DNA of 64,000 nt from Apostichopus japonicus (Eukaryota > Echinodermata > Holothuroidea > Aspidochirotida > Stichopodidae), in assembly GCF_037975245.1 (NCBI RefSeq), contig NC_092562.1, positions 8,409,001-8,473,000 of the forward strand. Reading direction: 5' to 3'. A program made the translations under genes and the position numbers. The notes beneath the pieces were generated by a model that had not been told where the DNA came from, ran no database searches, and saw only the letters and a list, made by a program, of their open reading frames with translations. Positions 1 through 64,000 of the stretch are shown one piece after another. Each line of letters opens with the position of its first letter. The stretch's first letter is position 1.

Positions 1-1369
1 AACAGATTGAATGGGTCTGTCGAGAAAAAAAACCCCTGCAACAACTGAATACTGGTGTATGTTGTAGCTTATGTATTTTCCATTAACATATATACTATAC
101 GGTCATGTCCTTAATAAGGTTTCATGGATCACACTGACATAGTGTGCCTTCTTGTCAGTGTTGTCAACTGAGCACAGGGCTGATGACATCATTCAGTTTG
201 TTATTATGCAGACAGCAAATGGCCATAATGATAATTATTCATTGTTACTTATTCTTCATACTGCCCTTACTGGCCTTACCTGAACAGTGATGTATAAAAA
301 TGCAAGAAGTCGTTAAGCTTTTCATTTAAGAATCGTTTCAGCCTGTCCTATTTCAAACATATGATTGGCAGGTTTCCACGTTACATAGCTTATCAAAATG
401 GAGCTGTTCTGTAAAGCAAGAAAATCACACATATGCATGCATACAAACACACTCATATATAACAATTTCTGAATATCTTTTCAGCTGCCCAAAGGTACTG
501 GAATGCAAGCTCTGTTAGGTGAATTAAAAAAACCTCATTGTACTCTTTTATCATGGTCAGCGTAGCTGGAACCAGCAATGATGGTGATGTGGATTTGACA
601 GTACCTAGACAAGAATTCAATAGCTGCTTTGTGTTGAAGTGGGTTCAACTTGCTCAAGGCCATGACAGGATGACGACTAGACATTAGGATGAATTATCTG
701 TTGCAGAGCTCTATAAACCAGGCAGTTGTTAAAACATCCATTGGGTGACCCTCACAGTCTACCAGGCACTGCATCGCAGAAGCAAAATGAAGTGTGTGTG
801 ATACCTTCATCTTATGAGAGTGGAATGGTATCAGTGTGGCCTCTGTCAATTTGGCTTCAAGTCTTTGTTTTCTTGAAAGCTGAGAAGATCTTTCAGTGGT
901 TTCACACTGACCTCTGTACTTGACAATTCATGTGTATTTGCCAGCTCAGGAGGAAGCCAGATTTTAATTACATTAACCAATGCTGACTTTTTTTTGGACA
1001 TGTGGTACATCTGCAAGGAGGTGAAGGAAGCAGTTGGAGTTGCATGGATGTGGAATCTTGTTGATAGTCTGGCAGTCTTATCCACAGATTATCCCAAAGC
1101 TTCTCCACATTGCCACATTCAGAACTTATTACATTGATAAACTTGAAAATTGCAGGAATCTAACGAAGCACCCATCAAGGGAATTTGTAATTATTGAAAG
1201 CTGTGACCTTCTAATGTGACAGACTAATGTGAAATAAAGGGCAGTAGATTACCTTGTAAATGAACCTTGTTATTGTTTGATTGTATCTAATGTTTGCAAA
1301 ATTTTAAGTTGCATGCTACCAATTGAAACATAATTCTTTCTCTACTAATGGGATATAAATACTTCTCCT
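1..1369. other. Gene-free stretch, nothing recognised
   Basis: AT-rich sequence without a recognisable gene or tandem repeat. A minus-strand open stretch of 79 codons at 846-1085 has a protein-like composition, but it has no splice context I can support and stops appear on both sides. It may be a decayed coding fragment, for example of a transposon. I assign no function. Confidence 0.5.
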
Positions 1370-1700
1370 TAAAGGGTGTGGAGACTCCCGCACAAAGAAA
1401 CGTCTCATGCCGGTTATCTGACCTAGTTTCGAATGCGGTGTAACAGAAGTGTTAGACACCACCATTGATCCCAGAAAATACACATACAGCTTGCTACCAT
1501 CTGTAAATAGACATTAGTGTACAGTCAATACAAACATCACAGTCAATACCCACAACACAGTGCACATAGCAGCGTGGACATCTCAGGTCTAGATAAAAGA
1601 TAACAAGGTATCAGGTTTCATTACTGTCTGCATTTTGTAGCGACACAGAAAAAACTTCACTTGCAAGCAACGGAAAGTAAACTTTTCAGAGCGCGGTTTA
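1370..1700 (+). repeat. Dispersed repeat family A, copy 1
   Basis: This segment is found again in inverted orientation at about 53450-53815. Shared landmarks, read on the + strand here, include the 'tcgaatgcggtgtaacag' block, 'caccaccattgatccc', 'acagcttgctacc', 'ataacaaggtatcaggtttc' and 'cttgcaagcaacggaaag'. The copies differ by many substitutions and small indels, so they are old. No ORF, terminal inverted repeat or target duplication was found, so the class (LTR fragment, SINE or MITE) is open. Confidence 0.75.
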
Positions 1701-2446
1701 GGGCAAGTCTTCAATACCTTTAAATATACTGCATCGGTTGTTGTCACTTGATCATTTGCTTGTGTGTGAGCTAAACAGCTTAAATAATATGTAAAAAAAT
1801 AATACAAACTTTCAAATTGCCAGATATTTACTTGCTCAAAATCATTATCCAATCATGATTTGTTGCTATCCTTGAGTCCATTATTCAGATGATGAGGCAG
1901 ATTCCCTTCAACTCTCCATGATGAAGGTAAAATCTTATGTCTTAACCAACTGCCATTGAGTGTCCATTTGAAGTTTCAAACACACAAGTGCATTGATTAA
2001 AACAAAGACTTTATTGCTGTGGTTGCAGGAACTGGATTTCAGTCTAGTAGTCACTCACCAGGTTTGTCATTATCACAGTCTGCTAACCGTGGCTTTTTAT
2101 GTTAGGAGTTTTTCTTCAGAGCACATGTCACCTTTGATTTGTAAAAAAAGTCCTGAAATTCAGGGAGTTAAAATTTACTGTCTAAAGATAATTTCAAAAG
2201 ATTTTTTTTAACTTCAATCATCAATGTGGGTTTCAATTAAGGGAATAAGGAGGTACTGATGCAACTTTGATAAATGATAGTTGACTGCATCCAAATTAAA
2301 CCAAGGCCTAGGCTATACTTTTGAAGAAGAAAAAATTAGGCTGAATTCATGTTAGCCTAAAAAGGCTAGGCCAATGCTGACAATTAACACAAACCAAGAT
2401 CATTTAACCATTTGGGCACTTGTTTATGGCATACTAAAAGGGTCTA
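1701..2446. other. Gene-free stretch
   Basis: AT-rich unique-looking sequence. No exon, RNA gene or repeat recognised. Confidence 0.5.
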
Positions 2447-2452
2447 TATAAT

Positions 2453-3121
2453 TGGTGACATCCCTATGTTCCGACGTCTCTATCTTCCGACGTCTCTATG
2501 TTCCGACAAATTGTTTGGACTCTAATTTTTTTTTGACCCAATTTTCTTTTGGAGACTCAATCTTTTTGGTCCCCCATTTTTCGGACCATTTTTTGGGGGT
2601 CTTAATTTTTTGGGCCCCAAATTTTTTGGGACCCAATTTTTTTTTGGGGACTCAGTTTTTTTGGACCAACATTTTTTCTGACCTACCTTTTTGGGGACAC
2701 AATTTTTTGGACCCACAAAATGTTTTTCAGGAAAAAATGGGCCCAAAGTTTGTTATGACCTAAATAGTGCTTGTGACCGAAAAATGCTTGTGACCCGAAA
2801 TTTATATTAGTTTGTACTCAAATTTTTGGGGACCAAAATCAGTTTGGTCAAAAATAATTTTGGTCCGGAAAAAGTTGGTCCGAAAACATGTTAGTCAACA
2901 ATTTTGGTCCAAAAAAAATTTGTTCATAAAAATATATTGGTCCAAAATAATTTTGGTCCGAAAAAAGTTGGTCTGAAAACATGTTGGTCAACAATTTTGG
3001 TCCAAAAAAAATTGAGTCCGAAAAAAATTTGGGTAAAAAAAATTGTCCAAAGAGTCCAAAAAAATTGTCGGAACATAGAGACGTCGGAACATAGAGACGT
3101 CGGAACATAGAGATGTAACCA
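2453..3121. mobile_element. Non-autonomous foldback (long inverted repeat) element
   Basis: The ends are inverted repeats: the left end begins TGGTGACATCCCTATGTTCC and the reverse complement of the right end begins TGGTTACATCTCTATGTTCC. Each terminus carries three head-to-tail copies of a 16-17 bp unit of the form atgttccgacgtctct. The interior is a degenerate array of (a)nTTTTTGGACC-like units, inverted about the centre, so the whole element can fold on itself. It is flanked by the direct repeat TATAAT at 2447-2452 and 3122-3127, a likely 6-bp target-site duplication. Open frames across it are low-complexity translations, not genes. This is the architecture of foldback or MITE DNA elements; the mobilising transposase is not in this window. 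Confidence 0.8.
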
Positions 3122-3127
3122 TATAAT

Positions 3128-4510
3128 TAGGCCTGTATGTGTACACAACCCACAGTTGCCAATGAGTATAGACCTAGCCTAACTAGTTTAGGCCTAGGCT
3201 ACTTTGTTTTCCTTAGACCTAGTTTAATTGGGCCTTATACTGTGCCATATTATGTAATGTGCTATAACAGTTGTAGTAATAGAAGGAATGGTCCAGGTCT
3301 AACTAAGCCCAGGCTTAACTTATGCTTCGGGCTTAACTAAGGATTAGGGCTTTACGTGATGCCTAGAGGCTAGCCCACCCTTTTACATTAAACTAAAAGT
3401 GATACTTTTTTAGGCTAGGCATACAATAACTAGGAATTAGGATAACTATATGTGCGACTGAAACTGCCATGCCTATGATTAGGAGAGCTGGCATAATGAA
3501 ATCGAATTTGTGGATCGTAAAACGAGAGAGAATAGCCATGCATGTAATTACAGAAACCAGTCTGAACGTAAAATTCTCGCATTGCTTGTACATTACTCGT
3601 ATTACACTAGGGCCTATGGCTAGTATGGGCCTAGGCTACACAGACTTTTTTTCATTAGATCTCCATCTTGTTCTTTCTACTTCCAAAAAATTCCTCTTCT
3701 TTTATGGTCAGTCGGATAATCAAACAACAATATCCACGTTCTGACCGATTGCAGCATCCCCAGCACCATTTCTTTCATAATTTCGTACTTTTTTCGTGTA
3801 CACAAACGATAGTCTATACACTGTGAGTATGCGTGTCGTCTGCTATAAAGTATTCAAGTGGACCTATTTTACCACCCTGTGTGGGCGTTTTCCCTCTCGA
3901 CCAATCCAAATCGGTTACATGGTTGGCCAAACTCTCTCTATATACGGCTCTGATAGGTTTGGATGGTTCACCGTTAATCACGTGACACGGTATTTGTAAT
4001 TTACTGCCAGTGTACAGTGTAAACCCTGTATGTAAATATACGTAATGTATAGCACACACGTAACGTGTATATTGCGGCCGCGCTGTCGAGGTGGAAGGCA
4101 CAGGTTGCTTTATTGTGGGTCCCGATGCCAAAAGCAGTGAGCGACAAAACGGACATGAAATGAAAAGTGTACTTGAGCTGGTGCTACGTACGTGGACTGG
4201 GTCTCCAAAAACGATCTACTGGAACAGAGATCGCGGATCGACAAAATGACCAATGCTACCTTCGCGGAGCATTTACTGGCATGGCAGATCATACGAGAAG
4301 GCAGGCAGCAATTTATGCTAACGACTAACGTTATATATTTACTATTTAGGCTAAAGTATACTGTTTTCCGGCCGAAGTGTTTGGTCTACCGTAGGCTTCC
4401 TTGTTATATTGTTCAATAGATCATTCTAGCTAGGCCTACTACTACTAGTACTACAAACTAAGGCAACTAATACACCGAGAGACATAGGCTAGTACAGTAG
4501 TAGTATAGTC
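3128..4510. other. Gene-free stretch with a CpG-richer core
   Basis: The sequence from about 3780 to 4330 is visibly richer in CG dinucleotides than its surroundings (NotI-like gcggccgc at 4076) and could be a promoter or first-exon region. Open frames lie on both strands (for example 4192-4419 +), but none is recognisable. The 3150-3450 part is rich in the short motif taggcctaggc. Confidence 0.3.
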
Positions 4511-4735
4511 AGTTTTGCGAAGTTTGGAACACTGCCAAGTTCGGACACCCCTAAGAAATACACGATTTCACGATGAGACAACCTACAGCAAGAGCCAATT
4601 GCACGAAAAACTACGAAGCTACAGTTATTTTCTCTCCAAAATGACCCAGGCTGTTTCAGGTGATTTATACCATGAGAAATAGTTTTGGGGTGTTTTAAGG
4701 CTTAGGTGTCCGAACTCCGCAGTGTCCATGCTACT
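4511..4735. mobile_element. MITE-like repeat family B, copy 1
   Basis: A second copy lies at about 55212-55712. Both share the end motif cggacacccctaagaaa, the internal block acgaagctacagttattt followed by tctccaaaatgaccc, and the right part tagttttggggtgtttta. Ends are inverted: left gcgaagtttgg and right ccgaactccgc. No ORF is visible. The shorter copy here lacks the roughly 250-bp interior of the copy at 55 kb. Confidence 0.75.
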
Positions 4736-4923
4736 GCAGTGCAGGCTGCTGTACAAACTGTAGCCTAGCCTAGGCCGAACATTTCATGAAGTGTTATTTA
4801 TGCTTTTCTACTTATATTCGCCTACGAAGCATGATCAGTATGGAAGTTTGCTGTATCATGTGTTTGGTTTATGATTCGGTAGCTTTGCAAATATGAATAG
4901 GACTTAGCCTACATTAGTGTAAT

Positions 4924-5012
4924 ATGGATTTGGTAGGGAGATCTCCCCAAAAGAAAATTAAACTCGAAAGAAATGCAACTTCTCATGAGCGGAGCAATAG
5001 CAATAGTAGGAC
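4924..5012 (+). CDS. Possible short first coding exon, unidentified
   Basis: An ATG at 4924 opens 33 codons whose start, MDLVGRSPQKKIKLER, has a basic nuclear-signal-like stretch. A weak donor (ACT|GTATCC) precedes the stop. It could join the open segment ending at 7252, but I found no intermediate exon and recognise no family. This is speculative. Confidence 0.15.
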
Positions 5013-5029
5013 TACTGTATCCTAGCTCC

Positions 5030-6814
5030 AGGCCCAGATTTATAAAATTATGCACCATGGAGGGCCTACCTCAATTTGGTGGTTATTCCTGTCAAGAGCA
5101 TTTTTGATATGGGCATATTTATTTTGTAATTGTAAGTCTAGTATGCAATGAGATATGTGAGGGACGGGCCTATACGCAATAAAGTAACTGTTTTCATTTC
5201 CTGCTCTAGTTTACCAGCACAATTATAGAGCTCCTAGCAACAAATAAATTAGTCTGACAACTTGAAAATTTACTGCATATTTGCATGCATGGTCATTCTC
5301 AGTTATAGACTACTAATTTGTGTAGCCATTTCAGTTTTGTCTTTTTTTTTGTCTGAGAATGGGTTCTTAAGTGGTGAATTGGTGAAATAACCTCGAATCT
5401 GCTGAGCAACTCCAAGATGAATTAAGTTACTAAGGCATTGGGTTCTTTTACTTTTTTAAGTCTAATATGCATAGGCTAGGGTATTTACTTTGCTTCACTT
5501 GTTTGTCAATCCGCATAGCCACTTTAGCTGTGGATGATTCTCCACTTGCAAAGAAAAAATGTACGCATTAATTTAAACTCTTTATATCCCAAATTAGAGT
5601 ATTGCCTATAATACTCCCAACTTGGTATAGTAACTTAAAAAAACAGTAGCCGCTTTTCCTGGTAACTGTAGTGTAAAGTGATAACTGATATAACTAAGTT
5701 TTCCAATTTAATTCAAACTCAAAAGCCTTCTCAGAAAGAAGCTACACTAGCTCTACAGGCTCCTTTGTTGAATTATATAGTGAAGGATAGTAGATACTGT
5801 TCACATATTTATGCATTCTTAACATGATAGTTTGCTATCATCGTTGTTTAATCATAAAATCAAGGACAACATAAACAAATCAATGTCACCAATAATTGTG
5901 AATGCCACCATTTTATGTTCGACAAAATTTATCACATTTAATTTAAAGGATATACCATGCATGGCACATTGACGGACACTGACGCACATATTGTAGTTGT
6001 AATAACGCACCAAATATGCGCTTCATCGGACATGACGCACCATTCCGGGGGGTCGTTGAGTCCGTCTCACAATAATTGATAATTTCATCATGATATAGAA
6101 ATTAAAGACATTTGCCAAAATATAACAACATCATAGGCTTCATAGCTCTACACATAATCTGATCATGCAGTTCTAAAAATTATACAAAATGAAAATGATA
6201 CTACTGATTTGGGAGAGAACGAGAATGGTCGCCCATTACTGTATATACCATATCATGTTTCTATAGTACCTTTTAAACACTTCATTGTTTAGGGCACACC
6301 TGTAGAATATTCCGTAATTTTTAGTCTTGGAAATAAGCAAAGCCTAGCTATATTTTTGAAAGCTACAGTATTATGCATCCCTGAACATGATGAAATTTGG
6401 TGACATATTAGTGTATGAGCAAGCCTACTGGGACATTGCCATTGTAACATCAAACGTTATGACATTTAGTGTATGTAAGGTATTAGTAGATGAGTTATAA
6501 TACTGCAGGTGTATACTACTAACATAGAAATAAGAAATATAATAGAAATTGTTGCACATCACTAGTTTAGGTTTGCACTAGATTAGTAAATGAACCATTC
6601 TTGAATACTTGCAGAGTTGACACTATACATACTGTAAATCATAAAGCAGATGTGATGAATTTATGCTGCCAATAGCAAAGTTCTGTATTAACTAGTAGTG
6701 TAATCACTGTTCTGTGTTTGCACAATTGATTTGAATTGTTGACTATTTAGTGAAGGGCAAAATGTGGTATTCAGTAATTTATGTTGGAAGTTATATAATT
6801 CACTATGTCAGGGA
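5030..6814. other. Gene-free stretch
   Basis: AT-rich sequence. A patch at 5970-6070 with several cggac/gacgcac words is locally CpG-rich but otherwise featureless. No exon or structured repeat was recognised. Confidence 0.5.
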
Positions 6815-7085
6815 TTTGCTCACACTGGGCAGCTGCGCCCAGCAGTTCTGAATGCCGCCCCGCACAAACAGAATTTAACCTTTTTCGCCCAGCACTTTTT
6901 GATGATAATTTAATAAGTTTTACCATAACCAAAATCTGGGAGAATATATGGCACAGAATAGGAATATAGCACCACCTAAGCATACTTCATATGCAAAATT
7001 TGTCCATTTGGGGGGGGGGGGGGGGTACCTCACCCATGAAATCCCTCTCCCAGGGTGTGGATCACACTACCGCCCAATCTGCCTG
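6815..7085. repeat. Unclassified GC-richer repeat with a poly-G tract
   Basis: It contains the imperfect inverted words cactgggcagctgcgcccag and cgcccagcac, a G16 run at about 7011-7026, then cccatgaaatccctctccc and a tail gatcacactaccgcccaat. Embedded in AT-rich DNA, it looks like inserted transposon debris. I saw no second copy in this window. Confidence 0.4.
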
Positions 7086-7183
7086 GCACTCAAATATTCA
7101 TGAGCACTTCCCTGCTATGTGTACAGTATGCATTCTGATATATTATTAACTTTGCACATCCCGGTATTATTTGTCTTTTTCAG

Positions 7184-7252
7184 TTGAAGGTGTGTGCCCA
7201 ATTAAGAAACTCGAGAGGTTGGTATCCAAACTGATCAACCAGAAAAGATAAC
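7184..7252 (+). CDS. Possible terminal coding exon, unidentified
   Basis: A good acceptor (gtctttttcag) precedes an open segment read as EGVCPIKKLERLVSKLINQ-KR followed by TAA at 7250-7252. The charged, amphipathic composition looks like a real protein C-terminus. No upstream exon can be joined with confidence and no family is recognised. An AATAAA lies near 7620. Confidence 0.25.
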
Positions 7253-7259
7253 ATCAGTT

Positions 7260-9530
7260 CCTCAACAAAAGGCTATGCCCAACAAAGGCTGATGCAGCAA
7301 TGCACTCCAGCAGCTATACCCCAGTGGAGACTGGTAATTTTTTGATGTACATACTGTAACCATTCCATGCTGTAAATAAGTCTACATTTTAACTAGGTCT
7401 GCAGTCTACTACTGTAGGACTGCATATGACTAACCGGATTTAGGACATTGGACACATTTATTCATTTATTGTATTATGTTATATTAATGACATAGACATG
7501 TAGTGCTAAATATGGTGCTAATACAGCCACTGGAGGTCTGTAAATGTGAGGGACCCAAAATGTTCAAACCCCACAAGTTAATGATAACAGTACCTGTAGT
7601 ATTTTTCCTTATCTCTGAAAAATAAAGACATTTACCAATCTTGTAGAATGTGCTACCTACCTGTCTGAAGCAGTTTGTGTTCAAAAATTGCACATTTATT
7701 CTTTTCTTTTTATGTTTTCTTTTTATGTTTCATGATGATGTGGCATCATTTGTACATACAGTACTTGCACTGCTTAAAGATAATTACTCTTAACTGCCTG
7801 TACTGTAGTTGTCATCTGATCAGGTTGTCATGTGCATATAGTTTCATATCAGCAAAGACATTGACATTTTTGGCAAATTTTGAGTGTGAGCTATATTTCT
7901 AGTTTAACATGTTAGGGGCATCCATTAAGGGGTCTACTTTCACCCAGATTTGAACAATAATTTTTAGTTATTACAATGAGTGCAAGTTACAATCTCAGTG
8001 AATAAACAAACATAACATTTATGCTGGCTCCAACCCAGTTACCTTGGCTATGAGCCTGAATGTCTCTTTTGCAATTAAAATCAAATAAATCATATCTTGG
8101 AAAATCATTTGAACAGGTATATCTTTGTGACACTTCTGTCCTCACACAATGCCATAAATATGTCTTTTTTTCCATTTTCATTTCACATTACAGATGTACA
8201 GAACATCCTTTAGAGGAACAGTACAGCACAGCATAGCGTTATGGCATGATGGATGTTTGCAAGCGGATATAAGGGTTGGAACTGGAAGCATTTGTGTTGG
8301 ATTGTTTCATTAATAAATGTGTGCTTCTCTACTTTACGTAAGATGATTGTTATATTTCTTGTTCTCCAGTGAAAGCTATGGATTTGCATAGTGAACGTTG
8401 TTAACATGGATACGGACAATTTTGAAATAGCTGATGTCAAAGCAGTTTCTCAGCTTATTTAAATACCATACATCAAGGACACAAGAGTGTACAATGGGAG
8501 TAACAAGTATCCAGAATGTATATATCACAAGGCTCAAGACAATTGAACAAACTGTACCATAACAGACAACAACAAACATGGTGTCTCAGTAAAATGAAGT
8601 TACTAAGCTAGTGCAATATATCATAAGAATTTATCTTCTGCATGGGGTCAAACATTGATTGTTGCATTCAGTGCGTTATGTATCCTTCTCCTTTCTGTAG
8701 TATTTAGCATTTATTTGTATGTTCATTCATAGTGTAAGTAAACTACATAATTGATGTCATCAAAGTTACAACTGTGTCATATTAATTAACTGATTAAATG
8801 ATTGAATATTGGTTTCACTACATACTTTATTGTACACTATTTGGCTTTCCATGATAGCAATATCTGATCTGTTTAAATACTGTAGTTTGTTCAGTCATAC
8901 CAGTAGTTCTAATGTGACATTGATCTTGGGTTATTTATTGTTGGTACAGAATAACTTGTCTTTATTTTGTATTGTGTGAGATCAATTTAACATAACATAT
9001 ATTGTGATGTCATAGAGTGTTGAAGAGGTACTCTAACTTGCAGCTAGTAGTGATAAAACAGTTCATTCAGTGCTCTCATGATAACCCCAGTCGGGCCCAG
9101 TGGCAGATGGAGATAGTGGCAGATGGAGATGTTTGAAATGCAGGGGACATTATAGGGTCTTTTGAAGTTTTGGCAAAGTTTCTTTTGCATGTAAAGCTGC
9201 TATACTTATCATGGAGAAGTTCCACAATGGAGGCATGGCGTCTCCTAGCCTTATTTGGGTGTATGTTCTTGCATTTCGTATGTGGAACACTGCCCTACTA
9301 TTGTTTGTATTGCTTATTCTAAAGTTAGGTTTACAAGTCAGTATTGTAACATGTTTTTATTTTTAACACATTGATTGCATCTGTACAGTTCTATACATTG
9401 AGTTCAACTACAATAACCATGAGCAGGGAAAACTTACCACTATCTCACTTGCATTTCTTAATGTTCAAGTGACCATATTCATACTTTAACCAAAGCATTT
9501 CTTCCATATTAGATAGTGTTTATCCAGAGT
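7260..9530. other. Gene-free stretch
   Basis: AT-rich intergenic or intronic sequence. Small open frames on both strands (for example 8210-8440 minus) show no recognisable protein. No repeat array is present. Confidence 0.5.
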
Positions 9531-9539
9531 AGGTTACAG

Positions 9540-9745
9540 GATATTTTCAAGGTGGGCTATGTAGTATTGGCCCCAATTTAGCATGCTATAATTGCTAGAA
9601 TATTTAATATGTTCCTAGAGGTCTTTACTTTCCAAATTGTTCTAAGGCATTCTAATTGAAAGCATAAGATGCCTGAATGTCCCAGTGAGGTAAATTTCCT
9701 GGAAGGTGGTAATAAAACCAGTTTCAAAACTTTGGCCAAAGGTAA
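9540..9745 (+). repeat. Dispersed repeat family C, copy 1
   Basis: A second copy in the same orientation is at about 51465-51655. Shared blocks are gctataattgctagaa, gaggtctttact, ccaaattgttct, tgaatgtcccagtgagg and the aaggt-gtaataaaa right part. No terminal inverted repeats or coding capacity are visible. Confidence 0.8.
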
Positions 9746-9932
9746 CCATATATCTGGTTTATTTCGGGCCAATACAGCATACTCTGGTCGAGAGTTGGCG
9801 TGGAAGCCACCATATGTTTGTAGTAATGCAGTAAAATGTAGTAAAGGCAGCTGGAGGAGTCCAGTTTACCCCTGTGTTGAAGGTCATTCATCTTTTGGGT
9901 TTTTTTGGAGAACACTTTAACCTTCCCAACCA

Positions 9933-10431
9933 CAGAGCTCCCAACTGACCCGCAATTCGCGGGTTGGACCCGCATTCTAACACCCAAACCCCCTGACCCG
10001 CGCAAGCGTCCCAAAAACCTGCATTGTAATTGACAAGTATACATAAAAAAATTGCATAAAATTTTGACTAGGCAACCATCATTTCTTTAGCATTTAGCAT
10101 AATAGAGTATAAAACCTCTTTTACATCATCATTTGAACCTCAAATTAGGCAATATTTCATTTCATTGGGGCAAGCACGGAACATTTTCATGCCACGGGCA
10201 AGAATGAATTATCACCTACTATTCAATTTATTGATGTTTCACACAAAAAAATGCATATTTCTCAGAAAATTTTGGGGTTCAAAAGCCTTTAGGTGCCACC
10301 ATTTTACATGTAGGCATCACCAGGATTCAAAAAAAATCAAAAGGGGAGGGAGACACTCCCCATATACCCCACCCCCAGGACGGCAATTCGTGGCATGGAC
10401 CAGCATTTGCCTTCTCAAGAGTTGGGAGCTA
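9933..10431. mobile_element. MITE-like element with short terminal inverted repeats
   Basis: Left end agctcccaact and right end agttgggagct are an 11-bp perfect inverted repeat. Just inside lie CpG-rich words (acccgcaattcgcgggttgg on the left, ggcaattcgtggcatgg on the right). The right interior (gggaggga-cact-ccc, ccacccccaggacgg) resembles, inverted, the interior of the element at 40044-40518, which suggests related families. No transposase is present. Confidence 0.65.
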
Positions 10432-11300
10432 TGCAACCATACCATTAACGACATGTCTCTATAGGGGATTGAATCCTTAGGTAGCCGTCCTGAGCTAGTG
10501 CGAATCAGCAGAGAGAGGTTGTGGATGCTACGCCTTCTCACCATTCAACCTCATGGTCTCAACATTCAGGAAGGACATGACTAACTTTTCTTCATTCCCC
10601 CTCCTCCCCTTGCCCCCCCCCCCATTACTCTTCTCATAGCTTTTTCCACCCCTTTTTTCTCCACACTTTTCTGTCTTTGTCCTCCAGTTTATTCCCTACC
10701 CTTCCCTTAATCCTCTCTTTGTCCCTCCACTGTTTATCTCCTACCTCTCCTCTTCCCATGTTGGTTTTTATCTTTCATTCTTCTCTCCATCCCTTGTCTA
10801 CTAATCCCCTTACATCTATCTCTTTGTGTTCACCATGCTCATTAACCTGTCTGTATTACGTGCGTGTTTTTTCTACACAGGCTCTCTAGTGGATAAGCTG
10901 TTTGCTCACAGTTTTATTTTATTTTGAACTCAAGTATTGAAGAACGTTAGGCCAGAAGCAAGTCGTTTCGTCAAATAACAGTACATAAGCAGCACACATT
11001 CAGTCACATGTTTATAGAGAATTACACGACGAAACTATTCGCATTTTATTTCTTCAGCAATTTCTCCAACAAAAATCGGCAGCACGAGATCATACGGCCC
11101 ATAACGACCACCTGCTCCTACGAGCTGGTATAGCGTTTTCCCAGCAGTACAATATGCACTGTTCCATATAGCCAATTGAAAAAGTGCGTAACTCGCATAG
11201 CACACAGTACAATTACACAGTATGCCTATAGGTTACGCAACACTGAGAGGCAGATTATAATCTCGGGAACGTGATACCTTCGCGGTAACGGTACCCATTT
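10432..11300. other. Gene-free stretch, pyrimidine-rich patch
   Basis: The sequence at 10580-10840 is strongly C/T-rich on the + strand, with a C-run at 10615-10624. The 71-codon frame there is a low-complexity Ser/Leu/Pro translation and is not called as a gene. Confidence 0.5.
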
Positions 11301-11304
11301 GCGT

Positions 11305-11791
11305 ATATGGCAAGCCATGTGGGACAAACACTGCATAATATATCCGCGTATTAATTCGAATATATACGCGTATTAATTCGAATATACATGTGTTGTAGCC
11401 TACATGTGTAAAGTTTCGCTTTTTGAAGCGAGCCCGCCAAAACATATATCGTTGGTATATGTACACAGCAAGAGCGGAAATATTTTTTCGTGTATATTCT
11501 AATTAATCCGTGCATATATTGGATTTAATCCCCATATGTACTTTATTTAATACGTGTATATATTCGAATTAATACGTGTATATATTCGAATTTATACGTG
11601 TATATATTCGAATTAATACGTATATATATACGAATTAATAAGTGTATATATTCGAATTAATATGCGGGTATATTTAAGCCATATGATTGGCTGATAATAT
11701 AAACGCGTATATATTCCAATTAATACGCGTATAAATTCCAATTAATACGCGGATATATTATGCAGTGTTTGTCCCACATGGCTTGCCATAT
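11305..11791. mobile_element. Inverted-repeat (foldback-like) element
   Basis: The left end (from atatggcaagccatg at 11305) and the right end (to catggcttgccatat at 11791) are perfect inverted repeats for about 52 bp (11305-11356 with 11740-11791). The interior is a tandem series of roughly 22-24 bp units of the form tatacgtgtatatattcgaa-ttaa, several copies in a row. GCGT occurs on both flanks (11301-11304 and 11792-11795), a possible 4-bp target duplication. There is no coding capacity. Confidence 0.8.
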
Positions 11792-12281
11792 GCGTATGCT
11801 GTTTATAGCTAAGGATGAAAATGCCATATTAAAGAAATGAATATGTTGCCGCTGTGAGAAAAGGGCAGCATTGTTTTTATTTTTTAATCGGGGAATACGT
11901 TGAGACAAGCTTTTTGATTTTAGCAATTTCCTAGCTGAGAGTGTGCCTTTAACTTTTGGCAAACACGTAATGAGACTTTAATATGGTAAGGATTGTACTG
12001 TGATGAGCAGTCTATTTGTACACTTAAAAAAAAAACCATCCCACAATTGGAACTTTCTCTAAGATCTTGTGTGTCGTGAACAAACATGAGATGACAGCCA
12101 AACGCCAACCAGTTTTGTTTTATGTACTTTCATGTCAGCTTCGAAGCACTGTTGCTGACAGTTTGAGCATTAAGAATATCATGTTTCTATCAGATAAATG
12201 TTAGGAACTGTGCATACTGTTAGCAGTAGTGCTTTAAAGCATGTTAAGAAGGTTCAGTACTGAGCGATATTATATGGGAAA

Positions 12282-12312
12282 TTGTGTTATATATATATTT
12301 ATATTTCTATTT

Positions 12313-12380
<68 letters not shown>

Positions 12381-12430
12381 ATATATACATATATATATAT
12401 ATATTTATATATATATATGTGTGTGTATAT

Positions 12431-12477
<47 letters not shown>

Positions 12478-12508
12478 TATTAATATATATATATAGAGTA
12501 GGTTGGCG
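12282..12508. repeat. (TA)n microsatellite, left arm
   Basis: Long alternating TA with interspersed TGTG and AAATA interruptions. Together with the right arm at 12645-12732 it encloses a unique structured insert. Open frames here (poly-Tyr/Ile) are artefacts. Confidence 0.95.
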
Positions 12509-12527
12509 TCTATCTTGGCGCAGAGTG

Positions 12528-12550
12528 CTCTATGTCCATTGGACAGAGCG
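12528..12550 (+). other. Hairpin upstream of the ribozyme-like motif
   Basis: gctctatgtcc followed by attggacagagc forms a near-perfect hairpin (gctct/agagc plus gtcc/ggac) with a small loop. It lies between the left TA tract and the hammerhead-like core, so the insert has two adjacent structured modules. Confidence 0.6.
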
Positions 12551-12566
12551 GAATATATGTTGATAC

Positions 12567-12614
12567 TAGTTGTCTGAAGATCGCTACAAAGCGTGAAACT
12601 CCGAGTTACAACTA
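12567..12614 (+). ncRNA. Candidate type I hammerhead ribozyme
   Basis: The order of conserved parts matches a hammerhead. Stem I 5' strand TAGTTGT is at 12567-12573. Core CTGAAGA (C3 to A9, fitting CUGANGA) is at 12574-12580. Stem II is CGC/GCG (12582-12584 with 12591-12593) around loop TACAAA. Core GAA plus A15.1 is at 12595-12598. A minimal 3-bp stem III ACT/AGT (12598-12600 with 12604-12606) closes loop CCG. H17 is T at 12607, and the stem I 3' strand ACAACTA is at 12608-12614, fully complementary to the 5' strand. The predicted cleavage is after 12607. One departure is that position 10.1/11.1 (12581/12594) would be a U-U mismatch. Minimal hammerheads with very short stem III are known from Penelope-like elements and animal retrozymes; membership in those is inference. 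An outer inverted repeat (12553-12569 with 12636-12652) could extend or compete with stem I. Confidence 0.6.
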
Positions 12615-12642
12615 CTAGTGTTCCACTAGTCTCATCTAGTAT

Positions 12643-12644
<2 letters not shown>

Positions 12645-12732
<88 letters not shown>
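12645..12732. repeat. (TA)n microsatellite, right arm
   Basis: Nearly pure TA dinucleotide run following the structured insert; one interruption (tgta) is at about 12694. Confidence 0.95.
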
Positions 12733-12734
<2 letters not shown>

Positions 12735-14974
12735 CAACCAAACGCTTAGACTATTAAAGCCAGACTATAAAATAAGATTTTCCATCATCTCTATCGATCC
12801 GTGGAAGTATAATCCTAATTCTGTACCAAACAAATAGCCTGGGAGACATGGAGACGTGACTTAGTCTAAATGATATAAGTACTTGCAAGATCTCGAACCA
12901 TTTGTATTGAGGACGTTTTTGTGAGTTGATTCACTTTTTGAATAGGCTGCTTTATCTCCATGGAGACGTGACTACAAGAGTTCATCTCTCTGCAGAATGG
13001 ATTTGAATGAAGAATTGATTCCAAATGCAGTTAAACGTAGCTATAGAAATATACGCCAATATCAGTAATTAAGTATACATATCAAAGATAACCGTGTTCA
13101 GTGAAGTGCAATATTGCAGGCTGAAAGCATAGCCTTGATACATATACACAAGTGGGTGTCAAGGCTGTAAGATGATCATCTCCTTCACCCCCCCTCCCCC
13201 ACCCCCTTGTGGTTGAAAAACTTTACAGGTCAAATGTGCAAATGTGATATAACAAGTCAAGTTCCGAAAAAGAAGACGCAAGTGTGAGATAATTGTCGAA
13301 ATTTCGAGACAAAAAGGAGAGAAAGTCGGAGATAATGTAAACTTGGAGGTAAGAAATATAAATGTCAAACGTCCTATTTGGGCCCTCTCTATCGCATTGG
13401 ACCAAGGGACCAAGATCAAAACATAATATCTATGTTGGCTTTTACTAGTGTTGTTCCATTAACCTTTCTCAACATATTTCATGAAAGCGATTGCGAGACC
13501 AACAAGCTTGTTCTGAGACTGACATCAGGTACTTGCCGAGTTTTGCCCTGATAGGGGTCCGGGTGAAGCCCTCGGAAGCGTCAGCACTTTGTAATATTTC
13601 TTGTTCTTCCGTTGCGGAAGTGCAGAAACACATCTCAGAAAGATGACTTATACAGTTCCTGGGGCTGTGTTTCAAGCCTGCATGGTGGGGAATCTGGGAC
13701 CTCAGCTGCAGCGTTTTTCCTGTTATCTTTAAACAATTTTAAAAACACAGATAAACATTTTTGAGAGGAATTCAGCTGCGGTAGAATGTATTACAAAGCC
13801 TAATGTGTCCTAATCTGGCAAATGTACATGTAAAGGAGATAAATAGATAACGATGTTTCCACTGGGTTGTTACACCTACCTCAAACACACACATTCACTC
13901 CCATGAATGTACACCCCTTGCTTGCACTGAAAACGTTCAGAAATGTTTTATACAAACCGCTGTTAAGTTCTAGGCTTTATATTACATTGTCAGGTTGGTA
14001 TATACATGCATTTCATAACTCATTGACGACTTTGTGTAACTTTTCGTGGTGCTGAAAATTGACCAATGTATCACGCTGAAGGGAATAAAATTGATTTAAT
14101 TAAGATGTGGTAGTTTTACTTGTTTTAAGGGCAAAATTTCACCAACTGGTTGGACAAACAGGTATCCATTGTTGGGTAAAATATAGGGTAAAGTATATAC
14201 AGATATCATCATTACTTCAACTTGTTTTTATATTTATGAAATGTAATTCATTCATTTCAACATTCCCAGCATAGCATATATATATATATATATGAAAAAC
14301 TCTTCTCGTAATTAAACACATATCTGTTTCGATCTGAGCGTCCACGTAATGAAGTATAAAATGTTGATAATATCAACTTCATGTGATACATTTGTCCCAT
14401 AATATAATAAGTTACAATGCAGAGTTATATATTGATGTGATCTGACTTCAACACTTGACTTAGACTGACACTAGTATCTGATGATTGACTTTTCTCAATA
14501 CCGAAGGTTTTAATCGATATCAGTGCGAATCAAATTTCAGTAGCTCTAAATTGAGATAAAGAATTATTTCATACGAGTGCTCTTAACAAATATGTCAACA
14601 CCCTGTCGCTGCAGAAGTTGATATCGAGACAGCTGTGTAAAGCGCTTCTTTGGATATTAATTACGACGTTTTTGTACATTTTGTTTAATTTGGACATTGA
14701 ACACTACCACTGATACAAAATTACATCTGGAAAAAGTCATAATTTCCGTTTTTTGAGGTACAGAGAGAGTGGTGTTATTTTGAGGGGAGAGTTTTGACGA
14801 CAGCGTATGATTTTTTCAACAACGAATAAGTTTACAAGAATGGATGTATAGCTGAGAGGTTTTCGTACATAGGGAGCGTGTTTATTTGTATTCAGTGTAT
14901 ATTTTCATCGCCATAGTTTTGTTTACCTTCAACGGGTGTAATATATCGGTTTTATATTATTAAAAGCTGGCAGG
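12733..14974. other. Upstream region of the GPCR gene
   Basis: No exon recognised. It contains a C/G-run patch at 13190-13206, a short (TA)n at 14276-14293 and AT-rich sequence immediately 5' of the GPCR ORF. Promoter and any 5' UTR exon could not be placed. Confidence 0.5.
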
Positions 14975-16078
14975 ATGACAGATGTGACTGCCCAACCGAG
15001 CAACCGTACTTGTAATCACCAAATGATTTATCACTGTCCTCACATATCACCAACTCAAATGACAGTATTTATAATATGGGACGCCTTCATATTGATAGGA
15101 ATTGTATTAGGAAACTCTCTGGTAATATTGTCACTTTTGAAGTACCCGAGAATGAGAACGCCTTCTAACATCCTTCTAGCAAGTTTGGCAACTGCAGATT
15201 TATTTGTTGCTTTTGTATGCCTTCCAGTAGATATTTTAATCGGACTAGGTGTCTTGCCGTGGACTAGTACCTGGCAATGCGTGGGTGGGGCTGCCGCCAT
15301 CTTATCAGTCAGTGCAGTGTCTACTTGGCATATGACTGCAGTGACATTCGAACGGTATCTTGCCATCACCAAACCTTACAGACACCACACTATAATGACT
15401 CTGCGAGCAATCTCGATCCTAATCATTGGTACATGGACGGTAGCTATATGTGTAAGCAGCCTAGCGTTTCTGGATTTTGGAAATAACGTTCCTTGCTTAC
15501 AGGATGGTTGTTGCGACCTACTCCTGGTGCTTTCACCGGTCCTGAGAGTCCTGGCGATAGTGATTGGTTCCCTATTGCCGTGTATGGTCATGACTGTGAT
15601 GTATACCAAAATGATCCGATGTGCTCAACTTCAGCTAAAGAGAATAAGTGCATCTGAAGTTCAGTCCTGTCATAAAACTAAAGGAGCATTTTTAGAACAA
15701 GTTGCTCAAAAGTTCCAGCGACGTGACTTGAAAGCAGCTAAGACTGTAGCTTTAGTACTGGGGGCATTCCTTATAGCTTGGACCCCAGCTTCTGCTATTG
15801 CTTTGTCTGATTTCATTATCCCATGGTTTATCGACTCACATTATTCCACATTCTACATTTTACAACTTTGTTTATTTCATATTGCTTTTGCAAACTCGTT
15901 TGTAAACCCAGTGATATATTGTTATCGTAACCGTGAATTTAGAAACAGTTTTATTAAGTTACTACAAATATGTCTACCAGAGAAGCTGAAATGTCGAGCT
16001 CGTGTGTTAGAAGATGAGGGTGTCATGACAGTAGCATGCGCTGATGATGACAACATCATAACGGAAGTTGTGAAATAA
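14975..16078 (+). CDS. Class A (rhodopsin-like) G protein-coupled receptor, intronless, orphan
   Basis: A complete 367-aa seven-transmembrane receptor in one exon. The start is fixed by an in-frame TAA at 14939-14941 and an A at -3 of the ATG. Class A landmarks are all present. TM1 has GNSLVI (N47); TM2 LATADL (D75); TM3 C102 and the ionic-lock ERY at 126-128; TM4 W154. Extracellular loop 2 has C174, C179 and C180; TM5 P202; TM6 FLIAWTP (F265, W269, P271); TM7 NPVIY at 311-315. NRT at 10-12 is a likely N-glycosylation site, and C333/C340 after helix 8 could be palmitoylated. Position 3.32 is Ile rather than Asp, so a classical aminergic ligand site is missing although the scaffold looks amine- or adenosine-like. 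It would sit in the plasma membrane and signal through a G protein; the ligand cannot be read from the sequence. Single-exon receptors of this kind often belong to expanded lineage-specific families in invertebrate deuterostomes. Confidence 0.93.
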   Translation: MTDVTAQPSNRTCNHQMIYHCPHISPTQMTVFIIWDAFILIGIVLGNSLVILSLLKYPRMRTPSNILLASLATADLFVAFVCLPVDILIGLGVLPWTSTWQCVGGAAAILSVSAVSTWHMTAVTFERYLAITKPYRHHTIMTLRAISILIIGTWTVAICVSSLAFLDFGNNVPCLQDGCCDLLLVLSPVLRVLAIVIGSLLPCMVMTVMYTKMIRCAQLQLKRISASEVQSCHKTKGAFLEQVAQKFQRRDLKAAKTVALVLGAFLIAWTPASAIALSDFIIPWFIDSHYSTFYILQLCLFHIAFANSFVNPVIYCYRNREFRNSFIKLLQICLPEKLKCRARVLEDEGVMTVACADDDNIITEVVK

Positions 16079-16336
16079 ATGTATATTTGCTATTTCCAAC
16101 CCCCTTGCGCAACGACTATGCGGGTATATGCCGGCATGGGTTGCGTTGAAAGGTATTGAATGCCATTCGACACTAGCTGCTGGCACCGATCTAGCAAATG
16201 CATTGGGATCGGCAGGCAAAACCTGGCAGCCAATTAACCTCATATTCAATTTCAAAGTGATACGTCATTTGAGCAGGAAAAAGTTGCAAACGTGCCGAGC
16301 AACTGTATTACGTTTGCGTGGCAACTGTATTACGTA

Positions 16337-16546
16337 ACCAGGTGCGTATCCAGGGGGGGGGCGTTGGGGGCGCGCGCCCCCCGGGTAAGGAAAAGAGGAG
16401 AGAAAAAAAGAGAAGAAAAAAGGGAAAAGGAGGGGGAAAAAAGAAAAGGAGGAGAGAAAGGAAGGGAAAAGAAAAAGAAAAAAGAGAGAAAAAGAAGAAA
16501 AGGAGGGAGTAGAAGAGAGCCAAGACCTCGGGAAGAGAAAGAGGAA
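16337..16546. repeat. G-run/C-run hairpin with a long polypurine tract
   Basis: A cgtatccagg GGGGGGGC head is followed by the palindromic core gggggcgcgcgccccc (16366-16381) and then about 150 nt of nearly pure purine on the + strand (16386-16545). It is followed near 16610 by more transposon-like G/C-rich words. It resembles the ends of the gcgtagccagg repeats at 52 kb. The overlapping Lys/Glu/Arg frame and its Ser/Phe/Leu mirror frames are not genes. Confidence 0.75.
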
Positions 16547-16844
16547 TAGTCATAGTTTAAGCGCTGATCCCTATTATATACACAGGGTAGCCAGTGACAG
16601 ATCAAGGATTACGGAGGGGGTGTGCGCCTCACCCTACCCCTTACACCGACAACTCCATTTTTGACGTTTCCATTTTCCCTCTCTCACTAATGTATCTATA
16701 TAAAATACTATATATGGTCTATCATAACGCGTGTGTGTGTATGGACGCCTTAAACAATTGTACAAATTGTAGTACAATTGTGCTATATGGAACCAACTGT
16801 GGTTGGTCTTGAACTCGGCCGAATCGTCGGGGAACATGACGCAT

Positions 16845-17100
16845 TTCGTGAAGGGGGCGACCGCCCCCCCCCCCCCCGAGCAAATTTTCTTTATTACATC
16901 GCTAGTAATTTCAAAATAGACAATGCTTAGATGCAACTTACAAGGCCTGGGAAGTGTCATTTCCAGCGATCCGGGAGGCATTTTCGGCCAAAATTTTTCT
17001 TGTACGCTTCGCGCCAACTCATAGTGGCGCTTCGCTTAGCTATATAGTTTGCCTACAGGCTTCGCCCCTCCCTTGGCAATTACTCGCTACACGCCTGTTC
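16845..17100 (-). mobile_element. Repeat family D (C-run/grey 'tacgcgcctg' element), copy 1
   Basis: Shared with the copies at 18130-18312, 51955-52275 and 52453-52740. Common blocks are the C-run followed by gagcaaat, gatgcaacttacaaggcctg, gaagtg-catttccagcga, tcttgtacgc, gcgccaac, tggcgc, and the end cccttggcaa-t-ctcgctac. Orientation is opposite to the 52-kb copies. The outer ends (caggcgcgtagccagg type) are inverted repeats, which suggests a MITE. No coding capacity is seen. Confidence 0.75.
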
Positions 17101-17200
17101 GAATTTGTAAAGCAAAGAGCAGATATAACATCATATCAGTGAGGCAGTGAAATGCATGTTCCACGATGAACAGCCTCAAAAAACTGTCTATGTGTGTAGT

Positions 17201-17632
17201 CAAAGGCGTAGGAGCCCAATTGGATTTGGGGCTCTAACGACTTGCCCGAAAAAAAGCCGAAATTTTTCGCGCGCAAAGCGCGCGTTCAACAAATCGATGC
17301 CAATATCATATAAGTAAGCATCGGTCATTACATTGCATGGCATCGTGTACCGCACGGTCCGTGAAAGTTGCACAGTATACCGCCGGATGCTAATGTAAAC
17401 AACCAAATGTCTTATGTAGATGGAGAAAAAGCATACAGATCCATTTCAGTCAAAACTCTTTTACAGTAGTTATGACGGCCAAGCTTAGAACTTTATTTTA
17501 ATTACCAAGGAGATCATTTTTATGCTATTCATTGCTATTTATTTTTCTTTCAGCAGGTGCCAGAAAAAAATGGGAAAAAATTGGTTGCGGGGGGGGGGGG
17601 CTGCAGCCCCCGCCTCTTACGGGACCTACGCC
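17201..17632. mobile_element. Inserted element with a perfect 12-bp target-site duplication
   Basis: TATGTGTGTAGT occurs at 17189-17200 and again at 17633-17644, exactly flanking a 432-bp unit. The ends are short inverted repeats: left aggcgtaggagccc, right gggacctacgcct. The interior includes gcgcgcaaagcgcgcg (17269-17284) and a G11-12 run before ctgcagccccc. A 12-bp duplication is long for most cut-and-paste elements, so the insertion mechanism is open. There is no ORF of note. Confidence 0.8.
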
Positions 17633-17644
17633 TATGTGTGTAGT

Positions 17645-18125
17645 GTTCGGTTTCGATATACCTGATATCGGAAATATCTGCTATTTTTCATTTCCTTCAA
17701 CCAAGTTTTATAATAGCCGTTATAACAGGTTTTAATATTTCTACACCAATAAATTAACTGTGTCTGAATTTTCGAAAATTTCTACACCAACATTCTTCAT
17801 CATACTTTCTTCTACTCGTGCAATTTTGACCTGTCTATTAGGGGTTGAAGGAGGTTTTTCTATATTGGTTGTCCATAGATTGAATTTTGTGCAACATTAT
17901 GGGTATGTTTTCAAGTGATATTTATTCACGAGAAATGTGAATTTTCAAATTCTCAACAAATAATGGGCTTAAAACCTTGAAAAATGGGGCTTTCGGATAT
18001 TGTGGGCCGTGACGTAGTATCACCTACAAAAGCAATGATCCATAGGACATGCAATGAGGTCGAACATGATGTGTGACTGGTGAAAATCTTCAAAAAGGTT
18101 ATGGATGGAAAAAACTTTTGGGAAA
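17645..18125. other. Gene-free stretch
   Basis: AT-rich sequence between two transposon-like insertions. No feature recognised. Confidence 0.5.
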
Positions 18126-18129
18126 TACT

Positions 18130-18312
18130 TGGTTCTCAGGCAAAAGTGTACATCTGGTTGGTCATTTTCAAGCCCGAGAAGTGCCATTTCCGGTGATCTG
18201 GGGGGTATCAAAACCAGAAATTTTCTTGTACGCTCCGCGCCAACCGATGGTGGCGCTCCGCTTAGATGGTAATTCGCGCCCCCCGGGTTAGAAAATCCTG
18301 GATACGCGCCTG
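18130..18312 (-). mobile_element. Repeat family D, copy 2
   Basis: Contains the family blocks gagaagtgccatttccgg, tcttgtacgctccgcgcc, tggtggcgctccgctta, and the end gatacgcgcctgg at 18301-18312. It is shorter than the 52-kb copies. Confidence 0.7.
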
Positions 18313-19249
18313 GTAACCATTCATAAAACTGATAATGCTTCTCCGAAGTGCATTTCTGGAGGTCCTGTAAATTATTCCAGAAATAACAGGAAACACAAAC
18401 TCTACCATCATTATTGCATTGTTTGATAGAGATAAATGTCATGAAGTACTTCCCCGAACAGCTAAGAAAAATCTTATTCCATTTGCTAGGTATTTTAGAT
18501 TTAACGTTTCTTTCTATACAAGGCTGAAGGCTTGATCAAGTCTAAATATGACATCATCGAGCTACTGGCACTACATATTTGTAATGTTTTTTTCTTTATT
18601 TTTTACATTTGTGTATTTTCTTTTATGGAGATTGATTTTGCAAATGCTGAATATATCATATTGAAGGTCTTCACATGAACTAATGATTGCAGGAACTGCA
18701 GTATCAACCCTATTACATTTTACCTTCAACATATGGAAAGAAATACAATGACAAAATAACCGGTTCCAGATGCTATAGTGGCGCTATGACGTCAGAGATT
18801 TACATACTATAGCTCCAAGACACTATACTTCTAAACTGGGATGTCTCCCAAATGGAACGCAATATTTGTAAGCTGTTTGTGGGAGACATACTGCACAACG
18901 ATATCTGTATAGTATAAGCTGAAGATGAGGGTTTGTGTCCTTCTTACAGAACCATCACACGAGACAAAATGATGAGGAGATTATTAATTATTAAATTATT
19001 TCGCCATGAACAAGCACTATTTGACTGTCGTGCATATTTTGGGATCAACACAATACCGTACAATGCAAATTGTGAGATGTTACTATCCAATACCTTAAGA
19101 GTTGAAAGTTCAGGGTGGTTATTATGTTTGACTGATGAAATAGAGCGATATGTAAGTATTCTGACAGAAATTCCTTTCAATTCTTCCGTAATGTTCTGAG
19201 ACATTGAAATTGTCACAGTTTGTACCATAATTAAACTAGTAGCAAGCAG
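18313..19249. other. Gene-free stretch
   Basis: No exon recognised. Open frames of about 90-105 codons on opposite strands at 18933-19261 overlap each other and have no recognisable family. Confidence 0.5.
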
Positions 19250-19324
19250 GTGTGACGTCATACAGTGATGTCAAACAGGTGTGATGTCATACAGTGATGT
19301 CAAACAGATGTGACGTCATACATT
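19250..19324. repeat. Short tandem repeat carrying CRE-like TGACGTCA sites
   Basis: About 2.5 copies of a roughly 30-bp unit (tgacgtcatacagtgatgtc then aaacaggtg). Two copies keep the palindrome TGACGTCA (starts near 19252 and 19312); others read TGATGTCA. These match the CREB/ATF consensus. Regulatory use is unproven and no promoter is evident nearby. Confidence 0.6.
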
Positions 19325-19379
19325 TATTGACAGCCAAATATTTCGTTTCTTTTTCTTTTTCTCTTTGCTTCGACCTTAT

Positions 19380-19620
19380 ATTGGAAAGGGTACCAGCTTC
19401 ACCATGGTGGATGTGAGGTACATGACACAGGGCATTCTATGATTGGAAAGGGTACCAGCTTCACTATGGTGGATTTGAGGTACATGACATAGGGCATTCT
19501 AGGATTGGAAAGGGTACCGGATTTACCATGGTGGATGCGAGATACATGACACGGGGCATTCTAGGATTGGAAAGGGTACCAGCTTTACCAAGTGAAGTAC
19601 ATGACATAGTGCATTTTATC
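19380..19620. repeat. Minisatellite, ~62-bp unit, 4 copies
   Basis: The unit begins attggaaagggtaccagctt and continues with ccatggtggatg-gaggtacatgaca-aggcattcta. Four copies run head to tail, the last truncated. Confidence 0.9.
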
Positions 19621-19624
19621 GTTC

Positions 19625-21430
19625 TAAACCTCCTCAATGTTAACATTTGGGAAGGTCTTGTTAAGAAAGCAATGTCGGAGTTCGTTTCAATTACTTAGTT
19701 TCATTAAATATCGAACAACTGCCAACAAGTCGAATGTATGTTTTTTATGTATTGTTGTATTGAAAAGTGTCAACGATCACGCATAACATCATTTTGTGTA
19801 GTCACCTTGAAAGTGTCCCGGTGCAGGGTATAGAAGCAACCAATGGACAAAAACATTTAGTGGTTCCTATGTGTATAAACGTATTCACAGTGTGGTAAGC
19901 CATACGTGTTAATGTAAATGAACTTATACACACTTTAGTGGAATTATCTATTGACTAATGCAGCAACATATAAAGAAAAATATCAGACATCAGTTACCAT
20001 GTTGACAAAGCATAAACCATTTAATTCATTGGTAAGGATTTTACAGTATAGAATTTTATTCCAATTCCTATGTGTAATTAACTTTAGACACATAGATTGT
20101 ATGAATAAAAGGAACTTTTCTCTTATCAATTTTGAGCTTGCCAATCCCTTTACTATTTTTTTAATTATAACTAAGAGCTCTATATGACATTGTTTAAATG
20201 CACTGTGAAATATTTTGACAACCTACAAGTCATCTGGTATAACCACTAAACAACTTGCCAATTGGAGACCAATTGAAATAACCATTGGACCCCTTGAGCC
20301 AATTTTTCCACCATTTGAAATTGACCCATGTTGACCCCTTGAAGCTCAGAGGGTGAAACTGGACAACAGCCACTTGAGTGTGCTTAAAGTAATACTACAT
20401 ATCAAATTTCTCTGAATTTTGCTGGATGTTCTGTTAATTTAAAGATATGCAGAGTCTAAACTGAACTGAATTTCACCAAACTATGTTCACCAAGAGAAAA
20501 TCATGTACCGTTGGATAGTAGACAGATTTATTGTAGCTTTAATTTGGAGCTATCATGTTTAAAAGGTTTTAAGACTTTGATACCTGTTGACCTCTACCAA
20601 TTTCAATCATGGGTCATTTATCTACCAAGTATGACGTTGGTTCAATTTGTGGTTGATGATCGTGTTTACAAGCTGTTTTTTTTTTACTTCGCATTAAGCC
20701 CGACAAACTTATGAATATGAATGAGGTCAAAGTTGTTTTTTGCAAAGAGCATATACTTACTATGTAGTTATATCACAATCCCAGTATGAACTAAAGCGGA
20801 AATGCTGTTGAAGAGATATTTATATGTTAAGAATTTTTATGTGAAGCCTGGCCCACTTATTAATATTCTGGTTACCATCTTTGTTACTAGGCTGGAATCT
20901 AGTTTTCTAACGTATATAGTTTAGTAGAAAACGATATTACCTAACCATCACTGTTGTTTCATATACAAGGCATCAAACTTGTATGGACCAATTTCACCTA
21001 CATTTTTCACATTCATTGTCCTTTCATTTCAAACCCTCAACATCCAAAAAGGAATATTCTAGTATTGGTCTCATCATTCTCTACTTACCGTGTGGTTTAA
21101 TGGATTTTCCCTACATGTTGACAAGCAGAATATGGCTAAAAACCAATTGTTAGGCTTTCCAACCGTTCACCTCTGACGTTAGACCTATTACGTCGTCAAT
21201 CACGCAAGTACTATGTTACATGGTCAGGCACCTACCCACCATGTTTGAACTTCCTCGGACTTACGGTGAAGGAAGAATTCGCAACACACTTTTTTTTCGC
21301 ACAAGCTAGACAAATTGACCTTTGACCTCAATTGATCTTTGTCCTCGGCCCTCAACACCAAAATCAAAATACGCTAAGGTTTTGCTTATTTCTGCACAGC
21401 TAGCTGTTTTGTGACTTTATATCACCAACA
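19625..21430. other. Gene-free stretch
   Basis: AT-rich with several TTTGACC/TGACC words (for example 20325 and 21315-21345), a motif scattered through the window. No exon recognised. Confidence 0.5.
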
Positions 21431-21437
21431 GGGAATA

Positions 21438-21482
21438 GATATATATATATATAAATATATATATATAAATATATATATATAT
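21438..21482. repeat. (TA)n microsatellite
   Basis: Alternating TA with AAATA interruptions over about 45 bp. Confidence 0.9.
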
Positions 21483-21489
21483 GTTATTC

Positions 21490-22440
21490 TGTAAATTATA
21501 AGACGGTCAACTTTGCTTTAAAGATGAAGTGAAAAATATGAAATGGTAAGTTACAATATGAAATGGTAATTTTTGGTTTTACGCTTAAAGTATGTAGCGT
21601 ACTGTGTTGAGAAAAGAAAAAAAACAGGTTTTGTGTACATCAGATTTGTTAACCACGTGTATGATTGTTAATAGCGCTTGACGTACACATAGCGGACCCA
21701 TAACAGTCCCCCCCCCCACCCCATTAACATGATTTTTGACCGGAATGAAAGTAAAAATCTACCCATGAAACCCGAACCCACAATACAGTGTTTATCTGTC
21801 CATGTCTTTGGAAAATGTCTAACAACAGGTGCCTAACAACAGAGTCGGTGTTTCATGTCGTTGTTTTCCACAATGTTTCTTCACTCATCTATGACTAATA
21901 TATAAATTGGAATTAACATGGTTGGTTAACATGAACTACTTGTCAAGATGGACGAACACAAATGAATTGGTTGACAAGGCATTTCCCTCCGAAACAGACT
22001 TATTGTATTGAGGCACTCTCAAATCGATAATCAATTTCCAACATCACGAGAGTTAGGTGTTCGATAAACATTCTTTGAGACACAAAAGGAACAAGGTTTG
22101 CTCCACCAGGAAACATAACCAATGGCAGCAGAACTAAAGCAGGATTAAGGAGAACTGAAGGGCAGATTGGTTCAATTAAATCACGTGACCAGCTTGAAAG
22201 GCCAACGTACTAAGCAACAACGACGAATTGATGACAGGGTGGTGTTCAGATCGTGTCATTTATCTCGAATAGTGGAGTTTCTCAGGAGCATTGTCACCGT
22301 TTTGTATTTCCAGTAGACTTGGTTGTATATTTAAGAAGACGACAGCTCGTCTGGAGGTAAGTAAACGGCTCAAATTATGGTAATTGTTTTCACAAATGTA
22401 CCGTCAACCCCAGATGTATGGCAAAAGAATGGCTTTGTAG
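21490..22440. other. Gene-free stretch
   Basis: No coding exon recognised. A C-run is at 21707-21716. The rest is unique-looking. Confidence 0.5.
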
Positions 22441-22454
22441 AATGATGCACCTCA

Positions 22455-23008
22455 TCGAAACCAGCGCTATGTACAATTATATACATAGACCTATGTGTTA
22501 CCGATGAATTGATGTCAATCAAAATTGAGGATTAGTACTCTGCATGGGGTATAATTCATCGGTAACACATACGTATAATTATACATTGAGGATCAGTATT
22601 CTGGGGTGCAATTCATCGGTAACACATAGGATATATGTACAATTATACATTGAGCATCAGTATTCTGGGGTATAATTCACCGGTCATTACACATATGTAC
22701 AATTATACATTGAGCATAGTATTCTGGGGTGTATTTCATCGGTAACACATATGTACAATTAAACAATGAGGATCAGTATTCTGGGGTGTGATTCATCGGT
22801 AACACGTATGTACAATTATACATTAAGGATCAGTATTCTAGGGTGTAATTCATCGGTAACACATATGTACAATTATACATTGAGGATCAGTATTCTAGGG
22901 TGTAATGCATCGATAACATATATGTACAATTATACAATGAGGATCAGTATTCTGGGGTATCGGTAACACATATGTACAATTATACATTGAGGATCAGTTT
23001 TTTTGGGG
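22455..23008. repeat. Minisatellite, ~56-60 bp unit, about 9 copies, with an inverted first unit
   Basis: The unit reads acaattatacattgaggatc, agtattctggggtgtaattc, atcggtaacacatatgt. The left edge contains part of the unit in reverse (tatgtgttaccgatgaatt at 22492-22510) facing the direct copy at 22553-22571, so the array starts with a 19-bp stem. The frame at 22766-22966 is a translation of the repeat. Confidence 0.9.
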
Positions 23009-23599
23009 TGAATGTGTGCATCTTTACTATATTGTTCTGACTGGCTCGTGTTTATCGAAGTATATAACCTTGGTTCGTTCTCCATACAACGCTACGTAGT
23101 CAATGTTCACCAAGTCGCTTTGTAGGTCAAGACTAATCGTTCCATTGATATGGAGTTCAAAGTTAAGGGAAGGGGAAAGGCGGGGAGGGTGCAAAAAGCC
23201 GAAAGTCAGTATAGTTGCGAGCATTACGTTGCACTCAGGAAATGGTCAATATTGGTGCGTACCTCACTTTCTATCCCATATTTCTTATGCCAGACCGCTA
23301 TTTCTTGTCCACACGTTCATCTGTTCCGAGAAATTCTGAATTAAAGGTTATCAACGAGAGTTATTGAAAATAATCTCATAAACAACTCTAAGCTCTTCAT
23401 AAATGATGAAAGAGAATTGCGCTTTCGGGTATTGTATCCTACAGATTTGATACGCTATACAATAAACTTACGAAGGCTGATGCGATTTGCAGCAAAACAA
23501 CTGTTGTGTTAAAATGCTGACATCCTTGGAAATAAATATATCCGTACATACTGTAGGCTATTTCCGAAAGACCTAGGATCGTCCGAGTAAATACCACAC

Positions 23600-24160
23600 T
23601 TTTTATGGTTGGGCACTAATTGCCCGCCCTTTTAATCATCTTGCCCACCTAGTAAAACAAGCTTGCCCACTTATAATACCAGGGGGGTCGGAAGCTTCCA
23701 AAAAGTGTGGGGGTGGGGCACAAAATCAGAGGGGCACTTTCTTATTCCATAACCACCACTCGTTATGCTATAAACCGATTCACACCGGCCATGTCACTTA
23801 AATACATATGATGTGTTAGTAGGATATCAATACTATTATGGTGCACGTGACTCATCAACCTACACCTGTACATCACATGTCCATCCATAATTTAGAACTT
23901 TCCAAAAAAAATCCACCTGTGTTCATTCCTTGAACAAAAGTCTTTAGCAACCTCGGTTTAATCCGTAGCATGTACAGACTAAAAACAATAAATAATTAAT
24001 ATAAAATATAAAAATTAACAAAGGCTTAAGATATCCAAAAGACAGTTCTTTATCAAAGGGGCACATTTTATTTGCCAGTAGGGCACATTTGCTATTTTAG
24101 AAAAAAGTGGGGGGTGGGCAACGTGACCCCCCCCCTCTTCTCCCGGCTCCTATCCCCTGT
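23600..24160. repeat. Unclassified 'gggcac/gcccac' repeat with G- and C-runs
   Basis: The left part has tgcccgcccttttaatcatc, ttgcccacct and ggggggtcgg; the right part has aaaaaagtggggggtgggca and a C-run with tcccggctcctatcccctg. Both halves carry 'ggggcac' phrases (23742 and 24058-24085). It looks like one or two nested transposon remnants. Confidence 0.5.
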
Positions 24161-24863
24161 ATAGTACATTATTTTCACCTCCAATTTACATCTCAGAGAT
24201 CTGCATAAAAACAACTAAAACATTGACAAGTACGTGAATTACTCATGTGCATGATTATATATGTAATGTTACTCATTTGTTTTAGTGTCCCATAAACAGC
24301 ATAAGCAGTAGTTTGTTGGTTGTAGGTCGCCGCTTCCAACTAGTCAACAGACTCTAGTGCTAGAGGGTATATTCACAAACTGCTGTGGGCGGAAACACTT
24401 CCGTCATGAGGAAAATCATCATCTGCTATATGTCTTGGAATACCTCGAACATACCTGAAAAGCTCGCAGTACTGCAAAAACACATCACAGGCCTATATCC
24501 TGGTATAAAAACGGACGTCTCAACTTTCGTTCGTCTTTTTATCAACCGTTATCAATGTTTCTTAAAGGTTATAACACTCATTTCTCTTTCTTCTTTTTTA
24601 GATATTGACCAAATCAAGATCGATAACAAAATGTTCCCCAATTTCCATTTCCGCATGGATTTTCCAATGCATGCATGTACGTCAACAGTTGGTCTTAATT
24701 GACTCTCATTGATTGCCTATTGAACGACAAAAAGCAGATAGGCCTGACCGAACGGAAATTTTATTTTAGGAATTGATTTATTTGAAGTTTATATTCATAA
24801 ACTGTAACAGGAACGAGATAAAAAAAAAACAACTGAGAATTAGTCAATTCCCCAAGGTTAAAG
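24161..24863. other. Upstream region of the unidentified + strand gene
   Basis: No exon recognised. The ATG at 24864 overlaps a CRE-like palindrome (TGACGTCA at 24865-24872). Confidence 0.4.
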
Positions 24864-25515
24864 ATGACGTCAGTGCCCGATCGGTGGGTCGTGGAAGCAG
24901 AGTTTGGTAGAGATGAGGAGGAAGACGAGAAAAGCCGTGCAGGAAGCATCAGCAATAAAAATTATACGTCAGCCAAAACATTAAACGACAGAGAACAACG
25001 AAAACTTAAGTTAAAGTTGTCTGTCTTTGAGAAAGAAATGAAATCAGTTGCTCATAAGATGGATCTTGAACAGAAAGCACTACGTCAAGAGTTAGAGACT
25101 ATTAATCCCGACCTACAAAAAGATCCAAACGAAGGCTTTTTCGTTCCCCGAGGGACTACAAAAGAACAGGCACAACGTCTTCGTGAGCACAGGCGCTCAT
25201 CCACGCAAATGTCAACTAGAAGCATATCGCTGAAAGAATTTGACAAATTGCGAAAAGAACGTTCGCAAGTAGCAAGACGGTCGTTTGAAGATGGTAAAGT
25301 TGGGTTGATACCAGAAGACAAAGCTGTCATAGAAACAAACATTGACGAAGTTAAGAAACGCGGACGCAGAGGAGCATTATTCCAAGCAGATCTTAAACCA
25401 GTCTCTTTTACCAAAATGGCGAAGGTTAACAGTCTGGAGACGAGGACCAACACCAGTAGACAACTTCAAGCGAAACCTGAGGATGCCAAGAGGCCTCCCA
25501 AAAAAGAAATTCCAG
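24864..25515 (+). CDS. First coding exon of an unidentified Lys/Glu-rich coiled-coil protein
   Basis: The ATG has A at -3 and opens 217 codons ending at a strong donor (CCAG|GTAATT, phase 1 at 25515); beyond it the frame runs into intron-like sequence and stops at 25640. The protein starts MTSVPDRWVVEAEFGRDEEE, is highly charged, and has a probable coiled coil at about residues 45-85. Basic Arg/Lys-rich stretches lie at about 105-140 and 168-178 (KKRGRRG). No signal peptide or membrane segment is visible. Codon use and composition look genuinely coding, unlike the surrounding repeats. I do not recognise the family; cytoskeletal, ciliary or nuclear roles are all possible. Confidence 0.7.
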
Positions 25516-26814
25516 GTAATTCTACCTTGCGACAAAGCAGATGCTTTGATTTAATTTCATCCTTTTCTTTGGTGAATGTTATCAATTCCTCTATCAACCC
25601 AGTTATCAGATCAAGGGGGTCAGAAACGTTCTTGCGTTGAGGTGGGCTTATATCAAGTTTAATCATTTCTCTCTTTACAAGTTTGTGTGTTTAAAAGTGT
25701 CCTCACATGGCCCCTGAGCCTCACAGAAATACTCCAATTTCAATAGGGATCTTATACTCACCAACGGGATCTACATACCAAATACGAACTTCGAGCAGGA
25801 TGAACTTTGACTTTGTCTATAAGGTTTTCAGATTATGACCAAGGTTGACCTGAAATGACCTTTGACCCGACCAGCTGTTAATACGGATCTTGTACTCATG
25901 AAGGAGGAGTTACATAAAAAATATGAAGTTCAGCCAAGCTGCACTTCTTGTGCTACCATTTCAGACTTGGACCTCTGGTGACCTCAAATGACTTTTGACC
26001 TCGACCAACTTAAATAGGGACCACACATCAAGTAGGACATACATCAAAGCTTTGCTTTCGAAGTCATTGCCTTTATACGGTTCAGACATTGACCGCTGGT
26101 AACCTCAAATGACCTTTAAGAGAAGTGACAAAATTCTCACACTCCCTATCATTAATCCATACTGCATATGAAGTTCATCCAAGCTTTGTGAAGTTATTTT
26201 AGGTTTTCAGACTTTGCCTTCCGTTGACTACAAGTGATCTTTCACAGCTGCAACAACGATATAATTTTCTACTCACTAAGATACATCTACACACCAAGTT
26301 TAAAGACCATGTTCTTTTTTGAGGGGTGTAGTTTCTTCTTGCATTTGGCATGGAATATGCAGTACGTGGATTAACCATAGGCAGTCTGAGAATTGTATCA
26401 TTTCTCTTAGGGTGAATGGCCCTGTATACATGACGTGATTTTCTGGGGGGGGGGGGTAAATATAGGAAAATAGGACAAATTGAAATGATGCTGAATATTT
26501 GGAATATTGAACAAACACTAACATGTTTTACAAATGGAACACACTCTATACAGAGTGTCACTGAATTTGGACTGTTGATAGAGCAAAAGGTTCAAGTCCT
26601 TTTACGACTTTGATTGCCATTTTAAAGCTTTCACTTCCTGGTGACCAAATCTGATATTGCATATTCATGCATTTTATAACAAGATTGATAATTAATCACA
26701 TCAGAAGGCCAGGCGAAACATGAAATTATCTGCTGAATTTCTCCCTGTTACAAGGTTACACAACACAGGTGTTGCTGCATGTATCTAATGACTCTCTATT
26801 CTATTTCCAACAGA
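25516..26814 (+). other. Probable intron with TGACCTTTGACC-type degenerate repeats
   Basis: The sequence from 25840 to 26250 holds four or more roughly 100-bp degenerate units built on 'tgacctcaaatgacctttga', a word also seen at 21.3, 35.15, 42.8 and 60.3-60.5 kb. It resembles nuclear-receptor DR1 half sites (TGACCT), but its spread through gene-poor DNA points to an old dispersed repeat. A G-run is at 26444-26456. Confidence 0.5.
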
Positions 26815-26871
26815 AAGGCGACTTATACGGAAGACATCGATGATGATTTGATTGATAAGCAGCTTGATTAA
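26815..26871 (+). CDS. Possible terminal exon of the unidentified protein
   Basis: A good acceptor (tctattctatttccaacag) precedes a short open segment. One frame encodes an acidic tail TYTEDIDDDLIDKQLD followed by TAA at 26869-26871, which looks like a true C-terminus. However, the phase-1 end of the exon at 25515 joins a different frame here, giving a short tail that stops at about 26853. Either an intermediate exon was missed or the acidic tail is fortuitous. Confidence 0.3.
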   Translation, partial: KATYTEDIDDDLIDKQLD

Positions 26872-26919
26872 TAACTTACACACTGCAAACAGTACATCAA
26901 CACAACAGACAGCCACACA

Positions 26920-27665
26920 CAACTGTACACAAAAGAACCATCATCATCGTTATCATCAGTGCAGTAGGGTTCTCAATGTACACAACTGCACACAGAAGAA
27001 CCATCATCATCATCATCAGGTGCAGTAGGGTTCTCAATGTACACAACTGCACACAGAAGAACCATCATCATCATTATCATCAGTGCAGTAGGGTTCTCAA
27101 TGTACACAACTGCACACAGAAGAACCATCATCATCAATATCATCAGTGCAGTAGGGTTCTCAATGTGCACAACTGCACACAGAAGAACCATCATCATTAT
27201 CATCAGTGCAGTAGGGTTCTCAATGTTCACAACTGCACACAGAAGAACCATCATCATCATTATCATCAGTGCAGTAGGGTTCTCAATGTACACAACTGCA
27301 CACAGAAGAACCATCATCATCATCAGGTGCAGTAGGGGTCTCAATGTACACAACTGCACACAGAAGAACCATCATCATCAAGATCATCAGTGCAGTAGGG
27401 TTCTCAATGTACACAACTGCACACAGAAGAACCATCATCATCAAGATCATCAGGTGCAGTAGGGTTCTCAATGTACACAACTGCACACAGAAGAACCATC
27501 ATCATCATCAGGTGCAGTAGGGGTCTCAATGTACACAACTGCACACAGAAGAACCATCATCATCATTATCATCAGTGCAGTAGGGGTCTCAATGTACACA
27601 ACTGCACACAGAAGAACCATCATCACAATCATAATCATCATCATCAGTGCAGAAGGGGTCCCAAT
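26920..27665. repeat. Minisatellite, ~57-66 bp unit, about 12 copies
   Basis: The unit reads gtgcagtagggttctcaatg, tacacaactgcacacagaag, aaccatcatcatcat plus a variable (CAT/TAT)n end. Length changes come mainly from the CAT trinucleotide part. Open frames on both strands (Met-Tyr-Thr-Thr and Met-Gln-Leu-Cys repeats) are translations of the repeat. It lies just 3' of the possible last exon of the + strand gene and 3' of EEF1D. Confidence 0.95.
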
Positions 27666-27839
27666 GTATTACAAATGGACTTTGACAACAACTACGCTTT
27701 AACAAAATAACAAACACAATCAGCTTGTTTTAGATTGCATGTAATTTATTTCTCATTTTTATCAGTTAATTAGCAATGTGTGAATTGAAATGAAACTTCA
27801 TAGAAAGTAGACAATGTCAAGGACATCTTTCTTTTATAG

Positions 27840-27845
27840 TTTATT
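27840..27845 (-). promoter_or_regulatory. EEF1D: Candidate EEF1D polyadenylation signal
   Basis: The minus strand reads AATAAA here, about 530 nt after the stop codon. A nearer AATAAA is at 28122-28117 and another at 27750-27745; the sequence alone does not decide which is used. Confidence 0.35.
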
Positions 27846-28372
27846 GAACTAATCTCCTGGGAATAATTTCACAGGTTTGCTTCCCTCTACCATATGATGT
27901 ATTGAATCATTCCATATTATATAGCTGGAAAATGTCATTCAATGACACAATAAAACCATTCCCTTGTCTCACCTGATAAGATGGAACAAAATCAACAATT
28001 ACATTGTCATGTTAGATCAATAACTAACATTACTAACTATCAAACCATCTGGAAAGTGCACATCAAAGATTTGTGTGCAGAATACATTTGACACCATTAA
28101 TGTTACAGAGACCTACTTTATTAAGTGCTTACAATCTATATTGAGTCTACCATTGAAACTAATATTGAATCTGTGTTAATTGACAATTAATTAGTTCAAA
28201 TATGCAATATTGCAGTTAACATAAATAACCATGTAAAGGCAAGTCAATACATTAACTGAAATGAGTCAGTGAAAAAATTGAACCATAATATGAACTTTCC
28301 TATCTTATAAATGAACAGAATTTTTCTGATGGATTATTTAATATATGAAAGTGAACTTCACTGTACTGGCTG

Positions 28373-28411
28373 TTATACTTTGTTGAAAGCTACCACATCC
28401 ACACTTTGTAC
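28373..28411 (-). CDS. EEF1D: EEF1D coding exon 11 (last)
   Basis: Acceptor ttctcttttcag, phase 0. Encodes [12 protein letters not shown] and TAA (28375-28373), the conserved end of the exchange domain. Confidence 0.95.
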   Translation of the reverse strand, partial: VQSVDVVAFNKV

Positions 28412-31400
28412 CTGAAAAGAGAAGAAAGAAGTGCTTAATCAACTGGGGGAGAGTTTTGGTCAAGTTTTGGCCGTGCAAACAAGGAAGCTGAAATAATTGC
28501 TTGTGTAAGGGTTTTTGGTATCTTTTTGGTATCTTTTGGTATGATGACACCCTGAGATGAGGAACAAGGTCAACAGTTGCCATAGTAACTGCTGCTTCTC
28601 TTGTGGAGTGGAGTCATATATGCTTAACAAATGGTATAAACTCAGTGTGGATAATTACGCTAATAGGAATAATTCGAACAGTCATAGGTATACTAACAAA
28701 AATCAATTTCTTTGTTTTCATCATATAACAATTTTATTCATATTTTTGACATTGTACATTGATAACATCTTTGGTCTTCAAAAGAGAATCTGTCTAGTGT
28801 AGACTTTGCAAAATGTGGTAGAACGAACAACCTAGGTGTCACACACATACATATTTAATGAACATCCTAGGTGTCACACACTAACATAATAAATGAACAA
28901 CCTAGGTGTCACACACAAACATAATTAAAGAACAACCTATGTGTCACACACTTAATGAACAACCTGGGTGTCACATACATACATAATGAATGAACAACCT
29001 GGGTGTCACACACTTAATGAACAACCTGGGTGTCACATACATACATAATTAATGAACAACCTGGGTGTCACACACTAACATAATAAATGAACAACCTGGG
29101 TGTCACACACATACATAATTAATGAACAACCTAGGTGTCACACACATACGTATTTAAAGAACATCCTAGGTGTCACACACATACATAATAAATTAACAAC
29201 CTAGGTGTCACACACTAACATAATAAATGAACAACCTGGGTGTCACACACATACATAATTAATGAACAACCTGGGTGTCACATACATACATAATTAATGA
29301 ACAACCTGGGTGTCACACACTAACATAATAAATGAACAACCTGGGTGTCACACACATACATAATTAATGAACAACCTGGGTGTCACACACATACATAATA
29401 AATGAACAACCTGGGTGTCACACATACACTTTTAATGAACAACCTGGGTGTCACACACTAACATAATAAATGAACAACCTGGGTGTCACACACATACATA
29501 ATTAATGAACAACCTGGGTGTCACACACAAACATAATTAATGAACAACCTGGGTGTCACACAAAAACATAATAAATGGACAACCTAGGTGTCACACACAT
29601 ACATTTTTAGTGAACAATCTGGGTGTCACACACACACACACTAACATAATTAATTAACAACCTGGGTGTCACACACATACACTTTTAATGAACAACCTAG
29701 GTGTCACACACATATATAATTAATGAACAACCTGGGTGTCACACACATACATAATTAATTAACAACCTGGGTGTCACACACAAACATAATTAATGAACAA
29801 CCTGGGTGTCACACACATACATTATTAGTGAACAACCTGGGTGTCACACACATACATCATTAATGAACAACCTAGGTGTCACACAATTACATTATTAATG
29901 AACAACCTAGGTGTCACCCAATTACATTATTAATGAACAACCTGGGTGTCACACACAAACATAATTAATGAGCAACCTAGGTGTCACACAATTACATTAT
30001 TAATGAACAACCTAGGTGTCACACACACATACATTATTAACGAACCACCTAGGTGTCACATCCAAATATACTATGCAAAACTGGCACATTGCTACACAAG
30101 TGCAAAGTTGTGAAGCAGATTTTGTACAAAGGAACCATTGCATTTTATAAGAGAAAGTCTATCTGCCTTCAATATTGCAACACAAAATTTGAATTCTACA
30201 TCATTCCCTGTGCTGCATTAAACATTTGGAGGAAATAGTCCATAATTAGACAGATAGTGATATACATGAATGAACAAAATTATCATGAGATAACTGCTGC
30301 CGACTGGAGGGACTGTCTCTGGGACAGGTTATCATTGACCAGGGGTAATACAACGTCTGTAAAGCGCTTTGAGACCTATTGCTATAAAGCGCTATATAAA
30401 AAACAAATATTAATATTATTAAATATTATTTGTTGGCCTCTTCCAATTGTTGTTATTGGCATGCAGGTTTTAAAGGTAATATTTAGGGGATCTAAAAAGT
30501 GGGAAATGTTTTCTACAAACTTTCCATTTAGGGCTTCAAAAAGCAAACAAGTGGGAAATGAAAAGCAACAGTGTCCCCCCTCCCCCACTAAAAGTTCCCC
30601 CTCCCCCTCCCCACTTAAAAATGTCCCCTCCCACTTGAATTGTCACCCTCCCCACTTAAAGTGTCCCCTCCCCCACTTAAAGTGTCCCCCTCACACACTA
30701 AAAGTGTCCCCTCACCCACTTAAAGTCTCCCCTCCTACCTCAAAGTGTCCCCTCCCCCATAAAGTGCCCCTTCCCCCCTCAAATTGTCCTCCTCCCTCCT
30801 CAAATTGTCCATCCTCACTAAAAGTGTCCCCCCTCAAAATGTCCATCCCCCACTAAAAGTGTCCCCCTCCCCCCACTAAAAGTGTCCCCCTCCCCCACTA
30901 AAAGTGTCCCCCTCCCCCACTAAAAGTGTCCCCTCCCCCACTTAAAGTGTCCCCTCCTCCACTTTAAGTGTCCCCTTACCCACTTAAAGTGTCCCCTCCC
31001 ACACTTAAAGTGTCCCCTCCACCACTTAAAGCTGTGCAGCTAATTTGCATATCTGCTATTGAATGTGCTTTTGATAGTCAAATAAGTTACAATGGGTATC
31101 CAGCATGGTTTGCTTGCCATCTGTCTGTGATTAAACCTCAGATTCATCTCGAGTCTTGTGAGACATCTAGCAAAAAACAAACAATCACGACAAAGACAAT
31201 TTCAAGAAATTACAAATACTTACAAGGTCATCAAACTCCAAAATTTGTTCTTCTAAATCATCGACAAATACTTTGTCGTCTTCAACAACACATGTTATCT
31301 GTAGTTTCTTGATGCCATAGGCTACGTCTACAAATTGAGCTGAAGGCAAGAACATAGATTATAACGTTGCTGAACTACAGAGCTGTGACACGAAAAAAAA

Positions 31401-34400
31401 CATACTGAATCTACTGGCACAATACCGTAAACACCTAACTACAATTTAGGATTATTAGGATGTATTAATTAAAAACAATTCATACTTTTAATTTAGGACA
31501 TGTTATATAAATGAAAAAAGTTCATAATTTTTGGTAGGTATCGACATTTGACCCTGATCTTTGTTGCACTAATAAACTCACAATAGTAGAATTCAACCAA
31601 TTTGCAATACATATATGAAGGCTTTAACTTATCTACTTTTAAATCAGTTCATAGACACATTGGTTCCAGACTACCTTTGAATCCAGGCTCTTTCTCATAC
31701 GAACTTTAACACATGTAACAATTCACATAATAACTTCACTGTATACTCTTCAGTGATGGCACACTAAAATAAACTAAAGATATAAGATATTCTTTAACAC
31801 AGTTCTGATGATAACATTTTAGCTACCTGTCTATTTGATACTCACATTTACCCCATACAAGACCATCAGCAGGTCTGATGATTTCTCTCTATTTGATACT
31901 CACATTTACCCCATACAAGACCATCAGCAGGTCTGATGATTTCTCTCTATTTGATACTCACATTGACCCCATACAAGACCATCAGCAGTACTGATGATGA
32001 TATTTCTCTCTATTTGATACTCACATTTACCCCATACAAGACCATCAGCAGGTCTGATGATGATATTTCTCTCTATTTGATACTCACATTGACCCCATAC
32101 AAGACCATCAGCAGGTCTGATGATGATATTTCTCTCTATTTGATACTCACATTTACCCCATACAAGACCATCAGCAGTTCTGATGATGATATTTCTCTCT
32201 ATTTGATACTCACATTTACCCCATACAAGACCATCAGCAGGTCTGATGATATCTCTCTATTTGATACTCACATTTACCCCATACAAGACCATCAGCAGGT
32301 TTGATGATGATATTTCTCTCTATTTGATACTCACATTTACCCCATACAAGACCATCAGCAGGTCTGATGATGATATTTCTCTCTATTTGATACTCACATT
32401 TACCCCATACAAGACCATCAGCAGGTTTGATGATGATATTTCTCTCTATTTGATACTCACATTTACCCCATACAAGACCATCAGCAGGTCTGATGATGAT
32501 ATTTCTCTCTATTTGATACTCACATTTACCCCATACAAGACCATCAGCAGTTCTGATGATGATACTACTCTATTTGATACTCACATTGACCCCATACAAG
32601 ACCATCAGCAGGTCTGATGATGATATTTCTCTCTATTTGATACTCACATTTACCCCATACAAGACCATCAGCAGGTCTGATGATGATATTTCTCTCTATT
32701 TGATACTCACATTTACCCCATACAAGACCATCAGCAGGTCTGATGATGATATTTCTCTCTATTTGATACTCACATTTACCCCATACAAGACCATCAGCAG
32801 GTCTGATGATGATATTTCTCTCTATTTGATACTCACATTTACCCCATACAAGACCATCAGCAGGTCTGATGATGATATTTCTCTCTATTTGATACTCACA
32901 TTTACCCCATACAAGACCATCAGCAGGTCTGATGATGATATTTCTCTCTATTTGATACTCACATTTACCCCATACAAGACCATCAGCAGGTCTGATGATG
33001 ATATTTCTCTCTATTTGATACTCACATTTACCCCATACAAGACCATCAGCAGGTCTGATGATGATATTTCTCTCTATTTGATACTCACATTTACCCCATA
33101 CAAGACCATCAGCAGTTCTGATGATGATACTACTCTATTTGATACTCACATTTACCCCATACAAGACCATCAGCAGGTCTGATGATGATATTTCTCTCTA
33201 TTTGATACTCACATTTACCCCATACAAGACCATCAGCAGTACTGATGATGATATTTCTCTCTATTTGATACTCACATTTACCCCATACAAGACCATCAGC
33301 AGTTCTGATGATGATACTACTCTATTTGATACTCACATTTACCCCATACAAGACCATCAGCAGGTCTGATGATGATATTTCTCTCTATTTGATACTCACA
33401 TTTACCCCATACAAGACCATCAGCAGGTCTGATGATGATATTTCTCTCTATTTGATACTCACATTTACCCTATACAAGACCATCAGCAGTACTGATGATG
33501 ATATTTCTATTTGATACTCACGTTTACCCCATACAAGACCATCAGCAGGTCTGATGATTTCTCTCTATTTGATACTCACATTTACGCCATACAAGACCAT
33601 CAGCAGGTCTGATGATATCTCTCTATTTGATACTCACATTTACCCCATACAAGACCATCAGCAGTTCTGATGATGATACTACTCTATTTGATACTCACAT
33701 TTACCCCATACAAGACCATCAGCAGGTCTGATGATTTCTCTCTATTTGATACTCACATTTACCCCATACAAGACCATCAGCAGTTCTGATGATGATACTA
33801 CTCTATTTGATACTCACATTTACCCCATACAAGACCATCAGCAGTTCTGATGATGATATTTCTCTCTATTTGATACTCACATTTACCCCATACAAGACCA
33901 TCAGCAGGTCTGATGATGATATTTCTCTCTATTTGATACTCACATTTACCCCATACAAGACCATCAGCAGGTCTGATGATGATATTTCTCTCTATTTGAT
34001 ACTCACATTTACCCCATACAAGACCATCAGCAGGTCTGATGATGATATTTCTCTCTATTTGATACTCACATTTACGCCATACAAGACCATCAGCAGTTCT
34101 GATGATGATACTACTCTATTTGATACTCACATTTACCCCATACAAGACCATCAGCAGGTCTGATGATGATATTTCTCTCTATTTGATACTCACATGTACG
34201 CCATACAAGACCATCAGCAGTTCTGATGATGATACTACTCTATTTGATACTCACATTTACCCCATACAAGACCATCAGCAGGTCTGATGATATCTCTCTA
34301 TTTGATACTCACATTTACCCCATACAAGACCATCAGCAGGTCTGATGATGATACTACTCTATTTGATACTCACATTTACCCCATACAAGACCATCAGCAG

Positions 34401-37400
34401 TTCTGATGATGATATTTCTCTCTATTTGATACTCACATTTACCCCATACAAGACCATCAGCAGGTCTGATGATGATATTTCTCTCTATTTGATACTCACA
34501 TTTACCCCATACAAGACCATCAGCAGGTCTGATGATGATATTTCTCTCTATTTGATACTCACATTTACCCCATACAAGACCATCAGCAGGTCTGATGATG
34601 ATATTTCTCTCTATTTGATACTCACATTTACCCCATACAAGACCATCAGCAGGTCTGATGATGATATTTCTCTCTATTTGATACTCACATTTACCCCATA
34701 CAAGACCATCAGCAGGTCTGATGATGATATTTCTCTCTATTTGATACTCACATTTACCCCATACAAGACCATCAGTAGTGATAGTCATGACCTTCTCTCT
34801 TAAAGACTCCATATCTAGTAAATAAATATGAAATGTAACGCATGGAAAGAGTTATAATATCAAACTCCAGACTAACTGAAAACAGCCAGTATGAGAGACA
34901 TTCATTGGATTCAGTACACACATTTAACATATTAACATTCATACAACACACATATTAACATAATAGGACACAGCTCTTGAACAATCAATCTTCACCAAGA
35001 ACAATGGTTCTGCTATTAAAGCTAGTGTTTTCAGATTCAATCCTATAAACTCACATGATTATTGACTTCCATCAAGGATCATGTGCTTGAAACTGTTGTC
35101 AAGAAGACTTTCAAGATATGCATGGTTTGCTAGTCTTTTAAAGTTGTACCAGTTGACCTTATATGACCTTTGAACTTGACTTGAAGGAGGGAAGTATTGA
35201 AAACTATAGACTTCTATTTTCTCAATCATTTTGTCAATATTTTACATACTATGACTGAAAGTTTAAAAGTTTTGTTGTCATTTCTTTTAAAAATAGGTTT
35301 TCACTTTTGTACATTGCAATTAGCAATTTTCTGACTTTTAAATGAACCTTATTTCATGGATAACTTGAGCAAAACTGTGATCAAATAGAACAAAATGAAT
35401 TTTATTTCTTTTATTGTTCAATAACTGATATCTTTATTTCTTATTAATAGCAAGCAAAATAAATTCCTATAAATGATATGGTTCTTGCAATTGCTACCAT
35501 GAAAGGGGACTCTACGTACCACGAGTACCTATGCCCTCTGCTCACCTCATATGTCCTTTGACATTCACCGAGGGCACAGGGACCTTGTACTAACAAGGGA
35601 CATTGTACTAACAAGGGACCTTGTACTTACAAGGGACATTGTACAACAAGGGACCTTGTACTAACAAGGGACATTGTACTAACAAGGGACCTTGTACTAA
35701 CAAGGGACATTGTACTAACAAGGGACCTTGTACTAACAAGGGACATTGTACTAACAAGGGACCTTGTACTAACAAGGGACCTTGTACTAACAAGGGATAT
35801 TGTACTAACAAGGGACCTTGTACTAACAAGGGACATTGTACTAACAAGGGACCTTGTACTAACAAGGGACATTGTACTAACAAGGGCCCTTGTACTAACA
35901 AGGGCCCTTGTACTAACAAGGGACATTGTACTAACATGGGACATGGTACTAACAATGGACCTTGTACTAACAAGGGACCAAGTGTCAAGTTCAAGTCAGA
36001 TTTACCTCTTGAGTTTACAAAGGAATGGCCTATTCAGACACACACACCTGTCATCATGATTGCATATATTCTTTTAGCACTTTGCAACAAAAGAAAATAC
36101 AGGAATATGTCAAATACAGGAATATGTGACATACAGGGAATATGTGACATACAGGGAATATGTGACATACAGGGATATGTAAAATGCACCGAAGGATCCT
36201 GCACCAACTGTACTTTTACAAATCTCTACTGCAAAACAGGCAACATTTTTAACTTCTCATGAGTGTTAATTTCACAGTAAACTACATGAACAAAACATAG
36301 ATGCTCTTGCTGCATATGCTGACACTCTACAATGTAGCTATTCCTTATTAACTGCATGGTGACAACTACAACCTTGCCCATATAATCTGTACAGTAGGCT
36401 ACAGAACTGATGAAGAATTCAATATTCTAGGAGATCATACACTTCCAGGCTCGTACAATGTCACAAAACAGATTGCAAATCAATTTTAAAACTTAGAAAT
36501 AGGGTATATTTACCTGTGTCATCTCCAAGCTAGAAATAAAGAGAAAGAATTCTTTAAATTTAACAATTTAAAATGGTATAAATGATTATGCTTGATTGAC
36601 AAGATCACATGCTGCAGTTCACCCAATAGTGCATCAAAAAACATCTTAGTTACATGACAACTTTAGTCAAATATTACCTTCATATCTACATGCTGTAGTC
36701 CACCCAACAGTGCACAAATATTACCTTCATTTCTACATGCTGTAGTACACCCAACAGTGCATTAAAAAACATCTTAGTCACATGACAACTTTAGTCAAAT
36801 ATTATCTTCATTTCTACATGCTGTAGTCCACCCAACAGTGCATTAAAAACATCTTAGTTACATGACAACTTTAGTCAAATATTACCTTCATTTCTACATG
36901 CTGTAGTACACCCAACAGTGCATTAAAAAACATCTTAGTTACATGACAACTTTAGTCAAATATTACCTTCATATCTACATGCTGTAGTCCACCCAACAGT
37001 GCACAAATATTACCTTCATTTCTACATGCTGTAGTACACCCAACAGTGCACAAATATTACCTTCATTTCTACATGCTGTAGTACACCCAACAGTGCATTA
37101 AAAAACATCTTAGTTACATGACAACTTAAGTCAAATATTACCTTCATTTCTACATGCTGTAGTCCACCCAACAGTGCATTAAAAACATCTTAGTTACATG
37201 ACAACTTTAGTCAAATATTACCTTCATTTCTACATGCTGTAGTACACCCAACAGTACATTAAAAAACATCTTAGTTACATGACAACTTTAGTCAAATATC
37301 ACCTTCATTTCTACATGCTGTAGTACACCCAACAGTACATTAAAAAACATCTTAGTTACATGACAACTTTAGTCAATCATCACCTTCATTTCTACATGCT

Positions 37401-40400
37401 GTAGTACACCCAACAGTGCATTAAAAAACATCTTAGTTACATGACAACTTTAGTCAAATATCACCTTCATTTCTTCAGCTCTTAAACATTACACAGATTG
37501 CCAGGATCATAAGGAAGGGGGAGTAAGTAAACAGTTATAAAGGGCAAATTTAAACGTAATGTAAGAAACTGGAAGGTACTTGATATCTCACGTATTCTAT
37601 TTGTGCAAGAACAGGCCATGCAACACCTGGTACTAAAACAGCTCACATTTAACAACCAAAGCCTGATTTCAGGATTTAGGCATTAATACTGATTGATCTG
37701 ACGAAACTATAAATTTTAGTCTTGTCTTAAGATTGGCAATTTTACTTAACTTCTAGATATTTTCTCAGAATGCTAGTTATGGGTGAGTAAGAAACAGAAG
37801 TTGATTCACATCTCAATACTTCATCACCAGACACTCATGAATGAAAACTTGAAGATTTCATATGAAACTAATAAACTTGAGTTTCATCAAAACATCATCA
37901 ACTCAAATTTATGCCGCTTTAAACTTAAACATATAAAGCCACCTTTCCAAGGGCCTTAATGTCATGGTAACACTCTCATGAAAGGAAATATTTATGAGGA
38001 TGATCAAATCTGTGAATAACTTTGTGATTTCACATGTAATGTTAGAAAATATCCAAGACAGAAGTAATGCTTTAAAAAATTAAATTAATTGTTTTTTTGC
38101 ATACTTACCGGTTTAACGTCAAGTATAATATTGGATTTGGCTATCACTACTTTTTCTGAAAGAAAATTAAAATGTGGAAAATTGTGAAGAGAATTTTTTA
38201 TCCTATGTAGAATTAAATAGAGATATAAATGAGACAAAGGGACCATATGGCCAATCATTCCTGCAAAATCCACAGACTGGACTTGACTAATCCCTACCTA
38301 TCGTTCGTGCAAAATTCACAGATTATCTCATATACATAACAGACTGGACTTGACTAATACCACCTATCGTTCCTGCTTGTTAAAATCCACAGATTATCTC
38401 ATATACATAACAGACTGGACTTGACTAATTCCACCTATCGTTCCTGCTTGTTAAAATCCACAGATTATCTCATATACATAACAGACTGGACTTGACTAAT
38501 ACCACCTATCGTTCCTGCTTGTTAAAATCCACAGATTATCTCATATACATAACAGACTGGACTTGACTAATTCCACCTATCGTTCCTGCTTGTTAAAATC
38601 CACAGATTATCTCATATACATAACAGTGACTTGACTAATTCCACCTATCGTTCCTGCTTGTTAAAATCCACAGATTATCTCATATACATAACAGACTGGA
38701 CTTGACTAATTCCACCTATCGTTCCTGCTTGTTAAAATCCACAGATTATCTCATATACATAACAGACTGGACTTGACTAATTCCACCTATCGTTCCTGCT
38801 TGTTAAAATCCACAGATTATCTCATATACATAACAGACTGGACTTGACTAATTCCACCTATCGTTCCTGCTTGTTAAAATCCACAGATTATCTCATATAC
38901 ATAACAGACTGGACTTGATTAATTCCAACAATCGTTCCTTCTTGTTAAAATCCACAGATTATCTCATATACATAACAGACTGGACTTGACTAATTCCACC
39001 TATAGTTCCTGCTTGTTAAAATCCACAGATTATCTCATATAGATAACAGACTGAACTTGACTAATTCCTACCAATCATTCCAAGCTTGTGAAAATGAAAA
39101 ATGTAATGAAAATGAAAATGAAGTGAAAAAGACAGTTGATACGCATACAACATATGAAGTCAAACCACCACCATATATATATATATGTATACTTTAAGTT
39201 AGCTGTTTACACACCAAGGCATCACACCATAAAAGCACAAACTATCAACATTGCTTACATATTTCTTGTAGCAAGGAATGAAATGTTGCAAAATATTTTC
39301 TGCTTCTTACTCTTTTTTTTGGCAGCCTCTGCCTCTTTCATTTGCTTTTTCAAATCCTCAGCTTTTCTCTTTGTCTGAAAGAGAGATGAACAGATGTAAG
39401 TTACTATAACAGGATGTACAAGATGTCTCTTCCAATGCATAATATATCATGCAAGTACCATTGGATCAGGACGTTGTGCATAAACCATTTTACTGACGCA
39501 CAGCCAATCATTTTATTACCAGTCTTATTATCTGTTTTGAACAAGTGTAAAAGCAGTTTTCCTCACTTTCCTTATATTTTAATTGAACACTAATCAATGT
39601 CCATGAAAACAATTGATACATAAAAGTTCCTAAGAACACTGAGCAACTATAAGTACACTGCAATTGTAGCCTAGTAACTGCGTAGTCACTTTGCACCAGA
39701 CCCACACAGTAAACATGCTTAACAAAAGTTTGTTGAGTAGGACTTTTGGTTATAATACAATGAAACATGGCCAACCAGTTTTATTTCAGATGTAGTAATG
39801 TTTACAATGTATAATGTGTCATGCCATATGTTTACATCTCAAGGAGGAAGATCTCCTCTCAATGGGATAACAGTTATTAAACTTTGTTGAGATGTAAGAG
39901 AGACTGAGAGAGAAGCCTCTGATAAACACTCACATCTTCGTTGTTTCCAAACAGGTCTTCGTCATCATCACTGTCGCTATCTTCGTCAACTTCATCTTCA
40001 CCCTTCAAAGAAAACAAGGAAAAAACATTTTAAACATTTACAGGGATGAGACTGAGCCGGGGGAAAAAAATCTGAAATTTATTGATCACCGTCCTGGGGG
40101 AGGGGTTTAAGGGGAGGGGGTGTCCCCCTCCCCTTTAGAATTTTTTTGTCAGGTAAGGAGGGCTTAAATGCAAAATGGTGGACTCTAGATGGAATCTATC
40201 ACATCACGTAACTCGCCAAAAAATTGTGGAATTTCTGCTTGTATAATTTATCCATTAGCTTTTTTGAACCAAAAAAAGGCTTTTTTGCTTGCTTTGTGCT
40301 ACTTGATTCCACCACCGGTCAAATTCGGTGTTCCTTCCCTTCGCAGTCCAGCATGTTCGGCAAAAAACAAAAAACAAAACAAAACAAAACAAAATTAAAT

Positions 40401-43400
40401 TAAAAAAATAATAAAAAAAATAATAAAAAATAATAAAAAACGCGAATTACGAGAAAAAACGCGAAAATGAAAAAAAAAATAATCTGAAATCCGCGTTTCC
40501 GCGGAAGAGTCTCATGCCTGCATTTACCTGGTATTCTACACCATGTTCATCCATTAGAAACAGGTCACTTAGTTATACTCTGGATAATAATACAACTTGA
40601 TAGATAACATCTCATATCACCAAAATCAGAGCCAAACACACCACTTTCTGATGGAATTCCTAAAAAATAGGCCCTCTTTTACACAATGTGGTACTTCTAC
40701 ACACCAAATATGAGGTCTGCCCTGATTCCCTCCTTGGGATATCGTGTTTATAAGCTGGGCGTCACAAACACACTCACACACATAAGCCATCATGAATGCA
40801 AAGGTTACGATTATCATCAAAACCAAAAATGGTTGTCACCATTTCTATGATGACCACACTGTATTGATGGATGGATGTTGCTGTACTAGAGCTAACCTGA
40901 GAAGAACTGAAACTGACCTGTTTTTGTGAGGAGGTGGGGACCTTGGGAAGTCTGGGTATTGATTTTCCACTTCCACCTTCCAGGACTGTCACTCGTTCTT
41001 GCAGTTGCATCACTAAGGTCTGAAGATCAGAGGTAACTTTGGGAGAAAAATCAAGAAACAGAACATTAAGAATTAAAACCTTCATCAGTATATTAAACTG
41101 TATCCCCAATATCAAAGAAAGACTTCAGGAAGTACAGGTAATCTTTCACTGTGATAAAAAAAATACTGAAGGGCTATAACATTACTAATCAAGCTAGTGA
41201 AGGAGTCCATTGCTACATATATATAATAGGGAGTTAATCTGCTTAGTGATTCCTCTCCACATTTGATATGACAACATCCAAAGAGTAGCACAGCACAACT
41301 GATTCTTTCACTAATGGGGACCAATATATTAACCATCACTTCAATCCAGCTTGACTTAAAGTCTCCAGACTTTTGTTGACCAGTACGTGTAAACAAGGTT
41401 ACCTTTAGAATGACCATGAATGTGAGGATTTTCAGCTTCTGACTCTTGTTTACCAAATTTGATCTTCACAGAAAAAAAATAAGATTCTTTTTGTGTACTC
41501 ACCAAGGTGATCTTCATCCCAACTAAAAAGTTCAATCAAGAATCACTTTTTTAGCCTAGATTATGTTGACAACTTTTTCAGACATTGACCAGAGACATTG
41601 AGCTTATTGATAGCAACCCAAAGCTTTTACTTGTGAGAGTCAAGTTAATGAATCAATACCCTGAACTGTGTGATCAAACCCTAAGAATAGTACAATTTGA
41701 GAAATTTCTGATGCTGTTGATTCTCTGCAAAGCAAATGCTTGGCAAATTTATTAAGCTACCTAATAGAAAGGTATACCTTTCTTGAGGTTTTCATTCTCT
41801 TTCTCCAAAGCATTCATCCGTGCAGATAAGGTTTGCCCACCAGTGCCTTCTATCTTCTTACCAGCTCCCTACAATAAGACAAAGGAAGGAACTGCAATAT
41901 TTGATTAAAGTCAATATTTGGAAAAATGGTGAGAAGTGGAAACAGATTTAAAAAGGATATTATAAGTACAACAACATAACATGTTTTCCAAGAAAGTATC
42001 AAGTTGATAGAATCTGACAAGTTACTAGCTTTGGAAGTGGAATGATACATACACACATGAGGCTTTCAGTTTCATACAACCTAAACCTACAGTAGATGAT
42101 ACTCTTCTCACTTGAGCAAGAATGCTTAGAAATTGACAATTTGGTCATTTATGACCGTTGCATTATGCTGACTTATTGTTTCATCATTTATCACTGATCA
42201 TTTTAATAACTGTAAACATAGGTGAAGGACAGGTATTTTATGCAAACCTTCACTGTATATATTCAGAACGTCACATAGCTTCTATATAAATGTCACCTGT
42301 TTAAAGTACCATTTTTCATCGAGTTAACTTTTAGAGCAAAAATTACCCCTGCAATGTTAACATGAAGACAATAACGAACAAGAGCCCAACAGCTATGGTT
42401 CCTTGCTTAGTGAAATATGTAAGTGTTGTATGTCATCACCCAATATCATAATTATTATGCCCACATACACCAGTCTTGTTGGTAAATTTTGGTATAAATT
42501 TGGTAAATTTAACAACAACTGTATACCAAGTTTTCCAATTGGGTCCCACAAATTTGGGCCCAAAGAATGTGTCCCAAAATGCATTTGAGGTTGAAATAGA
42601 CTTAGTTCCCAACCAGCGCAAATATGGGCCCAGGATTTCTTAGGGCCCAGCTGGTCCCAAAAAAAATATATTAAGGTGAATCTAAGCACTATGTATGAAG
42701 TTCATCTCAGGGTTTTGGGAGAAAATTGTTTTCAGACTACCTCTGTTGATCATTCACCTTCACATAGTACAATAGGTATCTTTCACTCATTGTCATTTTT
42801 ACAAGGTTTTCTTAGTTTGACCTCTGCTGACCACAAATGACCTTTGAACTCCACATAAACCAATGGAGTTCCTGTAGTCAATGAGTTGGAGCTAGATAAA
42901 TGTCTGAACTTTATCCAAGCTTCACTGTTGAGAATTTGATACTTTTAAACCTCATATGAACTTTGGCCAAAAACAATGACATTCTTTAACTTAAAGGTGG
43001 ATGTACTGAACAATGAAGTTCATCTAAGCTTCAAAGTGGCCTTCATATGATGCACCTGAAACAACATGTTTCATGTACTTACTTGGGTGGATTTACGTGC
43101 ATGGAAATATGGTCAAGCAAGTTGTACATTTTGAAATGTTGTGTTTACAAGAAGCATCACAGCACTAACACACATGTATGCATCCACTAACACACAAATA
43201 TAGAAATTTGTTTTGCCTTCGACCGGTCATTACAAACCATAAGGTCATTCACTATATAGACCAATTGGCAAATCCTGGCAATTTTTTTAATAGATGCAAG
43301 TAGTTCCCAACAAAAACTTATTAAAAGTTTAGCATTACACCAACATAAACTACAGCATGATACACCCGCAAATAAAAATGAAGTTTTTACAGACTACACT

Positions 43401-46400
43401 GAAAAACAGTTATGGATGAACAAATGAATTATCATAAAAAAAGCATGACAAAATTGAAAAGCATTTGACAGGGACACATCCATGTAACTTAAAACTTTTT
43501 GAACAAAAGAGGAGGGCATTTCCTCACTCACGTAGGCACTATACAAACCTGTCGGCTAGCATTTGGTATAGTGCAGTGAATCTCATGTATTAGGAGCCGA
43601 ATAGAAGCTCATTTGAGCCCTATCAATATTATGGTTGTGCTGGAACAATGGTTTATTTCGAGCTGTGTCTTTTCAATGAGTGTTTGGAGAATAAGGGAGC
43701 AGGCACGTGATTGTCGCACCCATTCCTGCTTTAAAAGCTAATGGCAGACATTTACAATGGCCACCATTGTATCAGTTCACACAATATTTATTGCCATGGT
43801 AACCATGAACACTACTGTATGATATGATACAATAATACAATCACTAATCATGCACACCTGTTTTGCCTGCTGTTTATTACAACCTGCTACCAAACATGCA
43901 CTACGTACAGAGCATAGCAACAATTATCCTGTGAGCAAAACTCTCCAAATACCTTCAAATATCCATGGTTGATCTAAGCAGTGATTAGTTGAAAGAATGC
44001 ATGAAGAAAATGATCCAAAAACTCAAAACCAGTGAAAAAAATTAAACCTTTTGGAAGGAGAAAATACAAACTTTTGTTTGTTTGGTGTGTTAGTTAAATG
44101 CTACCTTTAAGCACAAAGCATTATTATCCAACAATATCCCCCATCATAGAAGTATATTTGCTGGTAAGCACAGCATATAACTCTTAATTTTTAGACATTC
44201 TTCTTTGCAAATTAATAAACAGTACTTTTAGTTTGTACTTTGAATACAAGATGAAACAGACCTAAAAGCATACATTCATGAATGTTTGATCTTTCCATCT
44301 TTTCATTATAGAGTAAAATCATTTCTGGACAGGTCAAAAGTTTATTTGAGTGTGTTAAAATTATCCAAAGGTCAAGTTTTGACAGAAATTTACATAAATG
44401 GTGTGTACATAATTGTGAACTAAAATAGTGTAGTACAGCTGTACTGTAGTCTACCATTACAAATCATTCATAATGATAAATAGGGTATATACTGCAGCTG
44501 CTAATTTGGAACCACCAAGCTGAAATTATTACCATTTTTGCTGAGAACACTGTAAGGAAAGCTTCTTCTATCTGAATTACAGTGCTATGTTATTTGCATC
44601 TTATAGAAAGTAATCATTATGTGATATTGGTTTAAAAATATCACTGATTAAGGAAGACCCACTCATTCAAGTTCTGAAACTGAAATTAGTATTTTTCTCT
44701 TAGCATTTCCTTGAGCCCACATTCCCTTATACTTCTTTGCATGCATTACTACTTAGGTTACTCACTGTGCTTAGCGAGCTTTGAATATTCTCACGAGCGC
44801 GTGCAATTTCATTCACCAATGGGCTGGAGGTCTGTAAGAAATGCAAACAAGTTGGATGACTTATTTCAGTCTGATACCAGGTGTGTATCTTGCATAGAGA
44901 GCTTGAGCTAAAACCATCCATCCACCTTTATTTAGAACTGATTCTGAACTTTCACATACTTTATAAACACCATAAAAACAGGCTTTGTACCTCTGCCAAC
45001 AACTATGCCCACATTTAAGGTGGCATCTTTGTACTAAAGCCACAAGTGGCAAATAGTACCACAAGTGGCAACACAGAAATAGAACACTCACATTAAACTG
45101 TTTACATCACAGAACAGTAAGTCATTTAAACACTGAAGTTCCCGAGAGAGTCACCTTTAATTGCGTTAACTTTGCAGTGGTTGCAAATATTTCATTACCA
45201 TAATGAAGAATCCATTTCATAACCCTATGTACTTACCTACTTCATGAAACACTCAGTGGTCAAGGACTGAGCAGGATAAACTCTCAAATTTCAATCTTGA
45301 TACTACACACAACAGTTGACCACTCAAACAGCACACAAACACACAATGCAATATCAAGCCAAAAATATCCCTTAGAATGAGGAAACCAACTGTAGGCTTA
45401 GTGATTCCTTGCCACATTTTATAGGACAATTGCAACTTGCATCGACCCCACTGCGACCCAACTCTCCCACTCGTTGGATGTAAGTTGGAGAGAGTCATGG
45501 CCACCTAGTCGCGTCGGCGTCGGGTCGTAGGTTAGCCGCAATAGCCCGACCCGACAGTTTAATCTCCTGTGGCTCATCAGTCATATGGGGGCCGCCATGT
45601 TGACTATCTGCAGCTTTCACTTGATTTCACAACGCTTCCTCATTTTCTATCCATTAGAATCGGATCGCAGTCTGGTCGTAGACAGCCCCAGACTACCACG
45701 ACCTGACTCACAGCAAGTGACGGCCCTGACGGCTCATTAAATAGGTTTCATGTTAAGGGCTAGTTGAAGCAGGGAGGTACTAGAGATAGAGAATCAAAGT
45801 ACTGTACTTAGCCTTTCAAACTATGCATGTACAATGCCAACTGTAATATTGGTTTTGTTTTCAAAAGTAACATAAACTGGATAAGAGCGAATTATGGACT
45901 CTTTCATTGTTAGCTATGTGCTAAATGATGTCTTGAGCTCTTATAACACACATAACTAGTAGTGCCAGCTTTTTAATAACTTTTGGAGATGGTGTCACAG
46001 CCAATTCCAACACAGTTGGACTTTTGATAAATTTTCTTAACAGAATCCTTTCACAGATCGTACCTGAGTTGCAGCTATGCAAATGACTTCAAACTATTAT
46101 TGATAACTTGTCATTTTCTGAGGATTTTCGTTATTATGATAGCTTCAGCATCTGATGGAAAGTATAATCGTACATACTGTACTTTCATGGCGCTGTCCAT
46201 CACACAACAAGCATTAATGTATCTATTATTGTACTAATTTATTACTCATTTTACTACATTACTCATTAATTATTGTACTCATTATTGTACTCATCAATGT
46301 ACTCATTAAAGTACTCTCCAGTACATACAGTATGGAGACTAGGGTATTATCTATGGATAGAGCATTGTTTCTACAAAACTAACATCTCCCTTGTTATAGT

Positions 46401-48490
46401 CCATTGCTATGAAGGCATGCACACACAAATGGGTTATGTACTGTACATCTAAATTTGTCTCCTTGCCAATGCACTGACAAGTGTGTATTCCAGGATCATA
46501 AACAGGTATATATGCTACTTTATTAAAACAAAGTAACTATTGTAAGATTCAGTCATTGATACCCACATATGAGTGCCGAGGCATGAAAGGCAAGTTTCAT
46601 TGAAAAGGACCAGGCCAGGGAGATTCATAGTAATCAGCAACCAAATATGAGTACCAAGGCCTATTATAGTCAATGGTAGACGTATGAAAACACACACAGA
46701 AAGCATCAATTCATCTCACAAACCTGTTGGCCTTTCTGTGGTGGAGCATTACTGTAAACATACAATGAACTCTTTTACCTCCTTTACACAGAAAAGAACT
46801 TTTCAGCATTCTATAGAAGAGACTGAACTTATATAATAATAATAATAATAATGACTAAATTAATATAGCTCCTGATCCAGAAAAATCTGGTCTAGGTACT
46901 TTACAAACCAAAGAAGAAGTTTACCTGTGAAACATTAACTTAAACCGACTACATGTTGAGACCAAAAAACTTTGTAAAGTTTAAACAGACACTGACAAAT
47001 GTGCAATGAATGAAAACTACAGGTACATACTGTAGCTAATAAAGAATAGAAAAACATCAAACTATGCAATGAATGACAATCCCTCAATTCCAACACTGAT
47101 GAAACAAAAAAATATCATAATAATGATAATAAAATTACTGGGTTTCCCAAATTCCATACATGAATAGAATGATCCACCACCTTGAATTGATCAAAATGTT
47201 TGACACATATCAAAAACACAATGCATGCAAAGGTTGACAATGGCAAAAACTAATTTATGCCCCATCCACAACAGCAATGAAAACAGACTGCTGATTATGA
47301 TCAGCTATGAATACCATAATTCCAACAATCTGTTCAATACCCTTCCTGAGATCCTGATGGTTTAACATAGCAAGTAAAACTCACAAATGGAGAATTACAT
47401 TGATACCTATGAACAACTCAATGCTGGTAGTGTCTGTTGTATATAAAGATAACACACTTAACAGAACCACTAATAATCAGTATTACTGTTAAGATATATC
47501 ATGCCTATCTTGGGTAATACAAGTTTGCATCTGGAGAATGTCTTTCCCAATTTCACTTATTCTCTTATAATATCCTCACCTACATCCTGTTTTGCTGAAA
47601 GAACATAGTAAGTTTTCTGAGCCATTGACATTGCAACAATTTGCTGTTAAGTCAACCACATGGTAGCATGAAGATCAACTAACATGTGTTCAAGACACAC
47701 CATGCTTCAGTAACATTTGCTTACTTGTTTGCAGAATATGATTCAAACATGATTGCAATTGATCAAACTATAAAGAAGACTTGCTAGTCTACAGTCACAA
47801 AAACTAGAAAGAAACATACAGCTTACATTTACAGAATGAATGGCAAAGTCTTATAGAAATGGTTGGGTTAAAGAGTTATAGCTGACATAAAAAGCAAAAT
47901 AGTTCTTCAAACTTGTGAAGGGAATTTACAAGTTAAAAGAGATAGGATCTATGCAGAGCAGTAATGCTAAGTGGATGTTGTTGAACATCACAAAAAAGTT
48001 CTGATATCAATTAAAGTTTGTTATTTATGCTCCACTTTTCAGAAATTAACCCTTTAAGTATCTGATGCTCAACATATAAAGTGGCTGGACTACTCAGTCT
48101 AGCATACAGATCATTATGTCAGTTCATCCAATACAACAACTAGAACTGCATTTGCCTGTAAATACGCAGTATTGAAGAGTTCTTGCAGAATTAGGAAGAA
48201 CTTTTCGGTTGTTCATTGGAGTAGGGTGACCTGAATAAGTTAGATCTTAATTACAATATTAAAAAACAAATTTAATACTAATCTTTCACAATTTTGAGCT
48301 TTAGATATTGGGATACAATATTGCATTATATAGTGATAACCAAGCATGCACAAGTGTCCTAGGTTTTGATACCAACCTGTCCAGTAAGAACAGCTTGCTT
48401 GTTGGCCAGGTGCTGGTAATACTTATATTCAGCATCTTCAACAGCCAGTCTATCAAACCAAATATCCTCTTGCATCAAAGCAGAAACCAT
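28373..48490 (-). CDS. EEF1D: Eukaryotic elongation factor 1 subunit delta (whole coding span, 11 exons)
   Basis: Guanine-nucleotide exchange subunit of the cytosolic eEF1 complex; it recharges eEF1A with GTP during translation elongation. Eleven GT-AG exons join without a phase break to 804 nt, 267 aa plus stop, near the 281 aa of the common human isoform. The N-terminus ([18 protein letters not shown]) matches the conserved eEF1D start and IARARENIQ follows. A leucine-zipper heptad region lies at about residues 77-112 (the delta-specific feature that beta lacks). The acidic CK2-type stretch ends in DEDLFG, then a Lys-rich linker and the exchange domain from about 177, with [24 protein letters not shown] and CVVEDDKV. 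It ends VAFNKV, close to the vertebrate AFNKI. The 5' UTR exon and promoter are not placed. Introns 6, 7, 8, 9 and 10 carry minisatellites. Confidence 0.96.
28815..30060. repeat. Minisatellite in EEF1D intron 10, ~33-35 bp unit, roughly 35 copies
   Basis: The unit is aacaacctgggtgtcacaca followed by catacataattaatg, with a few variable positions (cctaggtg against cctgggtg, attaatg against ataaatg) that define sub-types mixed along the array. No long ORF. It occupies more than a third of the intron between exons 10 and 11. Confidence 0.95.
30345..30428 (+). mobile_element. 3' tail of a CR1/L2-type non-LTR retrotransposon
   Basis: The motif ctgtaaagcgctttgagacc followed by cgctatataaa and an A/T-rich (ATT)n end is the typical 3' UTR terminus of this LINE group. 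A related tail at 59565-59645 is still joined to the end of a reverse-transcriptase ORF. Only the tail remains here. Confidence 0.65.
30575..31032. repeat. C-rich minisatellite in EEF1D intron 10, ~20-bp unit
   Basis: About 20 copies of cccctcccccacttaaagtg and close variants. The EEF1D transcript is the complement, so the pre-mRNA carries repeated GGGGGAGGGG runs just downstream of the exon 10 donor, which could form G-quadruplexes. The Pro/Ser/Lys frame on the + strand is not a gene. Confidence 0.9.
31224..31339 (-). CDS. EEF1D: EEF1D coding exon 10
   Basis: Acceptor tcttgccttcag and donor CTT|GTAAGT. 116 nt, entering in phase 1 and leaving in phase 0. Encodes the core of the exchange domain, with [17 protein letters not shown] followed by the DDLEEQI helix, all conserved in eEF1B/eEF1D. 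Confidence 0.96.
31840..34775 (-). repeat. Exon-intron junction minisatellite in EEF1D intron 9, ~48 copies of 58-63 bp
   Basis: On the minus strand each unit begins with the last 22 nt of exon 9 (GATGGTCTTGTATGGGGTAA plus AT). The donor GTGAGTATC and about 32 nt of intron ending acctgct follow. The exon itself contributes the right-most copy (34752-34773). The full unit is 63 nt, a multiple of three, reading [21 protein letters not shown] split as 20+1. The first seven copies stay open in the exon 9 frame. Shorter variants break it: 58-nt forms shift the frame, and 61-nt forms with gagtag bring a stop. GTGAGT is kept in essentially every copy. Open frames on the + strand ([14 protein letters not shown] repeats) are the antisense reading and not genes. 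Confidence 0.97.
34752..34814 (-). CDS. EEF1D: EEF1D coding exon 9
   Basis: Acceptor atttatttactag and donor AAAT|GTGAGT; 63 nt, phase 1 to phase 1. Encodes [21 protein letters not shown] and the first base of a Ser codon. Using this donor rather than GG|GTAAAT four codon positions earlier restores the W-G-x-S spacing seen in vertebrate eEF1D, so it is the better choice. The 3' end of this exon is the seed of the adjoining array. Confidence 0.93.
35585..35985. repeat. 18-bp minisatellite in EEF1D intron 8, about 21 copies
   Basis: The unit is gtactaacaagggaccttgt less two bases of overlap (period 18), alternating irregularly between acCttgt and acAttgt sub-types. The words acaagggaccttgt and acaagggcccttgt are near-perfect or perfect palindromes, so either strand can form hairpins. 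Because 18 is a multiple of three all frames stay open; the CTNKGP repeats are not proteins. A short satellite of caggaatatgtgacata words follows at 36100-36180. Confidence 0.93.
36514..36529 (-). CDS. EEF1D: EEF1D coding exon 8, 16-nt micro-exon
   Basis: Acceptor ctttatttctag and donor ACAG|GTAAAT. CTT GGA GAT GAC ACA G encodes LGDDT plus one base. It bridges VKP (exon 7) and DMESL (exon 9), matching the vertebrate VKP-WDDET-DM segment exactly in length, which strongly supports this tiny exon. Confidence 0.9.
36612..37480. repeat. Minisatellite in EEF1D intron 7, 11-12 copies, each with AG...GT bounds
   Basis: Two unit lengths alternate (about 46 and 80 bp). The common core is accttcatttctacatgctg followed by tagtacacccaacagtgca; the longer form adds ttaaaaaacatcttagttac and atgacaactttagtcaaat. 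On the minus strand each core reads gtactacag|CATGTAGAAATGAAG|gtaatat, that is, a 15-nt segment bounded by acceptor-like and donor-like dinucleotides. It lies about 90 bp upstream (in gene direction) of micro-exon 8. Confidence 0.9.
38109..38155 (-). CDS. EEF1D: EEF1D coding exon 7
   Basis: Acceptor aattttctttcag and donor CCG|GTAAGT; 47 nt, phase 1 to phase 0. Encodes [15 protein letters not shown], the start of the exchange domain (vertebrate LVAKSSILLDVKP). Confidence 0.95.
38255..39085. repeat. Minisatellite in EEF1D intron 6, ~70-bp unit, about 12 copies
   Basis: The unit reads attatctcatatacataaca, gactggacttgactaattcc, acctatcgttcctgcttgtt, aaaatccacag. Internal copies are nearly identical; edge copies are diverged and shorter. 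The array starts about 100 bp from exon 7. Confidence 0.95.
39311..39374 (-). CDS. EEF1D: EEF1D coding exon 6
   Basis: Acceptor catctctctttcag and donor AAGA|GTAAGA; 64 nt, phase 0 to phase 1. Encodes [21 protein letters not shown], the charged linker that precedes the exchange domain. Confidence 0.93.
39934..40002 (-). CDS. EEF1D: EEF1D coding exon 5, acidic DLFG segment
   Basis: Acceptor gttttctttgaag and donor GAT|GTGAGT; 69 nt, phase 0 to 0. Encodes [19 protein letters not shown] and NNED. The DLFG motif behind a Ser/Asp stretch is the conserved casein-kinase-2-type acidic region of eEF1B and eEF1D. Confidence 0.95.
40044..40518. mobile_element. MITE-like element in EEF1D intron 4
   Basis: Ends are inverted: left gggatgagactgagcc, right reverse complement gcatgagactcttccgcgg. 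Left interior is a G-rich palindrome (gggagggggtgtccccctcc at 40114-40133); right interior is A-rich with aataaaaaa words. The interior shares, in inverted orientation, words with the element at 9933-10431. No ORF. Confidence 0.65.
40918..41036 (-). CDS. EEF1D: EEF1D coding exon 4
   Basis: Acceptor tttctcccaaag and donor AACAG|GTCAGT; 119 nt, phase 1 to 0. Encodes [20 protein letters not shown], the second half of the leucine-zipper region, then a Ser/Pro/Lys-rich linker. Confidence 0.92.
41778..41868 (-). CDS. EEF1D: EEF1D coding exon 3
   Basis: Acceptor gtcttattgtag and donor AAG|GTATAC; 91 nt, phase 0 to 1. Encodes [20 protein letters not shown] then [10 protein letters not shown], the first heptads of the leucine zipper. 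Confidence 0.92.
42400..42475 (+). repeat. Dispersed repeat family E, copy 1
   Basis: The words ccttgcttagtg, aagtgttgtatg and tcacccaatatcat recur in the same order and orientation at 49365-49435. The following 42510-42665 is rich in gggcccaaa/gggtccca words like those inside the foldback element at 2453-3121, and may be another remnant. Confidence 0.65.
42670..44765. other. EEF1D intron 2, left part
   Basis: Unique-looking AT-rich intron with TGACCTTTGA-type words at 42820-42850. No other feature recognised. Confidence 0.6.
44766..44831 (-). CDS. EEF1D: EEF1D coding exon 2
   Basis: Acceptor gcatttcttacag and donor ACA|GTGAGT; 66 nt, phase 0 to 0. Encodes [20 protein letters not shown] plus [11 protein letters not shown] is identical to the vertebrate segment. 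Confidence 0.96.
44832..48376. other. EEF1D intron 1 (coding), no other gene seen
   Basis: Mostly unique AT-rich sequence. It includes a GC-richer insert at about 45420-45730 with repeated cgacc/gggtcg words (probable transposon remnant), short 'gtactcatta' repeats at 46240-46320 and an (ATA)n run at about 46836-46850. None is coding. Confidence 0.6.
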
Positions 48491-48498
48491 GATTATTT
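48377..48498 (-). CDS. EEF1D: EEF1D coding exon 1 (contains the start codon)
   Basis: Acceptor tttttttcccctcag places the exon start at 48498; ATG is at 48490-48488, eight bases in, and the donor is CAG|GTTGGT. Encodes [20 protein letters not shown] and 18 more residues. An acceptor just before the ATG means at least one untranslated exon lies further up (higher coordinates). Confidence 0.95.
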
Positions 48499-51460
48499 CT
48501 GAGGGGAAAAAAAGAGAAAAAAAATAAGTTGCCTTGAATAATGCAATGATGCTTACCAATCTTCACTTACACAGAGGGAAGCTGTTGACATACTACCAAT
48601 ACCTATGAGTTTAATTCAAGAGTCCTAAATTTTAACGATGAGTTTTATGGAACTGTTGATATCAGGTTTTGATTTTCTCTGCCATTGGAGTTTACATTAC
48701 ACCATTGAACATTAAAGAAGCCTCATGATCAGAATACACATTCTATAAATTTCAGGATGAGTATCCTTTAAAGTTAACCACAAACTGTTTTCTGGGATTT
48801 AAATGCAAGTTAAGAGTTACAACATTGATTTTTTTTTCTAAGTATATGAAACTTAAAAGACAAAGGAAGCAAACTTCTTGTTATCAGTATTTTAAAATAT
48901 TTCCTATGCAAAACATTGAACACTTACAAGGTAAATAATATTTTTATCAATTGCTTCTACTTTTGACATTTTCATTACAAATTTGGACATCTTTGTTCGC
49001 AGCTACACATAATCCCCTTCCTAGATACTATACGAGATCATTCAAAACATAACATCTGAGGATTATTTCAGCAATCAATTTACCATTACTTTGGAAAGTA
49101 GGAGACAACTGCAACTAATTACCTACCATCAGAAGTATTGTCTAATTTAAATTACTAAGAACAAAACACAAAATTTCTTAGTAATTACAGATGTCCTTCC
49201 AAGTGACAATGAATCAGAATAATCATTTGGCAATCTTTGTTGTGCATTCCTGAAATTGAAACTGCTTTTGTATTAATATCAATAGTAATGGTACCAACTT
49301 CTTTTGAGATGAATTTATTCCTTTTTAAATTTGACCAAATTGCAGGTTTTTGCAATGGTCACTATGGTCCCTTGCTTAGTGGAAAATTTAAGTGTTGTAT
49401 GTTATCACCCAATATCATATTTATGCCGGGGTATATATTTACTTGATATTTTACACACACTAAAACAATGGTTGTCTGTCCATGATTTTTGTTGCATAAG
49501 TTAATGGGAAAAAAAGACTTGGAGAAATGCATGTAAGCATAGAACTACGGTTCAAGGGCTTTGTTTATAACCTAGATATTGCTTTCAATTAACTGGAGCC
49601 AAGTACAAAGAAACATCGTCTTCAGAGACTTTCACAGAAATTCCTACAACAGTAACACAGCCTAGGCTAGTACAGGGACACAAAAGATCCGGTTGATGGT
49701 CACATTATTGTACAACTGAATCACACTATATTCACATACGCCAGGCCTGTTTCAAGAATTTAAGCTAGTTTGTGAGGTTAGTGCAACTAGTAAATGATTC
49801 ATGATTTTGTAAAACGTGCCAAAATTCTGCTTTTATGTAATATTGGTTAGCCCAGGCTGGTAAGGTAAGGCTTGGTTAGGCTGGTAAGGGGCATACTTTG
49901 TCCGTAATCGTAAGAGTATAAAGGCTAGTAATAGTAAACTTGGCATTAGTAAGCCAACATAGGCCTACTGAGTACATGATGCTGTGACTATGTATATGAC
50001 TGTAACTTAGGCTACGTTGCATAGTTTTAACTGCTCTGCCCACAGCTGTAGGCTAGGCCTATCCTTTACAAATACAAGGCAAGGTCTTGGAGTTTTAATC
50101 CTTTTTGGTGAGTAATTCTCTTTCATTAAACTAAAGTCACATTAGGCCTACGCAGAACACCGGAGATCACGAAGGATATCCGGATTGTCTTCCTTACGAA
50201 TGTAGCAGATATTGCGATGAAAGTTATGGTGTCTACGACAGCACGACGAACAGTATACTGGAAACTGGAAGGTCTATGAGATATGGAATACACGTTGCAC
50301 GTGTGATAACTGTTAAAGGTGCAATCCCCACTCTGGTAAGTTAAAAGATAGTGGGTGGCACAATAATGTTAGGAACGCTGTCCCGGTCATCGAATGCCAG
50401 AGAAAAATGTTGATAGCAAAATGATGGTGATGTGTTCGAAGTTGATAACGGTATTTAGTATGATAGCGATGTAATTTTACGACTGCCCCAATCTGAAAGC
50501 AAATCAAACTTACCTTATTTGCAGTGGCGTAGCAATAGGTATTTCAAGCGGTACATTGATCCATGATCCCAAATTTGTGAGCCATCTAATGCATTCATGT
50601 TGAGTACCAATATGCCTATGACTTAGTCCAAACGTTTTATTTCTCTAACAACTGTTGTTTCTGGTTGACAAAGTACTTTTTCTCTAATGTAACATTTATG
50701 GTTTTGTGTCAAGTACGGCCGTAGCCACGGGGAATCGTTCTGTACTACCCCGCACCAACAACAAAAAAATATAGACTTCCTTAATAATGGCTTTAAAGGG
50801 ATTTTCTCGTGAGAAACAATGTGAAAATTATATTGAAGAGAAAAATATCCCACACTGTTAGTTGCAATCCCAAAATCAATATCTTGCCCCTTACTCGGGA
50901 TATGGTTGATTGAGTGTACCTATTTTGACTGGCTAAACGTTCAATTACTCCAAGAAGTTGGAACACAGTATATAGGGTCTGTAATGTCATCTGGTCAAAT
51001 GCTCTTCAAAAGCTTTATAACTAGGCTATTTTATAACCTTCTTATTGATTTATCCTTGAAACCTGATGCATTTGAAATGATTGCTTCGCCATCAAAGTTC
51101 ATTGTACCTTAAAGTTAAAATTTTGGGTAGAAAAATCATTTTGTCGTTTGGAAAAATTATAAAGAAAAACAAAGACATTTTCAGTTGCCAGATGCATATA
51201 CAACTGATTATCATAACATTTGAAAATTCATTTATTAGCGATACAAAATGCAATGAGGATCCGGATATCATCTAAAGAGTTAGAAAAAATTCAGCAATTA
51301 CCTAACTTGAATTAAACCAAGTGTTACATGATGATCTCCATAACTTGTAAACCAGGAGAGAGTGACACAAGTTGTATAAGTTTATTTAACAGCAAGTTTA
51401 TTACACTTCTCAACAGAGCTCATCTGTCTTCAGATAGCCCCTTTAAGATATTAAACGTAG
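48499..51460. other. Region between EEF1D and LSM4, first part
   Basis: The EEF1D 5' UTR exon and promoter should be here or further right but were not fixed. Minus-strand GTAAGT donors occur at about 50511 and 53352. The sequence at 49365-49435 is the second copy of repeat family E. The sequence at 49640-50100 is rich in taggcctagg words. No other coding exon recognised. Confidence 0.5.
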
Positions 51461-51464
51461 TCAG

Positions 51465-51655
51465 TATAGGACCCAAATTATAGCACGCTATAATTGCTAG
51501 AAGTTTTCAAAAAGTACTTTCCTGGAGGTCTTTACTCTCCAAATTGTTCTCAGACATTTTTAAGGATAACAAAAGATGACTGAATGTCCCAGTGAGGAAA
51601 ATTTCTTTGAAGGTTGTAATAAAAACTGTTTTAGAACTTTAAAATAGTCTTAAAA
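51465..51655 (+). repeat. Dispersed repeat family C, copy 2
   Basis: Same blocks in the same order as the copy at 9540-9745 (gctataattgctagaa, ggaggtctttact, ccaaattgttct, tgaatgtcccagtgagg). Confidence 0.8.
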
Positions 51656-51954
51656 GTTAGTTGATTTACGATATTAAATTAATAAGAAACTTTTCATATG
51701 ATCCCTACACACTGAATTACTTGTAAATGAGTGATTGTATGCGGTGGAGATTTCCCTTCTTAAATTGCAACTGAAATTTAACAAATGATACTTCACTTTG
51801 ACCAAATACTAGTTGCGTCGAATGACATTAATTTTCCCTGCTATCCGAAAATGTTCAACTTACATTAGGCTTGACAATAGCGACACTCTAGATTTAACTT
51901 ATTTATAACTTGGGTTTTGTAGTCCACTGATCTTGACTGGCTATTAATCGCTGA

Positions 51955-52275
51955 ATCAGGCGTGTGTAGCCAGGAATTTGCCAAGGGAAGGTCGAACCTG
52001 TAGGCAAACTGTTAGAGTCGTAGATGCGGCACTGGAAACTATCTAGGCGTATAGCGCCACCATTTGTTGGCGCGAAGCGTATAAAAAGATTTTGGCCGAA
52101 AATGCCTCCCAGATCGCTGGACATGGCACTTCCCACAAAGTTCCCAGGCCTTGTAAATTGCATCTAAGCATTTTCTATTTTGAAATTACTAGTGATATCA
52201 TAAAAAATATACAAACAAAATTTGCTCAAGGTGGGGGGTCACCCCCTTCGCCCCCGCCCCTTCGCTACGCGCCTG
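51955..52275 (+). mobile_element. Repeat family D, copy 3
   Basis: Left end caggcgtgtgtagccagga and right end tcgctacgcgcctg are inverted repeats; inside are gaatttgccaaggga, gcgcgaagcgtata, cctcccagatcgctgg, and gcatctaagcattttctatt followed by a C-rich end. It is a near-complete member of the family and lies about 180 bp from the next copy. Confidence 0.8.
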
Positions 52276-52452
52276 CGCTTAATCACAGAAAACCTTCGCA
52301 GCCACAAACTAAAGCAATTCGATGAAGAAGAAGACAGTACATGGAAAACGGATTTTAAAATGCGCAACTTCTTTAAATGACTATTAAAGAGCAGCCCTTT
52401 TTCTTAAAAGGACATTGATAACTGTACCTGTTGTCTTCCACTAGGCAACATC

Positions 52453-52740
52453 AGGCGCGTAGTCAGGAATTTGCCAAGGGAGGGGCGAAACTGTAGATTC
52501 GGCATTGCAAACTATCTAAGCGTAGCGCCACCATAATTGGCACGAAGCGTACAAGAAAATGTTGGCTGAAAATGCCTCCCAGATCGCTGGAAATGGCACT
52601 TCCCAGGCCTTGTAAGTTGCATCTTAGCATTTTCTCTTTTGAAAATACTAGCGATATCATAAAAACATTTAAAAAAAAATAAAAAAATATGCTCAAGGGG
52701 GGGCTGCCCCCTTCGCCCCCCCCCCTGGCTACGGGCCTGG
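52453..52740 (+). mobile_element. Repeat family D, copy 4
   Basis: Left end caggcgcgtagtcagga and right end tggctacgggcctg. The body shares its blocks with copy 3 in the same orientation, with an A-rich insertion and a longer C-run. It may have arisen by a separate insertion rather than local duplication, since the intervening DNA is unrelated. Confidence 0.8.
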
Positions 52741-53445
52741 GCAACATACCTAAAAGTAAGCACCACACTCCATCTTGAGTGCATGAAATACTTGAAGAAG
52801 AACTGAAGTTATTACTATTTTAGTAGTGATCCCTCCCAATAAGGTGAACTTCATAACGGATATTAACATGTAGTACAGTTAATATGTGACAATTAAACAA
52901 ATTATCAATATTCTTACTTAACAGTAAATTGTATTAAATGATAAACACCGCCCAGTGCCATTTCTCTTAACACTGGCCCACAATATCGTATGTTGCAAAT
53001 TTGCCTCTACTCATATTTGCAATTGCCATAGAAATTACTCCACAGTCATATACAGTACTATTAAATACATGGAGTTAACGTCATAAAAAACATTTCCCAC
53101 CTCAGAACAAAGTTGTCAATATACATTCCTCGTTTACACTATATGATTCCTAATGGTCTCGGATACCTGGAAACCTCAAAGTTATGTCCTCTCGTCATTG
53201 ACGGATGTATGTAAGGTGCTGTACTATACAAGTGATGTTGCATGGGCATTGTCTGATATCAGGCATCATTCATCGTATGAGGGTTGTTACCAATATTCAA
53301 AAATAATTTCGAGATGTTCTATAGAGTATGTCAAAAAATTGTAACCAAACTTACCTTTTTCGAGCCCCTGTACATTTGGCTAAGGCTACCTCGAGAAACA
53401 TTATACAGCAAAAAAGGCCTTCAGACATTGAATTTGTGACGCTTT
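52741..53445. other. Gene-free stretch
   Basis: No exon recognised. A minus-strand donor-like AAAAAG|GTAAGT at about 53352 could close an untranslated first exon of EEF1D, but no more can be said. Confidence 0.35.
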
Positions 53446-53449
53446 GGTT

Positions 53450-53815
53450 GCCTGTTAATCTTAACACTCGCCCCAAACCTCGTGTTGCCTCTGAATAAAG
53501 TTAACTTTCCGTTGCTTGCAAGTGAAGTTTTCTTCTTGTCGCTGCAAAATGCAGACAGTAATGAAACGTGATACCTTGTTATCTTTTGTCAGGATCTGAG
53601 ATGTCCATCACTGCTATGTACAATGTGTAATGAGTATTGACCGTAGCTGCATTTATTGACTGTACACTAGTGTCTTATTACCGACGGTAGCAAGCTGTGT
53701 GCATATTCTTTGGGATCGATGGTGGTGTCTAACATTTCCGTTACACCTCATTCGAAACTAGGTCAGATTACCGGCATCAAACATTTCTTTGTGCGTGAGT
53801 CTTCACTACCTTCAA
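53450..53815 (-). repeat. Dispersed repeat family A, copy 2 (inverted)
   Basis: Reverse complement of the 1370-1700 segment, with the same block order. Directly to its right lie a CACGTG box, a CCAAT word (53850) and tttatataaa (53859), then a short unrecognised open frame from 53883. Confidence 0.75.
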
Positions 53816-54848
53816 CACGTGACGTTTTGATTCGTCCATTCCGTATGATGGCCAATACAGTTTATATAAACTGGCAGCCGAAATGGTAAAATCACTATCA
53901 TCTTATACACCTAATGATCGTGTCGAAATGACCGTCTTACAGAGAGACGTGCTATTTGTTGTCAGATGGTGGACATCATACCTACCAACCCCTACCCGGG
54001 CTCACAACCACCCATCACCAGACACCAGCCACCAACCCACGCACTGCTTTAAGAATACACAAATCCAACCATCAACTTTAGCTTATATGAAAGAGATCTT
54101 TGTAACGATCAATTCTCTCAAACAACTAAGAAATACCTTGTTTCGTTTGATAAATATCCTAGTTTAAAATTTTGTCTTAGCGCTGTTATTTTGTAAATAT
54201 GTCTGTCATAGTGCCATTAAAATCTGAAACCTTTTACTTTCTCTTTGATTTTGTTTCATATTTCAAACGAAGGTAAATTGATAACAGTGTTGACATTGAC
54301 AACCTTTTCTTACTAAGGTTAAGATATAAGATTCAGCATTTTCCTCCTTTATTGATACTTGTTCTATCGTTAGATCTGTTTTCCTCACTAGCAAATATAA
54401 GTATGGAACTAGAATTCTCTGAAAGAATTGACTTAATTTGATGCAGTGTTTGACAAGTTTAAGTCATTGTTCGTATAAACGTTGTTGTCGTCTTTACTAT
54501 AAAACATATAATTTCCATTTAAGTCAGTAATCAGTATGATATTAAAATATCCCTGAAATCCTATCGCTACACCAATGATTGGGCCGTATTACAAACAATC
54601 CCTGTTGTTTTGAACGTCGCGGTGTTGATAATTGTGAAACATTTTTAGTGGTATTTTACTAACGTACTATTAAAATCTTCTCTCGCGTTCCTTAGAGCAC
54701 GGGTACGGCAAACGAACATGCTAAGAGTTTTTCGCACAATCGCTACCAACTTACAAAGACGTTGCTTTGCTGCATTACCCGACCAAGAATAGGAAATAAG
54801 ACATTACCTTACCATTCATACTCATCCTTAATCAGTCAGAAACATATA

Positions 54849-54851
54849 ATG
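54849..54851 (+). CDS. LSM4: LSM4 exon 1, start codon only (predicted)
   Basis: Exon 2 begins exactly after the initiator Met, so exon 1 must end in ATG next to a GT donor. At 54849 the sequence is acatataATG|GTAAGTTTT, a consensus donor. The DNA at 54680-54800, with several CG words (ctctcgcgttcc, cgggtacgg), could be promoter and 5' UTR. Other ATG|GT sites in the upstream region are poorer donors (for example 53883, ATG|GTAAAA). Confidence 0.6.
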
Positions 54852-57800
54852 GTAAGTTTTATCTGCTTACAATTATTTTACCAAGTTTGCTTAAATACCA
54901 AGACAAAGCTTTAACATCACTAAGTTTGTACCGTTAGAATAACGCGCGTAGGCCACTGTAACTTTAGGAATAGCCTACTGACACTGTAGCATAGTAACGA
55001 CCGGTATAGTCGAAGAACATGGCTATCGTTACACTTTAAAATTAAATATAGCATGGTACCTATTATTATGACGCACTTTTGGAAAAATTCTTAATTTTAC
55101 CATAGCAACTGAGAGTAAACTCACATTGAACTGTGCTAGATTTGATTTTCAGTAACGTTAAGTCAAACAATCATGTAATTTCGCACATGGTTCTTGGTAT
55201 CAGGAATGTCAAGTATAGTCAGTAGTGCGAAGTTCGGCATATTGCGAAGATCGGACACCCCTAAGAAACACACGATTTCACCATGAAAAACTACAGGAAG
55301 AGCCAAATTTCACCAAAAAGTACGAAGCTACAGTTATTTTCTCTCCAAAATGACCCGTGTGCAAGAAATTACTTACATATTTGTCAACAAAATGACGAAG
55401 ATCTATGAAGTCTGTTATAATTACTGAAAGAGCAACTGCGCCACCAATTTTATCACCAGCGCCACACTGTGGGTTGCGCGTCCGAACTTCGCAATACTCT
55501 AGCAAAGAAATACCAGTTCCACAATCACGAAGAATCTTCTTGGAAAACAACGTGAAAACAGTTTGCAGGAAAGAAAGTTTGGCCGTGTATCGTACTATAA
55601 CACAATTCTCCCACCATATGAAGTATATTTTCTGGTTAATTATACCAGAAGATTTAGTTTTGGGGTGTTTTAAGTCTTAAGTGTCCGAACTTCGAAGTCA
55701 CCATGCTACTCAGAAATACTTGGTAGTCATGTTACCCTCCTTTCCTTGAGTCAAGCAAATTAAGATGATGTATCAGCAATATTTGTAACAAGTGGGCCTG
55801 AGCCTCCAAGACATGAAAATTATCTCCAGGTTCTATGCTGATAAATTATGAAACAACTTCTGAGTCAGTTCTACACAACTTCACTACACAAACACAAAGA
55901 AATGTACCATAAATCACTTATATTTAATCCTCCAATTTGTGCTCGCTATCTTGCTTCTGTAGAAAAGAAATATGAGTCTCGCTTTGCTATACCTGGAAAG
56001 GTAATCTCCCTGAATTAAGTTATGCCGTACATCAGTGCTTGGCAGTAAACAGCACTCCAGAGATTTATGGTGCAAGTGGCAACTTAACAAATAGTTTAGG
56101 GTGACATCTACAGTACAGTAGGTTCATATCCAGTCCATCAAGTAAATACGGTACTACAGGATGGCTGACATTAAGACACTCCCTGATCCTTAATTACCAT
56201 GGATTCCTTTCCAGTTAAATGTCAGTCAGTTGGTAACAAAATTATTGTACAACTAGATGTCATTTAGTTGAGTTGACTTAAATATACATGTATCTTCTTG
56301 AAAACAACAATCAAATGGAACACAAAATGTCAATAGTTCGGGTGGAAGTTCCCAACTCGCTAAGATCCCCACCGGTGGCCAAAAATATAGCAATATTGCA
56401 GTCTTATCATAATGTAATGTCTAATGATGGACACATCTTCCAGGGTGCTTTGACAAGATTACAACAGATTAAGCAAGAGAGATCCTGTTCTCTTGAGGAC
56501 TAGAATTAACTTCTTAGACTAAGTTAAAAAATATTACCAAGAACTGTCAACTATCAACAAGAACTGGGTGACAACAACTTTTGGTCACACGACTTCACCC
56601 GTCCAATTGGTTAATTCTGGCAAAATGCAGTACTTTCTCAACTGATACAATGACCAATCAGTAATTACTTATGGATTAGTCCTCATTAATATTCATGTCA
56701 CAACTTTGCCTTCACTTCCCCAGCTCTGAGATAATGGATTAGTTTGGTTCCCCTTTCCCACAATATGTTCTTTTAAATACTACAAAGCTAGAGAGAACCA
56801 CAAGCTTCATTGGTGCTTTTACACTTGATTCGGATCAGATCTCCTGATGTTATCAGACGATCATCTCTCCTTGGGGTAAACTTATAATGCATGATCAGGA
56901 TGCATTTACACTTGAGTCGTACTCTGATCCTCCACTATTCACTGGATGTTGGTTAAAAAAATGGATTGGAAATATGTCATGCATGCGCAGATCTCAGTAC
57001 GTATACTCCAAAACTTTAGTTGTCATGGTAGCATAGCCTTAGGATGACAATACTACACTAGATGCACGGCCCACACACACTCAATCTAAGTAGAAATTAG
57101 CATGTTGCTGTGGCATTTATGATTCTTATATTGTACCATGAGAGGATGATCAGGATGCAAGCTTTTTACGAAGAAAATCAAATTGTTTGTGAAGTGGACA
57201 CCAGAGCGACAAGGCATAAATGAGGCCTGAGCAACAAGGCATAAATGAGGCCAGCCTGCGTCTGACATGTCTAGGAACTGAAATAACAAATAGTGAATAT
57301 CTGGCAATATTTATATCATTATTTATGTCATAAATGTCTTCCAAAGATCCAAGAGGTGATCAATATCCATAATTCCAAACATTTCCCCATTGCTTGAAGA
57401 TTGGTTCATGCAAAACATAGCTCTCCTAATTGAATACAAAGTTAAAGTAACCCGCAAGAAAAATAGTGTCACATTGAAAGTGCAAACATCTAGACAAATT
57501 ACAAGTTTCGGTCATAGTTATTCAAAGCATCAAATATATACCAAGTAAAGTAAAAAAATGTTCCAGCACTGTCATCAATTTCAGTTGATGCCTATCAAGA
57601 TTTATAAGCAAGAGTTGCCTGCATCTTTTAGCTTGTCTGAGCCCTCTTGTAATGTCGAGGTAAGCAAGAGTTGCCTGCATTCTTTAGCTTGTCTGAGCCC
57701 TCTTGTAAGGTGAAAGTAAGCAAGAGTTGCCTTTGTTTCTTAGCTTGTGTAAGCCCTCTTGTAAGGAGAAGATCACAAGAGTTGCCTCTGTTTCTTAACT

Positions 57801-60800
57801 TGTCTGAGCCCTCTTGTAAAGTGGTTCCTGCACCTGCTGTCACCACTATCTTTTTCCTGGATATAGTGACTTCCTTCAATCTTCTATAATATATTTTATT
57901 CTGATAAATATAACATTTGAATAGCATATATGACAGTTCCTTCAGCTCACCACACTTCCATCCCAATTGGCCATTTCAAACCTACAGTCTGGAATACTGT
58001 ACCCACTTTTGAAGTAACCTCTCTGTCCAGTTAAAGGCAATCTTCTGCATCATCTGTTTTTTGGCCTACAATTGGGCAGTTAATCTCATGCTTATTAATT
58101 TGTGTTGCATGTTGGCTGTGTGACGCCTCTGTTGGTCTCCAACTTTACATTATTTTTAAGATTGCCACACTTCTTTATATTCCACTGATCTGGAATAACA
58201 AGTATTTTGCAGTACAAATGCTTTTTGATCATCCAGGGCTTTTCAAATATGTTCTCCAAAGTACTTGAGATAGTATCCTCTTCACTACTGTATCTCCTTT
58301 TAAATGAATAAATGGACTGAGGGATGGACAGATAGATAAGTTTTCATGACAACTTGATAACAATAATATTGTCAAGTATCAAACTTAGACTATGTGAATG
58401 TTTGATTATACTGTATCCACTATAAGTTACCAGGAAATGGTTTGACCAAAAACAAATTCTTAATTTTAATTTTTCCTCCCTTTGATATTCTGTTTTTTTT
58501 TTTTTTAATGGTGCAATTGAAAGATCATTTGTTTTCATAATTTTTTACTTCACAGTTACCATTATCATTACTTAGGACAGCTCAGAATCATCCTATGGTA
58601 AGTATTATTTTATTTTGTTTTTAAATTGTCAATGCTCAGATATATACTGTAGTTTACAGTACCTGGCTCCTTAGTTGTATGTTAGTCTGTCATGTGGTTG
58701 CTCTACTATCATAATTATAAGGTTAGTAACTATGTATACATCAATGATGCAATTATGAACAGCTCTACCTACTGTACACTTCATAGCCTGTTGAGAAGTT
58801 TTGCATATTGCATAGACTGATAATTAATCATAAAAACACTTGAAATTAACTAAAAATGCTTTTACCAGAGATGAAAAAGAAACAAGAAACCGGAAAGTCA
58901 GGAGACACTTTAGATTGAGTCAATTATTTGGGTTGCTGTTTGGAACTTCCAAGCATCTTTTATAGGACAGTTAATTTGTGATAAAGTGGATCATGCTAAT
59001 TGCTCAAAATTCTGGAATTGTATAAAAAATTATCAATTAACACAATCACAAGATGCTGAATGTTCTCAATCTTGAAGCTGCGAAAGTTCATATGTGGAAG
59101 TTTGACTTAGATCATTAATATTGCTTTCTACTTACTCAAATGACCTCAGATTTCAAAAAGTGCACATTAAGTTTATCTGGTTGTTTAATTATGAGGACGC
59201 AACTTACTGTAGCTTACCATTGACCTACTGTAGCATTTATTACTAATATTGACATTTTAGAAATATTGTAGATGAAATATTTTGGTGCATGCAAGGAAAC
59301 TACTGTAATGTTAAGTCTGACATGCTTGGTGTTTGTAATTATTATTGTACAGTTTACCTGCCATATAAATCCTGTACATCAAATGATTCATTTTTTAACC
59401 ATGATTTGATTGAAGAACTATGGTTACAGAAGCTTCCAATACTCTGGGTCTTATCTCTGGAACAAGTTACCAGATCACATTCGAACATGCTATAAACTTT
59501 CTACTTTCAAAAGTCTACTTAAGACCCATTTTTTCACTTGTTCTTTTGTAAATTAATTTACTTTCTCTGTAAAGCGCTTTGAGCAGTAACTTTTGTTTAC
59601 TGATTTGGCACTATATAAGTCTCATTTATTATTATTATTATTTAACACTAATGTTTTGGCATTAATTTTAATTTCCAGTCATTTCTTAAAAGCATTTCAT
59701 AGATATTGGTACTGACTAAGCATTTGTTAATCTAGGGAGAACAATCATCTACAATTGATGAACTGTGAGTTACAGTACAATGTGTTCTCTATGAACAATT
59801 TCACAAGGATGTGTGTGTGCAATTCATTTCTTCCTGTTTGCTTATTAGCTTGTAGAGTTGAAGAATGGTGAAACATACAATGGTCACCTGGTTGCCTGTG
59901 ACAACTGGATGAACATCAACCTCAGGGAAGTCATTTGCACATCAAGGGTAAGTTTAAATTATATTTGCTTTTAGTCATCAGATAACTGCCAAGGCAAGGA
60001 CAACCATAGGTCCTCAGGTTAGCAGAGCTCTCCAAGGCCTGAAGAGTATACAAAACTTTGATATCTTGGCCTAATCTTTTAGGTCAAGGAATATATACTG
60101 ACACTTTGCCATTCTTTTGTGTTTTTGACACCTCACTGAATGCAAAATGAATCTATATGCTGCCGATTGTATGTGTGGGTGTGTGTTTATGTATGCAGTG
60201 CACCTTTTTGTACACACAAACTATTAAGTACCACTTGATTGAAGCTCACATTTGGTAAGTATATCTACCTTGGCGAGAACAAAATTTCTAATGAAATTGG
60301 TGAAGGTCGAAGGTTAACAGAGGTCAAACTCTGAAAACCTTGAAATCAAGATACTGTAACTAAAACAAACTGCAGCTTGTTTCAACTTCATATGTGTGAG
60401 GTAGAGCTTGCCTTGGTACAGTAAGTGCAAGAAATTAGTTGAAATTGGTGGAGATCAAAGGTCATTTGAGGTCAACATCCATAGTTTAAAGTCCAAAAAC
60501 ATTGTAAGCAATATAAGCAAATAAATAAAGCATGGATGAATTTCATGTTGCATAGGTAGGTAGGGCCACATTTATTTAAGAATTTTAATCACTTGAAGTC
60601 AATATTGGTAAAAATTAAAATGTCTTTAAAAATTTTGTTTTGGCATTTTAAAGTTCACATGACAATGTGGCTAGGAATCACTCAGTCAATTGGTTTTCCG
60701 CTTTATGCACTGTAATTTACATTTGGGGAAGGTGGTTATTTTTTAAAACCAAAAAGGGGATCTCCAAGACAAATTGTACTCATGTGCTTGGTGGTATCCT

Positions 60801-61041
60801 TTGTATTACTGAAAGAAAATTAAATATTCTGTGGATAGAATACAAACATATTTTTATCTATAATTTCTCTTCTAGGATGGAGATCGCTTCTGGCGAATGC
60901 CTGAGTGTTACATCAGAGGCAGCACCATCAAATACCTCCGAATTCCAGATGAGGTCATCGACATGGTCAAGGAAGAAGTTGTTGCAAAGAGTCGTGGCAG
61001 AGGTGGCGGTATGAGAGGTAGAGGAAGAGGTGGAAGAGGGG
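54849..61041 (+). CDS. LSM4: LSM4, U6 snRNA-associated Sm-like protein (span of visible exons; 3' end outside window)
   Basis: LSm4 is a subunit of the LSm2-8 ring on the U6 snRNA 3' end (splicing) and of the cytoplasmic LSm1-7 ring (mRNA decapping and decay). The exons give 103 codons, phases 0-0-0-1. M + [14 protein letters not shown] comes first. Sm1 follows with [20 protein letters not shown] and [13 protein letters not shown], then Sm2 with [20 protein letters not shown]. The helix [14 protein letters not shown] and an Arg-Gly tail beginning [15 protein letters not shown] end the visible part. Human LSM4 is 139 aa, so about 35 residues of the RG-rich tail should lie past 64000. The Sm fold is intact with no frame lesion. 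Introns are 3.7, 1.25 and 0.93 kb, then more than 2.9 kb. Confidence 0.95.
55212..55712. mobile_element. MITE-like repeat family B, copy 2 (longer form)
   Basis: Left end gtagtgcgaagttcgg, right end ccgaacttcgaagtcac, with blocks shared with 4511-4735. Between aaaatgaccc and tttagttttggggtg it holds about 250 bp absent from copy 1, including another gcgtccgaacttcgcaata end-like word at 55479-55496, so it may be a nested pair. Confidence 0.75.
57605..57835. repeat. Minisatellite in LSM4 intron 1, ~57-bp unit, 4 copies
   Basis: The unit reads taagcaagagttgcctgcat, ctttagcttgtctgagccct, cttgtaa plus a variable spacer. Copies have diverged in the spacer. Confidence 0.9.
58556..58597 (+). CDS. 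LSM4: LSM4 exon 2
   Basis: Acceptor tttttacttcacag and donor ATG|GTAAGT; 42 nt, phase 0. Encodes [14 protein letters not shown], which differs from the human residues 2-15 only by R for K. Confidence 0.96.
59419..59645 (+). mobile_element. 3' end of a CR1/L2-type LINE (RT C-terminus and tail)
   Basis: Codons from 59419 read [20 protein letters not shown] followed by [20 protein letters not shown] and a stop at 59554-59556. This is the typical end of a non-LTR retrotransposon ORF2 (LWN-LP-IR...FK-LKT-F). The 3' UTR word tctgtaaagcgctttgagca, then ggcactatataa and (ATT)n, follow. It is a 5'-truncated copy in LSM4 intron 2, and a related tail is at 30345-30428. Confidence 0.85.
59849..59947 (+). 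CDS. LSM4: LSM4 exon 3 (Sm1 motif)
   Basis: Acceptor cctgtttgcttattag and donor AGG|GTAAGT; 99 nt, phase 0. Encodes 33 residues, [20 protein letters not shown] and [13 protein letters not shown], nearly identical to human LSM4 (A for S at one site). Confidence 0.97.
59948..60875 (+). other. LSM4 intron 3
   Basis: AT-rich intron. 60290-60490 holds the dispersed aggtcaaa-type degenerate repeat in the opposite orientation to the copies at 25.8-26.2 kb. No exon. Confidence 0.6.
60876..61041 (+). CDS. LSM4: LSM4 exon 4 (Sm2 motif and start of the RG tail)
   Basis: Acceptor ttctcttctag and donor GGGG|GTAAGA (phase 1). Encodes [38 protein letters not shown] and an RGG-rich stretch. Arg-Gly repeats here are sites of arginine methylation in vertebrate LSM4. 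The next exon was not found before 64000. Confidence 0.96.
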
Positions 61042-61674
61042 GTAAGATCATTTTGATAATAATAACATGTCGATCAGTGTATAGATTATATATAGACTCA
61101 CACAGCAGGGTTACTGCTTAACACACTCTGTCAGATCTAGAAGCAGTTCAAGTCTCAATATGTGTTCGCTGATGAATTTCGGAAAATAAACTTCCGAAGC
61201 CGATTCAATGTTTCTTTTTCTAAATGCACTCTGACCAGGTGGGTTTAATGGAGAAAAGCTGTCACAATCGAAAGAAAGCAATTTATTTTCCATTGCCTTA
61301 ATGGCGCGAACGAATTGCTGTAAATCTCTGCAACCGCCCATACCAGCATGTTCATTACACAAATGTAACCTACAGTATGTATACTTGTATCATCCATTTT
61401 TTTTTACCCAATTCTACGGAAGAAATGTCTGAAAACACTTGTGTATTCCTTGCAATGGAAGGAAATGACACAATTTTGCAAGCTACATTGGTAAGACCGA
61501 AAGAAAGATACTATACAAGAGAAGGCTAGCCACTACCGTGAAACTAGTCCTAGGCCTAACGGTCATTAGCAAAACAGAGAGATTTGATTGGCGCTTGATC
61601 TGTTGGGTGGGCTTGCAAAGTTTGATTGAAGTTTGTAGAATCTACGGACTCTTTAATAAATCTGGTGAATTTTG
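61042..61674 (+). other. LSM4 intron 4, left part
   Basis: No exon or repeat recognised; the minus-strand frame at 61111-61362 has no recognisable family. Confidence 0.5.
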
Positions 61675-63245
61675 ATTCAGTTCAAACTCAAGTATGTTGT
61701 ATATGATGATGAAGACATTACAAACTCAAGTATTATGTTGTAGATAATGATGAAAACATTCCAAACTCAAGTATTGTGTTGTTGATAATGATGAAGACAT
61801 TACAAACTCAAGTATGTTGTAGATAATGATTAAGACATTACAAACTCAAGTATGTTGTAGATAATGATGAAGACATTACCAACTCAAGTTTTATGGTGTA
61901 GCTAATGATGAAGACATTACAAACTCAAGTATTATGTTGTAGATAATGATGAAGACATTACAAACTCAAGTATTATGTTGTAGCTAATGATGAAAACATT
62001 ACAAACTCGAGTATGTTGTAGATAATGATGAAGACATTACAAACTCAAGTATTATGTTGTAGCTAATGATGAAGACATTACAAACTCAAGTATTATGTTG
62101 TAGCTAATGATGAAGACATTACAAACTCAAGTATGTTGTATATGATGATGAAGACATTACAAACTCAAGTATTATGTTGTAGATACTGATTAAGACATTA
62201 CAAACTCAAGTATTATGTTGTAGATAATGATGAAGACATTACAAACTCAAGTATTATGTTGTATATGATGATGAAGACATTACAAACTCAAGTATTATGT
62301 TGTAGATACTGATTAAGACATTACAAACTCAAGTATTATGTTGTAGATAATGATGAAGACATTACAAACTCAAGTATTATGTTGTAGCTAATGATGAAGA
62401 CATTACAAACTCAAGTATTATGTTGTAGCTAATGATGAAGACATTACAAACTCAAGTATGTTGTATATGATGATGAAGACATTACAAACTCAAGTATTAT
62501 GTTGTAGCTAATGATTAAGACATTACAAACTCAAGTATTATGTTGTAGCTAATGATGAAGACATTACAAACTCAAGTATGTTGTATATGATGATGAAGAC
62601 ATTACAAACTCAAGTATTATGTTGTAGATAATGATGAAAACATTCCAAACTCAAGTATTGTGTTGTTGATAATGATGAAGACATTACAAACTCAAGTATG
62701 TTGTAGATAATGATTAAGACATTACAAACTCAAGTATGTTGTAGATAATGATGAAGACATTACCAACTCAAGTTTTATGGTGTAGCTAATGATGAAGACA
62801 TTACAAACTCAAGTATTATGTTGTAGATAATGATGAAGACATTACAAACTCAAGTATTATGTTGTAGCTAATGATGAAAACATTACAAACTCAAGTATGT
62901 TGTAGATAATGATGAAGACATTACAAACTCAAGTATTATGTTGTAGCTAATGATGAAGACATTACAAACTCAAGTATTATGTTGTAGCTAATGATGAAGA
63001 CATTACAAACTCAAGTATGTTGTATATGATGATGAAGACATTACAAACTCAAGTATTATGTTGTAGATACTGATTAAGACATTACAAACTCAAGTATTAT
63101 GTTGTAGATAATGATGAAGACATTACAAACTCAAGTATGTTGTATATGATGATGAAGACATTACAAACTCAAGTATTATGTTGTAGATAATGATGAAGAC
63201 ATTACAAACTCAAGTATTATGTTGTAGCTAATGATGAAAACATTC
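61675..63245. repeat. Minisatellite with higher-order structure in LSM4 intron 4
   Basis: About 38-40 copies of a 36-41 bp unit: gatgaagacattacaaactc, aagtattatgttgtagctaat. Sub-types are defined by a short form (agtatgttgtagataa), tatatgatgatg, gattaagac, and the rare words acattccaaactc, ttgtgttgttgat and accaactcaagttttatggtg. The rare words appear in the same order at 61754-61905 and again at 62640-62790, so a block of about 890 bp was duplicated within the array. Confidence 0.95.
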
Positions 63246-64000
63246 AGTTCAAAATTACAGATAACCCTATTATAATAATAAATATTGATATGGAAATTGC
63301 ATAGAACAGTGTCATTTTCACTGAGCTTCTTTAGTGCAGTAAGCTGGGAAGGTCGAATTTAAATTTGGCAAACACATACTGAGACTTTAAGATCCATTAC
63401 AATGGAGAAATTTGTTATGTTGGCCAAAGAAATACCAATTTTTAGGCTGCAGGAGATATTTCTGCATGTGTTATGATACCCCTGTCCTTCAGTTCTCTTC
63501 CACCCCTCATACTCAAGTCATACTGATCAATAGATGATGTGTCATATGGGGTCAAAGTAGTCAAATGACATAAAAGTCAATTGGATATAAACCTTGTCAC
63601 AGTGACTAGACACTGTTTCTTAATCTTCTTCACTACTAACATCTCTAAGCAATTGATAAATCTTTGCACCCCTTTACAAGCTGTGGATAAACGCTTTCGG
63701 AATTAGGCATGTGTTCAATTTGCTGTTTATGCCTATTACTTCGCATCCCTGGAGTCCTTCTTTATCTCTGAGTGATGTAGTTTCAGCCATTTACAGATCC
63801 CCAGCCATAATTATCATTGCTCTGAAGGACATACCAAACAAGCCAGACTTTTTAATGCTGGGATGTGGTATTTCACCTTTAAGAAAGGTTACACTTTTGC
63901 AGTGATTGTAGACAACATTAATGCCTACCACATTGCATCAGAACTGCATTGATATTAATTAATTCACCAAAGAGTTTAAAACAGTTAAAGCAGTTTAGTC
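63246..64000. other. LSM4 intron 4, right part (to window edge)
   Basis: No LSM4 last exon found: nothing here reads as an RG-rich tail followed by a stop behind an AG acceptor. The frame at 63711-63905 is not recognised. Confidence 0.5.

Follow-up and report, generated by a model that had tools for sequence, protein, structure and literature searches.

The human gene IFI6 (6-16, G1P3) reportedly contains a minisatellite with multiple splice donor sites, described by Turri in 1995. Its repeat unit is 12 bp long and the copies add whole codons, the frame remaining open. According to the cited part of a report on this gene, two downstream repeat units serve as donors, resulting in three mRNAs (PMC4526556). 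In amphioxus, the term “mirages” was introduced for tandem repeats that straddle an exon-intron boundary, and the cited passages of a globin study describe them in Adh3, with units of 10-72 bp, and in two globin genes, with units of 150-160 bp (PMC3087553). The mirage of BflGb6 lies on the acceptor side and comprises 6 and 3 units in two haplotypes, whereas that of BflGb9 is located at the 3' boundary of an exon. Length and somatic instability are reported there, and both the Adh3 data and RT-PCR on the globin genes reportedly suggest that regular splicing is not disturbed (PMC3087553). The mirages of Adh and troponin C are said to give no aberrant mRNAs in the portion used here of another study, which also presents PGBD5 repeats of 60 and 108 bp, with 2 or 7 and 3 or 6 copies, respectively, depending on the assembly (PMC3902484). 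An amphioxus exon whose beginning equals one unit of a satellite-like intron repeat is mentioned in the cited part of a further paper, on opsins (PMC5802833).

Human segmental duplications contain internal tandem repeats that lie at exon-intron boundaries, alter gene structure and can form new introns; in the cited sections of that work, these repeats consist on average of 30-bp units in four copies, and two thirds of the intron modifications are associated with an alternative transcript (PMC2812944). A long repeat that lies within an intron and spans no junction, TERT VNTR6-1 (38 bp, up to 66.5 repeats), appears in the part of the literature used here as an object of study for its effect on splicing. 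A literature search, which covered few subscription papers, retrieved no paper on EEF1D together with a minisatellite.

The window analyzed here, a stretch of 64,000 nucleotides of the Apostichopus japonicus genome taken as a whole, holds on its minus strand a tandem minisatellite-like repeat whose unit spans an exon-intron boundary of EEF1D and copies its splice signal, two of the traits of mirages (Table 1). TRF delimits one array of period 63, with 47.6 copies, 94% matches and a score of 5206, in which exactly 48 in-register GTGAGT succeed one another from 34751 down to 31845. The 47 donor-to-donor intervals measure 63 nt (31), 61 nt (8), 58 nt (7) and 59 nt (1), the last three lengths accounting for 16 of the 47 units, and 15 distinct unit sequences are present, the commonest of them 22 times. 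As 16 GTGAGT occur in the 53.5 kb of minus strand lying outside the 14 arrays of TRF score of at least 200, an array of 48 donors is far beyond chance.

Each unit is made of the last 24 nt of the EEF1D exon and of the start of that exon's own intron. Read from the donor onward, it begins with GTGAGTATCAAATAG, goes on with a variable intronic spacer and finishes with the exon end. This exon end (CTGATGGTCTTGTATGGGGTAAAT) occurs 48 times at up to two mismatches, 40 of these occurrences being exact, and no further occurrence was found elsewhere in the window on either strand at up to six mismatches. Past the last donor, the single-copy intron carries on the spacer sequence as far as ATCATCAGAACTG, so that the unit is one stretch running across a splice junction, and not an exon joined to foreign DNA.

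Table 1. Positions in the window of the EEF1D features and of the repeat array
Feature	Positions	Strand	Remarks
Minisatellite with 48 donors: 47 units of 58-63 nt, then a partial unit	31830..34775	-	Unit: exon end and donor, followed by some 31-39 nt of intron
Native 5' splice site GTGAGT (donor 1)	34746..34751	-	
Exon-proximal stretch of six 63-nt units	34374..34751	-	Donors 1-7 (the seventh at 34373) keep the EEF1D frame open
Array end and single-copy intron flank	31799..31845	-	Continues the intronic part of the repeat (GTGAGTATCAAATAGA...ATCATCAGAACTG), with a gap of at least 7 nt
EEF1D exon ending DGLVWGK, 63 nt, with the native exon end	34752..34814	-	Homology to the eEF1 delta/beta exchange domain
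Next EEF1D exon, whose acceptor would be common to all donors	31224..31339	-	
EEF1D microexon of 16 nt (LGDDT), joining the preceding exon in frame to 34814-34752	36514..36529	-	
Last EEF1D coding exon, with the stop	28373..28411	-	

The EEF1D model comprises 10 coding exons on the minus strand (48490 to 28373), 738 nt including the stop with an open frame of 246 codons, and nine GT-AG introns. Queried without the microexon, the protein matches the Pfam family EF1_GNE (EF1 guanine nucleotide exchange domain) with an E-value of 8.6e-25, above the cut-off, and PDB 2n51 (elongation factor 1-delta) with an E-value of 6.7e-32; two further Pfam families remained below their cut-offs. Judged from this predicted exchange domain, the gene is EEF1D (eEF1 delta). 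The exon with the native end is the eighth of the ten coding exons, or the ninth, as numbered earlier, if a possible 20-nt exon at 41522-41503, left out of the model, is counted. The initial annotation had recognized about 48 tandem donors in minus-strand units of 58-63 bp, a description that the GTGAGT count and the TRF array confirm. It had also taken the right-most copy for the genuine exon end, which agrees with an exon at 34814-34752, its donor at 34751 and a next exon starting from 31339. The gene, exon end, donor, frame and acceptor that it named all proved correct.

The microexon reads LGDDT where 2n51 has WDDET. A canonical WDDET exon was searched by a pattern of its residues, which gave 4 matches against 4.9 expected, and the 16-nt microexon with other residues was retained instead; with it, the EEF1D gene reads intact. 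LGDDT and the C-terminal VVAFNKV, which stands against IAAFNKI in 2n51, are changes at conserved places.

Like the amphioxus mirages, as they are presented in the cited passages, the EEF1D array is a minisatellite-like tandem duplication over an exon-intron boundary with splice signals in its copies, and the unit sizes overlap, with 58-63 nt here compared to 10-72 bp in Adh3 and to 60 and 108 bp in PGBD5. It copies the 3' boundary of an exon as in BflGb9 and differs in this respect from BflGb6, where the acceptor side is concerned. It is a further repeat of the junction type, and its 48 donors place its copy number above that of the mirage cases for which counts given in the cited passages were compared (2-7 copies in the globin and PGBD5 genes, the counts of Adh3 and troponin C lying outside this comparison). 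The likeness to amphioxus mirages is one of kind, and not evidently one of taxon.

The human boundary repeats of segmental duplications, in the sections cited, share with the array a minisatellite expansion at an exon-intron boundary, with, on average, four units of 30 bp against 47 units of 58-63 nt. IFI6, as far as the cited part of its description goes, shares with it a minisatellite that repeats the splice donor and whose downstream units could be alternative donors. However, its unit measures 12 bp against 58-63 nt here, and the repeat donors of IFI6 are reported as used in mRNA, whereas the use of distal donors in EEF1D is putative and most copies would break the frame: the open frame that characterizes the IFI6 copies is found for donors 1-7 of EEF1D and is lost for 41 of the 48.

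We consider it probable that the array is a splice-junction minisatellite that has grown by tandem duplication and is tolerated since the native donor is mostly used. The initial tandem duplication would have covered about 60-70 nt, the last 24 nt of the exon and about the first 46 nt of the intron, and slippage or unequal exchange would then have raised the number of copies to 47-48. The added copies would sit in the intron without information maintained by selection, and their donors would be spliced out together with it, the native donor being mostly used, probably because the first of several donors is preferred under exon definition when the exon is short. The amphioxus mirages, which duplicate splice sites with no aberrant mRNAs reported for Adh and troponin C, speak for this reading, and IFI6, in which repeat donors do enter mRNAs, speaks against it.

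The similarity between the two breakpoints does not exceed chance (1558 of 2000 shuffles reach its score), which gives no indication of microhomology and leaves the first duplication without a visible cause. Duplication of the whole exon was also considered, exon and unit both being 63 nt long, and the intronic part indeed resembles the 5' part of the exon weakly: the score is reached by 118 and 78 of 3000 mononucleotide shuffles (2.6-3.9%) and by 271 of 9138 36-mers sampled along the same strand, array included. This origin was not adopted because the same intronic part continues clearly into the single-copy intron. No excess stability was detected in the structure of the units, either as RNA (z = 0.11 for three units) or as DNA (z = -0.41, -0.69 and 0.08), and the 6-bp hairpin CATCAG/CTGATG that forms in the unit is ordinary. 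For non-coding RNA, neither an Rfam match at gathering score nor a tRNA was found in the window.

Joined to the acceptor at 31339, donors 1-7 (donors 2-7 being located at 34688, 34625, 34562, 34499, 34436 and 34373) preserve an open frame as far as the native C-terminus, with 0, 21, 42, 63, 84, 105 or 126 additional residues, whereas donors 8-48, that is 41 of the 48, all lead to the same premature stop, located in unit 7. The “seven consecutive open copies” of the initial annotation hold as far as seven donors are open, but six of these are added units and the remaining one is native. Its proposal that distal donors insert 21-residue repeats likewise stands on paper for the six added units and fails for the 41 donors that lead to a premature stop. 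An open 63-nt unit in the exon frame is not remarkable, as it is expected in 28% of shuffles of the spacer with the length fixed, and in 9% when a length that is a multiple of 3 counts as a chance event too. If donors 2-7 were used occasionally, EEF1D would be lengthened by 21-126 residues between GLVWGK and SQFVDVAYG, and use of donors 8-48 would end in the premature stop and probably in mRNA decay. With 41 of the 48 donors destroying the frame of an intact gene, free use of the distal donors would be hard to sustain.

The predicted pairing with U1, calculated with what we take to be the sequence of its 5' end, is -7.5 kcal/mol for 46 of the 48 array donors and slightly stronger for the two others. 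This value is mid-range among the seven other EEF1D donors (-5.7, -5.7, -7.4, -7.5, -8.5, -10.5 and -11.9 kcal/mol, the microexon donor not being included). As all 48 donors share GTGAGT and nearly identical flanks, local sequence cannot account for a preference for the first one. Equal use would yield 41 of 48 transcript kinds with a premature stop in an otherwise intact translation-factor gene, which makes it implausible, and we infer from this that the first donor owes its preference to position or to exon context.

The initial annotation had also put forward, as possible effects of the array, competition for U1 snRNP or its retention, slower splicing and length isoforms of EEF1D. It seems unlikely that the array works as a generator of length isoforms as in human IFI6, with donors 2-7 used appreciably and the exchange domain of EEF1D lengthened by one to six blocks of 21 residues. 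Donors 1-7 are in frame and open, the six exon-proximal units all measure 63 nt, and IFI6 transcripts take two downstream repeat units as donors according to the cited part of PMC4526556; however, a random ordering of the units would place six of 63 nt next to the exon with a probability of 0.07, so that no selection is needed, and in the alignment with 2n51 the insert would fall in a part of the exchange domain that is conserved. Quite improbable, in our estimation, is a length-variable cassette of equal 5' splice sites, in which the number of open units, differing between individuals, would determine from 0 to at least 6 extra 21-residue blocks in the exchange domain, the downstream donors would set the loss of mRNA through premature stops, and the array length would tune the amount of the translation factor.

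Nineteen of the 63 unit columns are variable, with none among the six of GTGAGT; columns 1-13 are invariant, as is a block of 18 columns in the exon-derived part. The initial annotation had ascribed donor conservation either to selection or to recent homogenisation, and the comparison of GTGAGT with the other unit positions does not support selection. The motif is invariant in 48 of 48 copies, but a given block of six columns is free of variation with P = 0.10, and the donor columns do not vary significantly less than the other 57 (Fisher P = 0.17) or than the exon-derived ones (0/6 against 5/27 variable, P = 0.56). The longest invariant run, the 18 exon-derived columns, would arise with P = 0.01 under a random placement of variable columns, and the intronic columns 7-36 vary more than the exon-derived columns 37-63 (14/30 against 5/27, P = 0.03); no conclusion is drawn from either value, since columns altered by one indel are not independent. 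All five substitution types of the exon-derived columns are nonsynonymous or nonsense, which indicates that the copies are not maintained for a coding role. Adjacent identical units form 14 pairs, against 10.7 expected in shuffles (P = 0.08), and the longest run of identical units is 7 (P = 0.07), homogenisation of the array being thus weakly visible. Altogether, the pattern of variation is compatible with a recent amplification and gives no sign of selection on either the donor or the code.

The same columns bear on the possibility that the array is a landing site for U1 snRNP, its 48 sites recruiting the particle against premature polyadenylation or tuning the speed of splicing, with donors kept by selection. 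We regard it as very improbable. It is consistent with the 48 intact GTGAGT, with the invariance of columns 1-13 and with a predicted U1 pairing comparable to the values of genuine donors, but the invariance of six columns reaches P = 0.10 and is shared by the 18-column block located away from the donor. The scarcity of polyadenylation-like signals in the 3412-nt intron (no AATAAA and one ATTAAA) can be read in its favour, but such an intron, almost devoid of these signals, would leave little to hold back. Among the other eight EEF1D introns, AATAAA or ATTAAA occurs at least three times in four, once in two and not at all in two.

An array wrongly expanded or arranged by the assembly deserves very little credence: the BflGb6 mirage appeared misassembled in a genome draft, as stated in the cited passages of PMC3087553, but the 15 distinct unit types are interspersed here and real splice-site repeats are documented, although the copy number, taken from one assembled haplotype, may still be wrong. 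That the array is a seed of intron gain, its copies becoming new exons or introns on the model proposed for the globin mirages in the cited part of PMC3087553, is extremely improbable, every unit having a donor but a simple pattern scan of the array's sense strand finding nothing that resembles an acceptor, so that its units would not easily be exons now.

Other arrays are present in the window. Those of TRF score of at least 200 cover 33% of the EEF1D span (28373-48498) compared to 16% of the window, and one of the 18 EEF1D splice sites lies inside such an array. Repeated GTRAGT was found in none of the 13 other arrays, one of which has one GTAAGT, located on the minus strand. Downstream of EEF1D, an array of 63-bp period (26917-27632) repeats a motif resembling a 3' splice site (e.g. 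TTCTTCTGTGTGCAG) on the minus strand, with 12 pattern matches. In the EEF1D intron preceding the microexon, most units of the array at 36607-37474 read CTACAG...GAAATGAAG|GTAATATTTG or a close variant, and resemble a pseudo-exon with acceptor and donor. On the plus strand, an array of 57-bp period (22545-23010) displays a 67-codon open stretch with a 19-residue repeat and may be coding, and another of 56-bp period (57605-57823), whose consensus unit contains GTAAGGTGAAGG, has 5 GTRAG and is possibly donor-bearing.

The EEF1D array shows how far a minisatellite can grow across the splice junction of a conserved gene. With 48 near-identical donors facing one acceptor in a translation-factor gene, its native transcripts could show how position decides 5' splice-site choice, providing a natural test of this choice without engineered competition constructs.
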